Positions 1 through 64,000 of a stretch of 64,000 bases of DNA are shown here, piece after piece (the stretch's first letter is position 1; each line of letters opens with the position of its first letter). The notes beneath the pieces were generated by a model that saw nothing but the letters and a program-made list of their open reading frames with translations, did no database searches and was not told the origin of the DNA. The translations under genes and the position numbers were made by a program. This DNA is from Cellulophaga baltica (GTDB lineage: Bacteria; Bacteroidota; Bacteroidia; Flavobacteriales; Flavobacteriaceae), in NCBI RefSeq assembly GCF_018861125.1, contig NZ_JAHKQN010000015.1:248001-312000 (forward strand), in the 5' to 3' direction.

Positions 1-996
1 ATTGTTGTTTACGATCGTTTTTTAACCGAAGAACAATTTGGTTGGCGTGTTGCTGAAAATGTACCAAATGCATTGCGAATTTTAGATACAGAAGATTTGC
101 ATAGTTTGAGAACAGTTAGGGCAGATTTGTATAAAAAAAACATTCCTTTTTCTACAGCTATTTGGTTACAAAGTGATGTTGCTAAAAGAGAGATTGCAAG
201 TATATATAGGTGTGATATTTCTTTAATTATTTCGAGTGTTGAAATGCAGTTGTTGCAAAAACATGTACAACTAGATTCAAGTTTGTTATTGCATTTGCCT
301 TTTATGGAAAAGTCTATTTCTGAGGTTGAAAATAATGAACTATCAACATATGATACTAGAAAAGATTTTATTTGTATTGGTAATGGTAAACATGCACCTA
401 ATGTTGATGCTGTTCTATGGTTAAAAAAAACGATTTGGCCGTTAATTAGAAAACAACTTTCAACCGTTAATTTACATATTTATGGTTCCTATTTACCGCA
501 ACAAATTATGCAAATGCATAAACCCACTGAAGGTTTTTATGTAGAAGGATTTGCTGATAATTTGAAAGAAACGTTTACTGCTGCCCGAATTAATTTGGCT
601 CCTTTACGATTTGGAGCAGGTCTAAAAGGAAAACTTTTAGATGGAATGCGTTTCGGAACACCAAGCATTACAACGCTAATAGGCGCAGAAGGAATGAGCA
701 AAACAACTTATTTTGATGAGTTTGCTTTTGGTAATGAGGTTGATTTTGCAAATAAAGCTGTTCAAATTTATACTGATGAAATAGCATACAAAAAAGCGCA
801 ACAAGTTGGCTTTAAGGTTGTTAATACTGAATATAATAGAACTTTTTTAGCAGAAAAGTTAATAAACACTATTAATAAAGTTCAAAATAACCTTCAAATG
901 CATCGTAATTCAAATTTTATTGGTTCTTTATTAATGCATCAATCTATGCAAAGCACCAAGTATATGTCTCGTTGGATTGAGGCTAAAAACAAATAA
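1..996 (+). CDS. Glycosyltransferase (GT4-like), 5' end outside window
   Basis: The frame is open from base 1 (IVVYDRFLTEEQFGWRV...), so the gene starts left of the window; a TTG at 73 inside the frame is not a credible start. About 331 codons are visible. The block from about base 598, APLRFGAGLKGKLLDGM followed by FGTP, is the C-terminal donor-binding signature of GT-B fold family 4 glycosyltransferases: a short basic loop, a glycine pair, then a helix leading to a G-x-P turn. The preceding ICIGNGKHAPNVDAV segment fits the start of the second Rossmann domain. Such enzymes transfer a sugar from an activated donor to polysaccharide or glycolipid in the cytoplasm. Donor and acceptor cannot be told. 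The C-terminal tail (about 40 residues) is outside the conserved fold. Confidence 0.8.
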   Translation: MVVYDRFLTEEQFGWRVAENVPNALRILDTEDLHSLRTVRADLYKKNIPFSTAIWLQSDVAKREIASIYRCDISLIISSVEMQLLQKHVQLDSSLLLHLPFMEKSISEVENNELSTYDTRKDFICIGNGKHAPNVDAVLWLKKTIWPLIRKQLSTVNLHIYGSYLPQQIMQMHKPTEGFYVEGFADNLKETFTAARINLAPLRFGAGLKGKLLDGMRFGTPSITTLIGAEGMSKTTYFDEFAFGNEVDFANKAVQIYTDEIAYKKAQQVGFKVVNTEYNRTFLAEKLINTINKVQNNLQMHRNSNFIGSLLMHQSMQSTKYMSRWIEAKNK

Positions 997-1045
997 GATT
1001 CTTTTCAACTTCAATACGCATACTTCATATTTACCCTTTGAATAC

Positions 1046-1069
1046 TTATCTTTAACCCGATAAAGATAA
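1046..1069. promoter_or_regulatory. Perfect 9-bp inverted repeat in the menB leader
   Basis: TTATCTTTA (1046-1054) and TAAAGATAA (1061-1069) are perfect inverted repeats separated by ACCCGA, ending nine bases before the menB ATG. It could be a protein-binding operator or an RNA hairpin close to the start codon. There is no U-tract, so it is not a terminator. No known regulator is assigned. Confidence 0.35.
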
Positions 1070-1077
1070 AATATACA

Positions 1078-1920
1078 ATGAGCGATATTAATTGGGAAAC
1101 GGTAAAAGAATTTGAAGATATAACCTATAAGAAATCTAATGGAGTAGCGCGTATAGCTTTCAACAGGCCAAATGTCAGAAATGCATTTAGACCTAAAACT
1201 ACAAGTGAGTTATACCAAGCCTTTTATGATGCGCAAGAAGATACTTCTATAGGTGTAGTATTACTTTCTGCTGAAGGACCTTCAACTAAAGACGGAATTT
1301 ATTCTTTCTGTAGTGGTGGCGATCAAAAGGCTAGGGGGCATCAAGGTTATGTTGGAGAAGATGGTATGCACCGTTTGAATATTTTAGAGGTTCAACGTTT
1401 AATTCGTTTTATGCCAAAAGCAGTTATAGCTGTTGTACCTGGTTGGGCAGTTGGTGGCGGACATTCGTTACACGTAGTTTGTGACTTAACTTTGGCGAGT
1501 AAAGAGCATGCTATTTTTAAACAAACAGATGCCGATGTTACTAGTTTTGATGGTGGTTATGGTTCTGCTTATTTAGCTAAAATGGTAGGTCAGAAAAAGG
1601 CAAGAGAAATTTTCTTTTTAGGACGTAACTATTCTGCGCAAGAAGCTTATGAAATGGGAATGGTAAATGCTATTATTCCTCATGATGAGTTAGAAGATAC
1701 TGCTTATCAATGGGCTCAAGAGATTTTAGAAAAATCACCAACGTCAATAAAAATGCTAAAATTCGCTATGAATTTGACAGATGATGGTATGGTTGGGCAA
1801 CAAGTATTTGCAGGTGAAGCAACACGTTTAGCATATATGACTGATGAAGCAAAAGAGGGTAGAAATGCCTTTTTAGAAAAACGTAAGCCAGATTTCGGAA
1901 AAAATAAATGGATTCCTTAG
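1078..1920 (+). CDS. menB: 1,4-dihydroxy-2-naphthoyl-CoA synthase
   Basis: Crotonase-fold enzyme that closes the second ring of the naphthoquinone by cyclising o-succinylbenzoyl-CoA in menaquinone biosynthesis; cytoplasmic. Length (280 aa) is typical. Visible signatures: oxyanion-hole segment FCSGGDQKARG (78-87), GWAVGGGHSLHVVCDLTLAS (122-141) and the MenB-specific TDADVTSFDGGYGS (150-163). The residue at 151 is Asp, as in the MenB class that carries its own carboxylate, rather than the Gly of bicarbonate-dependent enzymes such as that of E. coli (family knowledge). No other men genes are in the window. It is followed by a hairpin at 1945-1978. The start is the ATG at 1078; a hairpin-forming inverted repeat lies just before it. 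Confidence 0.95.
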   Translation: MSDINWETVKEFEDITYKKSNGVARIAFNRPNVRNAFRPKTTSELYQAFYDAQEDTSIGVVLLSAEGPSTKDGIYSFCSGGDQKARGHQGYVGEDGMHRLNILEVQRLIRFMPKAVIAVVPGWAVGGGHSLHVVCDLTLASKEHAIFKQTDADVTSFDGGYGSAYLAKMVGQKKAREIFFLGRNYSAQEAYEMGMVNAIIPHDELEDTAYQWAQEILEKSPTSIKMLKFAMNLTDDGMVGQQVFAGEATRLAYMTDEAKEGRNAFLEKRKPDFGKNKWIP

Positions 1921-1942
1921 TCGCATTGTAAATGCTATAAAT

Positions 1943-2026
1943 AGAAAAAGACCTTTTCAATTAAGAAAAGGCCTTTTTACGAGAACACTATATGAAAATG
2001 AAAATTTTTATTTCGTTTTTATTACA
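1943..2026 (-). ncRNA. Small-RNA-like element, family II copy 1
   Basis: Read on the minus strand, this segment has the parts of a small RNA gene. A TACCTTAG -7-like box lies at 2037-2030. About 45 nt of transcript follow, containing a 26-nt block (2004-1979) identical to a second copy at 2845-2820. A 14-bp stem with one mismatch (1978-1945) follows, with a U-rich tail (CTTTTTCTATTT). The block ATAGTTATAA lies 28 nt upstream of the -7 box, the same distance as in copy 2. Equal spacing of three separate conserved blocks in two copies argues against chance. The start is predicted from the -7 box only. It could instead act as a terminator for menB on the plus strand. Confidence 0.5.
1945..1978. 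terminator. Bidirectional terminator hairpin after menB
   Basis: AAAAAGACCTTTTC (1945-1958) pairs with GAAAAGGCCTTTTT (1965-1978), one mismatch, 6-nt loop. There are T-tracts on both strands, so it can end menB and the minus-strand small-RNA-like element. Confidence 0.75.
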
Positions 2027-2071
2027 CTGCTAAGGTACACCGGTTGTTCGTTGTTTTATAACTATTGTTGT
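1979..2071 (-). repeat. Family II repeat, copy 1
   Basis: A 26-bp block at 1979-2004 (begins ACGAGAACACTATATG on the plus strand) and a 14-bp block ATAACTATTGTTGT at 2058-2071 recur exactly at 2820-2845 and 2899-2912, with the same 79-bp start-to-start offset. The sequence between is diverged. The two copies flank the single-domain helicase gene at 2144-2758. Confidence 0.8.
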
Positions 2072-2143
2072 GAACAAGCTTAAAGATGTGGTGTATATTT
2101 AAAAAGTGTATTTTACTAATAATTATTACGAATAAAACTTTGT

Positions 2144-2758
2144 ATGTCGTTTAAAAAATTAAATCCAGAACTAAAAGAAGCTTTAGCAAATGTTGAAATT
2201 ACAGAGCCTACTGTTTTTCAAAAAAATATACTTTCTAAAATAAAAGGAGGCGCAAGTTTGTATGGTATTGCACCTGATGGAGCTGGAAAAAGTACAGCTA
2301 TTGTTATTGCAACTTTACAAAAATTAGAATGCAAAGCTTTTGAAGATGCACCTAGAGCATTAATTTTTGTAAAAGACAAACAAGCAGCTTTAGCCTTAAA
2401 AGATGAGTTTGATAAAGTTACTCGTAGGATGGATATTAGAGTTTACTGTGCTTATGATGAGCAAAGTTTAGAAGATCAAAGAGCTGATATTTATGACGGA
2501 GTTGATGTTGTAATCGCAACTCCAAAACGATTGAATAAAATATTTTACTTAAACGGAATTAATTTAGCAAAGCTGAAACTTTTTATTGTGGAAGATGCTG
2601 AGTTTTTGGTGAAAGCGAGTGCATATTCCGATTTGATTAGAACTCCTGAAAGTCTTGATAAATGCCAGTATATTGTTTTCTCAACAAAGTTTGATGAGCG
2701 TATGGAGCGTATGCAAGATATTTTTATGTACAATGCTCAAATTGTAAAAACAAAATAG
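2144..2758 (+). CDS. DEAD-box-like single RecA-domain protein, degenerate motifs
   Basis: At 204 aa this matches only the first RecA-like domain of DEAD-box helicases. Recognisable parts: TEPTVFQKNIL around Gln26 (Q motif), GIAPDGAGKST (41-51) in place of AQTGTGKT (Walker A), ATPKRL (125-130, motif Ib), VEDAEF (149-154) where VLDEAD is expected (motif II), and FSTKF where SAT is expected (motif III). The whole second domain (motifs IV-VI, arginine fingers) is absent, and the stop is followed by an ordinary intergenic region, so this looks like a stable short protein and not a frameshift product. It may bind nucleotide, but helicase activity is doubtful. It is flanked by two copies of a minus-strand repeat/small-RNA-like element. 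Confidence 0.75.
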   Translation: MSFKKLNPELKEALANVEITEPTVFQKNILSKIKGGASLYGIAPDGAGKSTAIVIATLQKLECKAFEDAPRALIFVKDKQAALALKDEFDKVTRRMDIRVYCAYDEQSLEDQRADIYDGVDVVIATPKRLNKIFYLNGINLAKLKLFIVEDAEFLVKASAYSDLIRTPESLDKCQYIVFSTKFDERMERMQDIFMYNAQIVKTK

Positions 2759-2780
2759 ATCTCACCATTCAAGTTCATAT

Positions 2781-2867
2781 AATAAAAAAGAGCTTTGTCT
2801 TGTGAACAAAGCTCTTTAAACGAGAACACTATATGAAAATGAAAAAAATTATTATTTCTTAATTACT
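2781..2867 (-). ncRNA. Small-RNA-like element, family II copy 2
   Basis: Minus-strand unit with the same plan as the copy near 2.0 kb. A TACATTTA -7-like box lies at 2878-2871. A diverged 25-nt stretch follows, then the identical 26-nt block (2845-2820), a perfect 12-bp hairpin (2817-2787) and a clear U-tract (CTCTTTTTTATTATATG). The conserved ATAGTTAT lies 28 nt upstream of the -7 box. The plus-strand side of this hairpin has only three T residues, so the minus-strand reading is the better one. No coding potential is seen. Transcript ends are predicted, not measured. Confidence 0.55.
2787..2817 (-). terminator. Terminator hairpin of family II copy 2
   Basis: AAAGAGCTTTGT (2787-2798) and ACAAAGCTCTTT (2806-2817) form a perfect 12-bp stem. 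The minus strand continues with six T residues; the plus strand does not. Confidence 0.75.
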
Positions 2868-2912
2868 TTATAAATGTAGTACTCATACACGCATTCACAT
2901 AACTATTGTTGT
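2820..2912 (-). repeat. Family II repeat, copy 2
   Basis: Second copy of the 26-bp plus 14-bp conserved blocks described for 1979-2071, here at 2820-2845 and 2899-2912, with identical spacing. Confidence 0.8.
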
Positions 2913-2987
2913 CAATTACTGAATAGTTGTGGTTAACTACTTAATACAGTATATTTAAAACAATAATTTTTGTCTTAGAGGTTTTTT

Positions 2988-3428
2988 ATGAGGTTTAATT
3001 GGTGTTGTATTAGTGTTTTATTTCTTTTTATGATTAGTTGTGGACAAAAAGAGAAGGAGCAATTAGATTTAAAAGATTGGATACCATTAGATGTTACGGT
3101 AACTGCATATAATACTTTCCCGTCACAAACTACAGCATACGATTCTGATATTGCCGCTTGGGGTGACACTTTAAAACCTGGAATGAAAGCTATTGCGATT
3201 TCCCGAGATTTACTACGTAAAGGTTTGGATTACAATACAATGGTTCGTATTGATACTATTCCGGATACATTTTATGTTAAAGATAAAATGCATTTTAAAC
3301 ACCGTAATAAAATTGATATTTTTATGGGAAAGAACAAACAAAAAGCATTAGATTGGGGACGAAGAAAACTTACTATTTTTTATTTTCCTAAAAAAGATAG
3401 TCTTACAGTAAAAGATACTGTTCACTGA
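2988..3428 (+). CDS. 3D-domain lipoprotein, probable cell-wall hydrolase
   Basis: 146-aa exported lipoprotein: hydrophobic signal with lipobox ISC, lipidated Cys18. The body matches the 3D domain (double-psi beta barrel) found at the end of MltA lytic transglycosylases and in YuiC-like proteins. It starts VTAYN (38-42), then WGDTLKPG (58-65), VKD (97-99), KIDIFMG (108-114) and WGRRKL (123-128); Asp60, Asp99 and Asp110 are the candidate three aspartates. The likely role is cleavage or binding of peptidoglycan glycan at the outer-membrane side of the periplasm (inference). It is 37 bp upstream of an amidase gene and probably co-transcribed with it and the M14 peptidase. Confidence 0.75.
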   Translation: MRFNWCCISVLFLFMISCGQKEKEQLDLKDWIPLDVTVTAYNTFPSQTTAYDSDIAAWGDTLKPGMKAIAISRDLLRKGLDYNTMVRIDTIPDTFYVKDKMHFKHRNKIDIFMGKNKQKALDWGRRKLTIFYFPKKDSLTVKDTVH

Positions 3429-3465
3429 TTATTGTATTTTTAAGTGTCTTTTTTAATCTCAATTT

Positions 3466-4125
3466 ATGTATAAATTATTGCTGTTTATAAGTACGTTGGT
3501 GTTTTTTACCTCATGCAATTCGACCAAAACTATAGTCGATAAACCTATTGTTTTTAATGAAGAAAGAAAACAATTAAGTTTAGAATACTTAGCTGAACGT
3601 TATGGTTTAGAGCAAAATACCCCTACGATAATTCCTAAAATGATTGTACTGCATTGGACAGTTATACCAACTTTAGAAAAATCTTTTGAAGCGTTTTATA
3701 ACCCTACATTGCCCAATTGGCGACCAGATATAAATTCGGTTAGTGGTTTAAATGTGTCTTCACATTTTTTAGTTGATCAAGATGGTACAATATATCAATT
3801 ATTACCAGAGACTACTATGGCTAGGCATGTGATAGGTTTAAACCATTGTGCTATTGGTATTGAAAATGTTGGTGGCACTCACGATTTGCCTTTAACTAGA
3901 GCACAATTAAAATCGAATGTTTGGTTAATTAATTATTTAAAATCTAAATATGATATTGAGTATTTAATTGGGCATTATGAGTACACCAATTTTATTGGTC
4001 ATAAACTCTGGTTAGAAAAAGACGAAAATTATAGAACCGTAAAAGAAGACCCTGGAGAAAATTTTATGAAAAAAGTGAAAAGAGCTACTAAACAATTAAA
4101 TTTTAAGTCCGTGCCTAAAAAATAA
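3466..4125 (+). CDS. N-acetylmuramoyl-L-alanine amidase (amidase_2 family), lipoprotein
   Basis: 219-aa lipoprotein (lipobox TSC, Cys17) with an AmpD/PGRP-type zinc amidase fold that cuts the bond between muramic acid and the stem peptide. Probable zinc ligands are His63 (VLHWT), His170 (IGHYE) and Asp195 (KEDPGENF); Glu133 in IGIENVGG is the usual catalytic-side Glu, and Lys193 corresponds to the AmpD active-site Lys. The lipid anchor points to the periplasmic face of the outer membrane, unlike cytoplasmic AmpD. It is the middle gene of a trio, with 37 bp to the 3D-domain gene and 11 bp to the M14 peptidase gene, which suggests a joint role in peptidoglycan turnover or recycling. Confidence 0.88.
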   Translation: MYKLLLFISTLVFFTSCNSTKTIVDKPIVFNEERKQLSLEYLAERYGLEQNTPTIIPKMIVLHWTVIPTLEKSFEAFYNPTLPNWRPDINSVSGLNVSSHFLVDQDGTIYQLLPETTMARHVIGLNHCAIGIENVGGTHDLPLTRAQLKSNVWLINYLKSKYDIEYLIGHYEYTNFIGHKLWLEKDENYRTVKEDPGENFMKKVKRATKQLNFKSVPKK

Positions 4126-4136
4126 TATTTCAATTT

Positions 4137-5603
4137 ATGAAAATAAGAATTACCATTATTACAGTATTGTGTTCAATGTCTTTATTAAGTCAAGAAAAAG
4201 ACATAACAACTTCTTTGTATGATACTTATGAAAAATATAAAGAAACTTCAATTACAAAAAGAAGAATAAAGCATCAAGATATACAGCCTTTAATTAGTCA
4301 ATATAAAGGTAAAGAGGGGTATACAGTAAAGAAAGTTGGAGAATCAATAGAAGGACGTTCAATATCATTAATAAGTATTGGTACAGGAGGAACTGATGTT
4401 TTTTTATGGTCACAAATGCATGGAGATGAGCCAACTGCGACACAAGCAATATTTGATATTCTAATTTTTTTTGATAGTGATGATTTTAAAACCGAAAAAG
4501 AGGAGATACTAAGTAATTTGCGTTTGCATTTTTTACCAATGCTAAACCCTGATGGAGCAGAGGTTTTTCAACGTAGAAATACTTTGGGTATTGATATTAA
4601 TAGAGATGCTCTGCAATTACAATCTCCTGAAGGTCAAATTTTAAAAAGAGTTCGAGATAGTTTAAATGCAGATTTTGGATTTAATTTACATGACCAAAGT
4701 ACTTATTATAATGCAGAAAGAACAGCTAAACCCGCAACAATTTCGTATTTAGCACCAGCATATAACTATGAAAAAGATATAAATGAGGTTCGTAGCAATG
4801 CAATGAAAATTATTGTTTTTATGAATCGAATTATTCAAAAATACGCACCAGGACAAGTTGGTAGGTATAATGATGATTTTGAACCGAGAGCTTTTGGTGA
4901 CAATATTCAAAAATGGGGTACAAGTGCTATTTTAATTGAATCTGGCGGTTATGCAAATGATCCCGAAAAACAAGAAATTAGAAAGTTGAATTATGTATCG
5001 ATACTTTCGGCAATTTATACGATTTCAAATAAAAGTTATGAAGCAATTGCTATTGATGACTATGAAAAAATACCTGAGAATGACAGAAAGCTTTTCGATT
5101 TAAAAATAGAAAATATAAATTATCCGCTTTTAGGAAATATTTATAAGATGGATATTGGTATTCAAAGGCCAGAAGTTGATAAAAAGAAACATTCAGACTT
5201 TTGGTATAGTAGTCGTATCATGGATTTAGGAGATTTATCTACCTATTACGGTTATGAAACTTTTAATGCTTCAGGTTATACTATTAAACCTGGAAAATTA
5301 TACCCTACTAAAATTTCATCTTTAAACGAGCTAACAACTATTGATATTTATAGTTTATTGGAAAAAGGGTATTTGTATGTTACTTTAAATACAATCTCGA
5401 AAGAAGCTTTGGCTTCGCCAGCACCTATTAATGTAGTGAGTTCAACTTTTGAAACTCCAACAGATTTACGCTTAAATATAGGTGTAAACCCTACATTTTA
5501 TCTTGAAAAGAATGGTGAGATAGAATATGTTGTTATAAATGGTTTTCTAATAAATGTAAAAGATAAAAAAGGACATTTTTCAAACGCAATGATATTTAGA
5601 TAG
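4137..5603 (+). CDS. M14-family zinc carboxypeptidase, secreted
   Basis: 488 aa with an N-terminal signal peptide (about residues 1-18, ending LLSQ). The N-terminal half is an M14 metallocarboxypeptidase domain: zinc ligands His95 and Glu98 in SQMHGDEPT, third ligand His185 in NLHDQS, substrate-binding Asn155/Arg156 in DINRDA, and catalytic Glu268 in LIESGGY. All key residues are present. The C-terminal 200 residues are beta-rich and not recognised. M14 enzymes remove C-terminal residues from peptides. Next to the 3D and amidase genes (11 bp spacing), a role on peptidoglycan stem peptides is plausible but inferred. The gene is closed by a strong hairpin at 5621-5651. Confidence 0.87.
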   Translation: MKIRITIITVLCSMSLLSQEKDITTSLYDTYEKYKETSITKRRIKHQDIQPLISQYKGKEGYTVKKVGESIEGRSISLISIGTGGTDVFLWSQMHGDEPTATQAIFDILIFFDSDDFKTEKEEILSNLRLHFLPMLNPDGAEVFQRRNTLGIDINRDALQLQSPEGQILKRVRDSLNADFGFNLHDQSTYYNAERTAKPATISYLAPAYNYEKDINEVRSNAMKIIVFMNRIIQKYAPGQVGRYNDDFEPRAFGDNIQKWGTSAILIESGGYANDPEKQEIRKLNYVSILSAIYTISNKSYEAIAIDDYEKIPENDRKLFDLKIENINYPLLGNIYKMDIGIQRPEVDKKKHSDFWYSSRIMDLGDLSTYYGYETFNASGYTIKPGKLYPTKISSLNELTTIDIYSLLEKGYLYVTLNTISKEALASPAPINVVSSTFETPTDLRLNIGVNPTFYLEKNGEIEYVVINGFLINVKDKKGHFSNAMIFR

Positions 5604-5620
5604 AAAATTGTTGTAATAAA

Positions 5621-5651
5621 AAAGCGAGATACCTAAATAGTATCTCGCTTT
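5621..5651. terminator. Bidirectional terminator between convergent genes
   Basis: AAAGCGAGATAC (5621-5632) pairs perfectly with GTATCTCGCTTT (5640-5651), with A/T runs on both sides. It serves both the M14 peptidase gene and the convergent OmpA-like gene. Confidence 0.85.
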
Positions 5652-5681
5652 AATAAAAATCAATTTAGTAAAATTTTCTTA

Positions 5682-6512
5682 TTAGTTGTTAGAATCTAAT
5701 AAGGCAAAGAATTTATCAAGATTAGGAATGATAATTATCTTAGTTCTTCTGTTTTTAGATCTATTTTCTTTAGTATCGTTATCTACTAAAGGCATATAGC
5801 TACTTCTACCTGAAGCAATCAATTTTTCAGGAGCTACGTTATATTTATCTTGTAAAATTCTAACTACTGATGTCGCTCTTTTTACACTTAAATCCCAGTT
5901 GTCTTGGAACATTTCAGTATTGATTGTTCTAGAATCTGTATGACCTTCAACCATAACTTCCATACTTGGTTCAGAATTAATTACGTCAGCAATTTTTTGT
6001 AAAATGTTATTTGCTTTAGTACTTACTCTATAACTACCACTATTGAATAATAATTTATCAGAAATGTTAATCATAACAACAGTTTTGTCAACATTAATAT
6101 TTACATCATTATCATCGTCAGAGATAGATTTTTTTAAGTTGTAAGATATCGCAACGTTTATAGAATCTTCTAATGTAGTAGCATTTGCTAAAAGAGCAGG
6201 ATCAACTTTAGCTAAAGTTTCTCTCATTTTGTCTTTTGTGTTATTGCTCATTACAGCTACATCACCCACACTTGTGTATTGAGAATCATTAACATCTTTA
6301 AGAGAATTAATTTTCTCATTATACTCAGTTACTCTAGCTTCAATTTTTGACATTTTATCTTCAAGCTCTTCTTTTTCTACTTGCGTTTTAACTAAAGTGC
6401 TTTTTGTATCGTTTAAGTCAGACTCTAAAGCCACGTATTTTTTCTTAGAAACACATGAACCCAATGTCATGATAGATAAAACTGCAATTACTGATAATTT
6501 CTTCATTTTCAT
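5682..6512 (-). CDS. OmpA-family outer-membrane lipoprotein
   Basis: 276 aa. Lipoprotein signal with lipobox GSC (Cys20), then a heptad-rich coiled coil (about 24-75, many Glu/Lys/Leu), a linker, and a C-terminal OmpA/MotB domain (about 150-265). That domain has the typical MVEGHTDSRT and WDLSVKRATSVVRIL segments, the GRSSYMP turn and the NRSKNRRTKI end. This domain binds peptidoglycan non-covalently and ties the outer membrane to the wall. An alternative start two codons in (MKKLSV) is equally possible because the protein begins MKMKK. The gene is monocistronic: it has its own terminator downstream (5621-5651) and an upstream neighbour that ends with its own hairpin. Confidence 0.88.
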   Translation of the reverse strand: MKMKKLSVIAVLSIMTLGSCVSKKKYVALESDLNDTKSTLVKTQVEKEELEDKMSKIEARVTEYNEKINSLKDVNDSQYTSVGDVAVMSNNTKDKMRETLAKVDPALLANATTLEDSINVAISYNLKKSISDDDNDVNINVDKTVVMINISDKLLFNSGSYRVSTKANNILQKIADVINSEPSMEVMVEGHTDSRTINTEMFQDNWDLSVKRATSVVRILQDKYNVAPEKLIASGRSSYMPLVDNDTKENRSKNRRTKIIIIPNLDKFFALLDSNN

Positions 6513-6606
6513 TCTAATTATATTTTAGTTGTTTAAAATAATCAATTGTTATTCTTGGTAATTATTTACGATGAAAAGATTAAAAAAGACGTTTAATTGA
6601 AAAAAT

Positions 6607-6635
6607 AAAGGGCTACCAAATTTTGGTAGCCCTTT
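6607..6635 (-). terminator. Terminator of the vWA lipoprotein gene
   Basis: AAAGGGCTACCAAA (6607-6620) and TTTGGTAGCCCTTT (6622-6635) are perfect inverted repeats. It lies just downstream of the minus-strand vWA gene. The T-run is short on the minus side (CTTTATTTTTTC). Confidence 0.75.
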
Positions 6636-6656
6636 AATATGTTGATTTATTGTGTG

Positions 6657-7769
6657 TTATTCGCAACCACCAGTAAAGCCATCCGCATTAAATTTTGTCT
6701 GGACTGCACCTTGTTTTGAATTATAAGTTACTTGAATAGCTAAATTATTGTCACCACTTCCATCACGTTTAGGGCTACAATATTCAAAAAGATAATAACT
6801 ACTTGCTTTTTCTGATACTATTAAAGATATTTCATTAAAGGTATCTTCTAATTCAGCAGTATTACTTGCAAATACACTTGAAGTTTTTCCAATACTTTCT
6901 AAAACCTCAGTATCAATCTCACTACCTAAACCAATTGTAAAGTATGAAATGTTTAAATCAGCATCAGCAACAGCTTCAAGAGCGGCTTCTTCAGTATATC
7001 GTGAAGCTTGGTCTGTACCATCAGTAAATATTACTATTGATGCGGCACCAATAATTTCATCATCTTCAGTTTCATCAATAAAATCTTCAGCAATGTCAGT
7101 AGATTTAATTACAGCACCATATAAATCAGTAGATGGGTCACTACTAATATCATCTGTAATAGAATTAATAGCTGTTGTTAAATCATCAATAGAAGAGGTA
7201 AGTTCATTTAGTAAGTGTAATTCATCTTCACCATCAAACCAATAAATAGCCATTTGGGTAGATTCACTCTCCGTTGTAGGCATCACATTATTAATAAAAC
7301 TAATTGATCCTGTTTTTAATTCATCAAGGCTACTACTTAATACACTATTACTTAAGTCTAATACCAAATAAGTATTGTTTTTAAATATTTGTGAGTTTGA
7401 TGAGATTCTCGCATATGACTCTGATGCTGATATTGTATTAAAACAATCATCATTCTGCCCTTGTTCATAAATAGTAAAATCATCGGCAGTCAAACCAGAA
7501 ACAGGGTCGCCATCAGTATCTGATACTCTAAAAAATATAGATACTTTACCTGGTAATGTTGTATATTGGTCTTGTATAGATAAAATAAGTTCACTTTCAT
7601 CAAGCCCCAGGCAATCATCAACAGTTTCGCCTTCTCCTAAATCTGTTGAAGTACTGCTAGAATCAGAACTGTCCTTAAAAAAAACATCATCTTCTGCATT
7701 TCCACAAGAAAATAATGCTACCAACGCTAAAATGTATAGTGGTAATTTTAAATTGAATTTCATAGTCAT
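6657..7769 (-). CDS. von Willebrand factor A-domain lipoprotein
   Basis: 370 aa. Lipobox FSC (Cys22), followed by a Ser/Asp/Thr-rich low-complexity linker (about 28-50), a short beta-sandwich-like region (VSIFFRVSDTDGDPVSGL), and a vWA domain from about 130. The metal-ion-dependent adhesion site is DLSNS (138-142), with IFTDGTDQ later in the fold as the third MIDAS loop. Such domains bind ligands through a divalent cation; the partner is unknown. It is exported to the outer membrane. Two starts are possible, ATG at 7769 or MKFNLK two codons later. A GC-rich inverted repeat (AGCGT/ACGCT) and a TACGCTTG -7-like box lie at 7783-7796 upstream. Confidence 0.8.
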   Translation of the reverse strand: MTMKFNLKLPLYILALVALFSCGNAEDDVFFKDSSDSSSTSTDLGEGETVDDCLGLDESELILSIQDQYTTLPGKVSIFFRVSDTDGDPVSGLTADDFTIYEQGQNDDCFNTISASESYARISSNSQIFKNNTYLVLDLSNSVLSSSLDELKTGSISFINNVMPTTESESTQMAIYWFDGEDELHLLNELTSSIDDLTTAINSITDDISSDPSTDLYGAVIKSTDIAEDFIDETEDDEIIGAASIVIFTDGTDQASRYTEEAALEAVADADLNISYFTIGLGSEIDTEVLESIGKTSSVFASNTAELEDTFNEISLIVSEKASSYYLFEYCSPKRDGSGDNNLAIQVTYNSKQGAVQTKFNADGFTGGCE

Positions 7770-8077
7770 AAAAATTAATGTTCAAGCGTAACAACGCTAT
7801 TTTGATTGTAAAATTATAATTGTTTTAGGTATTTACTGTTAAACATTGTTAATAATGTTATCAGTAATATACTGATTGTTTTTAATTACAGAAGTTTAAG
7901 CAACAATTATGCCATCAAAATACATTTGAAAATTATGTATGAAAAATAAATTGAAATTGAATTTAGGGTAGTAGGTTTACTTTTTTTAGGGTACAAAATA
8001 CGAGTTACTACGTTATATATAGTAGAGAGGAATTAATGCTATACTTTAAGTAAAACCCAAAGTATAGCATTTGTATG
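7770..8077. other. Intergenic stretch without a recognised gene
   Basis: About 300 bp, AT-rich. It holds the presumed promoter of the vWA gene (CAAGCGTA at 7783-7790, minus-strand TACGCTTG) and, at its right end, the inverted repeat 8036-8070. Nothing else was recognised. Confidence 0.5.
8036..8070 (-). terminator. Hairpin downstream of the 46-codon minus-strand ORF
   Basis: ATGCTATACTTT (8036-8047) and AAAGTATAGCAT (8059-8070) form a perfect 12-bp stem with an 11-nt loop, eight bases past the stop of the small ORF at 8078-8218. The U-tract is poor, so it may be a processing or stability hairpin. Confidence 0.45.
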
Positions 8078-8218
8078 TTATATTTCTGTCTGTTCTTCTT
8101 TTATAGTTTCATCATTCCCGTAGTCTTGAAAAATACCGCAAGAATTCTCTTTTTTAATTAATGAGTTTTCTTTTTTTCTTTTAGCTAATGCTTCAATTTG
8201 TGGAGATAAATATGTCAT
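8078..8218 (-). CDS. Small hypothetical protein, 46 aa
   Basis: An ATG at 8218 opens 46 codons ending TAA at 8080-8078 (begins MTYLSPQIEALAKRKKENSL). It is hydrophilic and Lys/Glu-rich, with a single Cys and an acidic C-terminus (TIKEEQTEI); no signal or membrane segment. Support: it fills otherwise empty intergenic DNA, uses ordinary codons, and is followed by a hairpin at 8036-8070. No family recognised. It might be a cytoplasmic small protein or a chance ORF. Confidence 0.4.
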   Translation of the reverse strand: MTYLSPQIEALAKRKKENSLIKKENSCGIFQDYGNDETIKEEQTEI

Positions 8219-8527
8219 ATCCGAATTGTTATAAATAGTTACTTTTCAATTAAAACGATGTCGTTTAAAATATGTTGTATTTTACGTTGCTAATTTAGTT
8301 GTAATTTAACTTCTAATCGATGTATTGTTATTTTGTTAAGGATAATTTCACATTTTATTAATTTTGTAACTTATTTCTGTAGTCTAAAAGTTAATTTATA
8401 AGAAATTTTTTAGATTGTTTTGTGTGAAAAAGTACGGTTTTTGACTAAAAAATGTATTTTATCTACTAAATTCACATTAATTTGTCAAGCTTAACGTAAA
8501 CTTTTTTTTATATCAAAAAAAGCTACC
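8219..8527. other. Intergenic stretch without a recognised gene
   Basis: About 310 bp of very AT-rich DNA between the minus-strand small ORF and the promoter of the cold-shock-domain gene. No ORF with coding character and no convincing structured repeat was seen. Confidence 0.5.
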
Positions 8528-8535
8528 TATCTTTG
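8528..8535 (+). promoter_or_regulatory. -7 box of the cold-shock-domain gene
   Basis: TATCTTTG is an exact match to the Bacteroidota -7 consensus TAnnTTTG. It implies a start near 8539 and a leader of about 165 nt. No clear -33 TTG at the usual distance; a T-run occupies that place. Confidence 0.6.
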
Positions 8536-8601
8536 TATCAGTAGAAAAGAGTAAAGAACTCTTATATCTATCTGTTATTGCAAATTCTACCAAAGATTAA
8601 A

Positions 8602-8706
8602 ATGACAACCAAAGCGTTGAAGCTAATCTTAGTAGTATATAATTCAATGACTTCACGACAGCTTATCACAAGCGAGTCTAATAATAATTTAAACTTATAT
8701 TTTTAA
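8602..8706 (+). CDS. Possible 34-codon leader ORF overlapping the CSD gene start
   Basis: Within the long leader of the cold-shock-domain gene, an ATG at 8602 opens 34 codons (begins MTTKALKLILVVYNSMTSRQ). Its TAA (8704-8706) overlaps the downstream ATG (8706-8708) as TAATG. Such an overlap allows termination-reinitiation coupling. Against it: low complexity at the end, no recognised family, and it could be chance in a non-coding structured leader. Treat as a candidate. Confidence 0.3.
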   Translation: MTTKALKLILVVYNSMTSRQLITSESNNNLNLYF

Positions 8707-9149
8707 TGGCGAGAGCACAAGAAACCTTTGGTAAAAAAGAACGAGAAAAAAAGCGTTTGAAAAAACGTGAAGAGAAAGCGAAGAAAAAAGAAATGCGTAA
8801 AGCAAGTGGAGAGCAAGATAGCATGTTTGTTTACGTAGATGAAAACGGTCATTTAGTTGACACTCCACCAGATCCAACAAAGAAAGTGAAAGTTGATGCT
8901 GAAAGCATAGTTCTTGGTATACCTAAAAAGGAAGAAAGTGACGAAGAAATAGATCCAGTACGTAAAGGACGCGTTGAGTTTTTTAACGAATCTAAAGGTT
9001 ATGGTTTTATTAAAGATACAGATTCTCAAGAAAAATTCTTTGTACACATTAACGGTTGCTTAGAAGAGATAAGAGAAAATAATATGGTACAATTTGAACT
9101 TGAAAAAGGTATGAAAGGTATGAATGCCGTTCGTGTTAAAAAAGTTTAG
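8706..9149 (+). CDS. Cold-shock-domain protein with basic N-terminal extension
   Basis: 147 aa. Residues 1-35 are extremely Lys/Arg/Glu-rich (KKEREKKRLKKREEKAKKKE), probably helical and nucleic-acid binding. A linker leads to a C-terminal cold-shock domain (about 83-147) with RNP1 KGYGFI and RNP2 FFVHI, giving an OB-fold that binds single-stranded RNA or DNA. Classic CspA proteins are about 70 aa, so the N-terminal half is an addition seen in Bacteroidota homologues. The leader of about 165 nt is long, as is common for cold-shock mRNAs, whose folding controls translation. Cytoplasmic, monocistronic, with a strong terminator at 9172-9203. The ATG overlaps the stop of a possible leader ORF. Confidence 0.88.
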   Translation: MARAQETFGKKEREKKRLKKREEKAKKKEMRKASGEQDSMFVYVDENGHLVDTPPDPTKKVKVDAESIVLGIPKKEESDEEIDPVRKGRVEFFNESKGYGFIKDTDSQEKFFVHINGCLEEIRENNMVQFELEKGMKGMNAVRVKKV

Positions 9150-9171
9150 GTTTTCACCAATTACTTAAAAC

Positions 9172-9203
9172 AAAAAAAGACTGCTTATTAGCAGTCTTTT
9201 TTT
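9172..9203. terminator. Bidirectional terminator
   Basis: AAAAAAAGACTGC (9172-9184), loop TTATTA, GCAGTCTTTTTTT (9191-9203): perfect 13-bp stem between the convergent CSD and recQ genes. Confidence 0.9.
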
Positions 9204-9220
9204 GTTTGTTAATATAGTCT

Positions 9221-11329
9221 TTATTCATTCTTTTCAACAACAGCAAGACCTAAGCGGATTTTAAAGTAATCTAATTGTTCTTCAAAATGATCAAAATAAG
9301 GTTTTAAAGCAGGCGGACTATCAAGTTCTATTTTAGCTTTTTTAATAGCTTCAACTTCACTTTTAGACACAAAATCGTAAATATTTATAGGTTTCCCTTC
9401 CGTATATAATTTTGCAATATGTGAGAAAATAGTAGGTGATTTTAAACCTCGTTTTTCTGCAATTTCATCAATAGACAAACCTTGTTGGTATAACTCGTAA
9501 GTGACTTTATGTGTGTCTGCTTTTTTAGATTTTTTCTCATCATTAAAAGCTTTAATTTCATTCATAAACAAATCACCATATACCTCTAGTTTACGTTGAC
9601 CAACTCCGCTAATTTCTAAAAATTCATTATCAGATTGTGGTCGCTCTGCTTCAATTTCTTGTAGCGTAGCATCATTAAAAACTAGATATGCCGGTATGTT
9701 TTCCTCCAATGAAATTTTATGACGTAATTGACGTAAACGTTCATACAAACCACCACTTTTTCTGGCTTTAGTAGTTTTAGTTTTTGGGTTGCCAATTTTC
9801 TCAACAATTTCAATTGGTCTTGTTAAAGAAACTTTTGCTCCATTAAAAAGTACATTTTTAGAAAATTCCGTTAATTTCAATGCATTATTATTTTGAAAAG
9901 AGATTTCAAGAATACCTTGATTAATTAACTGAATAACATAATGTTGCCAGTCTTTCCATGAAATATCATGACCAATATTATAGGTTTTTACTTTATCTAA
10001 TCCTTTTTCAAGGATAGTGGCATTTTTAGCACCTCTTAAAATATCAATAACAATACCAATGGCTTCAGTTTCTCTAATTCTAGCAACGGTAGAAAGTGCT
10101 TTTTGAGCAATAATAGTACCGTCAAAAACTTGTGGCGGATTTTTGCATACATCACAATTACCACAATTTTCGGCTAATAATTCACCAAAATAACTTAACA
10201 ATATTTTTCGTCGGCATGTAGTTGCCTCAGAAAATTGCTTCATACGTTCTAGTTTGGCAATTTGCACCTCTTGATTTGTAGCGCCTTCAGTAAATTTTCT
10301 CAACTGAATAACATCGGCATAACTATGAAAGAGTAGGGCACTTGAGGTTAAACCATCACGACCTGCACGGCCAATTTCTTGGTAATAGCCTTCAATATTT
10401 TTAGGCATATTGTAATGGATAACCCAACGTACGTTAGATTTATCTATTCCCATACCAAAAGCAACGGTAGCACATACAATTTTAGTTATATCAAAAATAA
10501 AATCTTCTTGTACTTTGCTACGTTCATCAAAACTCAAACCTGCATGGTATGCTTCAGCCTTTAAACTTTTAGCTTTTAATTTAGTTACTAATTGTTCTGT
10601 AGTTTTTCTACTTAAACAATAAATTATACCTGAAGACTTTGGTCTTTTTGCTATAAAACTTAAAATTTGTTCTACACGACCATCAGCTGGGCGAACAGTT
10701 AAGCTTATGTTTTGGCGATCAAAAGAAGTAATAAAATGTTTTGCCTGCGGAATGCCTAATTGTTCAACAATATCTTGCCTAGTAGCTTTATCAGCAGTAG
10801 CCGTTAATGCAATTATTGGTGTGTTGGGTAAAGTTTTTTTTAAAAAACCTAACTGCTGGTATGAAGGTCTAAAATCATGCCCCCAAGATGAAATACAATG
10901 CGCCTCATCAATAGCTATACAACTTATATACGTTTCATTTATAATATTATCTAATGCAGGCATACTTTCTGGAGCTACATAGATTAATTTTAATTCAGCC
11001 TTAGTAATTTTAGTAATAATTGCCTGTTGCTCTTCTGCCGATTGACTGCTGTTAAAGTACGCTGCTGCAATACCATTGGCATTACAACCATCAACTTGAT
11101 CTTTCATTAAAGCAATTAAAGGAGAAACTACTAATGTAGTTTTAGGGAATAATAATGATGGTAATTGAAAGCAAATAGATTTACCACCACCTGTTGGCAT
11201 AATTACAAGTCCATCTTTTTGTTCTAAAACCGATGAGATAATTTCTTCTTGTTGCGGTCTAAAACTATCGTAACCAAAATATTTTTTTAAGGTTGGTATT
11301 AATTCTTTTTTATATTCTACTACGGACAT
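9221..11329 (-). CDS. recQ: ATP-dependent DNA helicase RecQ
   Basis: 702 aa. A superfamily 2 3'-5' DNA helicase for recombination and repair of stalled forks. Walker A MPTGGGKS (44-51), DEAH box (141-144), motif VI region IGRAGRDG. The RQC zinc-binding region follows ([12 protein letters not shown], then CGNCDVC) with four cysteines, then a winged helix, and an HRDC domain at about 515-600 ([20 protein letters not shown]). After HRDC a helix-turn-helix-like tail (about 610-660, [20 protein letters not shown]) extends the protein beyond the 610 aa of E. coli RecQ, as in many Bacteroidota. A TAATTTTG -7 box sits at 11357-11350. It shares a terminator with the CSD gene. Confidence 0.96.
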
Positions 11330-11349
11330 ATATTAAATCTAATGGAGTA

Positions 11350-11357
11350 CAAAATTA
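11350..11357 (-). promoter_or_regulatory. -7 box of recQ
   Basis: Minus-strand TAATTTTG matches TAnnTTTG and lies 20 bp upstream of the recQ ATG. Confidence 0.55.
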
Positions 11358-11395
11358 CAGGAATTTTAAAGGCTATTTAAAAGAAGTAATCACGA

Positions 11396-12247
11396 TTAAT
11401 CAACAAATTGCCATGCAACAAACCTACTTTTTTTATTCCCTTGATTCATATCAATGGTTTTGTAGGTTGCACCAGCTTTTGTTAGCTGTTTGTATATGTT
11501 TTTTAAATTTTCACTTTTTGAAACCAAACATGTAAACCAACCGACTTGTTTTTTGAATGAGCAACTTTGTTTGATCATTCTTTTAATAAATAAACCTTCA
11601 CCACCATTACACCACAATTCATTTGCTTGCCCCCCAAAATTAAGTTTGCTACTCATTTGATTATCAAGATTTTTTACTTTACGTAATGAACCTGTGTTGG
11701 CTTCTTTTTCAGAGCTATGAAAAGGAGGATTACACATGGTAAAATCAAAATATTCATTGGTATTAATAATTCCTTTAAACAAATTGGCATTTAATTGTTG
11801 ATGCCTTATTTCAATATTTTCTTGCAGTTTTTTTGTTGTAGCAATATTTTCATTCGCACTATTTACAGCAGTTTCATTAATATCAGCCCCAACCATTTTC
11901 CAATCAAATAGTTGACTTGCCAGAATAGGATAAATACAATTAGAACCAACGCCAATATCTAAACCTTTAATAACTTTAGTAGTGTCTAAAAGATCGTGAA
12001 TATGATGTAAATAATCCGCTCTGCCAGGTATTGGTGGACACAAATACCCATTAGGAATGTTCCAATCCGTTACTTGGTAATAATGCTTTAAAAGTGCTTT
12101 GTTTAGGTGTAATACGGCTAAATTATTTGAAAAATCAATAGTTTTTGTGCTGAAATTATTTACAAAAACGAAATTTTCTAATGGCGTATGTGTTTTGATA
12201 AGTGTTTCAAAATCGTAAGAACCGTTATGTATATTGTTAGCGTGCAA
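11396..12247 (-). CDS. rlmF: 23S rRNA (adenine-1618-N6)-methyltransferase
   Basis: 283 aa. SAM-dependent Rossmann methyltransferase that methylates A1618 of 23S rRNA. Signatures: WNIPNGYLCPPIPGRADYLH near the N-terminus (diagnostic for RlmF), SAM loop GLDIGVGSNCIYPIL, acidic residue in VGADIN, and catalytic NPPFHSS (NPPF is typical of N6-adenine enzymes). Near family length. The frame has no ATG between an upstream stop and this point, so the start is TTG at 12247. This is supported by a TATCTTTA -7-like box only 17 bp upstream (12272-12265). It is divergent from the DEAD-box gene at 12343. Confidence 0.93.
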   Translation of the reverse strand: MHANNIHNGSYDFETLIKTHTPLENFVFVNNFSTKTIDFSNNLAVLHLNKALLKHYYQVTDWNIPNGYLCPPIPGRADYLHHIHDLLDTTKVIKGLDIGVGSNCIYPILASQLFDWKMVGADINETAVNSANENIATTKKLQENIEIRHQQLNANLFKGIINTNEYFDFTMCNPPFHSSEKEANTGSLRKVKNLDNQMSSKLNFGGQANELWCNGGEGLFIKRMIKQSCSFKKQVGWFTCLVSKSENLKNIYKQLTKAGATYKTIDMNQGNKKSRFVAWQFVD

Positions 12248-12264
12248 ATTGTAAATTTATACGG

Positions 12265-12272
12265 TAAAGATA
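12265..12272 (-). promoter_or_regulatory. -7-like box of rlmF
   Basis: Minus-strand TATCTTTA (one mismatch to TAnnTTTG) places the transcript start about 14 nt before the TTG start codon of rlmF. Confidence 0.45.
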
Positions 12273-12314
12273 AGGATGTTGCCTTGTACTGCAATAGCAA
12301 ACTAGAATAGCATT

Positions 12315-12322
12315 ACCTTTGC
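12315..12322 (+). promoter_or_regulatory. -7 box of the DEAD-box helicase gene
   Basis: TACCTTTG, an exact TAnnTTTG match, 20 bp before the ATG at 12343. The -33 element is not clear at the standard distance. Confidence 0.6.
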
Positions 12323-12342
12323 AGAAATAAAGTAAAGATTAC

Positions 12343-13692
12343 ATGAGTTCTTTTGAAGATTTTGATTTAAAGAAACAGTTGAATTATGCTATTGAAGATT
12401 TAGGTTTTAACAAACCTACACCAATTCAAGAGCAATCATTTAATGTAGTAATGTCTGGTAAAGACATTATTGGTATTGCGCAAACAGGTACAGGTAAAAC
12501 TATGGCTTACATGCTACCAATACTACAAGAATTAAAATTTTCAAAACAAATACATCCTCGTGTTTTAGTATTGGTGCCAACACGTGAACTTGTTTTGCAA
12601 GTGGTTGAGAATATTGAAAGTTTTGCAAAATATATTAATGTTCGCGTTTTAGGTGTTTATGGAGGAACAAACATAAATACCCAAAAACAAGCTTGTGCTC
12701 AAGGAACCGATATTTTGGTTGCCACCCCAGGTCGTTTGTATGATTTAGCACTTTCAAAAGCAGTAAAGCTAAAAGAGATTAAAAAATTAGTAATTGATGA
12801 AGTTGATGTGATGCTTGATTTAGGCTTTCGTTTTCAACTAATTAATATTTTTGAGTTGTTGCCAACTAGGCGTCAGAATATTATGTTCTCTGCAACAATG
12901 ACTACAGATGTTGACAACCTAATCAATGATTTTTTTACAGGTCCGGAAAAAGTGTCAATTGCAGTTAGTGGTACACCTTTAGATAATATTTCTCAAGAAT
13001 GTTATGCGGTGCCAAACTTTTATACCAAAGTAAACTTACTAATTCGCTTGTTGAAAGATAAAGACAAGTTTAAGAAAGCTTTGGTGTTTGTATCAAACAA
13101 AAGAAGTGCTGATGCACTTTTTGAAGTAGTTGATGAAATATTTAAAGGTGAAGCTTGTGTAATTCATTCAAATAAAACACAGAATTACAGAATGCGTTCT
13201 ATCCGCCAGTTTGACGAAGGTAAAAACCGTATTTTAGTAACTACTGATGTTATGGCTCGTGGTTTAGATTTAGATAAAATTACACACGTAATTAATTTTG
13301 ATACGCCAAATTACCCTGAGAACTACATGCACCGTATTGGTAGAACGGGTAGGGCAGAGCACCAAGGTAATTCTATCTTATTTTATACAGAAAAAGAAGA
13401 ACCATATAAAGATGCTATTGAAAAATTAATGGATTATAAAATTCCATTTAATGAATTGCCAAACACTGTTGAAATATCAGAAGAATTAAGACCTGAAGAG
13501 CGCCCTAGAGTTTTTGAACCTGATAACCCGGATTCAGAAACCTTAAAATCAGAAGGTAGTTTTCATGAGAAAAAAGAAAAAAATAAGAAAACAAACCAAG
13601 GTGGTTCATACAAACGAATTATAGCTAAAAAGTATAAAAAGCCCAAAACAAAAGGTGATAAAAACTACAATAAACGGAATAAGAAAAAATAA
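12343..13692 (+). CDS. DEAD-box ATP-dependent RNA helicase
   Basis: 449 aa with both RecA-like domains. Q motif around TPIQEQ (26-31), Walker A AQTGTGKT (46-53), motif Ib TPGRL (128-132), motif II DEVD (152-155; Val for the usual Ala), SAT (183-185), and motifs V-VI in VMARGLDLDKITHVI and HRIGRTGRA. A Lys-rich tail (about 405-449) is the usual RNA-binding extension. It belongs to the RhlE/CsdA-like group, active in rRNA maturation or mRNA turnover, often at low temperature (family knowledge). Cytoplasmic. Transcribed from its own promoter, divergent from rlmF, with no clear terminator before the next gene, whose promoter is separate. Confidence 0.93.
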   Translation: MSSFEDFDLKKQLNYAIEDLGFNKPTPIQEQSFNVVMSGKDIIGIAQTGTGKTMAYMLPILQELKFSKQIHPRVLVLVPTRELVLQVVENIESFAKYINVRVLGVYGGTNINTQKQACAQGTDILVATPGRLYDLALSKAVKLKEIKKLVIDEVDVMLDLGFRFQLINIFELLPTRRQNIMFSATMTTDVDNLINDFFTGPEKVSIAVSGTPLDNISQECYAVPNFYTKVNLLIRLLKDKDKFKKALVFVSNKRSADALFEVVDEIFKGEACVIHSNKTQNYRMRSIRQFDEGKNRILVTTDVMARGLDLDKITHVINFDTPNYPENYMHRIGRTGRAEHQGNSILFYTEKEEPYKDAIEKLMDYKIPFNELPNTVEISEELRPEERPRVFEPDNPDSETLKSEGSFHEKKEKNKKTNQGGSYKRIIAKKYKKPKTKGDKNYNKRNKKK

Positions 13693-13792
13693 GTTTTTTA
13701 ATAATTTAATCGGTATTTAATACATAGCATTTTTGTTAAAAGTTTAAATTAATTTTAAATGGTGAAAATCCGTTAGTTTTGTTATATTTTTT

Positions 13793-13822
13793 TTGTAAAC
13801 CCTATAAAAGGGGTTAATTTTG
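13793..13822 (+). promoter_or_regulatory. Consensus promoter for the helicase at 13834
   Basis: TTG at 13793-13795 (within TTTTG), a 19-bp spacer, and TAATTTTG at 13815-13822 form a textbook Bacteroidota promoter. The predicted start is about 13826, a very short leader. The spacer carries CCC-TATAAAA-GGG, a possible operator. Confidence 0.75.
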
Positions 13823-13833
13823 TAATTCTAGAA

Positions 13834-15396
13834 ATGGATCATATGACGGAGACAGCAATCGGACTGCAAGATAGAAAAACGGACAAAGAACTTTACAGCT
13901 ACCAACAAGGAGCTATCAATAAAATATTTGAAAAGTTCGAAACAGCACCTGATAATTATCATTTACTTTATCAATTACCAACAGGTGGTGGAAAAACGGT
14001 TATTTTTTCTGAAATGGTGCGTCAATACCTTAAAACCCACAACAAAAAGGTTTTAGTAATGACACACAGGGTCGAGCTGTGTAATCAAACTTCCGGAATG
14101 CTTACTAGTTTTGGAGTTCCAAATAAAGTAGTAAATAGTAAAGCAAATTTAGACGATCAAGAAAGATACAGTTGTTTTGTTGCAATGGTTGAAACTTTAA
14201 ACAATCGTTTAAATGATGATAAATTAGATATTTCTGATATCGGTTTAGTGATTATTGATGAGGCGCACTACAACTCATTTACTAAATTATTTAAGTTTTT
14301 TGAAAAGTCTTTTGTTTTAGGAGTTACTGCAACACCTTTGAGTTCTAGTAAAGAGCTCCCGATGAAAGATAATTACGATGAGTTAATTACTGGTGAAACA
14401 ATTGGTTCACTTATTGAAAATGAATTTTTAGCACGTGCTGAAGTTTTTCAATATGATATGGGACTTACTTCACTAGAAATTGGTTCAAATGGTGATTATA
14501 CCGTAAAATCTTCTGAAGATTTATATACAAGCCCAGCAATGCTTGATAAAACATTGCAAGCTTATTTAAAACATTCTAAAGGTAAAAAAGCATTAATATT
14601 TAATAATGGTATTAATACTTCAATTCAAATATATTACACATTTAAGGCAGCAGGCTTACCTGTTATGCACTTAGATAATACGGCTACAAAAAAGCAACGT
14701 AAGCAAATATTACAATGGTTTAAAGAAACGCCAGATGCTATCTTAACATCGGTAAGTATTTTAACCACAGGTTTTGATGAGCCTACTATTGATACTATTA
14801 TTTTAAACAGAGCAACAAAGTCACTTACGCTTTACTATCAGATGATTGGTAGGGGGTCTCGTATTTTAAATAATAAATCGTCATTTAAAGTTATTGATTT
14901 AGGAAACAATTACCACAGATTTGGTCCTTGGGGAGCAGATTTAGACTGGCAGATGATTTTTAAATCGCCAAACTTTTATATGGAACGTCTTCAAAATGAT
15001 GAAGATATTGAAAGTACTTTCAAACATGAAATGCCTGAAGAAATTCGTGTGCAGTTTGAAAAATCAGAAGAAGTATATTTTGATATAAAACAAGTATATA
15101 CTGACGCTACTTTTAAAGGAGAATCATCTAAGGTAGTTTTAGAGCGTTCTATTGAACAACATGCACGCATTTGTATTGAAAATAGTGAAGATGTCTACGA
15201 TGCCTTAGCACTATCAAAAGTACTAGATTCTGATATTGATAATAGAATTGCTAGTTATGCAAAATGTATAAGTAGAAGTACTTTTAACTTTTTAAAATGG
15301 TTGAAAGACGATTATAAATCAAAATTAAGTACTTATTTACGTCAGAATTTTGATGAAGTTTTTGAAGAAATTCACGGATACCCTCCAGAGGAATAA
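13834..15396 (+). CDS. DEAD/DEAH-box superfamily 2 helicase
   Basis: 520 aa. Two RecA-like domains in the style of type III restriction/UvrB-like helicases: Walker A LPTGGGKT (48-55), DEAH (142-145), motif III GVTATPLSS, and motif VI QMIGRGSRIL. The last 150 residues are helical and unrecognised. It lacks nuclease or methyltransferase partners, so a restriction role is not supported; the substrate (DNA or RNA) is unknown. A very short leader is predicted from the promoter at 13793-13822. ATG 13834 and ATG 13843 (three codons later) are both possible starts. It ends at a strong hairpin shared with the convergent response regulator gene. Confidence 0.85.
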   Translation: MDHMTETAIGLQDRKTDKELYSYQQGAINKIFEKFETAPDNYHLLYQLPTGGGKTVIFSEMVRQYLKTHNKKVLVMTHRVELCNQTSGMLTSFGVPNKVVNSKANLDDQERYSCFVAMVETLNNRLNDDKLDISDIGLVIIDEAHYNSFTKLFKFFEKSFVLGVTATPLSSSKELPMKDNYDELITGETIGSLIENEFLARAEVFQYDMGLTSLEIGSNGDYTVKSSEDLYTSPAMLDKTLQAYLKHSKGKKALIFNNGINTSIQIYYTFKAAGLPVMHLDNTATKKQRKQILQWFKETPDAILTSVSILTTGFDEPTIDTIILNRATKSLTLYYQMIGRGSRILNNKSSFKVIDLGNNYHRFGPWGADLDWQMIFKSPNFYMERLQNDEDIESTFKHEMPEEIRVQFEKSEEVYFDIKQVYTDATFKGESSKVVLERSIEQHARICIENSEDVYDALALSKVLDSDIDNRIASYAKCISRSTFNFLKWLKDDYKSKLSTYLRQNFDEVFEEIHGYPPEE

Positions 15397-15406
15397 AATT
15401 TATATA

Positions 15407-15451
15407 AAAAACAAAAAAGCAGTAAAATTTAGTTTACTGCTTTTTTGTTTT
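15407..15451. terminator. Bidirectional terminator
   Basis: AAAACAAAAAAGCAGTAAA (15407-15425) pairs perfectly with TTTACTGCTTTTTTGTTTT (15433-15451). The distal end overlaps the stop codon of the minus-strand regulator gene. Confidence 0.85.
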
Positions 15452-16133
15452 AGAACAATTCTGCTTTTACTTTATCATAATAGCTATCACTAATAGGTAT
15501 TTTAGTGTCGTTTAAAACTAAATCTCTACCTGTAAGTGAATTAACCTTACTTTTATTTACAATATAAGACCTATGAACGCGAATAAATAGCTCACTTGGA
15601 ATCGTTTTCTCTAATGATTTTAGTGATTGTAAACTCATTATCTTTTTACCATCTGTATAAAATGTTACATACTCACTATCACTCTTTATGTAGTTGATGT
15701 CACTGTATTTAACCTTATGTAAATCGTAACCAGATTTTATAGTAATACTTTCATCAGTATCATTAGGTAATGCATTAGTTTCTACATTAACTTTTTGAAC
15801 TGCCGTTAAAAATCGGGTAAAAGTAATAGGCTTTAATAAGTAGTCTACAACATTTAATTCATAGCCCTCTAATGCATACTCAGAATACGCAGTTGTAAAA
15901 ATTATTTTAGTGTCTCCACCAACTATTTTAGCAAATTCAGTTCCTTTAATTTCAGGCATTTGAATATCTAAAAATAGTAAATCTATCTTTTTGGTTTTTA
16001 GTACCTGTAAAGCTTCAAGAGGATTTTCAAAATCACCTTCAAGTTCTAAAAAATCAACATCATTAATATAACTTTTGATTAATGCTCTAGCTAATTCTTC
16101 GTCATCAATTACTAAACATTTCAATTTTTTCAT
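15450..16133 (-). CDS. LytTR-type response regulator
   Basis: 227 aa. N-terminal receiver with the acidic pair DDEE (10-13), phosphoacceptor Asp56 in LLFLDIQMP, the conserved Thr in FTTAYS and Lys in LLKPI. The C-terminal LytTR DNA-binding domain (about 125-227) contains FIRVHRSYIVN. It binds direct repeats upstream of target genes when phosphorylated. Its start overlaps the stop of the kinase gene upstream by 4 bp (ATGA-type overlap), so the pair is translationally coupled. The likely target is the divergent metal-related gene set starting at 17386 (inference). Confidence 0.93.
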   Translation of the reverse strand: MKKLKCLVIDDEELARALIKSYINDVDFLELEGDFENPLEALQVLKTKKIDLLFLDIQMPEIKGTEFAKIVGGDTKIIFTTAYSEYALEGYELNVVDYLLKPITFTRFLTAVQKVNVETNALPNDTDESITIKSGYDLHKVKYSDINYIKSDSEYVTFYTDGKKIMSLQSLKSLEKTIPSELFIRVHRSYIVNKSKVNSLTGRDLVLNDTKIPISDSYYDKVKAELF

Positions 16134-17197
16134 TCTAAAATTAGTTTTAAGCTTACGCTATATAGTGTATCATTATTTTCAATAAAAAACTCATGTTTGT
16201 CAGGATACAAAATACGCAATCTTTTTTTAACATTTTCTAATCCAATACCACCAATTCCGTCTTTATTTACAACTTTTTGTGTTTTACTGTTTTTTATTTT
16301 AAAAATTACAGTATTATTTTTTTGCGTGATTTGTATGCTTAAATAAGCTTCTTTTATATGCTCTATATTACCATGCTTTAAGGCGTTTTCTAAAAAAGGA
16401 ATTAAAAGCATTGGAGCAATTGCTACATTTTCATCATCTATATCAAAATCTGTAGTGATTGGGTATTTTTTACTACTTTTTACAGTAAATAGTTTTATGT
16501 AATTTTCTATGTAATTAATTTCTTTTTTTAAAGGTACTTTTGGTTGTTCGCACTCATACAATACATATCTAAGCATAGCTGCTAAATAACTAATACTCTC
16601 TTGTGTTTTTTTAGTATTTATAGCAGATAAAGCATAAATATTATTTAGTGTATTAAATAAAAAATGTGGATTAATTTGAGATTTTAAAAGTTTTAATTCC
16701 GTAGCTAATTTTTCATTAATATTTTTAATAGTTTCTCTTTCTTTTTGTTGAGCAAAAATTAAGGTTTCTAAAAAAGTACCAATAGTAAAAGAAACGGTTA
16801 ATAGTAATGAATGTATAAAAAGTGGAGATGGTCCAGCTATAGCTTGTGGGGGAAGTCGTCTTGGTGAATGATCTGGTTGTGGCATATGATCCATACCCCC
16901 AATCATTGGATCAGGTAACATATTAGGATCAAAATTTGGTGTTGAAAAAAAATGTTTAAGTATAGAGCTTAGCATTATTATACCTATGAAAAGGCTAAAA
17001 AAAGCAACGTATTTTTTATTGAAAAGTAATTTTGGAGCTCCATAGAAAATTAACAGTGCTAAAACTGCTATTTGTACTAGGTAAGCAGTATAGTTTTTTT
17101 CAATAAACAGGTTGTTTTTTCCCTCTACAAACCATATTATAACCCAAATTACAAACCATAAAACCACTTGAAATAAGAATCTTTTTGATGCTTTCAT
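16130..17197 (-). CDS. LytS/YehU-type sensor histidine kinase with Met/His-rich loop
   Basis: 355 aa. Four predicted membrane segments in the first 150 residues, then a coiled linker and a His_kinase domain. Phosphoacceptor His178 lies in SQINPHFLFNTLNN, and the ATP-binding part contains LENALKHG and GIGLENVKKRL. Between the third and fourth membrane segments (about 84-124) an extracytoplasmic loop is rich in Met, His, Asp and Pro (PNMLPDPMIGGMDHM, then PQPDH). Such clusters often bind copper or other soft metals, so metal sensing is proposed (inference). It is co-transcribed with the response regulator and divergent from a gene set ending in an SCO copper-chaperone gene. Confidence 0.9.
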   Translation of the reverse strand: MKASKRFLFQVVLWFVIWVIIWFVEGKNNLFIEKNYTAYLVQIAVLALLIFYGAPKLLFNKKYVAFFSLFIGIIMLSSILKHFFSTPNFDPNMLPDPMIGGMDHMPQPDHSPRRLPPQAIAGPSPLFIHSLLLTVSFTIGTFLETLIFAQQKERETIKNINEKLATELKLLKSQINPHFLFNTLNNIYALSAINTKKTQESISYLAAMLRYVLYECEQPKVPLKKEINYIENYIKLFTVKSSKKYPITTDFDIDDENVAIAPMLLIPFLENALKHGNIEHIKEAYLSIQITQKNNTVIFKIKNSKTQKVVNKDGIGGIGLENVKKRLRILYPDKHEFFIENNDTLYSVSLKLILE

Positions 17198-17385
17198 ATC
17201 ACAAATTAAAGTAAAAAAAAATCAATTAAGTGTAAAAATATAGCTAGTAAATTCCTTTAAAGTTAACACTCGCTGAATCATTTTAACATTTTACTGATAA
17301 GTTTTATTAATTAGTTGATTGTTAGGTTTTAACACGATTATTTTTATCAAATTTGTATTCAATAATATTAAAAAAAATAGAACAG

Positions 17386-17655
17386 ATGATTAATAAAGGA
17401 ATTAAGTTAGGAATTTTTGCAGTTGCATTATTATCTTTTTCATTAAGTAGCGCACAAAATAGAGACCAAAAAACACCTCCTACTTTTGAAGAGTTAATAG
17501 AGAAAATGGATAAAAATGAAGATGGTAAACTTTCAGAAGATGAAGTAGAAGGACCATTAAAAGATATGTTTTCTGAAATTGATACTGATGAAGATGGTTT
17601 TATTACAGAAGAAGAATTTGAAAATGCTCCTAAGCCAAAAGGGCCAAGAAAGTAA
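17386..17655 (+). CDS. Secreted EF-hand protein
   Basis: An in-frame start at 17353 exists, but the ATG at 17386 is preferred because MINKGIKLGIFAVALLSFSL begins a clean signal peptide ending at SSAQ; the protein is then 89 aa. The mature part carries two canonical EF-hand loops, DKNEDGKLSEDE and DTDEDGFITEEE, both with acidic residues at positions 1, 3, 5 and 12, so Ca2+ binding is likely. The C-terminus is Pro/Lys-rich. It is the first gene of a plus-strand set (EF-hand, YHYH, MORN, SCO) with gaps of 34 and 13 bp and then an overlap, transcribed away from the LytS/LytTR pair. Confidence 0.8.
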   Translation: MINKGIKLGIFAVALLSFSLSSAQNRDQKTPPTFEELIEKMDKNEDGKLSEDEVEGPLKDMFSEIDTDEDGFITEEEFENAPKPKGPRK

Positions 17656-17689
17656 TTTTTTAATATTAATAAATTAAATATTTAGTAGG

Positions 17690-18493
17690 ATGAAAAAAGA
17701 ACTAATAATAAACAAATATTTACCAATTAAGTTGTTATTAGTGGCAACTTCAGTTGCAATTTTTTCATGCAGTAGTGATTCGGTTAGTAGTGATGATGAT
17801 ACGACAGAAGAATTGGCTGAAGATTCAGCAGATGAGGAGGCGGTAACCGAATTACATGCTGCTTATGCAGCTTTTAATACAGATGCTACTACAATATATT
17901 TAGATGGTTCAAATGTAGTTATTGAAACTACAGGTTTACCTGATCATGAATCTGTTTATTGGGGAGAAGGTAATGATCTTTATAGAGAAGAAACTGAGGT
18001 TGCATTAACCCCGAGTATTATGTCAAGTAATAATAATGCAGTAACAATAACTGTTGATGCTACGCCGGACTTAACAGGTGATTCTGTTGATACAAATTTT
18101 GACACTATTGGTATTGCAGTAAGTGGCGCATCAATATTTAATGATCAAGAAGGTGCAGGTACATTAGATGATGCGGCTACATCACTTGATTGGACAGGAG
18201 CACATATTGGCCCAGGTGTTTATCATTACCACCTAGAGCCAGTTGCATTTAGTGATGATGATTCAAATTTAGTTGGTATATTGTTAGATGGTGTCTTCTT
18301 ATACGGTAGAAAATGTGATTCTACAAGTGATTATCCAGATGATTTAGACGTTTCTGGTGGTCATACGTCAACAACACAATATACTGATGGTGAAGAAGAA
18401 TATCACTATCATATAATTAATGAAGAATATTCAGTACCTACATCATATGGTTACTCATATCTTGCATTTGTAGGCCCTTACCAAGGATATTAA
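17690..18493 (+). CDS. YHYH-domain lipoprotein
   Basis: 267 aa. Lipobox FSC (Cys27), an acidic Asp/Glu-rich linker (about 33-53), then a YHYH-type domain. Motif YHYHLEP begins at 178 (in GPGVYHYHLEP) and a second YHYH at 238-241. LVGILLDGVFLYGRKC in between is typical of the family. The His/Tyr clusters suggest metal binding, but no YHYH activity is firmly established. It is 34 bp after the EF-hand gene and 13 bp before the MORN gene, so it is probably part of one operon with the SCO gene. Outer-membrane or surface location is predicted. Confidence 0.85.
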   Translation: MKKELIINKYLPIKLLLVATSVAIFSCSSDSVSSDDDTTEELAEDSADEEAVTELHAAYAAFNTDATTIYLDGSNVVIETTGLPDHESVYWGEGNDLYREETEVALTPSIMSSNNNAVTITVDATPDLTGDSVDTNFDTIGIAVSGASIFNDQEGAGTLDDAATSLDWTGAHIGPGVYHYHLEPVAFSDDDSNLVGILLDGVFLYGRKCDSTSDYPDDLDVSGGHTSTTQYTDGEEEYHYHIINEEYSVPTSYGYSYLAFVGPYQGY

Positions 18494-18506
18494 AATTATA
18501 TTTTAG

Positions 18507-19130
18507 ATGAAAAAAATATACTTTTTACTATTTTTAACTATTATTTTTTATAGTTGTAAAAAAGAAAATCCAATAAAAAAAGTAGTATCTAAAACTACTA
18601 CAGAAATTATTGATGATTCTATTACAATTGCAAATATAGAAGTAGATAAAAAGAAATTATTTTTAAATCAAATTGAAGGCAAATGGTATTTAAATGATAA
18701 ACCTTTTGAAGGTTACTCTTTAAAATATCATAAAAATGGCACTGTTATAGAAAAGCTTGGATTTTACAAAGGTAAAAGACAAGGTAGTGCTAAAAGATGG
18801 TTTGAAAATGGAGTGTTGAGAGCATCATTTAATTATAACCAAAACAAATTAGTTGGCTCTTATAAAACCTGGTGGGTAAACGGAGTGCTATCAGAACATT
18901 CTACTTATGTAAACGGCATAAAGCAAGGCATCGAAAAAAGATGGTATTCAAGCGGACAATTGGCTAAAATGCGTAATCTTGTTGATGGAAAAGAACAAGG
19001 TTTGCAACAAGCTTGGTTACAAAACGGTACCTTGTATGTTAATTATGAAGCTAAAAACGGAAGAGTTTTTGGTTTAAAGCGTGCTAATCTATGTTATCAG
19101 TTAAAAGATGAAGTGGTTACCAGAAATTAA
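18507..19130 (+). CDS. MORN-variant repeat lipoprotein (YwqK-like)
   Basis: 207 aa. Lipobox YSC (Cys17) followed by several 20-24 residue repeats of the form Y.NG.....WYE.G.L, as in GFYKGKRQGSAKRWFENG and WWVNGVLSEHSTYVNGIKQG. This is the MORN_2 repeat often labelled antitoxin YwqK. There is no partner toxin nearby and the protein is lipidated, so an antitoxin role is not supported. Its last 23 bases overlap the start of the SCO gene, indicating translational coupling. Confidence 0.8.
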   Translation: MKKIYFLLFLTIIFYSCKKENPIKKVVSKTTTEIIDDSITIANIEVDKKKLFLNQIEGKWYLNDKPFEGYSLKYHKNGTVIEKLGFYKGKRQGSAKRWFENGVLRASFNYNQNKLVGSYKTWWVNGVLSEHSTYVNGIKQGIEKRWYSSGQLAKMRNLVDGKEQGLQQAWLQNGTLYVNYEAKNGRVFGLKRANLCYQLKDEVVTRN

Positions 19131-19806
19131 ATTACAGTATTACTTTTTATGTTTAGGTATTGCTTTTATTTCATCTTGTAAAAATGAAGTAAAAAAAGTA
19201 GAACTAAAAACAGAGGAGTCTAGTAGAGTAGTAAATCTACCTTTTTATTCAGATGAATCATTTACACCAAACTGGTTAACACCAAATAGTGAAGAGGCTA
19301 AATCGTTTCATAAAATCCCAAATTTTAAATTGGTGAATCAATTAGGAGATACAATTACTCAAAATACTTTTAATGATAAAATATACGTTACAGATTTCTT
19401 TTTTACAACATGCCCCGGAATTTGCCCAAAGATGATGGAAAGTATGGCTGTATTACAAGAAAAATACATTGCAGATGATGAGATAATGTTTTTATCACAT
19501 TCTGTGACACCTTCAATAGATTCTGTGTCTGTTTTAAAGGACTATGCAGATGATAGAGGAGTGGTTGCCAATAAATGGCATTTGGTTACTGGTGATAAAA
19601 ATGAGATTTATGATTTAGGGCGCAATCAATATTTTGTAGAAAATGATTTAGGTGTTCCCAAAGACCAAAATGATTTTTTACATTCTGAAAATTTTTTGTT
19701 GATAGATAAAGAAAAGCATATTCGTGGTATTTATAATAGTTTAAATAGAGCATCAATGAAACAATTAATAGTTGATATTGAGACTTTAAAAAAAGAGTAT
19801 TTATAA
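19108..19806 (+). CDS. SCO1/SenC/PrrC-family copper-binding lipoprotein
   Basis: 232 aa. N-terminal hydrophobic segment with an SSC lipobox (Cys24), then a thioredoxin-like fold with the copper-binding CPGIC (Cys102, Cys106) in FFFTTCPGICPKMM and the distant ligand His192 in FLHSENF. All three Cu ligands are present. SCO proteins deliver copper to the CuA site of cytochrome oxidase or act as thiol-disulfide factors on the periplasmic side. It overlaps the MORN gene by 23 bp and ends the metal-related operon at a strong terminator. No oxidase genes are in the window, so the client is unknown. Confidence 0.92.
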   Translation: MKWLPEIKLQYYFLCLGIAFISSCKNEVKKVELKTEESSRVVNLPFYSDESFTPNWLTPNSEEAKSFHKIPNFKLVNQLGDTITQNTFNDKIYVTDFFFTTCPGICPKMMESMAVLQEKYIADDEIMFLSHSVTPSIDSVSVLKDYADDRGVVANKWHLVTGDKNEIYDLGRNQYFVENDLGVPKDQNDFLHSENFLLIDKEKHIRGIYNSLNRASMKQLIVDIETLKKEYL

Positions 19807-19838
19807 TACTTTATAATAAAGTAAATTTCACAAGTACT

Positions 19839-19876
19839 AAAACGGCTAAAAAATTTATTTTTTAGCCGTTTTTTCA
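19839..19876 (+). terminator. Terminator of the SCO operon
   Basis: AAAACGGCTAAAAAA (19839-19853) pairs with TTTTTTAGCCGTTTT (19858-19872), followed by more T residues. Confidence 0.85.
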
Positions 19877-19938
19877 TTTTTTAAGTAAATAGGTCAATAA
19901 TAAGCGGCTACTTATTCGTTAAGCCATTTTACAAGCCA

Positions 19939-19946
19939 TAAGTTTG
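19939..19946 (+). promoter_or_regulatory. -7 box of the FKBP gene
   Basis: TAAGTTTG, an exact TAnnTTTG match, predicts a start near 19950 and supports translation from ATG 19986. Confidence 0.55.
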
Positions 19947-19985
19947 CAATAATTATACGAATTGATAATTACAAATAGTACAATT

Positions 19986-20414
19986 ATGAGTAAGGTTAAA
20001 GCAAATGACACGGTAGAAGTGCATTACACAGGAAAATTAAAAGACGGTCAAATTTTTGATAGTTCAATTGAAAGAGAACCTTTAAAAGTTACTTTGGGTC
20101 AAAAAAGTTTAATTGCTGGTTTTGAAAATGGCTTAATTGATATGGCTGTAAACGATAAAAAAACGATTGTAATTCCAATGGAAGAAGCATACGGATCAGT
20201 AAATGAAGAATTTTTTCAAAAAGTTCCATTAACTGATTTACCAGAAGAAATTAAACCAGAAGTTGGTATGGCACTTATGGCTAAAAATTCTGACGGTACT
20301 GAGCGTCAACTTAAAGTTGCAGCTGTAAATGAAGATCATATTGTTATTGATGCAAATCATCCATTAGCAGGTCAAGAGCTAATTTTTGACTTAGAATTGG
20401 TTTCTATAGCATAA
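19986..20414 (+). CDS. FKBP-type peptidyl-prolyl isomerase (SlyD-like)
   Basis: 142 aa from the ATG at 19986; an upstream in-frame TTG at 19962 would add eight unconserved residues and is rejected. The FKBP fold comes first (VEVHYTGKLKDGQIFDSS, LIAGFENGLIDM), then an inserted flap domain (VPLTDLPEEIKPEVGMALMA to DANHPLAGQELIFD), the SlyD arrangement that combines proline isomerase and chaperone activity. The His-rich metal-binding tail of E. coli SlyD is absent. Cytoplasmic, monocistronic, with a near-perfect terminator after it. Confidence 0.93.
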   Translation: MSKVKANDTVEVHYTGKLKDGQIFDSSIEREPLKVTLGQKSLIAGFENGLIDMAVNDKKTIVIPMEEAYGSVNEEFFQKVPLTDLPEEIKPEVGMALMAKNSDGTERQLKVAAVNEDHIVIDANHPLAGQELIFDLELVSIA

Positions 20415-20437
20415 TCACATTATAATAGTGATATATC

Positions 20438-20474
20438 AAAAAAGGCTGACAATAATTATTGTCAGCCTTTTTTT
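20438..20474. terminator. Bidirectional terminator
   Basis: AAAAAAGGCTGACAATAA is followed directly by its reverse complement and extra T residues; shared by the convergent FKBP and cytochrome genes. Confidence 0.9.
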
Positions 20475-20495
20475 TAGTTAGATTGGTACTATTAT

Positions 20496-21923
20496 TTATA
20501 AAGTCTTAAGATATTCTAATACAGCAAGACGTTCAGAATCTGTAAGTTCATCTCCAAATGTATGCCCGCCATTTCCGTAACCTTTTAAGCTTGTATCGTA
20601 GGTTTGTGTATTTTGTTTTGAAGTTTCAACAGTGTAATTCCATCCTAATTTAGTACTATCATAATCAGAATCATCAAAAGTTCTACTCCACAATTCTGGT
20701 CTATTTTCACTATTTAAAACATCCATAATTGTTGGTACAGATGCATTATGAAAATATGGAGCTGTAGCCCAGACACCATCTAAAGGAGGAGCAACATAAC
20801 CACCTTCCGCATTCAGCAACAAACCATTTTCACCGGTGCCAAAATATCCAGTATTAAACCAATCAAAAAAGTAGGTGTTTAATAATGAAGTTTCTGTGTA
20901 ATGATTTGATAGTTCAGAATCTGTATTCACAGTGCCTAAACTTACTAATGAATTGGGGTAAAAAGAATCATCTGAATCATAATTTCCGTGACAATTAGAA
21001 CATGTATTATTAAATAATTCTTTTCCTGTGGTCGCTAAATCTTCATCAATAGCATATGGGTATTCTGGTGCTTCGATACTTTCAATATAGGCAAGTACAT
21101 CGGGCATTTTTGCATCAACCTCAACAGCTTTTGTAATATCATTTAAAGTTAGTAGTGACGCTCCTATAAAACTTTTGCAAAAATCATTTCGGTTTAAAGC
21201 CGTATGAAACATTGCATTTTTCTTTTTTAATAACCACCAAGCTGGTACATCTGCAGGTATTACTTCTTCATCAACAGTAATATACGGTGTATCATTCCAT
21301 GCTAATGTATTTTTATCTCTGTGAGAAATTAATACTTCAGTAATTTTATTAGCAGTGTTAACTCCTATAGATTCTGTTATAGTTTTAGGACCAATAGCAA
21401 CAATACTATTTTTAAATTGTTCGTAAGCTTCGTATTCAGGACTGTCTAAACCATAAAATTGAATAATACCTGCAGTAAGTACAGGTTCAAGATCTGCTCT
21501 GTTAGTGGTGAAATCAACACTGTGGTTTCCTAAACCAACAATCAATTCATCATTAATTTTTGCAGCATGACAGTTTAAGCAATTTGGTGCAACTATTTGA
21601 GCACCGTTTGCAGCAGTAATTGAAGTGTAATTATAGGCAATTGTAGCATTAACTCCAGTCCGTTCTAAAGGGTTTTCACTATTTTCGCCATAAATAGCAT
21701 TGTAAACCGCAAAAGGAATTCCCGAACTCATAAAATTACCAGAAAATAAATAATCTTTTCCTATTTCAATATCACCTGTACGTTGTATACTCTCAGGAAT
21801 TGAAATAACTTCCCAAACCTCATCATTTGGTGTTTCAATTATTTCACTTGTGATTGATTCAGAATCTGAAGAACAAGAGTTTAGTAAAAATACACTTAAT
21901 AATAAGAATAATGGGTTTTTCAA
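20496..21923 (-). CDS. Diheme cytochrome c lipoprotein, peroxidase-like
   Basis: 475 aa with two CxxCH heme sites, CLNCH (115-119) and CSNCH (308-312), so two c-type hemes. The segment GVWATAPYFHNASVPTIMDV is characteristic of the CcpA/MauG/RoxA-like diheme peroxidase and oxygenase group. Lipobox NSC (Cys17) places it on the outer membrane or periplasm. The frame has no ATG between an upstream stop and the signal peptide, so translation starts at TTG 21923 (TTG-AAA-AAC). Exact substrate unknown; electron transfer or peroxide/organic oxidation are options. A 26-codon ORF precedes it on the same strand. Confidence 0.85.
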   Translation of the reverse strand: MKNPLFLLLSVFLLNSCSSDSESITSEIIETPNDEVWEVISIPESIQRTGDIEIGKDYLFSGNFMSSGIPFAVYNAIYGENSENPLERTGVNATIAYNYTSITAANGAQIVAPNCLNCHAAKINDELIVGLGNHSVDFTTNRADLEPVLTAGIIQFYGLDSPEYEAYEQFKNSIVAIGPKTITESIGVNTANKITEVLISHRDKNTLAWNDTPYITVDEEVIPADVPAWWLLKKKNAMFHTALNRNDFCKSFIGASLLTLNDITKAVEVDAKMPDVLAYIESIEAPEYPYAIDEDLATTGKELFNNTCSNCHGNYDSDDSFYPNSLVSLGTVNTDSELSNHYTETSLLNTYFFDWFNTGYFGTGENGLLLNAEGGYVAPPLDGVWATAPYFHNASVPTIMDVLNSENRPELWSRTFDDSDYDSTKLGWNYTVETSKQNTQTYDTSLKGYGNGGHTFGDELTDSERLAVLEYLKTL

Positions 21924-21984
21924 ATTGAAGGTGTATAAAAATAGTAGCTGTAAAAATAGAAATTACAAGCTATTTAAAGCTAAT

Positions 21985-22065
21985 TTAAGAAATAGTATTA
22001 GCTGCGATAGTAATGGTTACGATTAAAAGTACAAATAAAGCTATTGACTTTCTCATGATTTTCAT
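21985..22065 (-). CDS. Possible 26-aa hydrophobic peptide
   Basis: ATG at 22065 to TAA at 21987-21985 encodes MKIMRKSIALFVLLIVTITI plus AANTIS: a short basic start, then one uninterrupted hydrophobic stretch, as in single-span small membrane proteins. It lies 61 bp upstream of the diheme cytochrome gene on the same strand and may be co-transcribed. Too short for family assignment; a chance ORF cannot be excluded. Confidence 0.4.
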   Translation of the reverse strand: MKIMRKSIALFVLLIVTITIAANTIS

Positions 22066-22243
22066 TGAATTGATTAGTTGACTGCAATTTGGGATTTATA
22101 TAAATATGATTAGTATTTTATTGGACAGAAAACATAAAATTACGTTAAAATACACTTTTCAAGCTTATTTTAACAATTGAAAAATGATTGTTTTTTTCTT
22201 AGAAACAAATGAAAAAATAAGCATATAATCAATTTAAAAAATG

Positions 22244-22251
22244 TAGTTTTG
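22244..22251 (+). promoter_or_regulatory. -7 box of the J-domain gene
   Basis: TAGTTTTG matches TAnnTTTG, 26 bp before the ATG at 22278. No good -33 TTG at the usual distance. Confidence 0.5.
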
Positions 22252-22277
22252 CGGCTGATTTAGAAAAAGTTAGCAAG

Positions 22278-22727
22278 ATGAAACGTATTAAGGAGTATAA
22301 GAAGTTATTTTCAGTTGAAAAGGAGATTAATTTAAAAGAATTAAAGTCTACTTACCGTGGTTTGGTAAAACAATGGCACCCTGATAAATTTCAAGAAGGT
22401 GATGAACAAAAAGAAGCTGCTGAATTAAAAAGCAGACAAATTATTGATGGTTATCACTTTTTAGTTAGTATTGCTCCTGAAACAAAAGAAGCTAACTTAG
22501 AAGAGTATACGGCACTAACGACAACATCTGGTATATTAGATTTTCAGCACAAAGGTTTGTTGTTAGAAATTACTTTTTTAGATGGTAGTACATATGAGTA
22601 TTTTGGTGTTTCAAAAAACATTTATGTAAAGTTAATTAACTCACCAAAGCAATACCGTTTTGCAAAGCGTAGTATATTTAATAGTTATTTATACCGTAAA
22701 TCAAAAAAGAACCTTCAGGAAGCATAA
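22278..22727 (+). CDS. J-domain / KTSC-domain fusion protein
   Basis: 149 aa. The N-terminal half (about 5-75) is a J-domain with the essential HPD (34-36) in KQWHPDKF, which stimulates DnaK ATPase. The C-terminal part (about 85-143) matches the KTSC domain, a short lysyl-tRNA-synthetase C-terminal-like module seen in small proteins: LEITFLDGSTYEYFGVSKNIY, then SPKQYRFAKRSIFNSY. No zinc-finger or substrate-binding DnaJ parts, so it is a specialised co-chaperone. The KTSC part may direct DnaK to RNA or ribosome-related substrates (inference). Cytoplasmic, monocistronic, with a terminator at 22748-22778. Confidence 0.82.
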   Translation: MKRIKEYKKLFSVEKEINLKELKSTYRGLVKQWHPDKFQEGDEQKEAAELKSRQIIDGYHFLVSIAPETKEANLEEYTALTTTSGILDFQHKGLLLEITFLDGSTYEYFGVSKNIYVKLINSPKQYRFAKRSIFNSYLYRKSKKNLQEA

Positions 22728-22747
22728 TTTTCAATATACAAATATTC

Positions 22748-22778
22748 AAGCCTGTAATGAAAATTGCAGGCTTTTTTT
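22748..22778 (+). terminator. Terminator of the J-domain gene
   Basis: AAGCCTGTAA (22748-22757) pairs with TTGCAGGCTT with one G-U, followed by seven T residues. Confidence 0.85.
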
Positions 22779-22847
22779 ATGCACAATTGTGTCAATTTAA
22801 AAAGATATTCTTAAACTTGTATAACACTTCTCAAAAACATATATTAA

Positions 22848-23783
22848 ATGGCTAAATCATCACAAACTGTTCTTATTGTTTTGGCATTTTTTGCCATTTA
22901 TATTATTTGGGGTTCTACGTATTTAATGAATAAAATAGCGGTTACTGACCTACCACCGTATATGCTGGCGTCTATACGTTTTATGACTGCGGGTTCTCTC
23001 ATATTTGTTATTTGTAAAGTGATGAAAATATCACTCAAAATCACAAAAAAGCAATTTATAAACTGTGTAATTGTTGGTTTTTTATTTTTGACTTTTGGTA
23101 ATGGCGTTTTTGTATGGGGACTAAAATATGTTGATAGTGGTTTTGCTGCACTTGAAGTTGCATCAATGCCATTAATTGTTCTTATTCTAATGCGAATAAT
23201 TGATGGTAAAAAAATACAACCAATGTCACTAGTTGGTGTCGTATTAGGTATCATAGGTATTTATTTGTTAGTAAGTCAAAATCAAATTACACAAAGCGAT
23301 GAATCACTACTAGGTATGGGTATTATATTTGTCTGTGTTTTAGGTTGGTCTTGTGGTAGCTTATTTGTAGGTAGGGCAGATTTAACACCAAGTTATCTAG
23401 TAAATACAGCATACCAAATGGTGACCGCAGGTTTTACACTTTTATGTACAAGTTTAATTTTAGGAGAACAATGGTCTTCACCCTTAACATGGTCAACTCC
23501 GGTACAACTTTCTATGAGTATGTTGATTCTGTTAGGAAGTATTGTAGCTTTTACAGCCTTTAACTACTTATTGAAAACAGTTTCACCCGAAAAAGTAGCA
23601 ACATCAAGTTATGTAAACCCTGTAATTGCCTTATTATTAGGTTGGTATGTTTTAGATGAGCATATCACACAGCAATCTATGATTGCAGCAGTAATATTAC
23701 TTACAGGCGTATTTTTTATTAATACAAAGAAAAAATTAGTTCTATTTTCAAGATTTAGAGGTAAAGTGAGAAACAAGAACTAG
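22848..23783 (+). CDS. EamA/DMT-family transporter
   Basis: 311 aa with ten predicted membrane helices in two EamA repeats, each opening with the typical pattern (IYIIWGSTYLMNKIA near the start; the second repeat has GWSCGSLFVGRA). RhaT/YedA-like members export amino acids or metabolites across the inner membrane; the substrate is unknown. The TAG stop is directly followed by the stop of the convergent pseudouridine synthase gene with no spacer, so neither gene has a separate terminator here. Confidence 0.88.
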   Translation: MAKSSQTVLIVLAFFAIYIIWGSTYLMNKIAVTDLPPYMLASIRFMTAGSLIFVICKVMKISLKITKKQFINCVIVGFLFLTFGNGVFVWGLKYVDSGFAALEVASMPLIVLILMRIIDGKKIQPMSLVGVVLGIIGIYLLVSQNQITQSDESLLGMGIIFVCVLGWSCGSLFVGRADLTPSYLVNTAYQMVTAGFTLLCTSLILGEQWSSPLTWSTPVQLSMSMLILLGSIVAFTAFNYLLKTVSPEKVATSSYVNPVIALLLGWYVLDEHITQQSMIAAVILLTGVFFINTKKKLVLFSRFRGKVRNKN

Positions 23784-24359
23784 TTACAGTAGTTTATCTA
23801 ATTCTTGTACACTATTAGGCTGCATATTTTTGATTGTATTTTCGCCTATTCTAACGCGCACCAAACGCAAGGTAGGAAACCCTACTTTGGCAGTCATTTT
23901 TCTAACTTGTCTAAACTTACCTTCGGTTATAGTGATGCTAACCCATGAGTTTGGTCTGTGCGTACCAATACGGAGTTTTTTATTAGGATCAGAAAAATTT
24001 GGCGCTACAATTTTTTTGACAAGACATGGTTTTGTTTGGTATTTTTTTCCTGAGAAACCTATTTCAACTCCTTTTTTAAGTATTTCAATAGCAATGGCTG
24101 TTATTTCACCATCCAACTGTGCATAATATTCTTTCTCAATCCCTGATTGATTAATAATATCACTTAATTTTCCATCTGTAGTTAATAATAGTAAACCTTC
24201 TGACTTTTCATCCAAACGACCAATAGGCATAATTCCTTTAGGGAAATCATATAATTCACCTAAAAAAGACTTACTGCGAGCTTCCTTTTTGTCATTGGAT
24301 GAAAACTGGCTAAGCACACCAAATGGTTTATAAAGTTTAAAATGTAGATGCTTTTTCAT
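23784..24359 (-). CDS. rluE: rRNA pseudouridine synthase, RluE-like
   Basis: 191 aa from ATG 24359; a further upstream in-frame TTG at 24383 lies over the predicted -7 region (TATCTTTA, 24376-24369) and is rejected. RsuA/RluB/E/F family fold: KLYKPFGVLSQFSS at the N-terminus, the catalytic-Asp motif GRLDEKSEGLLLLT, KEYYAQLDGEI, and ITEGKFRQVRKMTAKVG. No S4 domain, as in RluE, which makes pseudouridine 2457 in 23S rRNA; RluE rather than RluB/F is inferred from the size and the Q-F-S-S segment. Convergent and directly abutting the EamA gene. Confidence 0.87.
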   Translation of the reverse strand: MKKHLHFKLYKPFGVLSQFSSNDKKEARSKSFLGELYDFPKGIMPIGRLDEKSEGLLLLTTDGKLSDIINQSGIEKEYYAQLDGEITAIAIEILKKGVEIGFSGKKYQTKPCLVKKIVAPNFSDPNKKLRIGTHRPNSWVSITITEGKFRQVRKMTAKVGFPTLRLVRVRIGENTIKNMQPNSVQELDKLL

Positions 24360-24458
24360 TATAGGCTGTAAAGATACAATCAATGATGGTTTGAGTTATA
24401 ACATTGTCTTAAATGAGTTAAGTTTATTTCATCCAATTTGTAGTTTTATAAAAAAAAT

Positions 24459-25571
24459 ATGATTACGAAAAATAAAATATTTGAAGCATACCAGTTAAAC
24501 AATATTATTCTGAAAAATAGAATAGTAATGGCACCAATGACACGTTCAAGGGCTGCTAATAAAGGAAAAGTAGCAACTGCTGAATTACAAGGTGAATACT
24601 ACAAGCAAAGGGCGACTGCAGGATTAATAATTACTGAAGGTTCACAAGTATCTGAAGAAGCAGTAGGTTATGTAAATACGCCTGGTATTCATACCGAAGA
24701 ACAAGTTGAAGGTTGGAAAAAAGTGGTGGATAAAGTACACAAATCAGGTGGTCGAATTTTTATTCAACTATGGCATGTGGGCAGAATGTCACACCCCGAT
24801 TTTCATAATGGAGAATTACCATTAGCACCTTCAGCATTAAACCCTAATGCACAATCGTACACACCAGATGGTTTTAAAGATACCGTTACTCCTAAAGAAA
24901 TGACAGTTGAAGATATTAAAAGAACTGTTCAAGATTTTAAGAAAGCAGGAGAAAATGCGATGAAAGCTGGGTTTGATGGTATCGAAATTCACTCTTCAAA
25001 CGGATATTTGTTTCACCAATTTTTTAACGGAACTTCAAATGTTAGAACTGATGAGTACGGTGGGTCTATTGAAAATAGAGCGCGTTTTTTCTTTGAAACC
25101 TTAGATGCTTTAAAAGAGGTTGTGCCTGAAGAAAAAATAGGGGCTAGGTTTAATCCTTCATTAGATGGTATGTTCGGTATTACTATGGATGAAGACACAA
25201 TACCAACTTTTGAATATATTATTAAGAGATTGAACGATTACAATTTAGCATATATTCATTTATCGGAACCATTTACAGATGTTTCAGAAGTTAAATATGC
25301 TGTAAAAGAAATAGCAAGACACTTCAGACCTTTGTATGATGGAACTTTAATGATTAATACAGGGTTTACTTATGAAACAGGTAATGATGTTATAGTCAAA
25401 GGTCAAGCAGATTTAGTGGCTTACGGGAAGCCTTTTATATCTAATCCGGATTTAGTAGATAGGTTTATGTACAGTGTGCCTCTAGCAGAATGGGATAACG
25501 ATACATTTTATACTCCAGGAAAAGAAGGATATACAGATTATCCGAAACAAGAATTACAAGTAAAATTATAA
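24459..25571 (+). CDS. Old yellow enzyme family alkene reductase
   Basis: 370 aa, FMN-dependent TIM-barrel ene-reductase of the NemA/OYE class. Signatures: MAPMTRSRA (24-32), QLWHVGRMSH (103-112), substrate-binding His178 and Asn181 in EIHSSNGYLFHQF with the proton-donor Tyr183, then RTDEYGGS..NRARF. It reduces activated C=C bonds (N-ethylmaleimide, enones, nitro compounds) with NAD(P)H. It faces a convergent four-gene reductase operon headed by a TetR regulator, which suggests joint service in electrophile and carbonyl detoxification. It has its own upstream region; no copy of the TetR-type palindrome at 29104 was found there. Confidence 0.93.
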   Translation: MITKNKIFEAYQLNNIILKNRIVMAPMTRSRAANKGKVATAELQGEYYKQRATAGLIITEGSQVSEEAVGYVNTPGIHTEEQVEGWKKVVDKVHKSGGRIFIQLWHVGRMSHPDFHNGELPLAPSALNPNAQSYTPDGFKDTVTPKEMTVEDIKRTVQDFKKAGENAMKAGFDGIEIHSSNGYLFHQFFNGTSNVRTDEYGGSIENRARFFFETLDALKEVVPEEKIGARFNPSLDGMFGITMDEDTIPTFEYIIKRLNDYNLAYIHLSEPFTDVSEVKYAVKEIARHFRPLYDGTLMINTGFTYETGNDVIVKGQADLVAYGKPFISNPDLVDRFMYSVPLAEWDNDTFYTPGKEGYTDYPKQELQVKL

Positions 25572-25575
25572 CGAT

Positions 25576-25611
25576 AAAAAAACCTGCAAATATTAAATTT
25601 GCAGGTTTTTT
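25576..25611. terminator. Bidirectional terminator
   Basis: AAAAAACCTGCAAAT and its complement ATTTGCAGGTTTTTT form a near-perfect stem between the convergent OYE and YqhD-like genes. Confidence 0.88.
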
Positions 25612-25647
25612 ATTTATTAAAACTTGAATTAATAATCTAAATATATA

Positions 25648-26808
25648 TTAGTAAGCCATTTTTACAATTTCTTCTACTTTATCAGGCGATAAGTTCTGAT
25701 GTTCACCCAAACCTAACCATCCACGATCAGTAAAACGTTTTGCAATTTTTTCAGCAGTGCCATCGTAATCTTTTGTATAATCAGATAACTTCGTGTCAAT
25801 GCCTAATTCTTGAAAAAAGCTTTCTGTTTTCTCAATAGCTGCATAAGCTTTATCGTCTACGCTACCTTCAGTAATATTCCAAACACGAGTTGCATATTGT
25901 GCTAATTTCTCTTTTTTAGCTTTAAAATTAAATTTGTAATGACTTGGCGCAATTACAGCTAGAGTGCGTGCATGATCAATACCAAACATAGCCGTAAGTT
26001 CATGGCCCATAGCATGTACAGCCCAATCAGTAGGCACACCTTTTTGTATCAAACCGTTTAATGCCATAGTGCAACTCCACATAAAGTTTGCTGTTGCATT
26101 ATAATCCGTAGGGTCTTTTAAAACCTTAGGGGCAACTTCAATTAGCGTTTGTAAAATACTTTCAGCAAAACGGTCTTGTAATAAAGCTCCAATTGGGTAT
26201 GTCATATATTGTTCTAACACATGTGTAAAAGCATCAGTAATACCATTTACTAACTGGCGTTCAGGAATAGAAGCTATTACTTGAGGGTCTAGCACAGAAA
26301 ACTCAGGAAACAAACCTGGTCCGCCCATAGCTAATTTCTCTTGTGTTTCTTTTCTTGTGATTACAGCGCCAGAATTCATTTCTGATCCCGTAGCTGGTAA
26401 CGTTAATACGGTACCAAAAGGCATTCCTTTTTCTGTTTTTATATTCTGTGTTAGAATATCCCAAGGAGTATCACCTTCATAGACTGCAGCAGCAGATAAA
26501 AACTTAGTACCATCAATTACAGAACCACCACCAACAGCTAATAAATAGGTAATATTTTCATCGTTAATGACTTTTAAAGCATCCATTAAAATTGAATATT
26601 CCGGATTTGCAGGAATACCTCCAAACTCAATAGTTTCAAACTTTGCTAATGCAGTTTTAGTTTGATCGTAGATGCCGTTTTTCTTAATACTCCCGCCACC
26701 GTAAAGTAAAAGTACTTTAGCGTTTTCAGGAATTTCAGTTGCTATTTTATCTATCGTGTCCTTTCCAAAAATAATTTTGGTAGGATTTTTAAATTCAAAA
26801 TTGTTCAT
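25648..26808 (-). CDS. yqhD: Iron-containing alcohol dehydrogenase, YqhD-like aldehyde reductase
   Basis: 386 aa, almost the length of E. coli YqhD (387). Nucleotide motif GGGSVIDGTK (93-102); metal ligands expected in DAFTHVLEQYMT (Asp, His) and in HAMGHELTAMFGIDHA plus the following SH (two His). YqhD reduces many aldehydes with NADPH and protects from lipid-peroxidation aldehydes (family knowledge). Last gene of the operon TetR-nitroreductase-MDR reductase-YqhD; the gap to the previous gene is 12 bp, the same as every other gap in the operon. Cytoplasmic, ends at the shared terminator. Confidence 0.92.
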   Translation of the reverse strand: MNNFEFKNPTKIIFGKDTIDKIATEIPENAKVLLLYGGGSIKKNGIYDQTKTALAKFETIEFGGIPANPEYSILMDALKVINDENITYLLAVGGGSVIDGTKFLSAAAVYEGDTPWDILTQNIKTEKGMPFGTVLTLPATGSEMNSGAVITRKETQEKLAMGGPGLFPEFSVLDPQVIASIPERQLVNGITDAFTHVLEQYMTYPIGALLQDRFAESILQTLIEVAPKVLKDPTDYNATANFMWSCTMALNGLIQKGVPTDWAVHAMGHELTAMFGIDHARTLAVIAPSHYKFNFKAKKEKLAQYATRVWNITEGSVDDKAYAAIEKTESFFQELGIDTKLSDYTKDYDGTAEKIAKRFTDRGWLGLGEHQNLSPDKVEEIVKMAY

Positions 26809-26820
26809 CTCTTTCTTTTT

Positions 26821-27819
26821 TTAAGCTTTCACTATCATTTTACCTTTATTTTTCCCGTTCATCATGTCAAGAAAAGCTTGAGGCGTATTGTCAAAACCTT
26901 CAACGATAGTTTCGCTATATGTTAATTTGTCTTCTTTTAACCAAGTTGACAATTGCTTCATAGCTTCAGGGAATTTTTTTGCATAATTAGATACTATAAA
27001 CCCTTGCATTAAAGCACTGTTTTTTACTAAAAATGGTTGAACGCTAACACTCATCGGTGTTTCTGTTTTGTTGTAAACGGAAATAGCACCACAAATGATA
27101 ATACGTGCAAATTGGTTGATGTTAAATAACACAGCGTCTGAAATAGGACCACCAACATTATCAAAATAAACATCAACACCATTTGGAGCGGCCTTTTCAA
27201 TGGCTTCTTTCATATTTTCCGTGGTCTTGTAATTTATCCCATGATCGAAACCAAATTCAGAAGTTAACATGTCAACCTTCTCATCAGAACCAGCAATACC
27301 AATCACGTTTAATCCAAGAATTTTTCCTATTTGCCCTACAACAGATCCAACTGCACCTGCTGCACCAGAAACTACTAATGTTTCACCACTTTTAGGTTTT
27401 CCTATTTCATTTAAACCTAAATAGGCAGTTAAGCCAGTCATGCCTATGATACCTAGGTATGCACTTAAAGGCGCTAAGTCTTTATTAACTTTCTGTAAGT
27501 TTTCACCATTAGAAACCTGTTTTGTTTTCCACTCTAAAAGTCCAGAAACAAAATCACCTTCTTTATAATTCTCGTTTTTCGTAGCAATAACTTTTGCTAC
27601 AATACCAGAACTAATTGGTTTATCTAATTCAAAAGGAGGAACATATGATTTTGCACTGCTCATTCGCCCTCTTAAATAAGGGTCTACAGATATATATTCT
27701 GTTTCTAGCAGTAGTTCTCCGTCAGTGATACTTAAATCAATATCCTCTTTTTTAAACTCAAAATCAGATATTTTAGGTTCACCAACTGGTCTATTTTTTA
27801 ATAAAATTGTCTGTATCAT
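26821..27819 (-). CDS. NADP-dependent MDR-family reductase (CurA/leukotriene B4 dehydrogenase-like)
   Basis: 332 aa medium-chain reductase without structural zinc cysteines. Typical of the LTB4DH/CurA branch: VDPYLRGRM near residue 50, GMTGLTAYLGL, and the NADP loop SGAAGAVGSVVGQIGKILG, followed by VDVYFDNVGG. This branch reduces alpha,beta-unsaturated carbonyls such as 2-alkenals or curcumin. It sits between the nitroreductase and YqhD-like genes with 12-bp gaps, which supports a shared role in breaking down reactive enones: C=C reduced here, C=O by YqhD (inference). Confidence 0.92.
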   Translation of the reverse strand: MIQTILLKNRPVGEPKISDFEFKKEDIDLSITDGELLLETEYISVDPYLRGRMSSAKSYVPPFELDKPISSGIVAKVIATKNENYKEGDFVSGLLEWKTKQVSNGENLQKVNKDLAPLSAYLGIIGMTGLTAYLGLNEIGKPKSGETLVVSGAAGAVGSVVGQIGKILGLNVIGIAGSDEKVDMLTSEFGFDHGINYKTTENMKEAIEKAAPNGVDVYFDNVGGPISDAVLFNINQFARIIICGAISVYNKTETPMSVSVQPFLVKNSALMQGFIVSNYAKKFPEAMKQLSTWLKEDKLTYSETIVEGFDNTPQAFLDMMNGKNKGKMIVKA

Positions 27820-27831
27820 AATACTTTTTTT

Positions 27832-28464
27832 TTATTCAATTACAGTTACTAAATCTTCAGTACTTTTTCTAACCTTAACAAGGTTTACTAACCAATCTTC
27901 AGTTTCTGCGCGATACCCGATTGGCAGAATTACAGCACTACGCAATCCTTTTTCTCTTAAACCTAATATTTCATCTAAAGCATTCGGGTCAAAACCTTCA
28001 ATGGGTGTAGCATCTACACCTTCAAAAGCCGCCGCAGTAATTGCTTGTGAAAAAGCAATGTAAGCTTGCTTAGCCGCATGGTTAAAATTCTCTTCTGCAT
28101 CTCTCTGAGGGTACGAGTCTAATAACATTTTGCGGTAGTCTTCCCAACCTTGATTTTTAAAACCACGAATTTCATTAGTCAAATCAAACATATAATTTAT
28201 ACGTTCTGGAGTGTACGTATCCCATGCAGCAAAAACTAATAGATGAGAACAGTCTGTAATTACAGATTGGTTCCAAGCAATTGGTTTTATTTTTTCTTTT
28301 ACTTCTTGACTTTTAACTACATAAATTTCAAAAGGTTGTAAACCACTTGAAGTAGGAGCAAGGCGAGCAGCTTCAATAATAGCATCTACTTTTTCTTGTG
28401 GTACTACTTTACCATTCATTGCTTTAGTAGCGTATCTCCATTTTAATTTATCTAATAGTTCCAT
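27832..28464 (-). CDS. NAD(P)H-dependent FMN nitroreductase family oxidoreductase
   Basis: 210 aa, NfsB/nitroreductase fold. N-terminal RYATKAMNGK and the FMN-binding PTSSGLQPFEIYVV, mid AAKQAYIAFSQAITAAAFEGVDATP, and C-terminal GYRAETEDW are family marks. It reduces nitroaromatics or quinones, and in some members reactive aldehydes. Second gene of the operon, 12 bp from both neighbours. Expected to be a cytoplasmic dimer. Confidence 0.92.
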   Translation of the reverse strand: MELLDKLKWRYATKAMNGKVVPQEKVDAIIEAARLAPTSSGLQPFEIYVVKSQEVKEKIKPIAWNQSVITDCSHLLVFAAWDTYTPERINYMFDLTNEIRGFKNQGWEDYRKMLLDSYPQRDAEENFNHAAKQAYIAFSQAITAAAFEGVDATPIEGFDPNALDEILGLREKGLRSAVILPIGYRAETEDWLVNLVKVRKSTEDLVTVIE

Positions 28465-28476
28465 TTTGTATATAAT

Positions 28477-29070
28477 TTATTTATTGGTTTTGTTAACTTT
28501 TATGCTATCCCACGCTAATTGGTAGGCTTCATTAATATTTTCTTCAGTAGGTACAAATGCGTTTCGTTTTTTTATCATCATTAAATACGAGAGCGGATTT
28601 ACTGTGTATGCATATAATAAGTAATCAGATACTGGTTTGATAATTCCTTGTTCTTTTCCTTTCTTCCATAAATCGAGTAGGGGTTTCAAGTTTTTTATAC
28701 CTTCTTGTCTACTACTTTCATCAATCATAGGTGTATTATCACATTGTGCTAAAAACAAACCCCTTTCGCAATCTCTGAATTTAAATTCGGCAATTCTGAA
28801 CCATATCATTTTAAAACTATCTTCAACGGGCATTTTTTCATCATAGGTTTCAAAAGCGTATGCAGTAAATGCGTTTTTAACTTGTAAATAGGTTTGATTT
28901 ACTAAATCTTGCTTGCTTTTAAAATACAGATAAATTGTAGCCGGAGATACGTTTGCCATTTTTGCAATTTTAGACATTGGTGCGGCATGGAAACCATCAT
29001 TATTCACCAAAGTTATTGTTGCATTTATTAGGGCTTCTTTTTTCTCTATACTTTTTTGAAGTTTAGCCAT
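28477..29070 (-). CDS. TetR/AcrR-family transcriptional regulator
   Basis: 197 aa. N-terminal helix-turn-helix (about 10-57: ALINATITLVNNDGFHAAPM, then VSPATIYLYFKSKQDLVN) and a helical ligand domain with cysteines at about 100 and 112 (FRDCERGLFLAQCDN), which could sense electrophiles as NemR does (inference). First gene of the four-gene reductase operon. A perfect 6-2-6 palindrome (29104-29117) directly upstream of its -7 box (29098-29091) is a good candidate for autoregulation. Confidence 0.92.
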   Translation of the reverse strand: MAKLQKSIEKKEALINATITLVNNDGFHAAPMSKIAKMANVSPATIYLYFKSKQDLVNQTYLQVKNAFTAYAFETYDEKMPVEDSFKMIWFRIAEFKFRDCERGLFLAQCDNTPMIDESSRQEGIKNLKPLLDLWKKGKEQGIIKPVSDYLLYAYTVNPLSYLMMIKKRNAFVPTEENINEAYQLAWDSIKVNKTNK

Positions 29071-29090
29071 AATTTATTTGTTTTACACTA

Positions 29091-29117
29091 CAAAGATATT
29101 AAAAATGAATGTTCATT
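29091..29117 (-). promoter_or_regulatory. Promoter and candidate operator of the TetR/reductase operon
   Basis: Minus-strand TATCTTTG (29098-29091) is an exact -7 box, 20 bp from the TetR start codon. Just upstream, AATGAA-TG-TTCATT (29104-29117) is a perfect 6-2-6 inverted repeat in the spacer region, where a bound repressor would block RNA polymerase. The binding protein is inferred to be the TetR product. Confidence 0.65.
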
Positions 29118-29347
29118 CTTTTTTTAAATCGACTTTAACAATAGTTTATCATTAGTAGGAAAGTGTTTATAGGTCCAATGCAGATGTGAAGTCTATTGGT
29201 TTGTTTATCAGTAAATTAGTGTGTCATGTGAAAATCTAATTAATACGTTCTTTAAATATATTGAGTTAATAAAATCTTATAGAAATAATAAGTATTTATA
29301 TTTACAGCTATTTATTTTAGATAATAGAAACCTATACAAGCTCATCT

Positions 29348-31861
29348 ATGAATTTTAAGAACTTTATTACAATTTTAATTTTATGCTTTGTAACACAAAC
29401 AACAATGTCTCAAGTAGTAACAGGGATTATAACCGATGCTAAAGATAATTCTCCTTTAGAGTATGCTACTGCGGCATTATTTAAACAATCGGATGGTTCT
29501 TTGGTTACAGGTGTGGTTACTTCTGAAGATGGTTTTTTTATGATTTCTAAAGTAAAACCTGGAGTATATTATTTAGAAGCTTCATTTATGGGTTATGATA
29601 CTAAAAAAATAGGAAGCATTACAATCACTAAAAATAGATCTTCCCAAAAATTAGGCAACATTGGTTTGACTTTAGGAAATCAGTTAGAAGAAGTAGTAGT
29701 ACAAGGAGAACGTGCTACAGTAGTACATAAAATTGACCGTGAAGTGTACGACACTAAAAAGTTTCAATCAAGTCAAGGAGGTACAGCTGTTGATGTTATT
29801 AAAAATTTACCGTCGGTTACGGTTGATGGGCAAGGCGGAATTAGTGTTAGAGGCAGTAGTGGTTTTGCAATTCTTGTAAATGGTAAACCTACACAAGGTG
29901 ATGTCACTTCAATTTTAGCACAGTTACCAGCAAACGCTTTAGAATCGGTAGAATTAATTACAGCGCCGTCTTCTAAATACGATTCTGAGGGTAAAGGTGG
30001 TATTATAAATATTATTACTAAAAAAGGAGCTACAAACGGAACATTTGCTCAAATAAATGTTCGTGGTGGTTTCCCATCAATAGAGCCGTATGATACGCAA
30101 GAACCTGCACAGCGTTATGGTGTTGATGCTACTGTAAATAAGCGTACTGATAAATGGAACCTTTCAGTAGGTGCAAGTTACCAACGTAATGATAAAACGG
30201 GTAGAAGAGAAGGTGATGTGTTTATTATTAATGAAGCTGAAAACAAACAAACTTTTTTACCATCAGACGGAGAGCGTAGTTTTGACGATGTGAGTTATAA
30301 CGCTAGATTTAATGTAGATTTTACTCCCAATGATGCAGATACGTATTCTTTAGGATTTTATGGAGGCAAAAAAACAGTAGATCGTTTGGCAGATATTGAA
30401 TATTATGATAATCATTCCGTAACACCAATTGGTACTGGCAACAGAAATTATACGTTTCAATATTTCAACCATAATTTAAGAACCCGTAAAGGTGATTTTG
30501 CTTTAGGTAGTTTTGATTATTCACACAAATTTAAAGACGAATCTAAATTATCAACTTCTTTATTATATGAATACACTTTTTTAGGCGGACCAACTTATAA
30601 TGACAATTTGGGCATTACAGACCGCAGTATTGTGTATCAAGAAGAATACAATACAAATGACAACCCTTTGAACGGATACCGTGTAAATATTGATTATTTG
30701 TTTAAGCCACTATCATTCGGTACGCTTGAAGCTGGATATCAATTTAGAGCTTTAGATCATAAAGGAGAGTTTGTATATGAGCGCGATGGTGTTTTGGTTC
30801 CTGAATTTTCTAGTGATATTAGTTTAAAAAGAATTGTACATGCAGGTTATGGGCAATTGACAGGTGAAAAGGATAAATGGAATTACGCAGGCGGTTTGCG
30901 TTTAGAAGCTATGGATCGTGAATATACCGAAGATTTAAAAACCGACGATCCAGAGGAAACCTATACGTATGATTATGTAAAACTATTTCCATCTGCATCA
31001 TTACAATATGCAGTAACTGAAAAATCAAAATTAAAAGCCGCATACAGTAAAAGAATAGAGCGTACAACTACTTTAAAAATGAACAGTTTTGCAGAACGTG
31101 AACATTCTGAAGTTTTTGAGCAAGGAGATAACCAATTGAGACCCGAATTTATTGATTTGGTAGAATTAGGTTGGGTGAAAAATTTTAAAGGAGGAAATTC
31201 CCTGAGTGTAACTGCCTATTACCGTCACGTTGATAATGTTATCAACCGAGTGAATACTTTGGCATACGAGGCTAACGGAGCGGTTATTGATACTATTTTA
31301 AACCGTGTTTATTCCAACGTAGGTAAAAGTAATGCTGTTGGTATTGAATTAGGTGCACAAATTAAACCAACTAAAAACTGGTCTAACTATATTGGAGCAA
31401 ATATATATACCTATGATATTGAAGGTGCATTTACTTTTGAACATAGAGACGGCGTAGAGCGTACGTATGAAGTAAATTCTGAGGCTACTATTTATTCTAT
31501 TAATATGAATTCTACGTATTCTTTCTGGAAAAATGCATCACTACAGTTTACATTAAATTATTTGTCTGATAGAAATACCGCTCAAGGGGAAGACTCTCGG
31601 TTTTATTCGCCCAACTTAGCGTTTAGAAAGTCCTTTTTTGATGATAAGTTAACGGCAACACTACAATGGCAAAATATTGATATGGGCTTATTAAAAACCA
31701 ATGAGCAACGTATTACAACCTATAAAACAGGAGAATTTTTCACCACTACAAATTATAAGTATGAAGTAGATATGGTATCGTTAAACTTATCGTATAACTT
31801 TAATGCCACTAAAAACAAATCGAAATTTATTGAAAGTGAGTTTGGTAAAAAGGAGTTTTAA
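29348..31861 (+). CDS. TonB-dependent receptor, outer-membrane beta-barrel family
   Basis: 837 aa. Signal peptide (about 1-21), a carboxypeptidase-regulatory-like beta-sandwich domain (about 23-105, VVTGIITDAKDNSPLEYATA), a plug domain (about 115-220, with DVIKNLPSVTVDGQGGISVRG and FAILVNGKPTQGD), and a large barrel of the OMP_b-brl_3 type common in Bacteroidota. It imports an unknown ligand across the outer membrane using TonB energy. No SusD partner follows, so it is not a classic polysaccharide-utilisation pair. About 277 bp of AT-rich upstream DNA separate it from the TetR operon. Confidence 0.88.
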   Translation: MNFKNFITILILCFVTQTTMSQVVTGIITDAKDNSPLEYATAALFKQSDGSLVTGVVTSEDGFFMISKVKPGVYYLEASFMGYDTKKIGSITITKNRSSQKLGNIGLTLGNQLEEVVVQGERATVVHKIDREVYDTKKFQSSQGGTAVDVIKNLPSVTVDGQGGISVRGSSGFAILVNGKPTQGDVTSILAQLPANALESVELITAPSSKYDSEGKGGIINIITKKGATNGTFAQINVRGGFPSIEPYDTQEPAQRYGVDATVNKRTDKWNLSVGASYQRNDKTGRREGDVFIINEAENKQTFLPSDGERSFDDVSYNARFNVDFTPNDADTYSLGFYGGKKTVDRLADIEYYDNHSVTPIGTGNRNYTFQYFNHNLRTRKGDFALGSFDYSHKFKDESKLSTSLLYEYTFLGGPTYNDNLGITDRSIVYQEEYNTNDNPLNGYRVNIDYLFKPLSFGTLEAGYQFRALDHKGEFVYERDGVLVPEFSSDISLKRIVHAGYGQLTGEKDKWNYAGGLRLEAMDREYTEDLKTDDPEETYTYDYVKLFPSASLQYAVTEKSKLKAAYSKRIERTTTLKMNSFAEREHSEVFEQGDNQLRPEFIDLVELGWVKNFKGGNSLSVTAYYRHVDNVINRVNTLAYEANGAVIDTILNRVYSNVGKSNAVGIELGAQIKPTKNWSNYIGANIYTYDIEGAFTFEHRDGVERTYEVNSEATIYSINMNSTYSFWKNASLQFTLNYLSDRNTAQGEDSRFYSPNLAFRKSFFDDKLTATLQWQNIDMGLLKTNEQRITTYKTGEFFTTTNYKYEVDMVSLNLSYNFNATKNKSKFIESEFGKKEF

Positions 31862-32003
31862 ATAAAAAGATAAAATGAATTAACGAATTATCTATAACGA
31901 TTAGTAAATTTTCTAATAACTTTATATCTACTTAGTATTTAGATATTTTATACGTGTATGTAGCTTAATTAACTACTTTTTTAAAAAAATATAACAAGAA
32001 ATA

Positions 32004-32588
32004 ATGAAAAAGATATTTTTATACGCTATAACATTTATTCTTTTATTAATTGCTTGCAAAAGTGAAAGTGATGATACTGAAGACTCAACAGATACAATCG
32101 CTAATATTTATTCTTTTGAGATAGGAGAACAATCGTACGCAGTTGTATTAGAAAATTTAGATTGGGAATCAGCTGCTGCATATGCAGTTACACAAGATGC
32201 CTATTTAACTGAAATAAATTCAGAAGAAGAACAGGATGGTATCTTCGAAGCATTATTGAACTTATCAGATTACTACGAAGATACTATTGCTCCAGATGGA
32301 GGAGATTATACTCATTTTTGGATAGGAGCAAATGATTTTGATAATGAAGGCGAATGGGTTTGGGATGGTAATAATGATGGAGAAGATGTAAGTCAGTTTT
32401 GGGAAGGCACACAAGAAGGTGTCGCTATAGATAATTTGTATAACAATTGGGGTTATGAACCTAGTAACGGAGCTAGTGGTCAAGATGCTGCTGGGATTGT
32501 TCCTGTAGCTTGGACTAATGGAGAGGCTGGTACTTGGAATGATATTCAAAGAACAAATACATTATATTTTATAATAGAATACAATTAA
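32004..32588 (+). CDS. C-type lectin-domain lipoprotein
   Basis: 194 aa. Lipobox IAC (Cys18), then a C-type lectin-like fold: YAVVLENLDWESAAAYAVTQDAYLTEINS is the first strand-helix unit, FWIGANDFDNEGEWVWDG the WIGL-like core, and GTWNDIQRTNTLYFIIEYN the end with the WND motif that co-ordinates Ca2+ in lectins. The disulfide cysteines of animal lectins are missing, as often in bacterial members. Predicted surface lipoprotein binding sugar or protein. It lies 142 bp after the TonB receptor gene on the same strand and ends at a clear terminator, but co-transcription is unproven. Confidence 0.82.
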   Translation: MKKIFLYAITFILLLIACKSESDDTEDSTDTIANIYSFEIGEQSYAVVLENLDWESAAAYAVTQDAYLTEINSEEEQDGIFEALLNLSDYYEDTIAPDGGDYTHFWIGANDFDNEGEWVWDGNNDGEDVSQFWEGTQEGVAIDNLYNNWGYEPSNGASGQDAAGIVPVAWTNGEAGTWNDIQRTNTLYFIIEYN

Positions 32589-32624
32589 TACTACTTGTGG
32601 TATAGCTATATTTTGAAAATAAGT

Positions 32625-32656
32625 AAAAGCTCAACAATTTAGTTTGTTGAGCTTTT
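32625..32656 (+). terminator. Terminator after the lectin gene
   Basis: AAAAGCTCAACAA (32625-32637) pairs perfectly with TTGTTGAGCTTTT (32644-32656). Confidence 0.85.
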
Positions 32657-32737
32657 GTATTTTATTTAACATTCTTTAAAAAAGCATCAATCTATTTTGA
32701 GTAATTTTATACGGACTAATTATTTTAAAAATTATTG

Positions 32738-34855
32738 ATGAAAAAGACATTAATGCTAGCAGTGCTGGTCGGATCATTTTACGCCTGTAAAACAGACCAG
32801 AAACAAGCTACAAGTAAAGAAACTATGCAAACAGAAAACAATCCATTATTAGAAAAAAGTACATTACCTTACGGCGCTCCGGACTTTACCGTAATTAACA
32901 ATAGCCATTTTGAACCTGCATTAGTAAGCGCAATTGAGACTCAAAAAAATGCGATTGTTAGTATTGTAGCCAATAAAGAGGAAGCTACTTTTGAAAATAC
33001 AATTCTTGCTTTAGAAAAAAGCGGTGGCGATTTAGACCGTGTGTCTAATGTGTTTTTTGCTTTAACAGGTGCACATACAAATGATTCATTACAAGCAGTT
33101 CAAGAAAAAATGGCACCAATGTTATCGGAACTTAGAGATGCTATTTATTTGAACGATACATTATTTGCACGTGTAAAAACGGTGTTTGAGAATCTTGAGA
33201 AAATTACTATAGGAGCAGAAGCAGTTAAATTGACTGAAAACTATTTTGAAGCCTTTGAAAAAGCAGGTGCTAATTTACCAGCCGATAAAAAAGAGATTTT
33301 AAAAGAATACAATACTAAAATAGCAACTCTAGTAAATAAATTTAATAAGGTTTTATTAGAAGCAAATAATGATGGCGCTGTACTTATTACGAATAAAGAA
33401 GAACTTGCCGGACTTTCTGATGCTACTTTAAAATCATTAGAAAATGAAGAGGGTGAAGGTTGGAAAATTCCGCTACAGAATACCACACAGCAACCTTTAT
33501 TACAGAGTTTAGAAAATAGAGCGACTAGAGAAAAAATATTTAAAGCCGCTTGGTATAGAGCAGATGGTTCTGCTACCGATACCAAAAATTTGATTACTGA
33601 AATAGCAACTTTACGAGCACAAAAAGGCGCCTTATTAGGTTTTGATAATTATGCCGAATGGAGTTTGCAAGGTACTATGGCTGAAAAACCAGAAAATGTA
33701 TTCAATTTATTTAATGGTTTAATCCCAGCAGCAACTGCAAAAGCAAAAAATGAAGCTACCGAGATTCAGAAAATGATTGAAAAAACAGGTGACAATTTCA
33801 CACTTGAAGCTTATGACTGGAACCGCTATGCAGAAATGGTGCGTAAAGAAAAATACGATCTTGATGAAGACCAAATAAAACCTTATTTTGAAACTAAAAC
33901 CGTATTAGAAAAAGGTGTTTTTTATGCGGCTGAAAAATTATACGGTATTACATTTAAAGAGCGTACAGATATACCAACTTATCATGAAGATGTTATGGTG
34001 TATGAGCTTTTTGAAGAAGATGGCTCGCAATTAGGGTTATTTTATGCCGATTATTTTTCAAGACCTAGCAAACGTGGTGGCGCTTGGATGAGTAATTTTG
34101 TAACACAGTCTAAACTATACGATCAAAAACCGGTAATATACAATGTTTGCAATTATCCAAAACCTGCGGAAGGTGAACCTGCATTATTAACCTATGATGA
34201 GGTTGAAACTATGTTTCATGAATTTGGTCATGCCTTGCACGGCTTTTTTGCTTCGCAAGAATACCCAACATTATCAGGGACTTCAGTGGCGAGAGATTTT
34301 GTAGAATTCCCTTCTCAGTTTAATGAAAACTGGGCATTGCACCCGCAAGTATTAAAAAATTATGCCTTGCATTACAAAACCGGCGAGCAGATACCTGAAA
34401 CGCTAATAGCTAAAATAAAAAAATCAGGTACGTTTAACCAAGGGTATAGCTTAACCGAAAATCTTGCTGCTTCTAATTTAGACATGCAATGGCATACCAT
34501 TACAGCAACTACAGTTATTGATGATGCCAATGCTTTTGAAAAAGAAGCTTTGCATAAAACAAAGCTTGATGAAGTTAGTGCAGTGCCGCCACGTTACCGA
34601 TCAACTTATTTTGCACACATATTTGGTAGCGGTTATGCAGCAGGGTATTATTCGTATTTATGGACTGAAATGTTGCACCACGATGCCTACAATTGGTTTG
34701 AAAACCATGATGGTTTAACTCGTGAAAACGGACAACGTTTTAGAGACATGGTACTCTCACGTGGTAACACACAAGATTTAGAAGAAATGTACAAAAACTG
34801 GCGTGGTAGCGACCCGCAAATTGCACCCATGCTAAAAGCACGTGGTTTGCAATAA
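32738..34855 (+). CDS. dcp: Peptidyl-dipeptidase Dcp, M3 family
   Basis: 705 aa from the ATG at 32738 (a TTG directly before it is not needed). Lipoprotein-type signal ending YAC (Cys17), then the large helical M3 metallopeptidase fold with zinc motif HEFGH (494-498) in TMFHEFGHALHGFF and the downstream Glu of the GTSVARDFVEFPSQ segment as third ligand. Dcp removes C-terminal dipeptides from oligopeptides; the lipid signal places this copy in the periplasm or outer membrane. It is closed by a terminator at 34881-34906, after which a cassette-like accessory region begins. Confidence 0.92.
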   Translation: MKKTLMLAVLVGSFYACKTDQKQATSKETMQTENNPLLEKSTLPYGAPDFTVINNSHFEPALVSAIETQKNAIVSIVANKEEATFENTILALEKSGGDLDRVSNVFFALTGAHTNDSLQAVQEKMAPMLSELRDAIYLNDTLFARVKTVFENLEKITIGAEAVKLTENYFEAFEKAGANLPADKKEILKEYNTKIATLVNKFNKVLLEANNDGAVLITNKEELAGLSDATLKSLENEEGEGWKIPLQNTTQQPLLQSLENRATREKIFKAAWYRADGSATDTKNLITEIATLRAQKGALLGFDNYAEWSLQGTMAEKPENVFNLFNGLIPAATAKAKNEATEIQKMIEKTGDNFTLEAYDWNRYAEMVRKEKYDLDEDQIKPYFETKTVLEKGVFYAAEKLYGITFKERTDIPTYHEDVMVYELFEEDGSQLGLFYADYFSRPSKRGGAWMSNFVTQSKLYDQKPVIYNVCNYPKPAEGEPALLTYDEVETMFHEFGHALHGFFASQEYPTLSGTSVARDFVEFPSQFNENWALHPQVLKNYALHYKTGEQIPETLIAKIKKSGTFNQGYSLTENLAASNLDMQWHTITATTVIDDANAFEKEALHKTKLDEVSAVPPRYRSTYFAHIFGSGYAAGYYSYLWTEMLHHDAYNWFENHDGLTRENGQRFRDMVLSRGNTQDLEEMYKNWRGSDPQIAPMLKARGLQ

Positions 34856-34880
34856 ACCAGTTGTTTTTAATAGCCTATAC

Positions 34881-34916
34881 AAAGGAGTCTTTTTTAAGGC
34901 TCCTTTTCTTTTTTGT
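34881..34916 (+). terminator. Terminator of dcp
   Basis: AAAGGAGTC (34881-34889) pairs with GGCTCCTTT (34898-34906) with one G-U pair, followed by a T-rich run. Confidence 0.75.
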
Positions 34917-35019
34917 AAGATTTTATAAAACATATGTACGAAATTTATATATTGTAAGCTTAAACTTCCCCCCACAAGTGTTTAATAGATTAAAATATAG
35001 ATGTACAGGTACACATATC

Positions 35020-35045
35020 CGTACGTTAGCATTAATTACCATAAA
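35020..35045 (+). repeat. Possible right half of a cassette-type element
   Basis: The bases before the gene at 35057 (TATCCGTACGTTAGCATTAA) resemble the right ends of the three palindromic elements that precede the next genes: a CCGT-core followed shortly by the ATG, and GTTAGCA is the exact complement of the TGCTAAC that opens the next element. No left arm was recognised, so this would be a half site. Confidence 0.3.
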
Positions 35046-35056
35046 AATTGTGAAAT

Positions 35057-35842
35057 ATGAATTTCTTAAAAAACATTTTCTCTAAAAAAACAGAAAAAAA
35101 TAACGCCAATATTTCCAATGAAGAGTTATTAAAAGGAATTTTTAATACGAAAACTTATAAAGATGGAAATACTTGTTTCCATTTTGCGAGTAGAAACTTC
35201 TTTAGTTTAGTTGACAACAATGGAGAAATTAAAAAGTCAGAATATGGAGATAATATTATTGCAGTAAATGATTTTAATGGAGACCAAGAACCTTATGAAA
35301 CTTTATTTTTCTCAAATGAAAATGAAGAAGTTAGAATTAGATTTTTTGGAGAAAAAAGTTTTAAAGTTTCGAATTCATTATATGATTTATTCAACATTGA
35401 TAACCCTGAAGAGAATTTTGTTAAAAGAGGAGATTCTGAATATTGGTCTTGGTATGAGGAATCTTTTAATTCTTCTAAAATTCAAAATAAAATACATAAA
35501 TGTGTTTTTCCTAATTTAGATTTACCATCAGAAATTCAAAATAACTTTAATTCCTTTGTATCAGGAAATCAAGAGTTTGACGTAAACTCTTTTTCTAATT
35601 TTTTCACACATTATGATAACTATTTAAGTGAATTAATCCCTTCTAATTTTTCAGCATTTAATGGCTTTGATAGTGGATTGAAAAAACTAATTAATGAAAT
35701 AAATATTTCCTCAAAAAAAAATAAATTCAAAATAATTGAATTCAACCCTTCTGGAAACTGGGGGATTATAGAATTAAATAGTTTGGAAAAAACAGAAATA
35801 GAAAAATTGGAGAATTATGGATTAATGATTGAACAAAACTAA
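35057..35842 (+). CDS. Hypothetical protein, 261 aa
   Basis: No family recognised. Hydrophilic, no signal peptide or membrane segment. The N-terminal 20 residues are basic (MNFLKNIFSKKTEKNN) and resemble a short linker in front of a globular domain. The rest is rich in Asn, Phe, Ser and acidic residues, with two Trp-containing segments (YWSWYEESF, GNWGIIEL). First gene of a cassette-like array: its stop is followed at once by a palindromic element. It looks more AT-rich than the housekeeping genes nearby, suggesting acquired DNA. Confidence 0.7.
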   Translation: MNFLKNIFSKKTEKNNANISNEELLKGIFNTKTYKDGNTCFHFASRNFFSLVDNNGEIKKSEYGDNIIAVNDFNGDQEPYETLFFSNENEEVRIRFFGEKSFKVSNSLYDLFNIDNPEENFVKRGDSEYWSWYEESFNSSKIQNKIHKCVFPNLDLPSEIQNNFNSFVSGNQEFDVNSFSNFFTHYDNYLSELIPSNFSAFNGFDSGLKKLINEINISSKKNKFKIIEFNPSGNWGIIELNSLEKTEIEKLENYGLMIEQN

Positions 35843-36060
35843 TGCTAACAATGGCTATAATTAATACGGGTTTAGGTACTTAACCCAAATTTTGGAACTT
35901 TAAACTAAGTCCGCCAAATCTTTTGATTTGGCTTTAGAACAAGAAAAAAATAAAACAAAATAAAAAGTTTTGGCTAATCGCTTAATCCGAAATTAAATGT
36001 TAATTTAATCCCGTTCTAATCTTAGCCTAGCCGTTGTAAACAAGCTGAAAAACAAAAACT
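35843..36060 (+). repeat. Cassette-boundary palindromic element 1
   Basis: Starts directly after a stop codon and ends at the next ATG. The left arm 35843-35870 (TGCTAACAATGGCTATAA then TTAATACGGG) pairs imperfectly with the right arm 36011-36043 (CCCGTTCTAATCTTAG, then CCTAGCCGTTGTAA); the right arm has extra unpaired bases. Inside is a perfect 8-bp hairpin GCCAAATC-TTTT-GATTTGGC (35913-35932), followed by an A-rich tract beginning ACAAGAAAAAAA. Same plan as elements 2 and 3. The asymmetric arms with extrahelical bases recall integron attC sites, but the cores do not match GTTRRRY well. Confidence 0.65.
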
Positions 36061-36564
36061 ATGATACATTTAATTTGGTCAATAATCAACGGAATAATTG
36101 TATTATACTTTTTCTATCTGATTATTGGATTTATAACAAAAGGGAAAAAGATATTTAAACCACAGTTTAAAGTTATTTCAATCTTTATAATGGTTATCGG
36201 AATTGTTCAAATAAATTCAGCTTCTGATTCTGATAAAAATTCAAACCGAATATCAATAACTGAAGATTATAACAGAAAAAACAACTCTGAAATTAAGCAA
36301 GTAGTGTTGGAAGATAATTGGACTTTTGACATAAATATGCTTGTAAAATATTCGATTGAACAAGACCAATATATTCCAATTGAAAGTAATAGTTCTTTAA
36401 CTGGACTCGTAAGCGGTTACGTTTGGGAATTTAATTCAATAGCTACGAACAACTTTGAAACGAATAAAAAGTCAGAATTTATTGCTAAAGGAAATTTGAA
36501 ATGGAATCTTTTCGGAATTACAGTATATAGTGAATCAAAAACTTTTAATGGTACGATTGAATAA
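36061..36564 (+). CDS. Hypothetical membrane-anchored protein, 167 aa
   Basis: Two predicted N-terminal membrane helices (about 4-26 and 37-55) followed by a soluble C-terminal domain of about 110 residues, predicted beta-rich (LEDNWTFDINMLVKYSIEQ, TGLVSGYVWEFNS, GITVYSESKTFNGTIE). No family recognised. It stands alone between two palindromic elements with no co-directional partner closer than 200 bp, as expected for a one-gene cassette. Confidence 0.65.
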   Translation: MIHLIWSIINGIIVLYFFYLIIGFITKGKKIFKPQFKVISIFIMVIGIVQINSASDSDKNSNRISITEDYNRKNNSEIKQVVLEDNWTFDINMLVKYSIEQDQYIPIESNSSLTGLVSGYVWEFNSIATNNFETNKKSEFIAKGNLKWNLFGITVYSESKTFNGTIE

Positions 36565-36776
36565 AAAGCCAGTTTAACCTATAAACAATACGGGTTTCGG
36601 GCTTAATCGAAAGGTTTGCGTATTTTTATGAGGTCGCGAAATCTTTGGGATTTTGCTTTAAACAAGGAAAAAAAACAAAAAAAAAATTTCGCTATGTGCT
36701 CGGCGGAAAGCAAATGCTAGTTTGCTCCCGTACTATTCATAGCTAAACCGTAACCAGCAATTTTAATAACGAATAG
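36565..36776 (+). repeat. Cassette-boundary palindromic element 2
   Basis: The left arm after the stop codon (AAAGCCAGTTTAACCTATAA, then ACAATACGGG, 36565-36594) pairs imperfectly with the right arm 36727-36758 (CCCGTACTATTCATAGC, then TAAACCGTAACCAGC). The inner hairpin is GCGAAATC (36636-36643) / GATTTTGC (36649-36656) with one G-U pair. An A-rich tract beginning ACAAGGAAAAAAAA follows. The stem end ACGGG/CCCGT is shared with element 1. Confidence 0.65.
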
Positions 36777-37661
36777 ATGGAACAGACCTTGTTAGAGAAG
36801 TATATTGGACTACATCCTGATTTCAATTCAGAATTAGAGAGCTTATCTGGCAAGAACAAAGAGAAGTTTATTCGCTTTTTTAAAAATGAAAAGCAAGAAG
36901 CGAACTTCTTATCATTACTTTCCGAATTTAGATTTGCTCAATTTTTGGAAAGAGAATCATTTATCTATGAATATGAACCTACCATTGGACTAAAAACACC
37001 GGACTTTGCATTTGAATTAACAACCAAAGACTTGGTTTATTTTGATGTCAAAAGATTTAATATCTCCGATCTCGATAAAGCCAACGATAGAAAATTATAT
37101 GATTTAGTAGAACGTTTAAAAACGATCGAGAAACCATATCACGTTCATCTTGAGCAAATAGAAAAGGAATTAGACTTTGATTTAGAAATAACATTTGAAG
37201 TAATAAGGAAATGGCTTCTTCAAAACACTCTTAATGAAGGTGACTCTTTTAACTATGAAAACCTGTTCAGTATGGAAATAGGTATTGCAAATGAAATTAA
37301 GAATCATGTGTTATTTTCTTATAGCTGTAAAAATCCAAAAATACATATAAGCAAACTAGCGTCTGATGTTTTATCTAAAGTAAGAACTTATCAAAGAGAT
37401 ATTATTGATAATGGATTCCCTTTCTTTGTAGGCATAGACTTAACGATTGATACATTAAAAGATCCAGTAGACTACTGGATTCAGTTTCTTGGAGGCTCTA
37501 GCATGAATACTGATACGGGAATAGAATCATTCTACACTAATTCAGAGTTTGATGGATTAACTGGTTTGTTAATTAAATATTACAATCAATTTTATTGGCT
37601 TAATAACCCAAAAAACAACAGGCAAATTAAATTTCAAAATGCTAAAATTAAATATAAATGA
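36777..37661 (+). CDS. PD-(D/E)XK nuclease-like protein, orphan
   Basis: 294 aa, no signal. The middle of the N-terminal half shows a restriction-endonuclease-fold signature: Glu50 in LSEFRFAQFLE, Pro75-Asp76 in KTPDFAFEL, and Asp90-x-Lys92 in YFDVKRF, i.e. E...PD...DxK in the right order and spacing. The C-terminal half is not recognised (contains SYSCKNPKIH and FVGIDLTIDTL). Family exact type unknown; the nearest general description is a stand-alone PD-(D/E)XK protein. There is no methyltransferase or helicase next to it, only palindromic elements on both sides, so a cassette-borne defence or DNA-processing function is possible but unproven. Confidence 0.6.
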   Translation: MEQTLLEKYIGLHPDFNSELESLSGKNKEKFIRFFKNEKQEANFLSLLSEFRFAQFLERESFIYEYEPTIGLKTPDFAFELTTKDLVYFDVKRFNISDLDKANDRKLYDLVERLKTIEKPYHVHLEQIEKELDFDLEITFEVIRKWLLQNTLNEGDSFNYENLFSMEIGIANEIKNHVLFSYSCKNPKIHISKLASDVLSKVRTYQRDIIDNGFPFFVGIDLTIDTLKDPVDYWIQFLGGSSMNTDTGIESFYTNSEFDGLTGLLIKYYNQFYWLNNPKNNRQIKFQNAKIKYK

Positions 37662-37820
37662 AAGCTGGTAACAAAATGTATAATTAATTGCTTGGGTCTG
37701 TGTGTAATAGGAAAATCCTACGGATTTTCCTAAGGTTCGGTTTTCTTGTTAAATTGGTTGAGCAAGATTTGCAACTAACCATACACAAACCGTTGGCAAC
37801 AACCTAAAAAAATAAATAAA
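37662..37820 (+). repeat. Cassette-boundary palindromic element 3
   Basis: The left arm 37662-37691 (AAGCTGGTAACAAAATG, then TATAATTAATTGC) pairs imperfectly with the right arm 37771-37803 (GCAACTAACCATACAC, then AAACCGTTGGCAACAA). It contains a perfect 11-bp inner hairpin TAGGAAAATCC-TAC-GGATTTTCCTA (37708-37732). Shorter than elements 1 and 2 but with the same order: stop codon, left arm, inner hairpin, right arm, A-rich leader, ATG. Confidence 0.65.
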
Positions 37821-39083
37821 ATGAAAAACTTTCTTCCTCTGATTTTAATTTTTGCATTTATTATTTCGTGCAAAGAAAAAACCAATGAGATAACAGAGAA
37901 ATCAAAAGCCTATTCTTACTTAAAAGATTCACTAATGGACGATTTGAATTCAATAAAAGATAGAAAGAACATTGTTGGGTTTTCAACATCAATAGTCAGT
38001 AAAGACGGAACACTGTACAACCAAGAATTTGGGTATTCAGATATTAAAAATCAAAAAGAATACGCAGAAAATACTATTCAAAATATTGCATCTATTTCAA
38101 AAACATTAATTGGAATTTCTTTGTTAAAAGCACAAGAAATGGGTAAACTGAACCTTGACGATCCAATTAACATTTATCTACCATTCAAAATAGTTAACCC
38201 AACTTATCCAAACATTCCAATCACAATTAGGCATTTGGCCACTCATACATCAACCATAATGGACTCGGACAATTTTTGGGAAAACACATACATTCTCAAA
38301 AAAACGGACCATCCTAAAAGTGTAAGCGTTTTTGGTTATATGAAACCACCTGCTTCTAAAGTACCATTAGCAGATTTTCTTAAAAGTTTATTGACTGACA
38401 ATGGTGAATTATATATTGGCGATAATTTTTCAAAAGAAGAACCCGGTGAAAAATTCAGTTATTCAAATCTCGGTGCGACAGTTTGTGCTTTTGTTATAGA
38501 ATCTGCAACTAACACTTCCTATGATGAATTCACAAAAGAAAATATTCTAAAACCTTTAGAAATGAACAATTCTGGCTGGTCAACCAGAGCAGTAGATTCT
38601 ACAAAAATCTCAAAATTATATGCGAACTATGAAAGTGTATTGGCAGATTATTCTTTGATTTCATATCCAGATGGCGGACTTCTAACAACAAGTAGTGATT
38701 TGAGTAAACTTCTAACCGAATTCATAAAAGGATTTAATGGTAACGGAACACTTTTGAATAAAGACAGTTACAAAAGGTTGTTTGCAAAACAACTATCAGA
38801 AAAACAAATGCCAAAAGATACAGAAGCCAATTTTGGTATATTCTTAGATTTTTCAAAAGGGTTCATGGAAGATGATTTTGAAACCATTGGACATAGCGGA
38901 GGAGACCCAGGAGTTGTTGCTGGTATGTTTTTTAATCCAAAAACAGGACTTGGAAGAATTTTGATTTTAAACACGGATTCGGATTTTGACGAAACCATAA
39001 TTCCTCAATTTAAAGAAATTTGGAGCAAACTAAATACATACGGGAATAAACTGAACCAAAATATGCCAATTGCTGAAAAATAA
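37821..39083 (+). CDS. Beta-lactamase-family serine hydrolase, lipoprotein
   Basis: 420 aa. Lipobox ISC (Cys17) and a class C beta-lactamase/DD-peptidase fold: catalytic SISK (Ser91, Lys94), YSN in KFSYSNLG, and HSGGDPG near the C-terminus (the KTG-equivalent). This PF00144 group includes esterases, D-amino-peptidases and penicillin-binding-like enzymes; true beta-lactamase activity is not implied. Exported to the periplasm or outer membrane. It is preceded by palindromic element 3, but no element follows it; the next gene starts 43 bp later on the same strand. Confidence 0.88.
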   Translation: MKNFLPLILIFAFIISCKEKTNEITEKSKAYSYLKDSLMDDLNSIKDRKNIVGFSTSIVSKDGTLYNQEFGYSDIKNQKEYAENTIQNIASISKTLIGISLLKAQEMGKLNLDDPINIYLPFKIVNPTYPNIPITIRHLATHTSTIMDSDNFWENTYILKKTDHPKSVSVFGYMKPPASKVPLADFLKSLLTDNGELYIGDNFSKEEPGEKFSYSNLGATVCAFVIESATNTSYDEFTKENILKPLEMNNSGWSTRAVDSTKISKLYANYESVLADYSLISYPDGGLLTTSSDLSKLLTEFIKGFNGNGTLLNKDSYKRLFAKQLSEKQMPKDTEANFGIFLDFSKGFMEDDFETIGHSGGDPGVVAGMFFNPKTGLGRILILNTDSDFDETIIPQFKEIWSKLNTYGNKLNQNMPIAEK

Positions 39084-39126
39084 TTTTGTATAATTATAAA
39101 TCTAAACCAACCAATAAAAATTAAAC

Positions 39127-40350
39127 ATGAAAACGAAACTAATTATTATTTTAACCTTAATTTTAAATACTTATTCTTATGCTCAAATTACTTTTGAAAA
39201 AGGATATTTTATTAATAATGCGAATGAAAAAGTTGATTGTTTAATTAAAAATATTGACTGGAGAAAAAATCCAATAGAGTTTGATTATAAATTAACGGAT
39301 CAAAGTGATATTAAAAGAGCTACGATAGGTACTGTAAAAGAATTTGGAATTAATAATAGCTCAAAATACATCAGAAGTAAATTAAAAATTGATAGATCGA
39401 GTTCTGATGTGAATAAATTAAGTACTGATAAAAACCCTATATTTTCTGAAGAACAACTTTTTTTAAAAGTATTGATAGAAGGTAAATCATCCTTATACGA
39501 ATATATTGATAGTAGTATAAAACGTTTTTTTTTCAGTAGCGAAAATTCTAATATTGAACAACTAGTATTTAAATCATATGTTACTTCAACTGGTAATTAT
39601 TATGGTGAAAATAATACATTTAGACAACAACTTCTTAATAATTTAAAATGTCCAAAATTCACTGAAAAAAGATTTAAAAATTTAAGTTATAAAAAAAAGG
39701 AATTATTAAAATTATTTATTGAAAACAATAATTGTTTTGAAGAAGAAAGTTCGAATTTTGAAAAAACAAAAAATAAAGATTTATTTAATCTAAGCATTAG
39801 GCCTCGATTAGTTAACTCATCTTTATTAATAGACACCTTTTCTGATTTACGAGATATTGATTTTGGTAATAAAACAAATTTGAGTCTAGGTCTTGAGGCT
39901 GAATTTATTTTATCTTTTAATAAAAATAAATGGTCTGTAATAATAGAACCTACGTATCAAAATTTTAAAGCTGAAAAAACTAAAGAAGTTAGTGATTCTT
40001 TTGGTGGTGAATTAAATAATAAAGTGGACTATTCCTCAATTGAAATACCTGTTGGTATAAGATATTATATGTTTTTGAATAATAAATCAAAATTTTTCGC
40101 CAATATTTCTTTGGTAACAGATTTTGATTTCAATTCTTCAATAGATTATGAGAGAGGAGATGGGTTTGATTTAGAATCTTTAGATATCAAATCAAAAATT
40201 AATTCAGCTTTTGGTTTAGGGTATAAATATGATGATAAGTATATACTTGAACTGAGATATCAAACGAAAAGAGATGTTCTTAGTGATTATCCATCTGATG
40301 TTTCTAATTATAATTCTTTCTCATTGATAATAGGGTATACACTTTTTTAA
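39127..40350 (+). CDS. Hypothetical outer-membrane beta-barrel protein
   Basis: 407 aa. Signal peptide (about 1-20, ending SYAQ). The N-terminal 200 residues begin ITFEKGYFINNANEKVDCLI, a start common to an uncharacterised Bacteroidota group. The C-terminal half has alternating strands ending in a Tyr/Phe-rich strand (SFSLIIGYTLF), as in small outer-membrane barrels. Function unknown. Very AT-rich. It lies 43 bp after the hydrolase gene and may be co-transcribed. No terminator was recognised. Confidence 0.65.
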   Translation: MKTKLIIILTLILNTYSYAQITFEKGYFINNANEKVDCLIKNIDWRKNPIEFDYKLTDQSDIKRATIGTVKEFGINNSSKYIRSKLKIDRSSSDVNKLSTDKNPIFSEEQLFLKVLIEGKSSLYEYIDSSIKRFFFSSENSNIEQLVFKSYVTSTGNYYGENNTFRQQLLNNLKCPKFTEKRFKNLSYKKKELLKLFIENNNCFEEESSNFEKTKNKDLFNLSIRPRLVNSSLLIDTFSDLRDIDFGNKTNLSLGLEAEFILSFNKNKWSVIIEPTYQNFKAEKTKEVSDSFGGELNNKVDYSSIEIPVGIRYYMFLNNKSKFFANISLVTDFDFNSSIDYERGDGFDLESLDIKSKINSAFGLGYKYDDKYILELRYQTKRDVLSDYPSDVSNYNSFSLIIGYTLF

Positions 40351-40494
40351 AAATAAAATTGAACGATATTTCTTTATTTTTTGGTAAACAGTAATGAAAT
40401 ATTTATGGCTTTGTAATAAGCTTCAATAATGATACTAGAATAAATTTTAAAACCTAAAAGGGGTCTTAAAAAATCAACCATATAATTTTTATAA

Positions 40495-41025
40495 ATGAAC
40501 TTTAAAACTTTTGAAACAGAACGGCTTATTTTAAAACCTACTTCTGAAGATGATGCAACGTTTATTTTCCATCTTTTTAATACACCCAATTGGCTAAAAT
40601 TTATTGGCGACAGAAATATTACAAGCGTAGACAAAGCAAAAGAATATATAAATGAGAAGATGGTTCCTCAACTTAAAAGATTAGGATATTCTAGCTACAC
40701 AATAATTACAAAACAGGATAACTTAAAAATAGGAAGCTGTGGTTTGTATGACAGAGAAGGAGTAGAGGGGATAGATATAGGTTTTGCTTTTCTTCCGGAG
40801 TACGAAAAAAAAGGATTTGCTTTTGAAGCTTCAAAGAGACTAAAAGATGCCGCTTTTAATGATTTAGGTATTGAAGTTATTAGTGCTATAACTACAAAAG
40901 ATAATCTTCCATCACAGAGACTACTAGAAAAACTAGGTCTCAAACTCTATGGAACTACCAAACTCCCAAATGATGAAAAAGAATTATCGTTGTATAAAAT
41001 GGAGAGGTTAAATAACGCGCTTTAA
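40495..41025 (+). CDS. GNAT-family N-acetyltransferase (RimJ/RimL-like)
   Basis: 176 aa. Typical RimJ/L start FETERLILKPTSEDDATFIF and acetyl-CoA-binding region IGFAFLPEYEKKGFAFEASKRLK, in which the usual R/Q-x-x-G-x-G/A loop appears as KKGFAFE. NLPSQRLLEKLGLKLYG is the conserved N-x-x-S-x-x-x-x-E-K-x-G segment. It acetylates an amine, either a protein N-terminus or a small molecule; the substrate is unknown. Monocistronic, cytoplasmic. Confidence 0.88.
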   Translation: MNFKTFETERLILKPTSEDDATFIFHLFNTPNWLKFIGDRNITSVDKAKEYINEKMVPQLKRLGYSSYTIITKQDNLKIGSCGLYDREGVEGIDIGFAFLPEYEKKGFAFEASKRLKDAAFNDLGIEVISAITTKDNLPSQRLLEKLGLKLYGTTKLPNDEKELSLYKMERLNNAL

Positions 41026-41241
41026 AATTAGAGAAGAAATTTTATGAATATGTTTGTTTTACTTCCACCATTTCTTGTAACGTAAATAATTACAGAAAAG
41101 AATATTGTGTAAGAACCAAACTTCAAGATTTAGTATTATTTATTCTGTAAGATTTTTAAATGTCTGTAAGAATTTAGATATCTTTAGCTATGTAATTTTC
41201 TAAGCTATTAAAATTACAAAAAGAACCCTAAAATCGAGAAC

Positions 41242-42075
41242 ATGGCATTTTACATTAACAACAAAGAATTTAAAAGTCAAGAAGAATTTTGTCAATTAGG
41301 TAGAGGTTGTGCTACCAAAAACCCAAACCCAATTGAAATTTTTAGAGTAGATGAAGAGATTGCTCTAAACAAATCGCGAAGAAGGTTATTTTCTAAACTT
41401 TCAATTGAAGTCCGTTTTCATCATATTACTTATGGCGGTAGAGGTTTAATAACAAAAACCCAACGCGAAGAGCAAATTACGTTATTAAATGAGGCATTTT
41501 CAAATGCTAATTTAACCTTTAAATATAGCGAGCCAAATGTTCAATTTATAGATAATTACAATTGGTATAATATGGGACATGGTTCAGCATCTGAACGAGA
41601 AGCCAAAACCTCGTTAGGTTCTGATGCTAAAAAGTATTTAAATTTTTATACAGGAGGTTTAGCTTCAGGATTATTAGGTTGGGCAACTTTTCCTTTTGAT
41701 TTAGCTGGAGATCCAATTATAGATGGTGTTGTTGTCTTAGATGAATCTTTACCTGGCGGTAGTGCCGAACCTTACAATTTAGGAATGACGGCAGTGCATG
41801 AAGTAGGGCATTGGTTAGGTTTATACCATACTTTTCAAGGAGGTTGCGATGGTATTGGCGATCACGTAAAAGATACTCCCGCACATAGTAGTGCTAACTA
41901 TGGTAAGCCTGCTATTGATGAACCGCATAATGCATGCGTAGCAGGAGAATTTGCTCCTGTACAAAACATTATGAACTATGTTGATGATGATTGGATGAAA
42001 GAATTAACTGAAGCTCAAGATGCTAGAATTAAAGAACAAATTATGATGTACAGAACGGGTTTGTTGAATAAATAA
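41242..42075 (+). CDS. M43-family (pappalysin/cytophagalysin) zinc metalloprotease
   Basis: 277 aa. Extended zinc motif HEVGHWLGLYH (186-196), matching HExxHxxGxxH, and the Met-turn of metzincins in QNIMNYVDDDWM. The preceding YLNFYTGGLASGLLGWATFP and DGVVVLDESLPGG are family typical. Most M43 proteases are secreted preproteins with a signal and often a type IX sorting domain; here neither is visible, and the N-terminus (MAFYINNKEFKSQEEFCQLG) is hydrophilic. Either it acts inside the cell or leaves by another route. A TATCTTTA -7-like box lies about 55 bp upstream. Confidence 0.87.
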   Translation: MAFYINNKEFKSQEEFCQLGRGCATKNPNPIEIFRVDEEIALNKSRRRLFSKLSIEVRFHHITYGGRGLITKTQREEQITLLNEAFSNANLTFKYSEPNVQFIDNYNWYNMGHGSASEREAKTSLGSDAKKYLNFYTGGLASGLLGWATFPFDLAGDPIIDGVVVLDESLPGGSAEPYNLGMTAVHEVGHWLGLYHTFQGGCDGIGDHVKDTPAHSSANYGKPAIDEPHNACVAGEFAPVQNIMNYVDDDWMKELTEAQDARIKEQIMMYRTGLLNK

Positions 42076-42492
42076 GACAATTTAAATAGGATTAGAATAG
42101 TTTTTTAAATGTTACAGTATGTTTTACCTGTTCGTATTAGTTGCTAAATAACAATTAAAAACCTGCGAAAAGGCAGTTAAATTAACTGTAAATCAAATAC
42201 TTAAGGTTTTTTGAGTTGCTTATTCGGTAATCAAACAGTCATAATCATTTTCATATTTATCATTTTTGGGGTATTTAAAAAAGAATAATTTAAAAATTAT
42301 AACTTTACTTATTATTTTTGTAGGTTTTTTCTTAAAATAAAAAAGAATTTATATATATTCGCTATAGAATTTTTTCCCCCAAGATTATAGTGCCTATTAA
42401 AATTGTATTTTAATAATAATAATCAAGCTTTAGTTAACTACTTGATTTTATAAATTAATACTAAGTAGTTATTTTAAATCCATAATTATCAA
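42076..42492. other. Intergenic stretch, 417 bp, no gene recognised
   Basis: Very AT-rich. Two small inverted repeats are visible: CAGTTAAATTAACTG (42174-42188), an odd-length palindrome that could be an operator, and AATCAAG (42421-42427) / CTTGATT (42441-42447), a weak hairpin upstream of the next gene. No ORF of coding character. Confidence 0.45.
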
Positions 42493-42888
42493 ATGATTAA
42501 AAATTTTGTTTTCGGTTTGTTTATTGTTAGTTGTTTTCTTTCTTGCAAAGAAAAACACAATACAGAGTTAAGCGGAGTTTACGTTGTTGGAGGATTGAAA
42601 ATGAAGGAAAATGTAGATTTAGGAATATTAAAGCAAATGGGAGCACTTAATTTTGGTGAAGCTCCATTCAATTTTGTGGGAAAAGATTCCGTTATATTAG
42701 ATAAAGAATTTGGTGACACCTATTTTGGAGAATCAAAGTTTAAATATAAATTATCTGATAAAAACTTGACCTTAATTAATGGGGAAAGAAAAATACAGAT
42801 GACCTATGAAGATGATGGTGTTTTTAGATTAAACATTGCAAACCCTTATTTAATAAGATTAGATTTAGTTGGCGTAAATCATCAATAA
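42493..42888 (+). CDS. Small hypothetical lipoprotein, 131 aa
   Basis: Signal with lipobox LSC (Cys18). The remaining 110 residues look like a small beta-sheet domain (LSGVYVVGGLKMK, SKFKYKLSDKNLTLINGERKI, DGVFRLNIANPYLIRLDLVG), reminiscent of lipocalin-type extracellular lipoproteins, but no family is assigned. It ends 4 bp before the diheme cytochrome gene, so the two are surely co-transcribed and may work together. Confidence 0.7.
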   Translation: MIKNFVFGLFIVSCFLSCKEKHNTELSGVYVVGGLKMKENVDLGILKQMGALNFGEAPFNFVGKDSVILDKEFGDTYFGESKFKYKLSDKNLTLINGERKIQMTYEDDGVFRLNIANPYLIRLDLVGVNHQ

Positions 42889-42892
42889 TTTA

Positions 42893-43843
42893 ATGAAAAA
42901 AGTTTTAAAACTCATTGGAATATGGCTTTTGGCAATTATAGTAATTGTTGGTGCTGTTTTGTTATATATAAGTATAGATGGAATACCTACATACGAAGTT
43001 GAAAAAATAGAATATCAAGCGATTAGTACACCTGAAGCTATTGAAAGAGGTGAGAAACTAACGGTTATGTTGTGTGCTACTTGCCACATGAACGCAGAGA
43101 CTAGAAAATTATCTGGCCTTAAAATGGTTGATGCACCACCTGAATTTGGTGAGGTTTATGCGCCAAACATTACGCAAGATAAAAAATATGGAATAGCGAG
43201 CTGGTCAGATGCTGAATTGTTGTACTTGTTACGAACAGGAATAAAAAGAGACGGACTCTACAGTCCGCCATACATGATGAAATTACCCAATATGGCTGAT
43301 GAAGATATAAATGCAATTATCGCATTTTTAAAATCAGATCACAGTATGGTTACAGCAGATGCTACGCCTGATGTGCCAACAAAACCATCATTATTAACAA
43401 AAATATTATGTAGAGTATCGTTTAAACCATTCCCGATGCCTATTCAAAAAATAAAATTACCAAGCTCTGAAGATAAAGTTGCTTTAGGTAAATATTTGGC
43501 ACATAATTTAGATTGTTTTTCATGCCATTCCGCAGATTTTAAAACTGTTGACTATTTAGATCCAACATTAAGTGAAGGATATTTTGGTGGCGGGAATAAA
43601 CCTTTAGATTTAAACGGAAATGTTGTGCTAAGTTCAAACTTAACCCCTGATAAAGAAACAGGAATAGGAACTTGGACAACTGATAAATTTATAAAAGCAG
43701 TTAAGTATGGAATTATAGATAATGAAAAAGCATTAAAATACCCAATGATACCTTATTCACAACTAACCGATGATGAGGCTAGTGCAATTTTTGAATATTT
43801 AAAAACAATTCCTGAAATAACAAATAAAGTAAACGTTCAATAG
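42893..43843 (+). CDS. Membrane-anchored diheme cytochrome c
   Basis: 316 aa. One N-terminal membrane anchor (about 6-28) then two cytochrome c domains with CATCH (61-65) and CFSCH (208-212). Each domain has the later conserved ITxDxxxGIxxW segment (NITQDKKYGIASW, LTPDKETGIGTW) and a Met in a KLPNM/YPMIPY context as candidate axial ligand. This arrangement is that of the cytochrome subunit of membrane-bound alcohol/gluconate dehydrogenases, though no dehydrogenase subunit is adjacent. Periplasmic electron transfer. Operon with the preceding lipoprotein gene (4-bp gap), terminated at 43874-43903. Confidence 0.87.
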   Translation: MKKVLKLIGIWLLAIIVIVGAVLLYISIDGIPTYEVEKIEYQAISTPEAIERGEKLTVMLCATCHMNAETRKLSGLKMVDAPPEFGEVYAPNITQDKKYGIASWSDAELLYLLRTGIKRDGLYSPPYMMKLPNMADEDINAIIAFLKSDHSMVTADATPDVPTKPSLLTKILCRVSFKPFPMPIQKIKLPSSEDKVALGKYLAHNLDCFSCHSADFKTVDYLDPTLSEGYFGGGNKPLDLNGNVVLSSNLTPDKETGIGTWTTDKFIKAVKYGIIDNEKALKYPMIPYSQLTDDEASAIFEYLKTIPEITNKVNVQ

Positions 43844-43873
43844 AATTAACCATTAAGTATAGAAATATAAAAA

Positions 43874-43903
43874 AAAGCTTCAAGATATACTCTTGGGGCT
43901 TTT
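43874..43903 (+). terminator. Terminator after the cytochrome gene
   Basis: AAAAGCTTCAAGA and TCTTGGGGCTTTT form a stem with two G-U pairs and a 5-nt loop (TATAC). Confidence 0.7.
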
Positions 43904-43933
43904 ATATTTCAATAAAAGTTGTAATTTTCTTTT

Positions 43934-44521
43934 ATGATTAAAGACTTTAAAAGTTTAAATATTTACACGTATATAAAATCATACATTACCATATCTGATG
44001 AGGAAATAGAATTATACCTGAATCAATGTTACTTAAAAACATACAAAAACCGAGAATTGATTTCTGAGGTTAATGTATTAGATCCAAATATTTATTTTAT
44101 TGAAAAAGGTTTTATTCGTTTATATATTACTGACGAAAAAGGGAGAAAACATACAACTCATTTTGCTAGTGAAAACAGTTTTGTGTCAGATTATACTTCG
44201 ATAATACGACAAAAAGCTTCAAAATATAATTTTCAAGCATTAACCGAAACACAAGTAGTTGTGGTTCCGCCAGAAGCTTTATTTTGGCTTTATAAAAATG
44301 TAAAAGAAGGTGAAAAATTTGGTCGTTTAGTTTTAGATGAACATTTTATTCATTTAGAAGAAAGACTATTAAACCTTTACACACATTCACCACAAGAGCG
44401 TTTTGAATTAATGAATAGTATTTTTCCTGATATTCATAACTTGGTGCCTCAACATATGATTGCCTCTTATATTAATGTCTCACCGGTACATATGAGTAGG
44501 TTAAAAAAGAAAAACTCATAA
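43934..44521 (+). CDS. Crp/Fnr-family transcriptional regulator
   Basis: 195 aa. N-terminal cyclic-nucleotide-binding-type beta roll (about 25-115: LISEVNVLDPNIYFIEKGFIRL), dimerisation helix, and a short C-terminal helix-turn-helix (MIASYINVSPVHMSRLKKK). The conserved Arg/Ser for cAMP is not evident, as in many Bacteroidota Crp-like proteins whose ligand is unknown. It could regulate the neighbouring cytochrome genes, but no shared site was identified. Confidence 0.88.
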   Translation: MIKDFKSLNIYTYIKSYITISDEEIELYLNQCYLKTYKNRELISEVNVLDPNIYFIEKGFIRLYITDEKGRKHTTHFASENSFVSDYTSIIRQKASKYNFQALTETQVVVVPPEALFWLYKNVKEGEKFGRLVLDEHFIHLEERLLNLYTHSPQERFELMNSIFPDIHNLVPQHMIASYINVSPVHMSRLKKKNS

Positions 44522-44589
44522 AAAACATAAACAAATGTTATCGTTTTTTTGTGTGAACAAGAATTAGATTTGTTAGGCCAAAAATTAAA

Positions 44590-45078
44590 ATGTCTTACAA
44601 AAAACTAATCACGTTAAGAATAACAGCAATAGTTGGGGCTGTAATATTTATACTTTATAAGTTTAATATTATGCCCAACCTGAATCACAATAGTGGTAAC
44701 TTAAGTAAATGTTTTTCTGCAAAAGTAGATGGCGACTCGCTTTCTTTTAATAAAGTAAAAGCATTTGAGATAAAAGAATCTAAAATGATTATTGTAACCG
44801 CTAAATCTTCAAGCTCAGATATTATTGAGTTAATGATACCAAGTACTTTAGATCAAGGAAAATATAATTTTTATGATTACTTCTCTAATACCAATACAAT
44901 AATTACAGGAGCTTATGAGTCCTCAAATAATAATGGTGCTCTTGAAGGGTTTAAAAGTAATAGTAAATTGATTATTACAAATCATGACCATGTTTTAGGT
45001 ATTATAACTGGTACTTTTGATAGCAAAACAAAATCTAAAAAAATTACTGAAGGAGAATTTTCAGTGAAGTATAAATAA
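44590..45078 (+). CDS. Hypothetical membrane-anchored protein, 162 aa
   Basis: One N-terminal membrane helix (about 8-24), then a beta-rich domain starting CFSAKVDGDSLSFNKVKAF and ending GIITGTFDSKTKSKKITEGEFSVKY. This opening and closing pattern is that of small flavobacterial DUF6252-like proteins (tentative). Extracytoplasmic location. Function unknown. It lies 68 bp after the Crp-like gene on the same strand. Confidence 0.65.
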   Translation: MSYKKLITLRITAIVGAVIFILYKFNIMPNLNHNSGNLSKCFSAKVDGDSLSFNKVKAFEIKESKMIIVTAKSSSSDIIELMIPSTLDQGKYNFYDYFSNTNTIITGAYESSNNNGALEGFKSNSKLIITNHDHVLGIITGTFDSKTKSKKITEGEFSVKYK

Positions 45079-45240
45079 ATTAACTATTGGTTTTTTCTTT
45101 TATTAGTTGCGCTATACAAGCAAGGTTCATTAGAATTTGATTATTTTTTGATTGTTAAATTTTTGCTAATTTGATAAAATAGGTTAAACTATTTTCATTC
45201 CTTGCAGTCATAGATGTATAATCATTAAAAAAATATTAAT

Positions 45241-45837
45241 ATGAAAAGTACAATCAGAAATATAGGTCTTTCAGTATTAGCAGTAGTTGCTTTTACAGTT
45301 CAAGCAAATGCACAAAGTAGATCAACAAAAAAAACGACTACTACTACAACAACTACAACAAGATCAAATGCAAAAACATCAAGAGTTGTAAAAAGATCAA
45401 ATGTGCAGTATAAAACACCTAAGAAAAAAGTAGTCACTTATAGAAAAATACCTTCAAAATCTAAAACAGTTACAGTAAGAAATAACAATAATACGTACCA
45501 ATATGATAATAATAGATTTTATAGAAGTTATAACGGTCGTTATATAGCTGTAGCACCAAAACCAGGAGTAAGGATATCAAGATTACCTGTTGGTTATAGA
45601 ACAATTAGACATGGAGGAAGAAGTTACTTTAATTTTGGAGGAATTTTTTATATCAGTATAAACAACCAATATGAAGTAGTACAGCCAGAAGTTGGTACAA
45701 TTGTATATGAATTGCCAAATGATGCTGAAAAAGTTATTATTGAAGATCAAGTTTTATATGAGTATAATGATGTGATCTATGAGCGTATTCAGTATGATGG
45801 AACAAGAGCTTATGAAGTTGTTGGATTTATTGAATAA
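45241..45837 (+). CDS. Secreted DUF6515-like protein
   Basis: 198 aa. Signal peptide ending ANAQ (about residue 24), then a Thr-run and a Lys/Arg/Ser-rich basic region (about 25-80), then a Tyr/Asn-rich domain (RFYRSYNGRYIAVAPKPGVR, then LPVGYRTIRHGGRSYFNFGGI). The order short aromatic motif, P-x-x-G, LP-x-G-Y, second aromatic motif matches the DUF6515 type. Role unknown; the basic stretch suggests binding to anionic surface polymers (inference). Monocistronic, with a strong terminator. Confidence 0.72.
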   Translation: MKSTIRNIGLSVLAVVAFTVQANAQSRSTKKTTTTTTTTTRSNAKTSRVVKRSNVQYKTPKKKVVTYRKIPSKSKTVTVRNNNNTYQYDNNRFYRSYNGRYIAVAPKPGVRISRLPVGYRTIRHGGRSYFNFGGIFYISINNQYEVVQPEVGTIVYELPNDAEKVIIEDQVLYEYNDVIYERIQYDGTRAYEVVGFIE

Positions 45838-45883
45838 TAAAATTGTTTGGTTGATTAATTATTTATAATTAATCTACTTTTTT

Positions 45884-45918
45884 AAAAAACCTGTGACGTT
45901 GTACTCACAGGTTTTTTT
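45884..45918 (+). terminator. Terminator after the DUF6515-like gene
   Basis: AAAAAACCTGTGA (45884-45896) pairs with TCACAGGTTTTTT (45905-45917), with one more T. Confidence 0.88.
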
Positions 45919-46098
45919 ATGCCATAAAATCAATGTTTTAGTAACTTATTCGGTTAGTTATTTTAGTATGTTCAGCACTAAATTCTCGTCGATAAAATCA
46001 GGGTTTATGTATTTGAAATACAGCAGAACTTCTATTCTCTTTCTTTAATATATAGGTATCAAGCACTTTTGTTGTGATCAATAGTAAATCACGCAAAT

Positions 46099-47418
46099 AT
46101 GAAAATATACTTAACATTAACAGCATTATTATTTTCGGTATTGTCTTGGGCTCAAGACCCAATTGATACTGAAAAGATATGGACTTTAGAAGATTGTATT
46201 ACTTATGCTATAGAAAATAATATTACCGTTAAAGAGGCAGTATTAACAAAAGAGCTGACAGAGGTTTCGTATATGGAATCAAAATCTTCTCGATTACCAA
46301 ATTTATACAGTACTGCTTCTCAAAACTTTACAAATGGTAATACTATTGACCCTATTACAAGTGAATTTGTATCACAGCAGATAAACTCAACAAGTCTTTC
46401 TTTAAATACAAGCATGACTTTGTTTAGTGGGAATCAAATAAACAACCAGATTAAACAAAGTAAACTTTTAGTAGACCAGTATCACTTTTTTGAAGAAGAA
46501 TCAAAAAATGATATTACGTTGAGCATATTAGAAGGGTATATTCAATTAATGTACTTAACTGAAAATATAAATGTTGCTGAAAATAATTTAGAGTATTCAA
46601 CAAAAGAAGAGGAGAGAGCAAAAGCACTTTATGATGCAGGTTCGTTAGCCTTAAAAGACTATACTGATGTTAAATCTCAAATGGCGACAAATTCATACAA
46701 TCTTACAACTGCTAAAAACGATTATGATTTACAATTATTAACGTTCAAGCAATTGTTAGAATTGCCACCAGAAACAAACATTAAAATAGATGAAAACCTA
46801 GATTACCTAACAGAAGAGCTTGCTGATGTAAAATCTATTTATGACGATGCATTAGCTACATTGCCAGAGATTAGAGCTAGTGAAACAAATCTATTAGTAT
46901 CTGAAAAGGCATTAGATATTGAAAAAGGAGCATACTTACCAACACTTTCATTAACAGGTAGTTTGGGGTCTGGTTATACTTCAACACAAGACTTAAGTTT
47001 TACAAACCAGTTTGATGGTAATTTTAATCAACAAGTTGGGTTGTCACTCTACATACCAATATTTAATAGGAACAGTACCAAAGCAAGTGTACAGAGTGCT
47101 AAAATTAACATTGATATAGCTTCATTAGATTTATTACAAGAAAAAAAGGATTTGTATGTAAAGGTTGAAACTGCTTGGTTAAATGCAAATGCAACTCAAA
47201 AACAAATGTATGCGGCAGAAGTTGCTAAAGAAGCTGCAGAACAATCGTATGATTTAGCCAAAAAGCAATATGATTTAGGAGCTTTAAGTAGTACCGATTT
47301 AATAATAAGTCAGAATACCTATACGAATGCAGAGCAAAATTATCTACAAGCTAAATATTTAAATCTATTATACACAGAACTTTTACAATTTTACCAAGGA
47401 AACGAAATTAAAATATAA
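46099..47418 (+). CDS. TolC-family outer-membrane efflux protein
   Basis: 439 aa. Signal peptide (ending SWAQ, about residue 19), then two OEP repeats of long helices with strand pairs. Typical TolC motifs are LEDCITYAIENNITVKEA at the first helix and KKQYDLGALSSTDLIISQN before the last. Forms the trimeric channel through the outer membrane. First gene of a six-gene plus-strand run (TolC, MacA-like, ABC ATPase, permease, kinase, regulator) with gaps of 4, 10 and 1 bp, an 8-bp overlap and 3 bp, so it is a complete tripartite efflux system with its sensor. Confidence 0.93.
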   Translation: MKIYLTLTALLFSVLSWAQDPIDTEKIWTLEDCITYAIENNITVKEAVLTKELTEVSYMESKSSRLPNLYSTASQNFTNGNTIDPITSEFVSQQINSTSLSLNTSMTLFSGNQINNQIKQSKLLVDQYHFFEEESKNDITLSILEGYIQLMYLTENINVAENNLEYSTKEEERAKALYDAGSLALKDYTDVKSQMATNSYNLTTAKNDYDLQLLTFKQLLELPPETNIKIDENLDYLTEELADVKSIYDDALATLPEIRASETNLLVSEKALDIEKGAYLPTLSLTGSLGSGYTSTQDLSFTNQFDGNFNQQVGLSLYIPIFNRNSTKASVQSAKINIDIASLDLLQEKKDLYVKVETAWLNANATQKQMYAAEVAKEAAEQSYDLAKKQYDLGALSSTDLIISQNTYTNAEQNYLQAKYLNLLYTELLQFYQGNEIKI

Positions 47419-47422
47419 TATT

Positions 47423-48652
47423 ATGAAAAATACCACAATAAAAAAATGGATAGGAATAGGAGGTGCTTTACTAGTTGTACTTGGTATTTATTATTTCTTT
47501 TTTTCAGGAAGTAGTACATCAGAAGTTACTTTACAAACACTACAACCTAAAAAAGGTGAAGTCGTAAAAACAGTTACAGCTACTGGTACTATTGAACCTG
47601 TTGATCAAGTAGATGTAGGTACGCAAGTGTCTGGCGTAATTAAAAAATTATACGTTGATTATAATAGTGTTGTTAAAAAAGGACAGTTAATTGCTGAGTT
47701 AGACAAAACTATTTTAAAATCTACTGTATTGAGCAATCAAGCTAGTTATGATGAAGCAGTAAATGACCGTAATTATTTAAAAACAATTTACGATAGGCAA
47801 AAGAAATTGTATGAAAATAAGGTTATAAGCGAATCTGACTATCAAGAAGCTTCGTATAATTATGAAGTTGCAAAAAATTCAGTAACAGAAAATTATGCCA
47901 GTTTACAAAGTGCAAAAACCAATTTAGGTTATGCAGATATTTATTCTCCAATTGATGGAGTAGTATTATCAAGAGATGTTGATGAGGGTGAAACCGTAGC
48001 AGCATCATACAGTACACCAACGTTTTATACTATAGCAGAAGATTTAAGACACATGCAAGTTGAGGCAGATGTTGATGAGGCTGATATAGGACAAGTAAAA
48101 GAAGGGCAAAGAGTATCGTTTACTGTTGATGCTTACCAAAACGAAGAGTTTGTAGGTGAAGTAACACAAATTAGATTAGACCCAACAACAACGTCAAATG
48201 TTGTTACATATACGGTAGTTGTAAAAGCAGAAAATCCTGATTTAAAATTAAAACCAGGGTTAACAGCTACAATAGCTATATACACGGTAGAGTTGAAAGA
48301 TGTAATAACTGTTGAGGCTAAAGCTGTAAACTTTACACCTACACAACAATTAATGGATGCTTACCTAAAACAACAAGGAGGAGAAAGCAAACCCCCACAA
48401 GCAGGAAGCGAAATGGCAAAACCTTCAGAAGATAGTACAATTTTATGGGTAGAAGAAAATGGAATGATTAAGCCTCAGCCGGTTGAATTAGGTGTAAGCG
48501 ATGGTGTTAATGTGCAAGTTTTAAGTGGCTTAAGCGAAAATGATAAAGTCGTATACCAAATGAGGTATGCCACAAACCAAAGTTCACCATCAGGTTCTGG
48601 TGATAGTCCATTTATGCCTACAAAACCACCAGGAGGAGGCGGACCAAGATAA
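47423..48652 (+). CDS. macA: MacA-like periplasmic adaptor (HlyD/RND MFP family)
   Basis: 409 aa. N-terminal membrane anchor (about 10-28), lipoyl half-motifs (GTQVSGVIKKLYVDYNSVVKKGQ and DIYSPIDGVVLSRDVDEGE), a coiled-coil hairpin (about 95-165), a beta barrel and a C-terminal Pro/Gly-rich tail (residues 390-409). It joins the permease to TolC. The gap to the TolC gene is 4 bp and to the ATPase gene 10 bp. MacA-type because the partners are an ABC pair rather than an RND pump. Confidence 0.92.
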   Translation: MKNTTIKKWIGIGGALLVVLGIYYFFFSGSSTSEVTLQTLQPKKGEVVKTVTATGTIEPVDQVDVGTQVSGVIKKLYVDYNSVVKKGQLIAELDKTILKSTVLSNQASYDEAVNDRNYLKTIYDRQKKLYENKVISESDYQEASYNYEVAKNSVTENYASLQSAKTNLGYADIYSPIDGVVLSRDVDEGETVAASYSTPTFYTIAEDLRHMQVEADVDEADIGQVKEGQRVSFTVDAYQNEEFVGEVTQIRLDPTTTSNVVTYTVVVKAENPDLKLKPGLTATIAIYTVELKDVITVEAKAVNFTPTQQLMDAYLKQQGGESKPPQAGSEMAKPSEDSTILWVEENGMIKPQPVELGVSDGVNVQVLSGLSENDKVVYQMRYATNQSSPSGSGDSPFMPTKPPGGGGPR

Positions 48653-48662
48653 ATTCAAGCTT

Positions 48663-49403
48663 ATGAAAAATATAGCAATTCAAATAGAAGAATTAAAAAG
48701 AGATTTTAAAATGGGCGAAGAAGTAGTTCACGCCCTCAGAGGAATTTCTTTTACAATAAAAGAAGGAGAATTTGTAACCATAATGGGAACTAGTGGTTCA
48801 GGTAAAAGTACATTGTTAAATACATTAGGTTGCTTAGATCAACCATCAAGCGGAATATATAAAATTGATAATGTACCTGTAAAAAATTTAGATAAAAACC
48901 AATTAGCAAAAATTAGAAATGAAAAAATTGGTTTTATTTTTCAAGCCTACAACCTGTTACCTAGAACAACCGCATTAGAAAATGTAGAATTACCATTATT
49001 GTATAATACAAAAGTAAGTACCGAAGAACGAAGAGAAAGAGCTATAGAAGCATTAACAAAAGTAGGTTTGGCTGAGCGTTTGAATCATACACCATCACAA
49101 TTATCTGGTGGTCAACAACAGCGTGTTGCTATAGCAAGATCATTAGTAAATAACCCTGTAGTATTATTAGCAGATGAGGCTACAGGTAACTTAGATACGC
49201 GTACTTCTTATGAGATAATGGCGCTTTTTCAAGAGTTACATGATCAAGGTAAAACAATAGTTTTTGTAACTCATGAATCTGATATCGCCAGTTTTAGTAA
49301 TAGAACTATTGTATTAAAAGATGGTAATATTATTAAAGATGATATAAATACTAAAATTCGTAATGCTAAAGAAGAATTAGCGGCGATACCAAAAGCAGAT
49401 TGA
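48663..49403 (+). CDS. ABC transporter ATP-binding protein, MacB/LolD type
   Basis: 246 aa from the ATG at 48663. The open frame extends upstream to 48567, but that part overlaps the adaptor gene and is not conserved. Walker A GTSGSGKST, Q-loop FIFQAYNLLPRTTA, signature LSGGQQQRVAIAR, Walker B VVLLADEATGNLD, and H-loop FVTHES are all present. With the separate permease gene this is a split MacB. MacB systems use ATP in the cytoplasm to drive export of peptides, toxins or macrolides from the periplasm. Confidence 0.94.
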   Translation: MKNIAIQIEELKRDFKMGEEVVHALRGISFTIKEGEFVTIMGTSGSGKSTLLNTLGCLDQPSSGIYKIDNVPVKNLDKNQLAKIRNEKIGFIFQAYNLLPRTTALENVELPLLYNTKVSTEERRERAIEALTKVGLAERLNHTPSQLSGGQQQRVAIARSLVNNPVVLLADEATGNLDTRTSYEIMALFQELHDQGKTIVFVTHESDIASFSNRTIVLKDGNIIKDDINTKIRNAKEELAAIPKAD

Positions 49404-49404
49404 T

Positions 49405-50625
49405 ATGAGGATTTTCAATTTATTAAAAATATCTTTTAAGGCCATTATTTTAAATAAAGTAAGAACTTTACTAACTATGCTTGGAGTAATTATTGGTGTA
49501 GCATCAGTAATTGCAATGTTGGCTATAGGTGAAGGATCGAAGCAGAGTATTAAATCTCAAATATCAAATATGGGATCTAATATGATTACGGTTATGCCTT
49601 ACGCAGAAAGACAAGCTGGTGTTCGGTTAGATAGGAGTGAGATGCAATCTTTAACCTTAGATGATTATAAAACATTAGTATCTGACGCAAAATTATTAAC
49701 CGATGTATCACCAAAAGTAGATGGTAGTGGGCAGGTTATTTATGGTGCAGAGAACTGGCCTTCTAGTATTTATGGGGTGACACCTAACTATCTTGATATA
49801 AAAGTTTGGGATGTTACAAGTGGAAGTATGTTTACTGATGATGAAGTTAGTTCGGCAGCTAAAGTAGCTGTAATTGGGCAAACAATTGTAGAAAATATTT
49901 TTACTAACGGTGAAGATCCTATTGGTAAAATGATTCGTTTTGGTAATATTCCATTTAAAGTTATCGGGGTTTTAAGTGAAAAAGGTGAAAATACTTTTGG
50001 TCAAGATCAAGATGATGTGGTTTTAGCACCTTATACAACGGTACAAAAAAGAATTTTAGCTATTGATTATTTACAATCAGTTGTTGCTTCAGCAATAAGT
50101 GAAGAACAATCTGAAAATGCTGTCGCTGAGGTAAAAGTGATAATGAATAAAGCACATAATATTAAAGAAGGAGATACGTCAGATTATGAAGTGCGTTCTA
50201 TGGAAGAATTAATTTCAACTTTTAGTTCTACAAGCGAAATGTTAACAGTACTATTAGTAGCTATAGCTAGTATATCATTATTAATTGGTGGTATTGGTAT
50301 TATGAATATTATGTATGTATCAGTAAAAGAGCGTACACGTGAAATTGGTTTGCGTTTAGCTGTTGGAGCAAAAGGAGCTGATATATTACTTCAATTTTTA
50401 ATTGAAGCCATATTAATAAGTATTACTGGTGGTGTAATTGGCGTTGTTTTAGGATTAAGTACTACTTTTATTATTGAAAACGTATTACATTGGCCTACAA
50501 GTGTGACAAGTTCGTCAATTATCATATCTTTCGGTGTGTGTGCGATAACTGGTATATTCTTTGGCTTTTATCCTGCTAGAAAAGCAGCGGCTTTAGATCC
50601 AATTACAGCAATGCGTTATGAATAA
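49405..50625 (+). CDS. ABC transporter permease, MacB/FtsX type
   Basis: 406 aa. N-terminal helix with KVRTLLTMLGVIIGVASVIAM, a large periplasmic MacB_PCD domain (about 50-245), and three C-terminal helices in the FtsX domain (MLTVLLVAIASISLLIGGIG, then the conserved KERTREIGLRLAVGAK coupling helix, and the DPITAMRYE end). Together with the ATPase gene 1 bp upstream this makes a functional MacB dimer. Its stop overlaps the start of the kinase gene by 8 bp. Confidence 0.94.
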   Translation: MRIFNLLKISFKAIILNKVRTLLTMLGVIIGVASVIAMLAIGEGSKQSIKSQISNMGSNMITVMPYAERQAGVRLDRSEMQSLTLDDYKTLVSDAKLLTDVSPKVDGSGQVIYGAENWPSSIYGVTPNYLDIKVWDVTSGSMFTDDEVSSAAKVAVIGQTIVENIFTNGEDPIGKMIRFGNIPFKVIGVLSEKGENTFGQDQDDVVLAPYTTVQKRILAIDYLQSVVASAISEEQSENAVAEVKVIMNKAHNIKEGDTSDYEVRSMEELISTFSSTSEMLTVLLVAIASISLLIGGIGIMNIMYVSVKERTREIGLRLAVGAKGADILLQFLIEAILISITGGVIGVVLGLSTTFIIENVLHWPTSVTSSSIIISFGVCAITGIFFGFYPARKAAALDPITAMRYE

Positions 50626-51682
50626 ATTTAAGCAAATGGAATTGAAGAAAAATAAAATTATAATACCCATATTACATGTTTTGGCATGGATAATTTTATT
50701 TAGTATTCCGTATTTTTTATTAGCACTTGACCAAAACCAAAGTCAAGTGTTTTTAAAAACTATTGCCCGTTCGTGGGTCCATTTGATTATTTATGGTTTT
50801 ATATTCTATCTCAATTATTTTAAATTAATTGACAAGTATCTTTTTAGTGAAAAAACTGTATTTTTTATTGTTATTAATGTTGTATTAATTAGTTTTTCAA
50901 TCTTTTTAAGAGAACAGCTTAAAGAGAGTTATTTTGATAATTGGTTTACAGAAAGTGTTAAAGACGAAAAGTTTTTACACAATAAAGAGATGTTTTTTTA
51001 TATAAACTTGATAGCAACATCAGTACCTGTAGTATTTGCAATTGCCTTAAAAACAACTGAGCGTTGGGTAAATATTGAAAAAGAAAATAAAGAAATTGCT
51101 ACCGTAAAATTGCAAACGGAAATTCAGCATTTGAAATACCAATTACAGCCTCACTTTTTTTTTAATTCATTAAATAACATTTATTCATTAGTTGATATAT
51201 CGCCAGACCAGGCCAAAACAACAATACATAGTTTAAGTAAACTCATGCGCTATTTGTTGTATGAAACAAATACAGAATTAGTTTTTCTTTCAAAAGAAAT
51301 TGATTTTATGAAGAAGTATATTGATTTAATGAAACTTAGGCTTACAGATAAAACCACGGTAAAATATAGTTTTCCTGAGAATGTTAACCAGGTAAAAATA
51401 GCACCTTTAATGTTTATTTCATTAATTGAGAATGCTTTTAAACATGGCGTATCTGCAAATAAAAAAAGTTTTATAAATATTGATATGAATGTTTTTGATA
51501 CTATTGTTGTTTTTAAAATTAAGAATAGCAATTTCCCAAAACATGCGACAGATAAAAGTGGATCGGGTATAGGTTTAGATAATTTAAAAAAGGGACTTAA
51601 TTTATTATATGCTGATAAGCATAATCTAGATATAAAAGTTGAAGGAGAAGTTTTTTCAGTAGTTTTAGAAATTAAATCTTAA
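50618..51682 (+). CDS. LytS/YehU-type sensor histidine kinase of the efflux operon
   Basis: 354 aa from the ATG overlapping the permease stop; a second ATG at 50636 (MELKKNK) could also serve. Four N-terminal membrane helices (to about 150), coiled linker, then the His_kinase domain with His179 in LKYQLQPHFFFNSLNN and an ATPase part (SLIENAFKHG, GSGIGLDNLKKGL). Translationally coupled to the efflux genes and followed 3 bp later by its LytTR partner. The second such pair in the window; this one lacks the Met/His-rich loop of the kinase at 16.1-17.2 kb. Confidence 0.92.
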   Translation: MNKFKQMELKKNKIIIPILHVLAWIILFSIPYFLLALDQNQSQVFLKTIARSWVHLIIYGFIFYLNYFKLIDKYLFSEKTVFFIVINVVLISFSIFLREQLKESYFDNWFTESVKDEKFLHNKEMFFYINLIATSVPVVFAIALKTTERWVNIEKENKEIATVKLQTEIQHLKYQLQPHFFFNSLNNIYSLVDISPDQAKTTIHSLSKLMRYLLYETNTELVFLSKEIDFMKKYIDLMKLRLTDKTTVKYSFPENVNQVKIAPLMFISLIENAFKHGVSANKKSFINIDMNVFDTIVVFKIKNSNFPKHATDKSGSGIGLDNLKKGLNLLYADKHNLDIKVEGEVFSVVLEIKS

Positions 51683-51685
51683 AAT

Positions 51686-52423
51686 ATGAGTATAAAGCTA
51701 ACCTGTATTGTTGTAGATGATGAGCCAATGGCGGCTAATTTGGTAGAGAGTTATGTTGAAAAAACACCATTTTTAGAACCAAAAGGTAAGTTTAATAGTG
51801 CTATTGAAGCTTTAGATTTTATAAATAAGGAAGTAGTAGATTTGCTTTTTTTAGATATTCAAATGCCAGATTTAACAGGTTTAGAGTTTTCTAAAATGTT
51901 ACCTAAAAATACGCGTATTATTTTCACTACGGCTTTTGATCAGTATGCTTTAGAAGGTTTTAAAGTAGAGGCGCTTGATTATTTGTTAAAGCCTTTTGAT
52001 TATGCGGAATTTTTAACGGCTGCTAACAAAGCAAAAGTTTGGTTTGATCTTTTAAATGATAATAAAAATTCTCATAGTAGTACAGTAGAGGAGAAGGAGT
52101 TTCTTTTTGTAAAATCAGAATACAAACAATTACGCATTAAACTTGCAGATGTCTTATATTTTGAAGGCTTAAAAGATTATATAAAAATCTGGATTAAAGA
52201 CAATCCTAAGCCTATATTAACACTTATGAGTTTAAAATCTTTACAAGAAAAACTTCCTGAATACCAATTTATGCGCGTACATAGATCGTTTATTGTTTCT
52301 TTAAAAAATATTGAGGAGATAGAACGAAGCCAAATTATCATTAACAAACAACGTATTACAGTATCTGAGCAATACAAAACTAAATTTTTAGCTTTTATCA
52401 ATAACAATTCTTTAAACTTATAA
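51686..52423 (+). CDS. LytTR-type response regulator of the efflux operon
   Basis: 245 aa. Receiver with DDEP (11-14), phosphoacceptor Asp57 in LLFLDIQMP, FTTAFD, LLKPFD; LytTR domain from about 140 with FMRVHRSFIVSLKNIEEI. Expected to regulate the operon that encodes it. An A/T-only inverted repeat (52432-52454) follows and may end the transcript, but it lacks GC pairs. Confidence 0.93.
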   Translation: MSIKLTCIVVDDEPMAANLVESYVEKTPFLEPKGKFNSAIEALDFINKEVVDLLFLDIQMPDLTGLEFSKMLPKNTRIIFTTAFDQYALEGFKVEALDYLLKPFDYAEFLTAANKAKVWFDLLNDNKNSHSSTVEEKEFLFVKSEYKQLRIKLADVLYFEGLKDYIKIWIKDNPKPILTLMSLKSLQEKLPEYQFMRVHRSFIVSLKNIEEIERSQIIINKQRITVSEQYKTKFLAFINNNSLNL

Positions 52424-52524
52424 GAATTAATTTTTTTATAACAATTATAAAAAAAACAATTTTTTAAATTTCAGACAAAACTATATTTTAATCAAAATGT
52501 ATAAATAATAGTACAATACTTTTT

Positions 52525-53271
52525 ATGAAGATATTTAGAAAAAACAGACGTAACTTAATTCGTTTAGGAAAGTTTAAAACCTATTTAGTATATGCTTTTG
52601 GTGAAATTGTATTAATAGTAATTGGTATTTTAATTGCATGGAAAATTAATACCATAAATGAAGCAAGAAAAAATAGAATAGTTGAGGTTAAAATTTATAA
52701 TAGTTTGTATGAAGAATTAAATGCTAATCTGCATACGTTAGACGGTATTATTGATGAATACCCGAGAACAATTACTAGTTTACAAAATACACTTAATTTT
52801 GTAGGCCTACCTGATGAGAAAATTACTAAAGAAAATAAATTACAAATTGCTAATATAAGCGAACGAGAAGTAAATTTAATTGATGGTTCAGTAAATTCAA
52901 TAATAAGCACCTCAAAATTTGAACTATTAGAGAGTGAAACATTAAAAGAATTAATAACGCTTTATCCCGCCAAAATTACGCAGTTTAATCTTCAAGATCA
53001 GAAGATAAGATATATTATTTCTGAAAAAATTAAACCTGTGGTTGAACAAAAATTATCGTTAGTAGATTTACTTCCTGAACACGATTCAATTTATGATAAT
53101 ATTAGAAAGTATGGTCAAAAGTCAAATTTTCAAGCTTTATTAAATGATAAAGGCTATCAAAATGCAATGATAGACCGTATTGTACAAACAGAAGAATTAT
53201 TGAGTATAGCCAAAAATCTTAGGAGTAAAACAAATACACTAATCACTAATTTAGATAAAGAGATTGATTAG
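52525..53271 (+). CDS. DUF6090-like membrane-anchored protein
   Basis: 248 aa. The start has the hallmark of a large Bacteroidota family: MKIFRKNRRNLIRLGKF, then YLVYAFGEIVLIVIGILIAWKIN, with one membrane helix (about 27-46) and a cytosol-facing basic start. The remaining 200 residues are helical and extracytoplasmic. Function unknown. It sits 101 bp after the efflux-operon regulator on the same strand and may belong to it. Convergent with the EamA gene, 10 bp apart. Confidence 0.8.
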   Translation: MKIFRKNRRNLIRLGKFKTYLVYAFGEIVLIVIGILIAWKINTINEARKNRIVEVKIYNSLYEELNANLHTLDGIIDEYPRTITSLQNTLNFVGLPDEKITKENKLQIANISEREVNLIDGSVNSIISTSKFELLESETLKELITLYPAKITQFNLQDQKIRYIISEKIKPVVEQKLSLVDLLPEHDSIYDNIRKYGQKSNFQALLNDKGYQNAMIDRIVQTEELLSIAKNLRSKTNTLITNLDKEID

Positions 53272-53281
53272 AAGTTGCTGT

Positions 53282-54181
53282 TTAAGAATACAAAATAAGA
53301 CCAACACCAAGCATTATTCCTATTAACGGAACTAGTTTTTTACGTTTGTTTTTCTCTTTAAATAACATACCACCTAATATTACAGCAATTAGTATCTGGC
53401 TTCTTTTAATAGCAGATAAAAGCATAATTAATGCTTCTTCATCTTGTAACGCTTTAAAATAAAAATAATCTGCAAGTTGTAATAAAATACCAACTGCTGG
53501 TATGGTCCAACGCCAAATAAAAGCTTTTCTTTTTTCTGCTTTAGGGAACCATGTAATTGATAATATTATAAGAAGAATAAGAATAGTATAAAAACAAAAC
53601 CAGAACTGCAGTGTTTGTGGTGTGAGAGCTAATGTCTGTATTAAAAATTTATCATACAAACCGCTTGAAGCGCCTAAAAAAGTTGCTGCGATAATTGCAA
53701 AAATCCATTTATTTTTTTTAAAATTAATGCCTTCTCTTTTTCCTACTTTAGAATATAAGAGTACAGAAAAGATGATGATAAAAAAACCTAACCACTGTAA
53801 TGTGTTGGGCATTTCTTTATAAATAATTATGGCACCTATAAAAGTGAAAAACGGACCTGCAGAACGTATAGGAGTTACAATAGTGATTGGTAAATGTTTT
53901 AATGCTTGGTAGGCAAGTACCCACGAACTAGCCATTATCATAGATTTTATAAAAATAAAACCATGAACTTTTATTGGAATAGTAGAAATATATAAACCTA
54001 TTTTTTGTGCAAATTCGGCATTAAATATTGAAATAAGGTATATAGGTAATAGCAATAAAAAACCAGCTGAGATTGTACCTAATAATACCGGAAATACTTC
54101 ATTCCCTTGCACTGCGTGTTTTTTACATAAATTATGTAATCCTAAAAATAATGCTGCTAAGAGCCCCAAATACATCCACAT
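53282..54181 (-). CDS. EamA/DMT-family transporter
   Basis: 299 aa with about ten membrane helices in two EamA repeats (MWMYLGLLAALFLGLHNLCK at the start; second repeat from IFAIIAATFLGASSGLYDKF). A drug/metabolite exporter of unknown substrate in the inner membrane, only distantly like the one at 22.8 kb. It ends 10 bp from the convergent DUF6090-like gene. Its upstream side is the small-RNA array, which reads in the opposite direction. Confidence 0.88.
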   Translation of the reverse strand: MWMYLGLLAALFLGLHNLCKKHAVQGNEVFPVLLGTISAGFLLLLPIYLISIFNAEFAQKIGLYISTIPIKVHGFIFIKSMIMASSWVLAYQALKHLPITIVTPIRSAGPFFTFIGAIIIYKEMPNTLQWLGFFIIIFSVLLYSKVGKREGINFKKNKWIFAIIAATFLGASSGLYDKFLIQTLALTPQTLQFWFCFYTILILLIILSITWFPKAEKRKAFIWRWTIPAVGILLQLADYFYFKALQDEEALIMLLSAIKRSQILIAVILGGMLFKEKNKRKKLVPLIGIMLGVGLILYS

Positions 54182-54346
54182 GGCGGCGAAGATACTTTTT
54201 TGAATTCTATTACAAAAACCTAATTCATAAACTTAAAATTAAAACAATTTTAACAGATTAACATTAATTTATATCGGTTTACTGATAACTAGTATTCATT
54301 GGTAGAAAGTGGTAAAGAGTAACTTAGATATGTTGCATCTTTGAAT

Positions 54347-54436
54347 TAAGAAATTATCTAATATAATTTTTTGGTTGAGTTAATATTGAGTTTGAGTTAG
54401 TTGTAAAAGCCCTGTATGGAGATGCAGGGCTTTTGT
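54347..54436 (+). ncRNA. Family I small RNA, unit 1 (stem type A)
   Basis: -7-like box CATCTTTG at 54336-54343; core GGTTGAGTTAATATTGAG at 54373-54390; hairpin from AAAAGCCCTGTAT at 54405 to TTTT at 54434 (9-bp GC-rich core with one G-U plus four A-T pairs). Predicted length about 90 nt. Start inferred from box spacing. Confidence 0.7.
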
Positions 54437-54569
54437 TTTGTATAGTTTATAAGCTTAGAGTTTTAGTTTATTTAAACAGCTTAACTTTATTTTATACTAA
54501 GTTACTGAATCTTATCTACTGTTCACAGATAGTTATAATTTACAATTTAATAATAATGCATCTTTGACG

Positions 54570-54650
54570 TAACAATATTTGAGATATAATTTTTGTTAAT
54601 ATTAAATTAGTTATAAAAGACCTGTGCTAAAACACAGGTCTTTTAATTTT
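54570..54650 (+). ncRNA. Family I small RNA, unit 2 (stem type C)
   Basis: CATCTTTG at 54559-54566; the core is shortened and diverged (TTTTGTTAATATTAAATTAG). Hairpin AAAAGACCTGTG (54615-54626) / CACAGGTCTTTT (54633-54644) is perfect over 12 bp with a different stem sequence from the other units. Upstream block CTGTTCACAGATAGTTATAA ends 20 bp before the box. Confidence 0.62.
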
Positions 54651-54736
54651 TTATGCCTTTATGAGAATGATAAAACAAAACTTATGGCTTTTGTTTATTT
54701 ATATTAAAACGTTAACTTTTATATACTTGTTCTAAT

Positions 54737-55099
54737 TTATTTTTTAGGAGACCAATTCATAATTTCATGATGAATTTCAGTTGGTGTACGTTTTGTTTTG
54801 TGAGCGATACTATCAATTACTAAATTAAAATTTCCTTTGTCATAGCTGGTGGTATTAGTATCAGCGACATTTGGGTAATGTGCAAGGTATTCATCGCGCA
54901 CCGCAAGCCATTGCTTCTCTAAATTTATATCTTCTATAGATGTATCAACACCACCATTGTTTACAGGGTTTCCAATATTATCTGTAGTAGTGTCTTCATC
55001 TAGGTAGGGTTCTTGTTCTAAACTACGGTTTTGTTGTACATTATTATCTAAACCTTTATAGGTTCTGTCTTTATCGAGATTTTTATTTTCTGTGATCAT
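54737..55099 (-). CDS. Hypothetical small acidic protein, 120 aa, inside the small-RNA array
   Basis: No signal or membrane segment. The N-terminal half is low-complexity, rich in Asp, Asn, Thr and Glu, and probably disordered. The C-terminal half (about 61-120) reads as a small helical domain: KQWLAVRDEYLAHYPN, FNLVIDSIAHKT, RTPTEIHHEIMNW. This W...Y...YP...EI...I..W rhythm resembles small stress-type proteins of Bacteroidota, but no named family is assigned. It is the only gene within the array, on the opposite strand, with a symmetric promoter palindrome at 55107-55134 and a TAATTTTG -7 box. Cytoplasmic. Confidence 0.72.
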   Translation of the reverse strand: MITENKNLDKDRTYKGLDNNVQQNRSLEQEPYLDEDTTTDNIGNPVNNGGVDTSIEDINLEKQWLAVRDEYLAHYPNVADTNTTSYDKGNFNLVIDSIAHKTKRTPTEIHHEIMNWSPKK

Positions 55100-55106
55100 C
55101 GTATTT

Positions 55107-55134
55107 TAATTTTGTATTTACCAATACAAAATTA
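55107..55134. promoter_or_regulatory. Perfect 12-bp inverted repeat carrying two opposed -7 boxes
   Basis: TAATTTTGTATT (55107-55118), spacer TACC, AATACAAAATTA (55123-55134). Each arm begins with TAATTTTG, a full TAnnTTTG match, one on each strand. The minus-strand box would serve the 120-codon gene with a short leader; the plus-strand box would fire towards small-RNA unit 3. It may also be an operator. Confidence 0.6.
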
Positions 55135-55332
55135 CAGAATGACCTACTTGAAGCTTGCTCATTCAATATTATTACTAACCTGAAAACAAATTCATTTAAA
55201 GACTGAATTTATCAGGTAGGAAGTTTCCTAAATTACAAACACATTAACATAATTTTATTAAAGTTCACTTAAGTATTTATCCTGTTCACAGATAGTTGTA
55301 AAAAGCAATTTAAATTAGCTTCATCTTTGAAA

Positions 55333-55420
55333 TAATAAAACAATATATGACTTTGGTTGAGTTAATATTGGCTTTGAATTGGTTAGAAAGCTCTGTGCAC
55401 TTGCACGGAGCTTTTGTTTT
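55333..55420 (+). ncRNA. Family I small RNA, unit 3 (stem type B)
   Basis: CATCTTTG at 55322-55329; core TTTGGTTGAGTTAATATTGG at 55352-55371; hairpin AAAGCTCTGTGC (55387-55398) with GCACGGAGCTTT (55403-55414), one G-U, then T-tract. Upstream block CTGTTCACAGATAGTTGTAA is nearly the same as in unit 2. Confidence 0.68.
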
Positions 55421-55561
55421 TATAAAGCTTATAAAACGTGTTTTTTTTCTCATTTTTCAATAAAATAGTATATTAACATTTCTTTATACCTGTTTGCTGA
55501 TTACGAGTATTCGTTGGTAGATTGTTTGAAAAAGTAATTCAAATATGTTGCATCTTTGAAG

Positions 55562-55657
55562 CAAGGAATTATTAAATATAGTTTCTTGATTGAGTTAATA
55601 TTGAGTTTGAGTTAGTTGTAAAAGCCCTGTATGGAGATACAGGGCTTTTATTTGTTT
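55562..55657 (+). ncRNA. Family I small RNA, unit 4 (stem type A)
   Basis: CATCTTTG at 55551-55558; core TTGATTGAGTTAATATTGAG at 55586-55605; hairpin 55620-55649 (13-bp perfect stem, GGAG loop). Upstream part GCTGATTACGAGTATTCGTT matches units 1 and 6. Confidence 0.7.
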
Positions 55658-55740
55658 ATAAACCAAATCGAATCTGTTCTAAAGAGTAAAAAGCATCGCT
55701 CACCCTTCTCATTTTTTTATGGACTATTAATAAGTTGCTA

Positions 55741-55840
55741 GTTTATTTTGTAAATGAAATTAACTTCACACTTAAAGTATTACATGATTTTGGTTGATTA
55801 AATATAGACCTTAATTAGATAGAAGCTTTATGAATTCACA
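55741..55840 (+). pseudogene. Family I small RNA, unit 5, decayed
   Basis: TTTGGTTGATTAAATATAGA (55789-55808) and TAATTAGATAGAAGCTTTAT (55812-55831) align with the core of units 3 and 7, but the box reads CACACTTA instead of CATCTTTG and the downstream stem partner is gone. It is a relic of a type-B-like unit. Confidence 0.5.
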
Positions 55841-55987
55841 CAAACATTCAAGTATATAATCTTGTTTATTTTTTCTAATTTTTCCCTAAAATAGCGCATT
55901 AACATTTTTTTATACCAACTTACTGATTACTAGTATTCTTTGGTAGATTGCCTAAAAAAGTAACTTAAAAATGTTGCATCTTTGAAG

Positions 55988-56080
55988 TAAGAAATTATTA
56001 AAAATAATTTTTTGATTGAGTTAATATTGAGTTTGAGTTAGTTGTAAAAGCCCTGTATGGAGATACAGGGCTTTTATTCG
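55988..56080 (+). ncRNA. Family I small RNA, unit 6 (stem type A)
   Basis: CATCTTTG at 55977-55984; core TTGATTGAGTTAATATTGAG at 56012-56031; hairpin 56046-56075 (perfect 13-bp stem, GGAG loop). Upstream block ACTGATTACTAGTATTC at 55922-55938. Confidence 0.7.
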
Positions 56081-56212
56081 TTTATAGCCCAAATTAAACA
56101 TTTTCTACGGGTTAAATTATTCATTTATAGACCATAAAGCAGTTTTACTGATTAATACTGCTAATTCACTGAAAGTTGAAAAAAGCAATCTAAATAAATC
56201 CCATCTTTGAAG

Positions 56213-56297
56213 TATACAATATAGCTTTGGTTGAGTTAATATTGAGTATGAATTGGTTATAAAGCTCCGTGTTCTTTCACGGAGCTTTGTGTTTTTT
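56213..56297 (+). ncRNA. Family I small RNA, unit 7 (stem type B)
   Basis: CATCTTTG at 56202-56209; core TTTGGTTGAGTTAATATTGA at 56226-56245; hairpin AAAGCTCCGTG (56261-56271) / CACGGAGCTTT (56278-56288), perfect 11 bp, then GTGTTTTTT. Confidence 0.68.
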
Positions 56298-56454
56298 ACA
56301 TCACTTTGTAGCTAAAATCTCCTTAGCTATTTTTGAACCCCATAAATTATAGTAATATTAACAAGTTAACACCATTTTTAATGTGTTTGCTGATATTATT
56401 GATTCATTCGTTGATAGTTGTAAAAAGTAACTTAGATATGTTGCATCTTTGAAG

Positions 56455-56549
56455 TAAGAAATTATTAATATAATTTTTTGGTTGAGTTAAAATTGAGTTT
56501 GAGTTAGTTGTGAAAGCCCTGTATGGAGATACAGGGCTTTTATTTTTTT
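56455..56549 (+). ncRNA. Family I small RNA, unit 8 (stem type A)
   Basis: CATCTTTG at 56444-56451; core TTGGTTGAGTTAAAATTGAG at 56478-56497; hairpin AAAGCCCTGTAT (56513-56524) / ATACAGGGCTTT (56529-56540), then TATTTTTTT. Upstream TTGATAGTTGTAAAAAGTAA at 56411-56430. Last unit of the array, 60 bp from the stop of the convergent heme-binding protein gene. Confidence 0.7.
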
Positions 56550-56608
56550 ATAAAAAAATAGTCAAGCAATTAAACCTGACTATTTTAATATTTAAATTCT
56601 GAATTAAA

Positions 56609-58855
56609 TTATTTTTTTTCTAATTTTTTAAGATCATCAAGAGTCCAGTAATCATCTCTATCTTTTGATTCTTCTCTGGCTTTTTTTACATTTCCGTTTT
56701 GTACAGGGCCAACATCATTCATAGCTCTAACATAAGTAAGAACATCGGCAATATAAGCATCGCTATTATCACCTAAAGGCATCATAATACCATATTCTTT
56801 ACCCTCAATAGGGCCAATAAGTCCGTTTAATAATATTTTGCTTAGAGTAGATTTATTACCCATTACACGTTCACTACCAATTAATGATGGAGCTACTAAC
56901 GAACCATCTTCCATAGCAAAACCTTGTAAGTCTGCACCATGGCATGTAATACATAATTGTTTGTAGGAGTCATAACCTCTAAGAATACTCTTTTTAACTC
57001 GTAATCCTTTTTTTTCTACACGCTTTTTTAATTTAGCGTACTCAGAATCATCTTTTCGTAAGCCTTCTTTAGTAGCGTGTGCTATAATTTCATTATCAGC
57101 ATAATATTCGCTAATAGCGGTTAATATTTCTGTAGCGGCTTTATCAGGACTGTAACGTAAACTTAATGCAACTTGGTTAATTACATTAATACTGGCATCA
57201 TTAGCTAATTCTTCTAAACTTGCAAACAAATCAGTATCACCAGCTTTTAAGAAAGTTTCACTAAGTCTGATAGCAGTAATACGAACACGAGGATCTTTAT
57301 CAGTAAATTTAGTTTTAATAAGATCTTTGTCAATAACGCCTAAACCTTCTAAGGTCCAAAGGGCATGAACACGACCAACACCTAAATCTCTATCATCATC
57401 AAATAAAACATCAAAAATTGATGAATTGTTTAATGCGTAATCTTTTAGTTCTTCAACTACAGATTGGTCGTCTTTTAAAATAATTAATTTCTGCGCCGTA
57501 TTACGATACCAACCGTTAGGGTGGCTTAAATACTCAATTAGTTCCGAAGCACTTTTGCCTAATAATTTAGGTTGGTTTGTATCTGGCTCAATATCTTCAT
57601 GTACAATTCTATAAATTCTACCTTTTCCAACATTTTTATCAAGCTCTTTATGAACAATTACAGGGCGTATAGAACTTCCTTTTCTTGTCCAATTACTTTC
57701 TTGGATAATGCCACGATACATATCAACAATATACAAAGCGCCATCAGGACCTGTTTTTGCTTGTATAGGTCTGAAATTTAAATCTGTTGAAGCCATAAAT
57801 TCAGCTTCATCATAAGCATTGTATAAGACCTTTTTTCCATCCTCATTTTTAACTTTTGCTCTTCTAATAAGTCTGCCTACTGGCTCAGGAATAAATAAAT
57901 CTCCATAAGTTGATGGAGGCAATTTGTGACCTCTAAATAATTCTTGACCAGCCACCCCTGTAAAATGATTTAATGTACCATCTTCTCGTAATTTACTAGG
58001 TCCACCTTGTACATCAGGTGTACCAACTATTGGCCATGGTTGTACAAAACCTTCTGATAACCTGTCTTTTAAGTTGTATTCACCATATACAGCAGGTTGT
58101 TGAAAACCATAAGCAGGATTTTCACTACCGGCAGCAGAATAGTACATAATTCCTAAATCATCTTGTGTTAAGCCCCATTGTCCGCCTGGCATTCCCATTA
58201 AAGAATCAATTACGACTTTACCTTTTTTAAATTTAAATCGAATAGGGTTATAAGTTGTATAAACCCAGTTATCAAGGTTCCAAAGTAAACCACTTTGTTG
58301 GTGTTCTAAATTACCACCTCTACGGTTTTCATTGTAGTATACACGTTTTTTTTCATCGGCAACACCATCACCATCAGTATCTTTATAACTCCATAAATCG
58401 TATGAATACGTCTCATTAACAATCAATTCATTTTCAAGCGGTAAAATCATTCTTGGTAATAAAAGGCTGTCAATAAAAACAGTACTTTTATCCATTTTAC
58501 CATCTCCATCAGTATCAACTAACAATTTAATTTTACTTACTGATGTATTGGTACCAGTACCATCAACATCTTGCATATACGTATTCATTTCGGCAACATA
58601 CATACGACCGTCTCCGTCCCATGCAATAGTTACAGGTTCATCAATCATAGGTTCACTGGCAACTAATTCCACTTTATAACCTTCAGGAAGATGAAATGTT
58701 TTCATACTTTCTTCTGGAGTCATAAAAGTTGCAGGAGCATCTTTTATAATTTCTGGTTTTTCGTATATTTTTTCTGAATACGTTTTTTGTTCTTTTTTAC
58801 AGCTTAAAATTAATACAGGAACAAGAGCCAAGTAAAAAGCATTTTTAAATTTCAT
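56609..58855 (-). CDS. PVC-type heme-binding membrane dehydrogenase-like lipoprotein
   Basis: 748 aa. Lipobox LSC (Cys19), an N-terminal beta-propeller of the PVC-type dehydrogenase (about 45-400: HLPEGYKVELVASEPMIDEP, IAWDGDGRMYVAEMNTY, later GPDGALYIVDMYRG), a helical HEAT-like middle (about 430-610), and a C-terminal cytochrome c domain with CITCH (635-639). These proteins are thought to oxidise sugars or alcohols and pass electrons to the heme; substrate unknown. Several DxDGDG-type loops (DTDGDGKMD, DTDGDGVADE) may bind Ca2+. Monocistronic, divergent from the TonB receptor gene, convergent with the small-RNA array. Confidence 0.85.
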   Translation of the reverse strand: MKFKNAFYLALVPVLILSCKKEQKTYSEKIYEKPEIIKDAPATFMTPEESMKTFHLPEGYKVELVASEPMIDEPVTIAWDGDGRMYVAEMNTYMQDVDGTGTNTSVSKIKLLVDTDGDGKMDKSTVFIDSLLLPRMILPLENELIVNETYSYDLWSYKDTDGDGVADEKKRVYYNENRRGGNLEHQQSGLLWNLDNWVYTTYNPIRFKFKKGKVVIDSLMGMPGGQWGLTQDDLGIMYYSAAGSENPAYGFQQPAVYGEYNLKDRLSEGFVQPWPIVGTPDVQGGPSKLREDGTLNHFTGVAGQELFRGHKLPPSTYGDLFIPEPVGRLIRRAKVKNEDGKKVLYNAYDEAEFMASTDLNFRPIQAKTGPDGALYIVDMYRGIIQESNWTRKGSSIRPVIVHKELDKNVGKGRIYRIVHEDIEPDTNQPKLLGKSASELIEYLSHPNGWYRNTAQKLIILKDDQSVVEELKDYALNNSSIFDVLFDDDRDLGVGRVHALWTLEGLGVIDKDLIKTKFTDKDPRVRITAIRLSETFLKAGDTDLFASLEELANDASINVINQVALSLRYSPDKAATEILTAISEYYADNEIIAHATKEGLRKDDSEYAKLKKRVEKKGLRVKKSILRGYDSYKQLCITCHGADLQGFAMEDGSLVAPSLIGSERVMGNKSTLSKILLNGLIGPIEGKEYGIMMPLGDNSDAYIADVLTYVRAMNDVGPVQNGNVKKAREESKDRDDYWTLDDLKKLEKK

Positions 58856-59216
58856 TTAGTCTAGTCTAGTTTAAAATAGATATTATGGTTTGATAGTTTC
58901 TGGTCACTAAATTACTATAAGTTACTGTACATTAGGTTAATATTTGAAAGGTTGATAATAACTTATAGCCCTCATTTCTATAACTTATGATTCATTTAGT
59001 TTTTCAAGCTAAATATTGGGTTTTAAATATATTTTTTTGAATAAAAACGCACAATTTTTTTAGACGAACGCCAACAATTGAAACTTGAATAGAAGTAAAA
59101 TTTAGATTTGAAAATTACACTTTTTTAATAAATGTTAATAAAATCTTAAATAATATTTTTTTATAAATTTCTTTCTCTTTTTTGCATCAAACTAAACTAA
59201 AATAGCACCAATTATT
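58856..59216. other. Divergent intergenic region, 361 bp
   Basis: Very AT-rich DNA between the divergent heme-protein and TonB-receptor genes; it must hold both promoters. A TCTTTTTTG stretch at about 59175-59183 could be the -7 region of the receptor gene. No ORF, repeat or clear operator was recognised. Confidence 0.45.
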
Positions 59217-62033
59217 ATGTCTTTATTTAAAAAATATGCTTTTTTTCTGCTTATTTTATTTTATTCATCTACAATTTTTTCTCAAGCTTCGTTTAGTGGT
59301 AAGATTAATGATAGAAACGGAAAACCAATAGTTGATGCTTCAGTTGTGTTAAATGATAAAAATTTTTACGCAATTACAGATTGGGATGGCAATTTTAAAA
59401 TAACAGAAATTCCTTCAGGAATTTATGAAGTTAGTATTAGTCATTTAGGGTATAAAACTTTACAAACAAAAATCAATTTTTTAGACGAAGGTATTAAGCA
59501 ATCATTTGTTTTAGAGTCTGATTATTTAGATTTACAAAATGTTATAGTAACAGGTACTTTTGATCCTAGAACTCAACTAGAATCTAGTACATCAGTAAGT
59601 GTTTTAAATTCTAAAAAACTACAAACAATTTATCCAAAAGGTACTGCAAGCTTACTACAGAACATCTCAGGTACTTTTGTTGATGCTGCTGCAGGTGAAG
59701 TATTTACAAAAGTATACACTCGTGGAATTTCAGCTTCAGCAGAAGATGATTTAGGTTGGTATTATATTTCATTACAAGAAGACGGTTTACCAGTAAGCTT
59801 AACGCAACATTCTTACATTAGTCCTGATATTTTTTATAGAGCAGATATTTCTACTCAAAAAGTAGAAGCTTTACGTGGCGGAAGTGCTTCAATTACAGCC
59901 ATGAATGCTCCTGGAGGTATCTATAATTTTATTTCTCACGGAATTTCAAATGAATTTGAAGGAGAAGTACAATTATCTGGTGGTTTACAAGGTGACCAAA
60001 ATGGATTATACCGTATAGATACTAGAGTAGGTGGTGCAATTGGTAATAATTGGTATATAAATGCCGGTGGCCATTATCGCTATGATGAAGGCGCTCGTAA
60101 CACAAATTTTACCTTTGGAAAAGGAGGGCAATTTAAATTTAATTTGATTAAAAAACTTGATAAAGGTTATTTAAAATTCTACGGTAAAATTTTAAATGAT
60201 AAAACAAATAGGTGGACAGGTGTTGCGGCCACGAATTGGGATAACCCGACAGCAGCATTTGGTCAAGATTTTGGATCAACCTCTTTATTAATGCCAAGTT
60301 TTAATGGAGCAATTCCTGATGTTTCAAATATAACATCTGGAGCTACAAATAGTTTTGATCCATCACAAGGTGTTCATGCAGAAGATTTAGCTTTTGGAGT
60401 TGATTTTTTATACGAATTAGGAAATAATTGGACACTTAAAAATAACCTTAAGGTTTCATTAAAAGATGCAAATTGGCAAACATCAATTAGTAATGCTTAT
60501 GTGTCATTAGACAATCCTTTAGCGTATTTTATTAGTGGAGCAGGTTTCCCAGTTGGAGAAGTTGTTTTTACTGATGCTGTAACTGGTGAAGAAGTAGCTC
60601 GTGTAGATAATACTGGTATTCTTACTGGTGGTGAAGCAACTTATTTAACAGATGGTACTTTACCTAATGATGGAATAATGGGAACTTCAGCTTGGTACAA
60701 AAAAAGTAAAGCTGATGAGTTTATGAATCAGTTTATTTTGAGAAAACAATTAGAGAAACATGATATTACTCTTGGTTTTGATTTAGGTTTTTCTGATAAT
60801 TCAATTTTTACACAAGGTACTTTTGGGTTTACAACTTATGAACCTAGTCCGAGAATGTTAAGTGTAACCCTTGAAAATTCAGGGTCACCAGTAATTGCAT
60901 TATCAGATGATAATGGATTAAGTAATTATGGAGGATTATTTTTTGAAAATGCAAGAGCTAAAGTTAGTCAAGTAGCTACTTTTTTAAATGACCGATGGAA
61001 AATTGCTGATAAATGGTATTTAGATTTAGGTGTACGTACCGAAAATATAAATCATAAAGGAAGTAAAGATCGTTATGAGACACTTTCGCAAGATGGTGGT
61101 TTTGATGGAGATGAAGCTACAGCATATGATAATGGAGTTTTAGTGCCAACTGGTGAGCAAGATGAATTTAATTTTACGTATAATTATATATCTTATTCAG
61201 CTGGTGCGAACTATAAAATGAATAATAATACAGCTGTATTTGGTCGCTTTTCAAGAGGTAATAAAGCTCCTGAATTAGACTATTATTACAATAATTTTAC
61301 AAACGTTCCAATTAATCAAAAAGGCGAAATTCAGAAGATAACTCAAGCAGAATTAGGGTTTAAATATAGTGGTACTAATTTTTCATTTACAAGTACCGTT
61401 TTTTGGAGTCAATTAGAAAATATAAGGTCTACTAATTTTGAATTTGATGAAGATTCAAATAGTGTATTTTATACACCATATCAGTTCAATACTTCAAAAA
61501 CATTAGGGGTAGAATGGGAGAGTATTTATGCTCCGTTCAACAATTTTTTGATAAAATTTGATGGAGTATTACAAAACCCTAAAGCTTCAAAATGGACTGT
61601 TTATGATGCAGCAGGTTCAGCTGATACTTCTGATGATTCTATTACAGATTATTCTAAAAATACTTTAGCATATAACCCTAAAATAATGTTCAACCTAAGT
61701 GCCGAATATCAAAAAAATAAACTATCTCTATTTTATAAATGGCAATTTATGGGAGAACGTGAAGGTAATGTAGCTAATGCATTTCAATTAGCCCCTTACA
61801 GTACATTTAAAGCAGGAGTTGGTTACCAAATAACAAATTACTTGAAAGCAAATTTATTGGTAGACAACATTTTTAATTCTGAAGGACTTACAAACTTTTT
61901 TGGTGCGAATAGTTTTGGCGCAAGTGCTAATGGGGTTACAAGTGATTATATAACAGAAAACCCTGATGGAAGTTTTATTGTTGTACCTGTTTTACCAAGA
62001 AGTAGTTTATTAAAACTTAGTTATACTTTTTAA
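59217..62033 (+). CDS. TonB-dependent receptor with carboxypeptidase-like domain
   Basis: 938 aa. Signal peptide (about 1-22), carboxypeptidase-regulatory-like domain (about 25-110: ASFSGKINDRNGKPIVDASV), plug domain (about 115-235, with IVTGTFDPRTQLESSTSVSV, then VEALRGGSASITAMNAPGG), and a 22-strand-type barrel to the C-terminal LSYTF strand. The plug resembles catecholate-siderophore/FecA-like receptors more than SusC. No SusD gene follows. Ligand unknown; the adjacent cysteine-rich metal-binding lipoprotein gene makes a metal or metallophore ligand worth considering (inference). Confidence 0.9.
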   Translation: MSLFKKYAFFLLILFYSSTIFSQASFSGKINDRNGKPIVDASVVLNDKNFYAITDWDGNFKITEIPSGIYEVSISHLGYKTLQTKINFLDEGIKQSFVLESDYLDLQNVIVTGTFDPRTQLESSTSVSVLNSKKLQTIYPKGTASLLQNISGTFVDAAAGEVFTKVYTRGISASAEDDLGWYYISLQEDGLPVSLTQHSYISPDIFYRADISTQKVEALRGGSASITAMNAPGGIYNFISHGISNEFEGEVQLSGGLQGDQNGLYRIDTRVGGAIGNNWYINAGGHYRYDEGARNTNFTFGKGGQFKFNLIKKLDKGYLKFYGKILNDKTNRWTGVAATNWDNPTAAFGQDFGSTSLLMPSFNGAIPDVSNITSGATNSFDPSQGVHAEDLAFGVDFLYELGNNWTLKNNLKVSLKDANWQTSISNAYVSLDNPLAYFISGAGFPVGEVVFTDAVTGEEVARVDNTGILTGGEATYLTDGTLPNDGIMGTSAWYKKSKADEFMNQFILRKQLEKHDITLGFDLGFSDNSIFTQGTFGFTTYEPSPRMLSVTLENSGSPVIALSDDNGLSNYGGLFFENARAKVSQVATFLNDRWKIADKWYLDLGVRTENINHKGSKDRYETLSQDGGFDGDEATAYDNGVLVPTGEQDEFNFTYNYISYSAGANYKMNNNTAVFGRFSRGNKAPELDYYYNNFTNVPINQKGEIQKITQAELGFKYSGTNFSFTSTVFWSQLENIRSTNFEFDEDSNSVFYTPYQFNTSKTLGVEWESIYAPFNNFLIKFDGVLQNPKASKWTVYDAAGSADTSDDSITDYSKNTLAYNPKIMFNLSAEYQKNKLSLFYKWQFMGEREGNVANAFQLAPYSTFKAGVGYQITNYLKANLLVDNIFNSEGLTNFFGANSFGASANGVTSDYITENPDGSFIVVPVLPRSSLLKLSYTF

Positions 62034-62060
62034 GTGTTTTTTTACTCTTAATTTGAGAAT

Positions 62061-62456
62061 TTATAAATGTTCATTGCAATTAGCACAATCACATTCATCA
62101 CCTTCGCATTTACATTTACCGTTCTTATGGGCTTCACATGTAACCATTTTGCTATGTTCTTTACAATTAGCGCAAGCACATTTATCACCTTCACACTTAC
62201 AGTTTCCATCTGTATGAAAATCACAGGTAATAGTGTCATTATCTATAACAAGTGCTAAATCCATTTTACATGCAGGACAAATTCCAGGTTTGTTGTAAAT
62301 TTTACCATTTTCACAATCCATAGGGCATTTGTATTCCGTTGTTACTTCAGTCTCAGAAGAATTTTCTGTTGTGCTCTTTTTTTCTTTACAAGAATTCATA
62401 CTGAAATTAATAAAGAATATTAGAAATAATAATTTTACTAAAAGCTTCGTTTTCAT
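62061..62456 (-). CDS. Cys-rich lipoprotein: heavy-metal-binding domain plus two metallothionein-like repeats
   Basis: 131 aa. Lipobox NSC (Cys23), then a heavy-metal-binding domain of the YHS-like type (Tyr42-Lys-Cys44-Pro-Met, ending ICPACKMDL at 59-67), as found at the start of copper-export proteins. Residues 78-101 and 107-130 are two 24-aa repeats with the same ligand pattern, C-x7-C-x-C-x4-C-x-C-x2-C-x2-H (KCEGDKCACANC and KCEGDECDCANC cores). That gives 12 Cys plus His in a lipid-anchored tail, so soft-metal (Cu, Zn, Cd) binding is very likely. Convergent with the TonB receptor gene, 27 bp apart, no clear terminator between. Confidence 0.82.
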   Translation of the reverse strand: MKTKLLVKLLFLIFFINFSMNSCKEKKSTTENSSETEVTTEYKCPMDCENGKIYNKPGICPACKMDLALVIDNDTITCDFHTDGNCKCEGDKCACANCKEHSKMVTCEAHKNGKCKCEGDECDCANCNEHL

Positions 62457-62560
62457 AGATTTAATATGTTGTTGTAGTACAATAAAATATTTGCACTAAG
62501 ATACTTTAAAAAAGTATTGGAGAAAATTAATCTATTTTATTAGTGTTTTCTTGTTAAAAA

Positions 62561-62595
62561 CAAAAGCACCCTTAAATTAATTAAGGATGCTTTTG
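62561..62595 (-). terminator. Terminator of the aldehyde dehydrogenase gene
   Basis: CAAAAGCACCCTTAA (62561-62575) pairs with TTAAGGATGCTTTTG (62581-62595), one mismatch. The minus strand continues with TTTTTAAC. Confidence 0.7.
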
Positions 62596-62618
62596 AGATT
62601 ATGAATTTAAATGGCAAA

Positions 62619-64000
62619 TTAATCTTTAATTCTCATAATTGATTTTACATTAACGAACTCCTTCATTCCAAAACCACCATGTTCTCTACCATATCCAGAA
62701 TCTTTAACACCACCGAATGGCATCATAGGTTCTGCTGTACCAAATGAATTTATAAACACCATTCCTGTATCAAAATGTTGTTCGGCTAATTCAATGGCTT
62801 TCTTTTCATCTTTAGAGAATATACCACCACCAAGTCCAAAACGGCTATCATTAGCAATGCGCATAGCATCTTCATTGTCTTTAGCTTTTATTAATGATGC
62901 GACTGGTCCAAATAACTCATCATCGTATGCAGGTTGCCCTTCTGTTACGTTAGCTAAAACAGTGGCAGGATAGAAAAAGCCTTCTCTATTAGTTTTTTCA
63001 CCACCACATAAAATCTTGGCACCTTTTTCTACACTTTCTTGTACTTGTTCATGTATTTTATCTCGCAAATCTTCACGAGCCATTGGGCCTAATTCTGTTT
63101 CATCTAATTTAGGGTCACCTAATTTTAAAGCTTTCATTGCTTTAACAAACTTTTCTTCAAATTCGTCATAGACGTCTTCAGTGGCTACAAAACGTTTTGC
63201 TGCAATACATGTTTCACCATTATTATAAATTCGGCCCGTTATACTTTTCTCTACAGCCAAATCTATATCAGCATCATCAAGTATTAAATAAGCATCATTA
63301 CTACCCAATTCTAGAACTGTTTTTTTAAGAGCCTTACCTGCTTTTTCGGCAATTTTTTCGCCTGCAACAGGACTACCTGTTAATGTAACTCCGCGTACTA
63401 GTTTATGATTTATAATTGCATTAGATTGTTCGTGTTCAATAACTAAAACAGAGAATAATCCGCTTGGCAAACCTGCAGTATCAAAAATATCTTTTAGTAA
63501 TTTTGCAGTACCTGTTACATTAGAAGCGTGTTTTAATAAAATACTATTTCCAGCAATTAAGTTTGCTATGGTATAACGTATTACTTGGTATGAAGGATAA
63601 TTCCAAGGTTGGATACCGTAGATAATTCCCATCGGTGAATAGGTGATTACACCCTTACCACCATTTAATAAAGTACGTTCTTCATTTTTTAATTCTTTAG
63701 GCGCATTTTCTGCTGTGTATTTACAAATCCCCGAACATATATCAACTTCTTGGTTACTCTGTTTTAAGAGTTTACCCATTTCATCAGTCATTAACGCAGC
63801 TAATTCTTTCTTATAATTCTGCAGTTCTTCACCAATTGCAGCAATTACTTTTGCACGCTCTTCAACCGTTTTTGTTTTCCATTTTAAAAATGCTTCTTGC
63901 GATTTTTGAATAGTCTCTTCAACTTGACTATCCGTCATATATTCATAAGAACTTATTTCTTTTCCTGTAGTTGGATTTATAGTTTTGAAAGTATTTTGTT
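62619..64000 (-). CDS. Aldehyde dehydrogenase (succinate-semialdehyde type), 5' end outside window
   Basis: The frame stays open from an internal ATG at 63938 up to the window edge and encodes TFKTINPTTGKEISSYEYMT, the conserved ALDH N-terminus, so the true start is beyond base 64000. About 460 codons are visible. Motifs: GIIYGIQPWNYP (substrate tunnel), cofactor loop TLTGSPVAGEKIAEKAGKA, general base Glu in LELGSND, nucleophile Cys in NNGETCIAAKRF, and FGPVASL near the end. Compact ALDHs with these features usually oxidise succinate semialdehyde with NAD(P)+, linking GABA breakdown to the TCA cycle; exact substrate inferred. Confidence 0.9.
   Translation of the reverse strand, partial: QNTFKTINPTTGKEISSYEYMTDSQVEETIQKSQEAFLKWKTKTVEERAKVIAAIGEELQNYKKELAALMTDEMGKLLKQSNQEVDICSGICKYTAENAPKELKNEERTLLNGGKGVITYSPMGIIYGIQPWNYPSYQVIRYTIANLIAGNSILLKHASNVTGTAKLLKDIFDTAGLPSGLFSVLVIEHEQSNAIINHKLVRGVTLTGSPVAGEKIAEKAGKALKKTVLELGSNDAYLILDDADIDLAVEKSITGRIYNNGETCIAAKRFVATEDVYDEFEEKFVKAMKALKLGDPKLDETELGPMAREDLRDKIHEQVQESVEKGAKILCGGEKTNREGFFYPATVLANVTEGQPAYDDELFGPVASLIKAKDNEDAMRIANDSRFGLGGGIFSKDEKKAIELAEQHFDTGMVFINSFGTAEPMMPFGGVKDSGYGREHGGFGMKEFVNVKSIMRIKD

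Follow-up and report, generated by a model that had tools for sequence, protein, structure and literature searches.

Seven tandem units with a shared anatomy

The window analysed here, a 64,000-nt stretch of the Cellulophaga baltica genome, contains seven direct-repeat units on the forward strand between positions 54250 and 56555, and re-inspection of the sequence found all of them where the original prediction had placed a family of small RNA genes. In each unit, a core stands between a CATCTTTG box and an intrinsic terminator, whose hairpin precedes a T-run. The box is invariant in 7/7 array units, as claimed. The cores fall into three types. Type A comprises u1 (54336–54440; box 54336–54343; predicted RNA about 54347–54440; terminator hairpin about 54404–54435), u4 (55551–55655; box 55551–55558; predicted RNA about 55562–55655), u5 (55977–56081; box 55977–55984; predicted RNA about 55988–56081), and u7 (56444–56549; box 56444–56451; predicted RNA about 56455–56549), with covariance-model (CM) scores of 113.6, 114.9, 116.7, and 116.9 bits, respectively. 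Type B comprises u3 (55322–55420; box 55322–55329; predicted RNA about 55333–55420; 102.5 bits) and u6 (56202–56296; box 56202–56209; predicted RNA about 56213–56296; 92.7 bits), and type C the short-cored u2 (54559–54652; box 54559–54566; predicted RNA about 54570–54652; 77.3 bits). The threefold GAGTT attributed to every core holds for the A units, whereas u3 and u6 carry one copy each and u2 none. Similarly, the proposed size of ~90 nt becomes a range of about 80–95 nt when predicted RNAs are counted from 4–5 nt past TTTG. All seven (7/7) fold better than dinucleotide shuffles, with z-scores of −4.3 to −7.6 deriving mainly from the terminator hairpin before the T-run.

With u7 as the query, a search of the 3.92-Mb genome recovered the other six units (E 2e-52 to 3e-6) and no whole unit beyond the seven. 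One extra match, L008, covers the promoter-like part only. The array also includes a decayed eighth core of type B at 55773–55827 (+) that the original prediction overlooked. Its local alignment score was reached by 0/1000 surrogates, and its CM score is 24.2 bits; because minus-strand CM matches over terminator hairpins score as high (18–36 bits), the alignment carries more weight. A 120-aa ORF without a Pfam or NCBIfam match lies within the array on the minus strand (54737–55099).

Comparison of reading frames revealed no conserved ORF among the units, which thus combine the general features of small RNA genes: a putative promoter of their own, no ORF, and an intrinsic terminator. We give almost no credence to the idea that each unit instead encodes a very short peptide. 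The A units can be read as TTG...LVELILSLS-stop, but the longest closed frame has 11 codons, and the frame is absent in u2, lacks a stop in u3, and, by eye, is shifted by insertions in units G4a and G4d.

Promoter repeats and LytTR systems

The flavobacterial promoter box has been described as TAnnTTTG (PMC9723704), with which CATCTTTG agrees save that its first base is C and not T. Across the three genomes, with 14 units in all, A2 and TTTG stay constant whereas the third and fourth positions vary, a pattern that is as expected of a promoter box. Beyond what the original prediction had noted, the conserved block upstream contains a direct repeat with a 21-nt period, in the style of LytTR response regulator sites. 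The M3 repeat lies at −37 from the box in 14/14 units, and M2 at −58 in 12/14 by pattern; the exceptions are G4e, with TCTACTGA at −58, and G4d, with M2 at −54. In the array, the M2/M3 repeats occupy 54278–54306 (u1), 54501–54529 (u2), 55264–55292 (u3), 55493–55521 (u4), 55919–55947 (u5), 56144–56172 (u6), and 56386–56414 (u7), all on the plus strand. LytTR sites are described as 9-bp repeats with a 12-bp spacer (PMC2766830, PMC4847170), which the 21-nt period fits; where a LytTR regulon calls for two 9–11-nt repeats, 11–13 nt apart and upstream of the promoter, we find octamer repeats with this period. The repeat/box architecture occurs eight times in the window, as compared with 0.017 expected per surrogate, for a pattern itself drawn from the units.

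The window encodes two LytTR systems. In the nearer one, a sensor kinase gene (50618–51682, +; His_kinase PF06580) precedes the gene for RR1 (51686–52423, +; Response_reg and LytTR domains), a candidate activator that is separated from the array by about 1.8 kb in both G000 and G004. The second comprises a sensor kinase (16130–17197, −) and a second candidate activator, RR2 (15450–16133, −). Divergent from it, in front of a gene for an EF-hand protein, stands the eighth repeat/box promoter of the window (17290–17355, +), which has a counterpart at the same place in G004 and, by eye, a similar layout in G005.

We built a weight matrix from the array promoters and took the ten best matches outside the array in 463,700 searched bases. 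These ten sort into three classes only. One is the LytTR-2/EF-hand promoter (G005, G000, G004), another is the promoter ahead of a gene block of RR1 type (G016, G012), and the last is the promoter of a YHYH gene (G014, G017, G005, G010), which has the box TAGATTTA. The array-type promoter architecture thus recurs beside LytTR systems. A match at window position 45825 was dropped, as it sits at an ORF end without a box.

RR1 orthologues (80% or more) occur in 12/18 genomes and units in 3, and the weight-matrix search found no array-type promoter upstream of RR1's own gene block, which leaves RR1 and RR2 as candidate activators. We rejected RR1 and the 120-aa protein as linked partners since their orthologues occur in genomes without units, and the G014 response regulator beside that genome's single unit as a shared regulator, its next best match in the 17 other genomes having 38% identity. 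A CM search of 16 stretches gave L118 as the best match (E 3e-5) and five weak others (E 0.01–0.86).

Distribution of the units

Whole units were found in 3/18 genomes of the genus; the second of these carries six, at the two syntenic flanks, and the third carries one. Both u2 (100/99) and u6 (96/91) group with a G004 unit. Between putative orthologues, cores are 86–97% identical and terminators 70–100%, as compared with 32–78% further upstream and 33–55% further downstream. Because core and terminator are kept while the outer stretches diverge, the units are not merely hairpins retained as ordinary terminators, the outcome that would have undone the original prediction. The pairing of the terminator is preserved too, with two-sided changes at 6 of its 12 pairs among the 14 units, and covariation in the 5′ stem of A units is nearly absent (one pair; 150/500 shuffles as good).

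Their patchy spread, shifting copy number, and relic copy, together with the separation of the G004 array parts by 44 kb, would also suit repeated promoter–terminator cassettes, an expanding repeat element with no regulatory role. We consider this very unlikely, given that the core ranks with the most conserved blocks while spacers diverge and that the type-specific cores A, B, and C persist in two genomes. A mobile origin is without support, as phage and plasmid collections queried with 54200–56600 and viral contigs searched with a 25-nt pattern gave no match. With core and terminator kept, spacers diverging, and no ORF conserved, a multicopy small RNA locus, as originally proposed, is the best reading.

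A shared word, its complement, and the proposed RNA network

We found that the word GAGTTAGTT recurs in Flavobacteriaceae directly ahead of terminators, a new observation. It stands right before terminators of unrelated genes at 41/138 sites (69/5245 for composition-matched words), and TTTGAGTTAGTT-n0-5-AAAA occurs in 73/299 family genomes, versus 36/299, by hand count from a table, for the word read backwards. Many transcripts are predicted to carry GAGTTAGTT at their 3′ ends. RsmY and RsmZ titrate a protein, and by analogy the array RNAs might be decoys for an RNA-binding protein that recognizes GAGUU/GAGUUAGUU beside 3′ hairpins. The placement of the word before terminators would suit such decoys, which nevertheless strike us as quite unlikely: they leave its occurrence in complementary form, at start codons and in the RNA X described below, unexplained.

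Also new is an enrichment of this complement, AACTAACTCAA, just upstream of start codons. It lies 0–40 nt upstream of a start codon at 21/138 genomic sites and in the opposite orientation at 0/138, with 175/5160 for composition-matched control words, a comparison that replaces an earlier, cruder one (24/138 versus 263/2964). When related sites are collapsed, 9/71 clusters lie at start codons (3.4% expected; binomial p 7e-4). The sites include susC-type leaders, in six genomes, and amtB leaders; in the array's own genome, they precede genes for a SusC-type TonB receptor, the ammonium transporter AmtB, and a secreted Vps10/BNR-repeat protein. In the array genome G004, 0/12 non-array exact sites lie at a start codon, and its susC leader matches the site at all but one position. 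These statistics lend independent support to the suggested anti-CTCAA/AACTC pairing, for A units only. B and C units show no better pairing than shuffles with X or with the three leaders of the array's own genome (22–176 and 19–121 of 200 as good), so that only A units fit the seed model, and duplex scores are partly circular because the sites were picked by an 11-mer.

Two further putative RNAs carry the word or its complement. Y is a single-copy RNA with the same seed word in the genus, and because 17/21 start-codon sites fall in genomes without any unit, the putative start-codon regulon would belong first to Y-type RNAs. X is a conserved, terminator-ended RNA downstream of a deoxynucleoside kinase-like gene; it has ACUAACUCAAACUA before its terminator, and the exact word is present in 17/18 genomes (15/16 in the clustered set plus two more). 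As it carries AACTAACTCAA, X could act as a sponge. The roles might also be reversed, with A-type RNAs mainly titrating X, which would itself be the chief regulator of transcripts with GAGUUAGUU. In favor of this, X with the exact word is present in those 17 genomes, predicted A–X and Y–X duplexes contain about 15 pairs in a row, and X could bind the many 3′ ends with GAGTTAGTT. However, 10/200 shuffles do as well as the A–X duplex, and start-codon sites bear the X-like word rather than its complement, which would make them targets for A/Y-type RNAs instead of X; we regard the reversal as unlikely.

We favor the reading of the array as a LytTR-induced family of paralogous, trans-acting small RNAs, with A members that would pair at translation starts much as FopS of Bacteroides does, except that the candidate seed adjoins the terminator; we assign it a probability of about one half. 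Seven tandem genes would yield RNAs of ~80–95 nt. Judging from motif anatomy, a LytTR-family response regulator would bind the 21-nt repeats and switch on the weak CAnnTTTG promoter before each unit, and every RNA would end at its intrinsic terminator. In A units, a predicted 5′ stem-loop would leave the GAGUU-rich stretch between it and the terminator to pair with sites of the AACUAACUCAA type located at start codons or just before them, with the three own-genome genes above as candidate targets, and pairing would most likely block translation. The array would then be an inducible, high-dosage source of the seed already used by Y, and X may oppose the seed RNAs.

More tentatively, and with less confidence, we envisage in Cellulophaga, and perhaps much of the Flavobacteriaceae, an RNA network built on one word and its complement. 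The GAGUUAGUU-bearing RNAs (conserved Y, 3′ ends of susD-like and other genes, and the array) would silence AACUAACUCAA leaders (susC, amtB, accD-like, and others), X would soak up the silencers, and the array would be a LytTR-induced dosage amplifier added in a few species. In the papers considered here, how glycan-uptake genes of the phylum are controlled after transcription was worked out in Bacteroides; if true, ours would be a flavobacterial counterpart of its own make: a tandem, two-component-controlled array with a candidate seed adjoining the terminator, set in a word/anti-word network that spans the genus and includes a candidate sponge. The complementarity of the A-type GAGUU stretch to a word before the starts of some surface-transport genes makes RNA control of nutrient uptake directly testable; the proposed targets and regulator class are concrete, and the tests are simple.

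Although the original prediction knew of no named system of this layout, systems of similar logic exist in FopS of Bacteroides and the csRNAs of Streptococcus. CiaR, on which the latter depend, is not known to be a LytTR regulator. The csRNAs are described as two to six siblings, partly in tandem, under this one response regulator (PMC4211561); the array resembles them in having sibling RNAs and a proposed single regulator class, whereas phylum, sequence, and targets differ. The Qrr RNAs of Vibrio are likewise multiple siblings activated by a two-component response regulator, as proposed here, but their genes are described at distal sites, under LuxO control and with quorum-sensing targets (PMC4211561). 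FopS, from the same phylum (Bacteroides thetaiotaomicron), is reported as 14 paralogous small RNAs of ~65–70 nt (nine intergenic, four antisense, one 3′ UTR-derived) that have housekeeping-type promoters, carry their R1 seed, derived from GibS, at the 5′ end, and are antagonized by RbpB; they pair around translation starts, with susC-like leaders as prominent targets (PMC11697453). The array likewise has several paralogous genes in one genome, seven units whose gene status we infer from anatomy, and putative promoters of the housekeeping type, and the complementary word before susC-type and other start codons recalls the FopS targets, although this does not extend to B and C units. Unlike FopS as described, the units form a tandem array, have promoters with LytTR-type repeats, and, at 80–95 nt, place the candidate seed next to the terminator. 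In the same family, Rfp18 and other small RNAs of Flavobacterium psychrophilum have a measured effect on secreted-protein genes; the account of Rfp18 predicts pairing in a stem-loop and describes no array (PMC9723704).

A relation to flavo-1 (RF01705), described as a Bacteroidetes noncoding RNA candidate (PMC2864571), had been left to an Rfam covariance-model search. Run on the window, this search gave 0 matches at gathering score, and a permissive search gave 16, all below gathering score and none flavo-1. We did not count permissive CM matches in 11/298 other genomes of the family (E 3e-5 to 9e-4 per genome) as homologues of the array; six of the loci carry the GAGTTAGTT–terminator motif.

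Units of the array and their relatives

All seven predicted tandem units are present at 54250–56555 of the window, with boxes starting at 54336, 54559, 55322, 55551, 55977, 56202, and 56444. As the original prediction stated, the box CATCTTTG is invariant in the window and a hairpin followed by a T-run closes every unit, whereas three GAGTT repeats per core were found only in u1, u4, u5, and u7 (counts from u1 to u7: 3, 0, 1, 3, 3, 1, 3). These four units form type A, u3 and u6 form type B, and u2, which does not have the GAGTT core, is type C. A relic B core at 55773–55827 was recognized by alignment, with weaker support from a covariance model. The order along the array, A, C, (120-aa ORF), B, A, (relic b), A, B, A, suggests that B–A pairs were duplicated. 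The 120-aa ORF (54737–55099, minus strand) has no match in Pfam or NCBIfam; six further genus genomes encode orthologues (56–64%), of which only that of the relative G004 adjoins units.

The predicted folds of u1–u7 have z-scores of −4.3 to −7.6 (200 shuffles per unit), and the units share no common reading frame, with insertions visible in the alignment. Over five unit pairs, for which orthology was assumed from type and position, identity is 86–97% in the core, 70–100% in the terminator, 55–91% in the 5′ part, 63–82% in the promoter, 48–78% in the upstream block, 32–78% further upstream (a stretch that for u1 overlaps the beginning of the EamA gene), and 33–55% downstream. Across 14 units, two-sided changes keep terminator pairing at 6 of 12 pairs. 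The 5′ stem of the A units is paired at every position in the seven sequences given (unit G4f of G004, whose stem differs, was omitted) and displays little covariation, equalled by 150 of 500 shuffles. We consider it very likely (probability about 0.9) that the units are small RNA (sRNA) genes, whose expression and action are inferred. The nearest working analogue is FopS, the multicopy paralogous sRNAs of Bacteroides thetaiotaomicron (PMC11697453). Within the limited literature collection searched, no paper combined Cellulophaga with small RNA or sRNA, and matches to GAGUUAGUU were unrelated by title.

A covariance model (R1) made from 14 units identified units in three of 18 genus genomes, namely our own (G000, with 7), G004 (6), and G014 (1), as well as one weak match in G013 (8.4e-4); a search of our own genome found no units beyond the seven. 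Matches occurred in 12 of 299 family genomes, all weak except in our own, and the only record matched by pattern among named GTDB genomes was uncultured Cellulophaga CANMEI010000004.1. The six units of G004 fall into two groups: four are flanked by an EamA gene on one side and the 120-aa ORF orthologue on the other (L025), and two adjoin a cytochrome-c-domain gene (L024). Because these groups are 44 kb apart, the array was probably split by rearrangement. A tree groups u2 with G4c (100/99), u6 with G4e (96/91), and all four B units (96/93), leaving the A units without resolved grouping; these groupings suggest that the unit types arose before the two species diverged. Locus L118 of G013 has, at 8716–8814, a GAGTTAGTTAGTTGAGTTAGTT stretch and terminator directly 3′ of a DUF6090-type gene, a relative of which adjoins the array in G000 and G004.

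Promoters and candidate LytTR regulators

All 14 units (seven own, six from G004, one from G014) carry an octamer positioned precisely at −37 relative to the box, mostly TTcAYWGA but also TTGGTAGA and CTCCTAGA. By pattern, TTtACTGA-like octamers recur at −58 in 12 units; G4e has TCTACTGA there, and the repeat of G4d sits at −54. The first box base is C in 13 units and G in one; the flavobacterial promoter consensus has T (PMC9723704). A −33 TTG has no fixed place. LytTR sites are described as 9-bp repeats with 12-bp spacers and a 21-bp period (PMC2766830; PMC4847170), with no consensus common to them (PMC4847170).

The pattern repeat-13-repeat-29-box, derived from the units themselves, occurs eight times in the window, in the seven units and at 17290, compared with an average of 0.017 in first-order surrogates (n = 60). 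The eighth occurrence is in the divergent region between the LytS/LytTR system of the response regulator RR2 (15450–16133, minus strand) and an EF-hand gene. A search of 503,812 bases from relatives gave two matches to the pattern, one in G016 and one in the G004 promoter, which has it at the same place plus a third repeat 21 nt upstream; the layout in G005 is similar by eye. More broadly, at 15450–19806 the LytTR system is divergent from genes of the EF-hand, YHYH, and, judged by eye, SCO1-like kinds. The promoter there bears a triple 21-nt repeat, and the layout is similar in G004 and G005.

A weight matrix of the array promoter gave 37 matches in 463,700 bases (the window and 20 stretches), seven of them the array. 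Eleven have a correctly spaced box: the array, 17289, L339 (G004), L357 (G016), and L356 (G012). The top ten non-array matches comprise four in the RR2/EF-hand region (G005, two in G000, and G004); a promoter shared by G016 and G012 that precedes secreted-protein, TolC-like, and (G012) MacA-like genes, named by eye, whose counterparts belong to the gene block of the response regulator RR1 in the window; and the YHYH-gene promoter of G014, G017, G005, and G010, with the box TAGATTTA. The remaining matches have no box, including 45825 at an ORF end. In each of the two multi-unit genomes, ≈1.8 kb separates RR1 (51686–52423, plus strand) from the array, and RR1 orthologues occur in 12 of 18 genomes; no array-type promoter was found upstream of our own RR1 block. 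The repeat architecture with its 21-bp period and its recurrence beside LytTR systems make LytTR control of the array likely. Separately, a short ORF in L009 (about 2860–3000, minus strand) follows an array-like promoter (TATCTTTG) and is flanked by duplicated terminator-like repeats, masked stretch included.

A candidate seed word at terminators and start codons

The weak family matches led to TTTGAGTTAGTT before the terminators of unrelated genes. TTTGAGTTAGTT-n0-5-AAAA occurs in 73 of 299 genomes versus 36 for the pattern read backwards (hand count); in 30 such loci, a terminator directly follows the word in 15 by a strict rule and in 8 more by eye. We examined 138 sites of AACTAACTCAA in 16 genus genomes, array units omitted (14 genomes complete, G017 11 of 12, G011 6 of 12; G001 and G013 outside the count). 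At 41 sites the GAGTTAGTT strand is followed by a terminator, compared with 69 of 5245 for composition-matched words. Collapsing by kinship leaves 71 clusters, one of them, with 15 members, being the conserved RNA X; 11 clusters are at terminators (p = 3e-9, against uncollapsed control words). At L200, L222, L239, L270, L276, and L318, GAGTTAGTT lies directly before terminators at the 3′ ends of genes that are susD-like in the C terminus by eye.

At 21 of the 138 sites the complementary word falls 0–40 nt upstream of the start of an ORF with 100 codons or more, and at none in the opposite orientation; controls gave 95 of 7316 (shifted positions) and 175 of 5160 (composition-matched words). By cluster this is 9 of 71 (p = 7e-4 against 3.4%, control words uncollapsed). 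Six genomes have such a site before a SusC-type receptor gene; an accD-like gene and a gene for a signal-peptide protein recur in four each, an NhaC-like transporter gene in two, and amtB, a Vps10/BNR gene, and three further genes occur once each, with names from Pfam for three own genes and by eye for the rest. Start-codon sites make up 3 of the 15 non-array sites in our own genome, 1 of 9 in G014, and 0 of 12 in G004, its susC leader having a site with one mismatch; the remaining 17 belong to genomes without units.

Predicted duplexes of A-type RNA reach −25.1 (amtB), −24.7 (susC), −26.0 (Vps10/BNR), and −25.0 kcal/mol (X), equalled by 4, 8, 0, and 10 of 200 shuffles, respectively, scores that are partly circular because the sites were picked by 11-mer. 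Duplexes of B and C units with the same leaders and X are no better than shuffles. We regard pairing between A-type RNA and start regions as plausible, at even odds.

Two conserved putative RNAs carrying the words

The largest terminator cluster, in 15 of 16 genus genomes, is Y, a putative sRNA (GAGTTAGTTAGT) with terminator ACCGGTGGGAGCACCGGT (own genome L059, contig C18 about 75095; also L228, L238, L255, and others). Our own copy lies downstream of a DUF4197 gene and has a TACTTTTG box. In G000, G005, and G010, Y is ≈1.8 kb from a susC-type gene with a complementary leader, an HTH_18 gene lying between them in G000. The Y–amtB leader duplex scores −36.4 kcal/mol, matched by 0 of 200 shuffles, again partly circular as the site was picked by 11-mer.

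Of the 18 genomes, 17 have X downstream of a gene that by eye is deoxynucleoside kinase-like (own genome L063, contig C26 about 272835; also L224, L208, L209, L212, and others), and ACTAACTCAAACTA shortly before the terminator is common to the 13 copies compared. It could possibly serve as a sponge. By the exact 11-nt word, G007 is the sole genome of 16 with neither X nor Y, which may reflect joint loss or joint change. Outside the genus, the terminator of Y together with the word also appears at loci in five genera (G115, G120, G142, G216, and G251).
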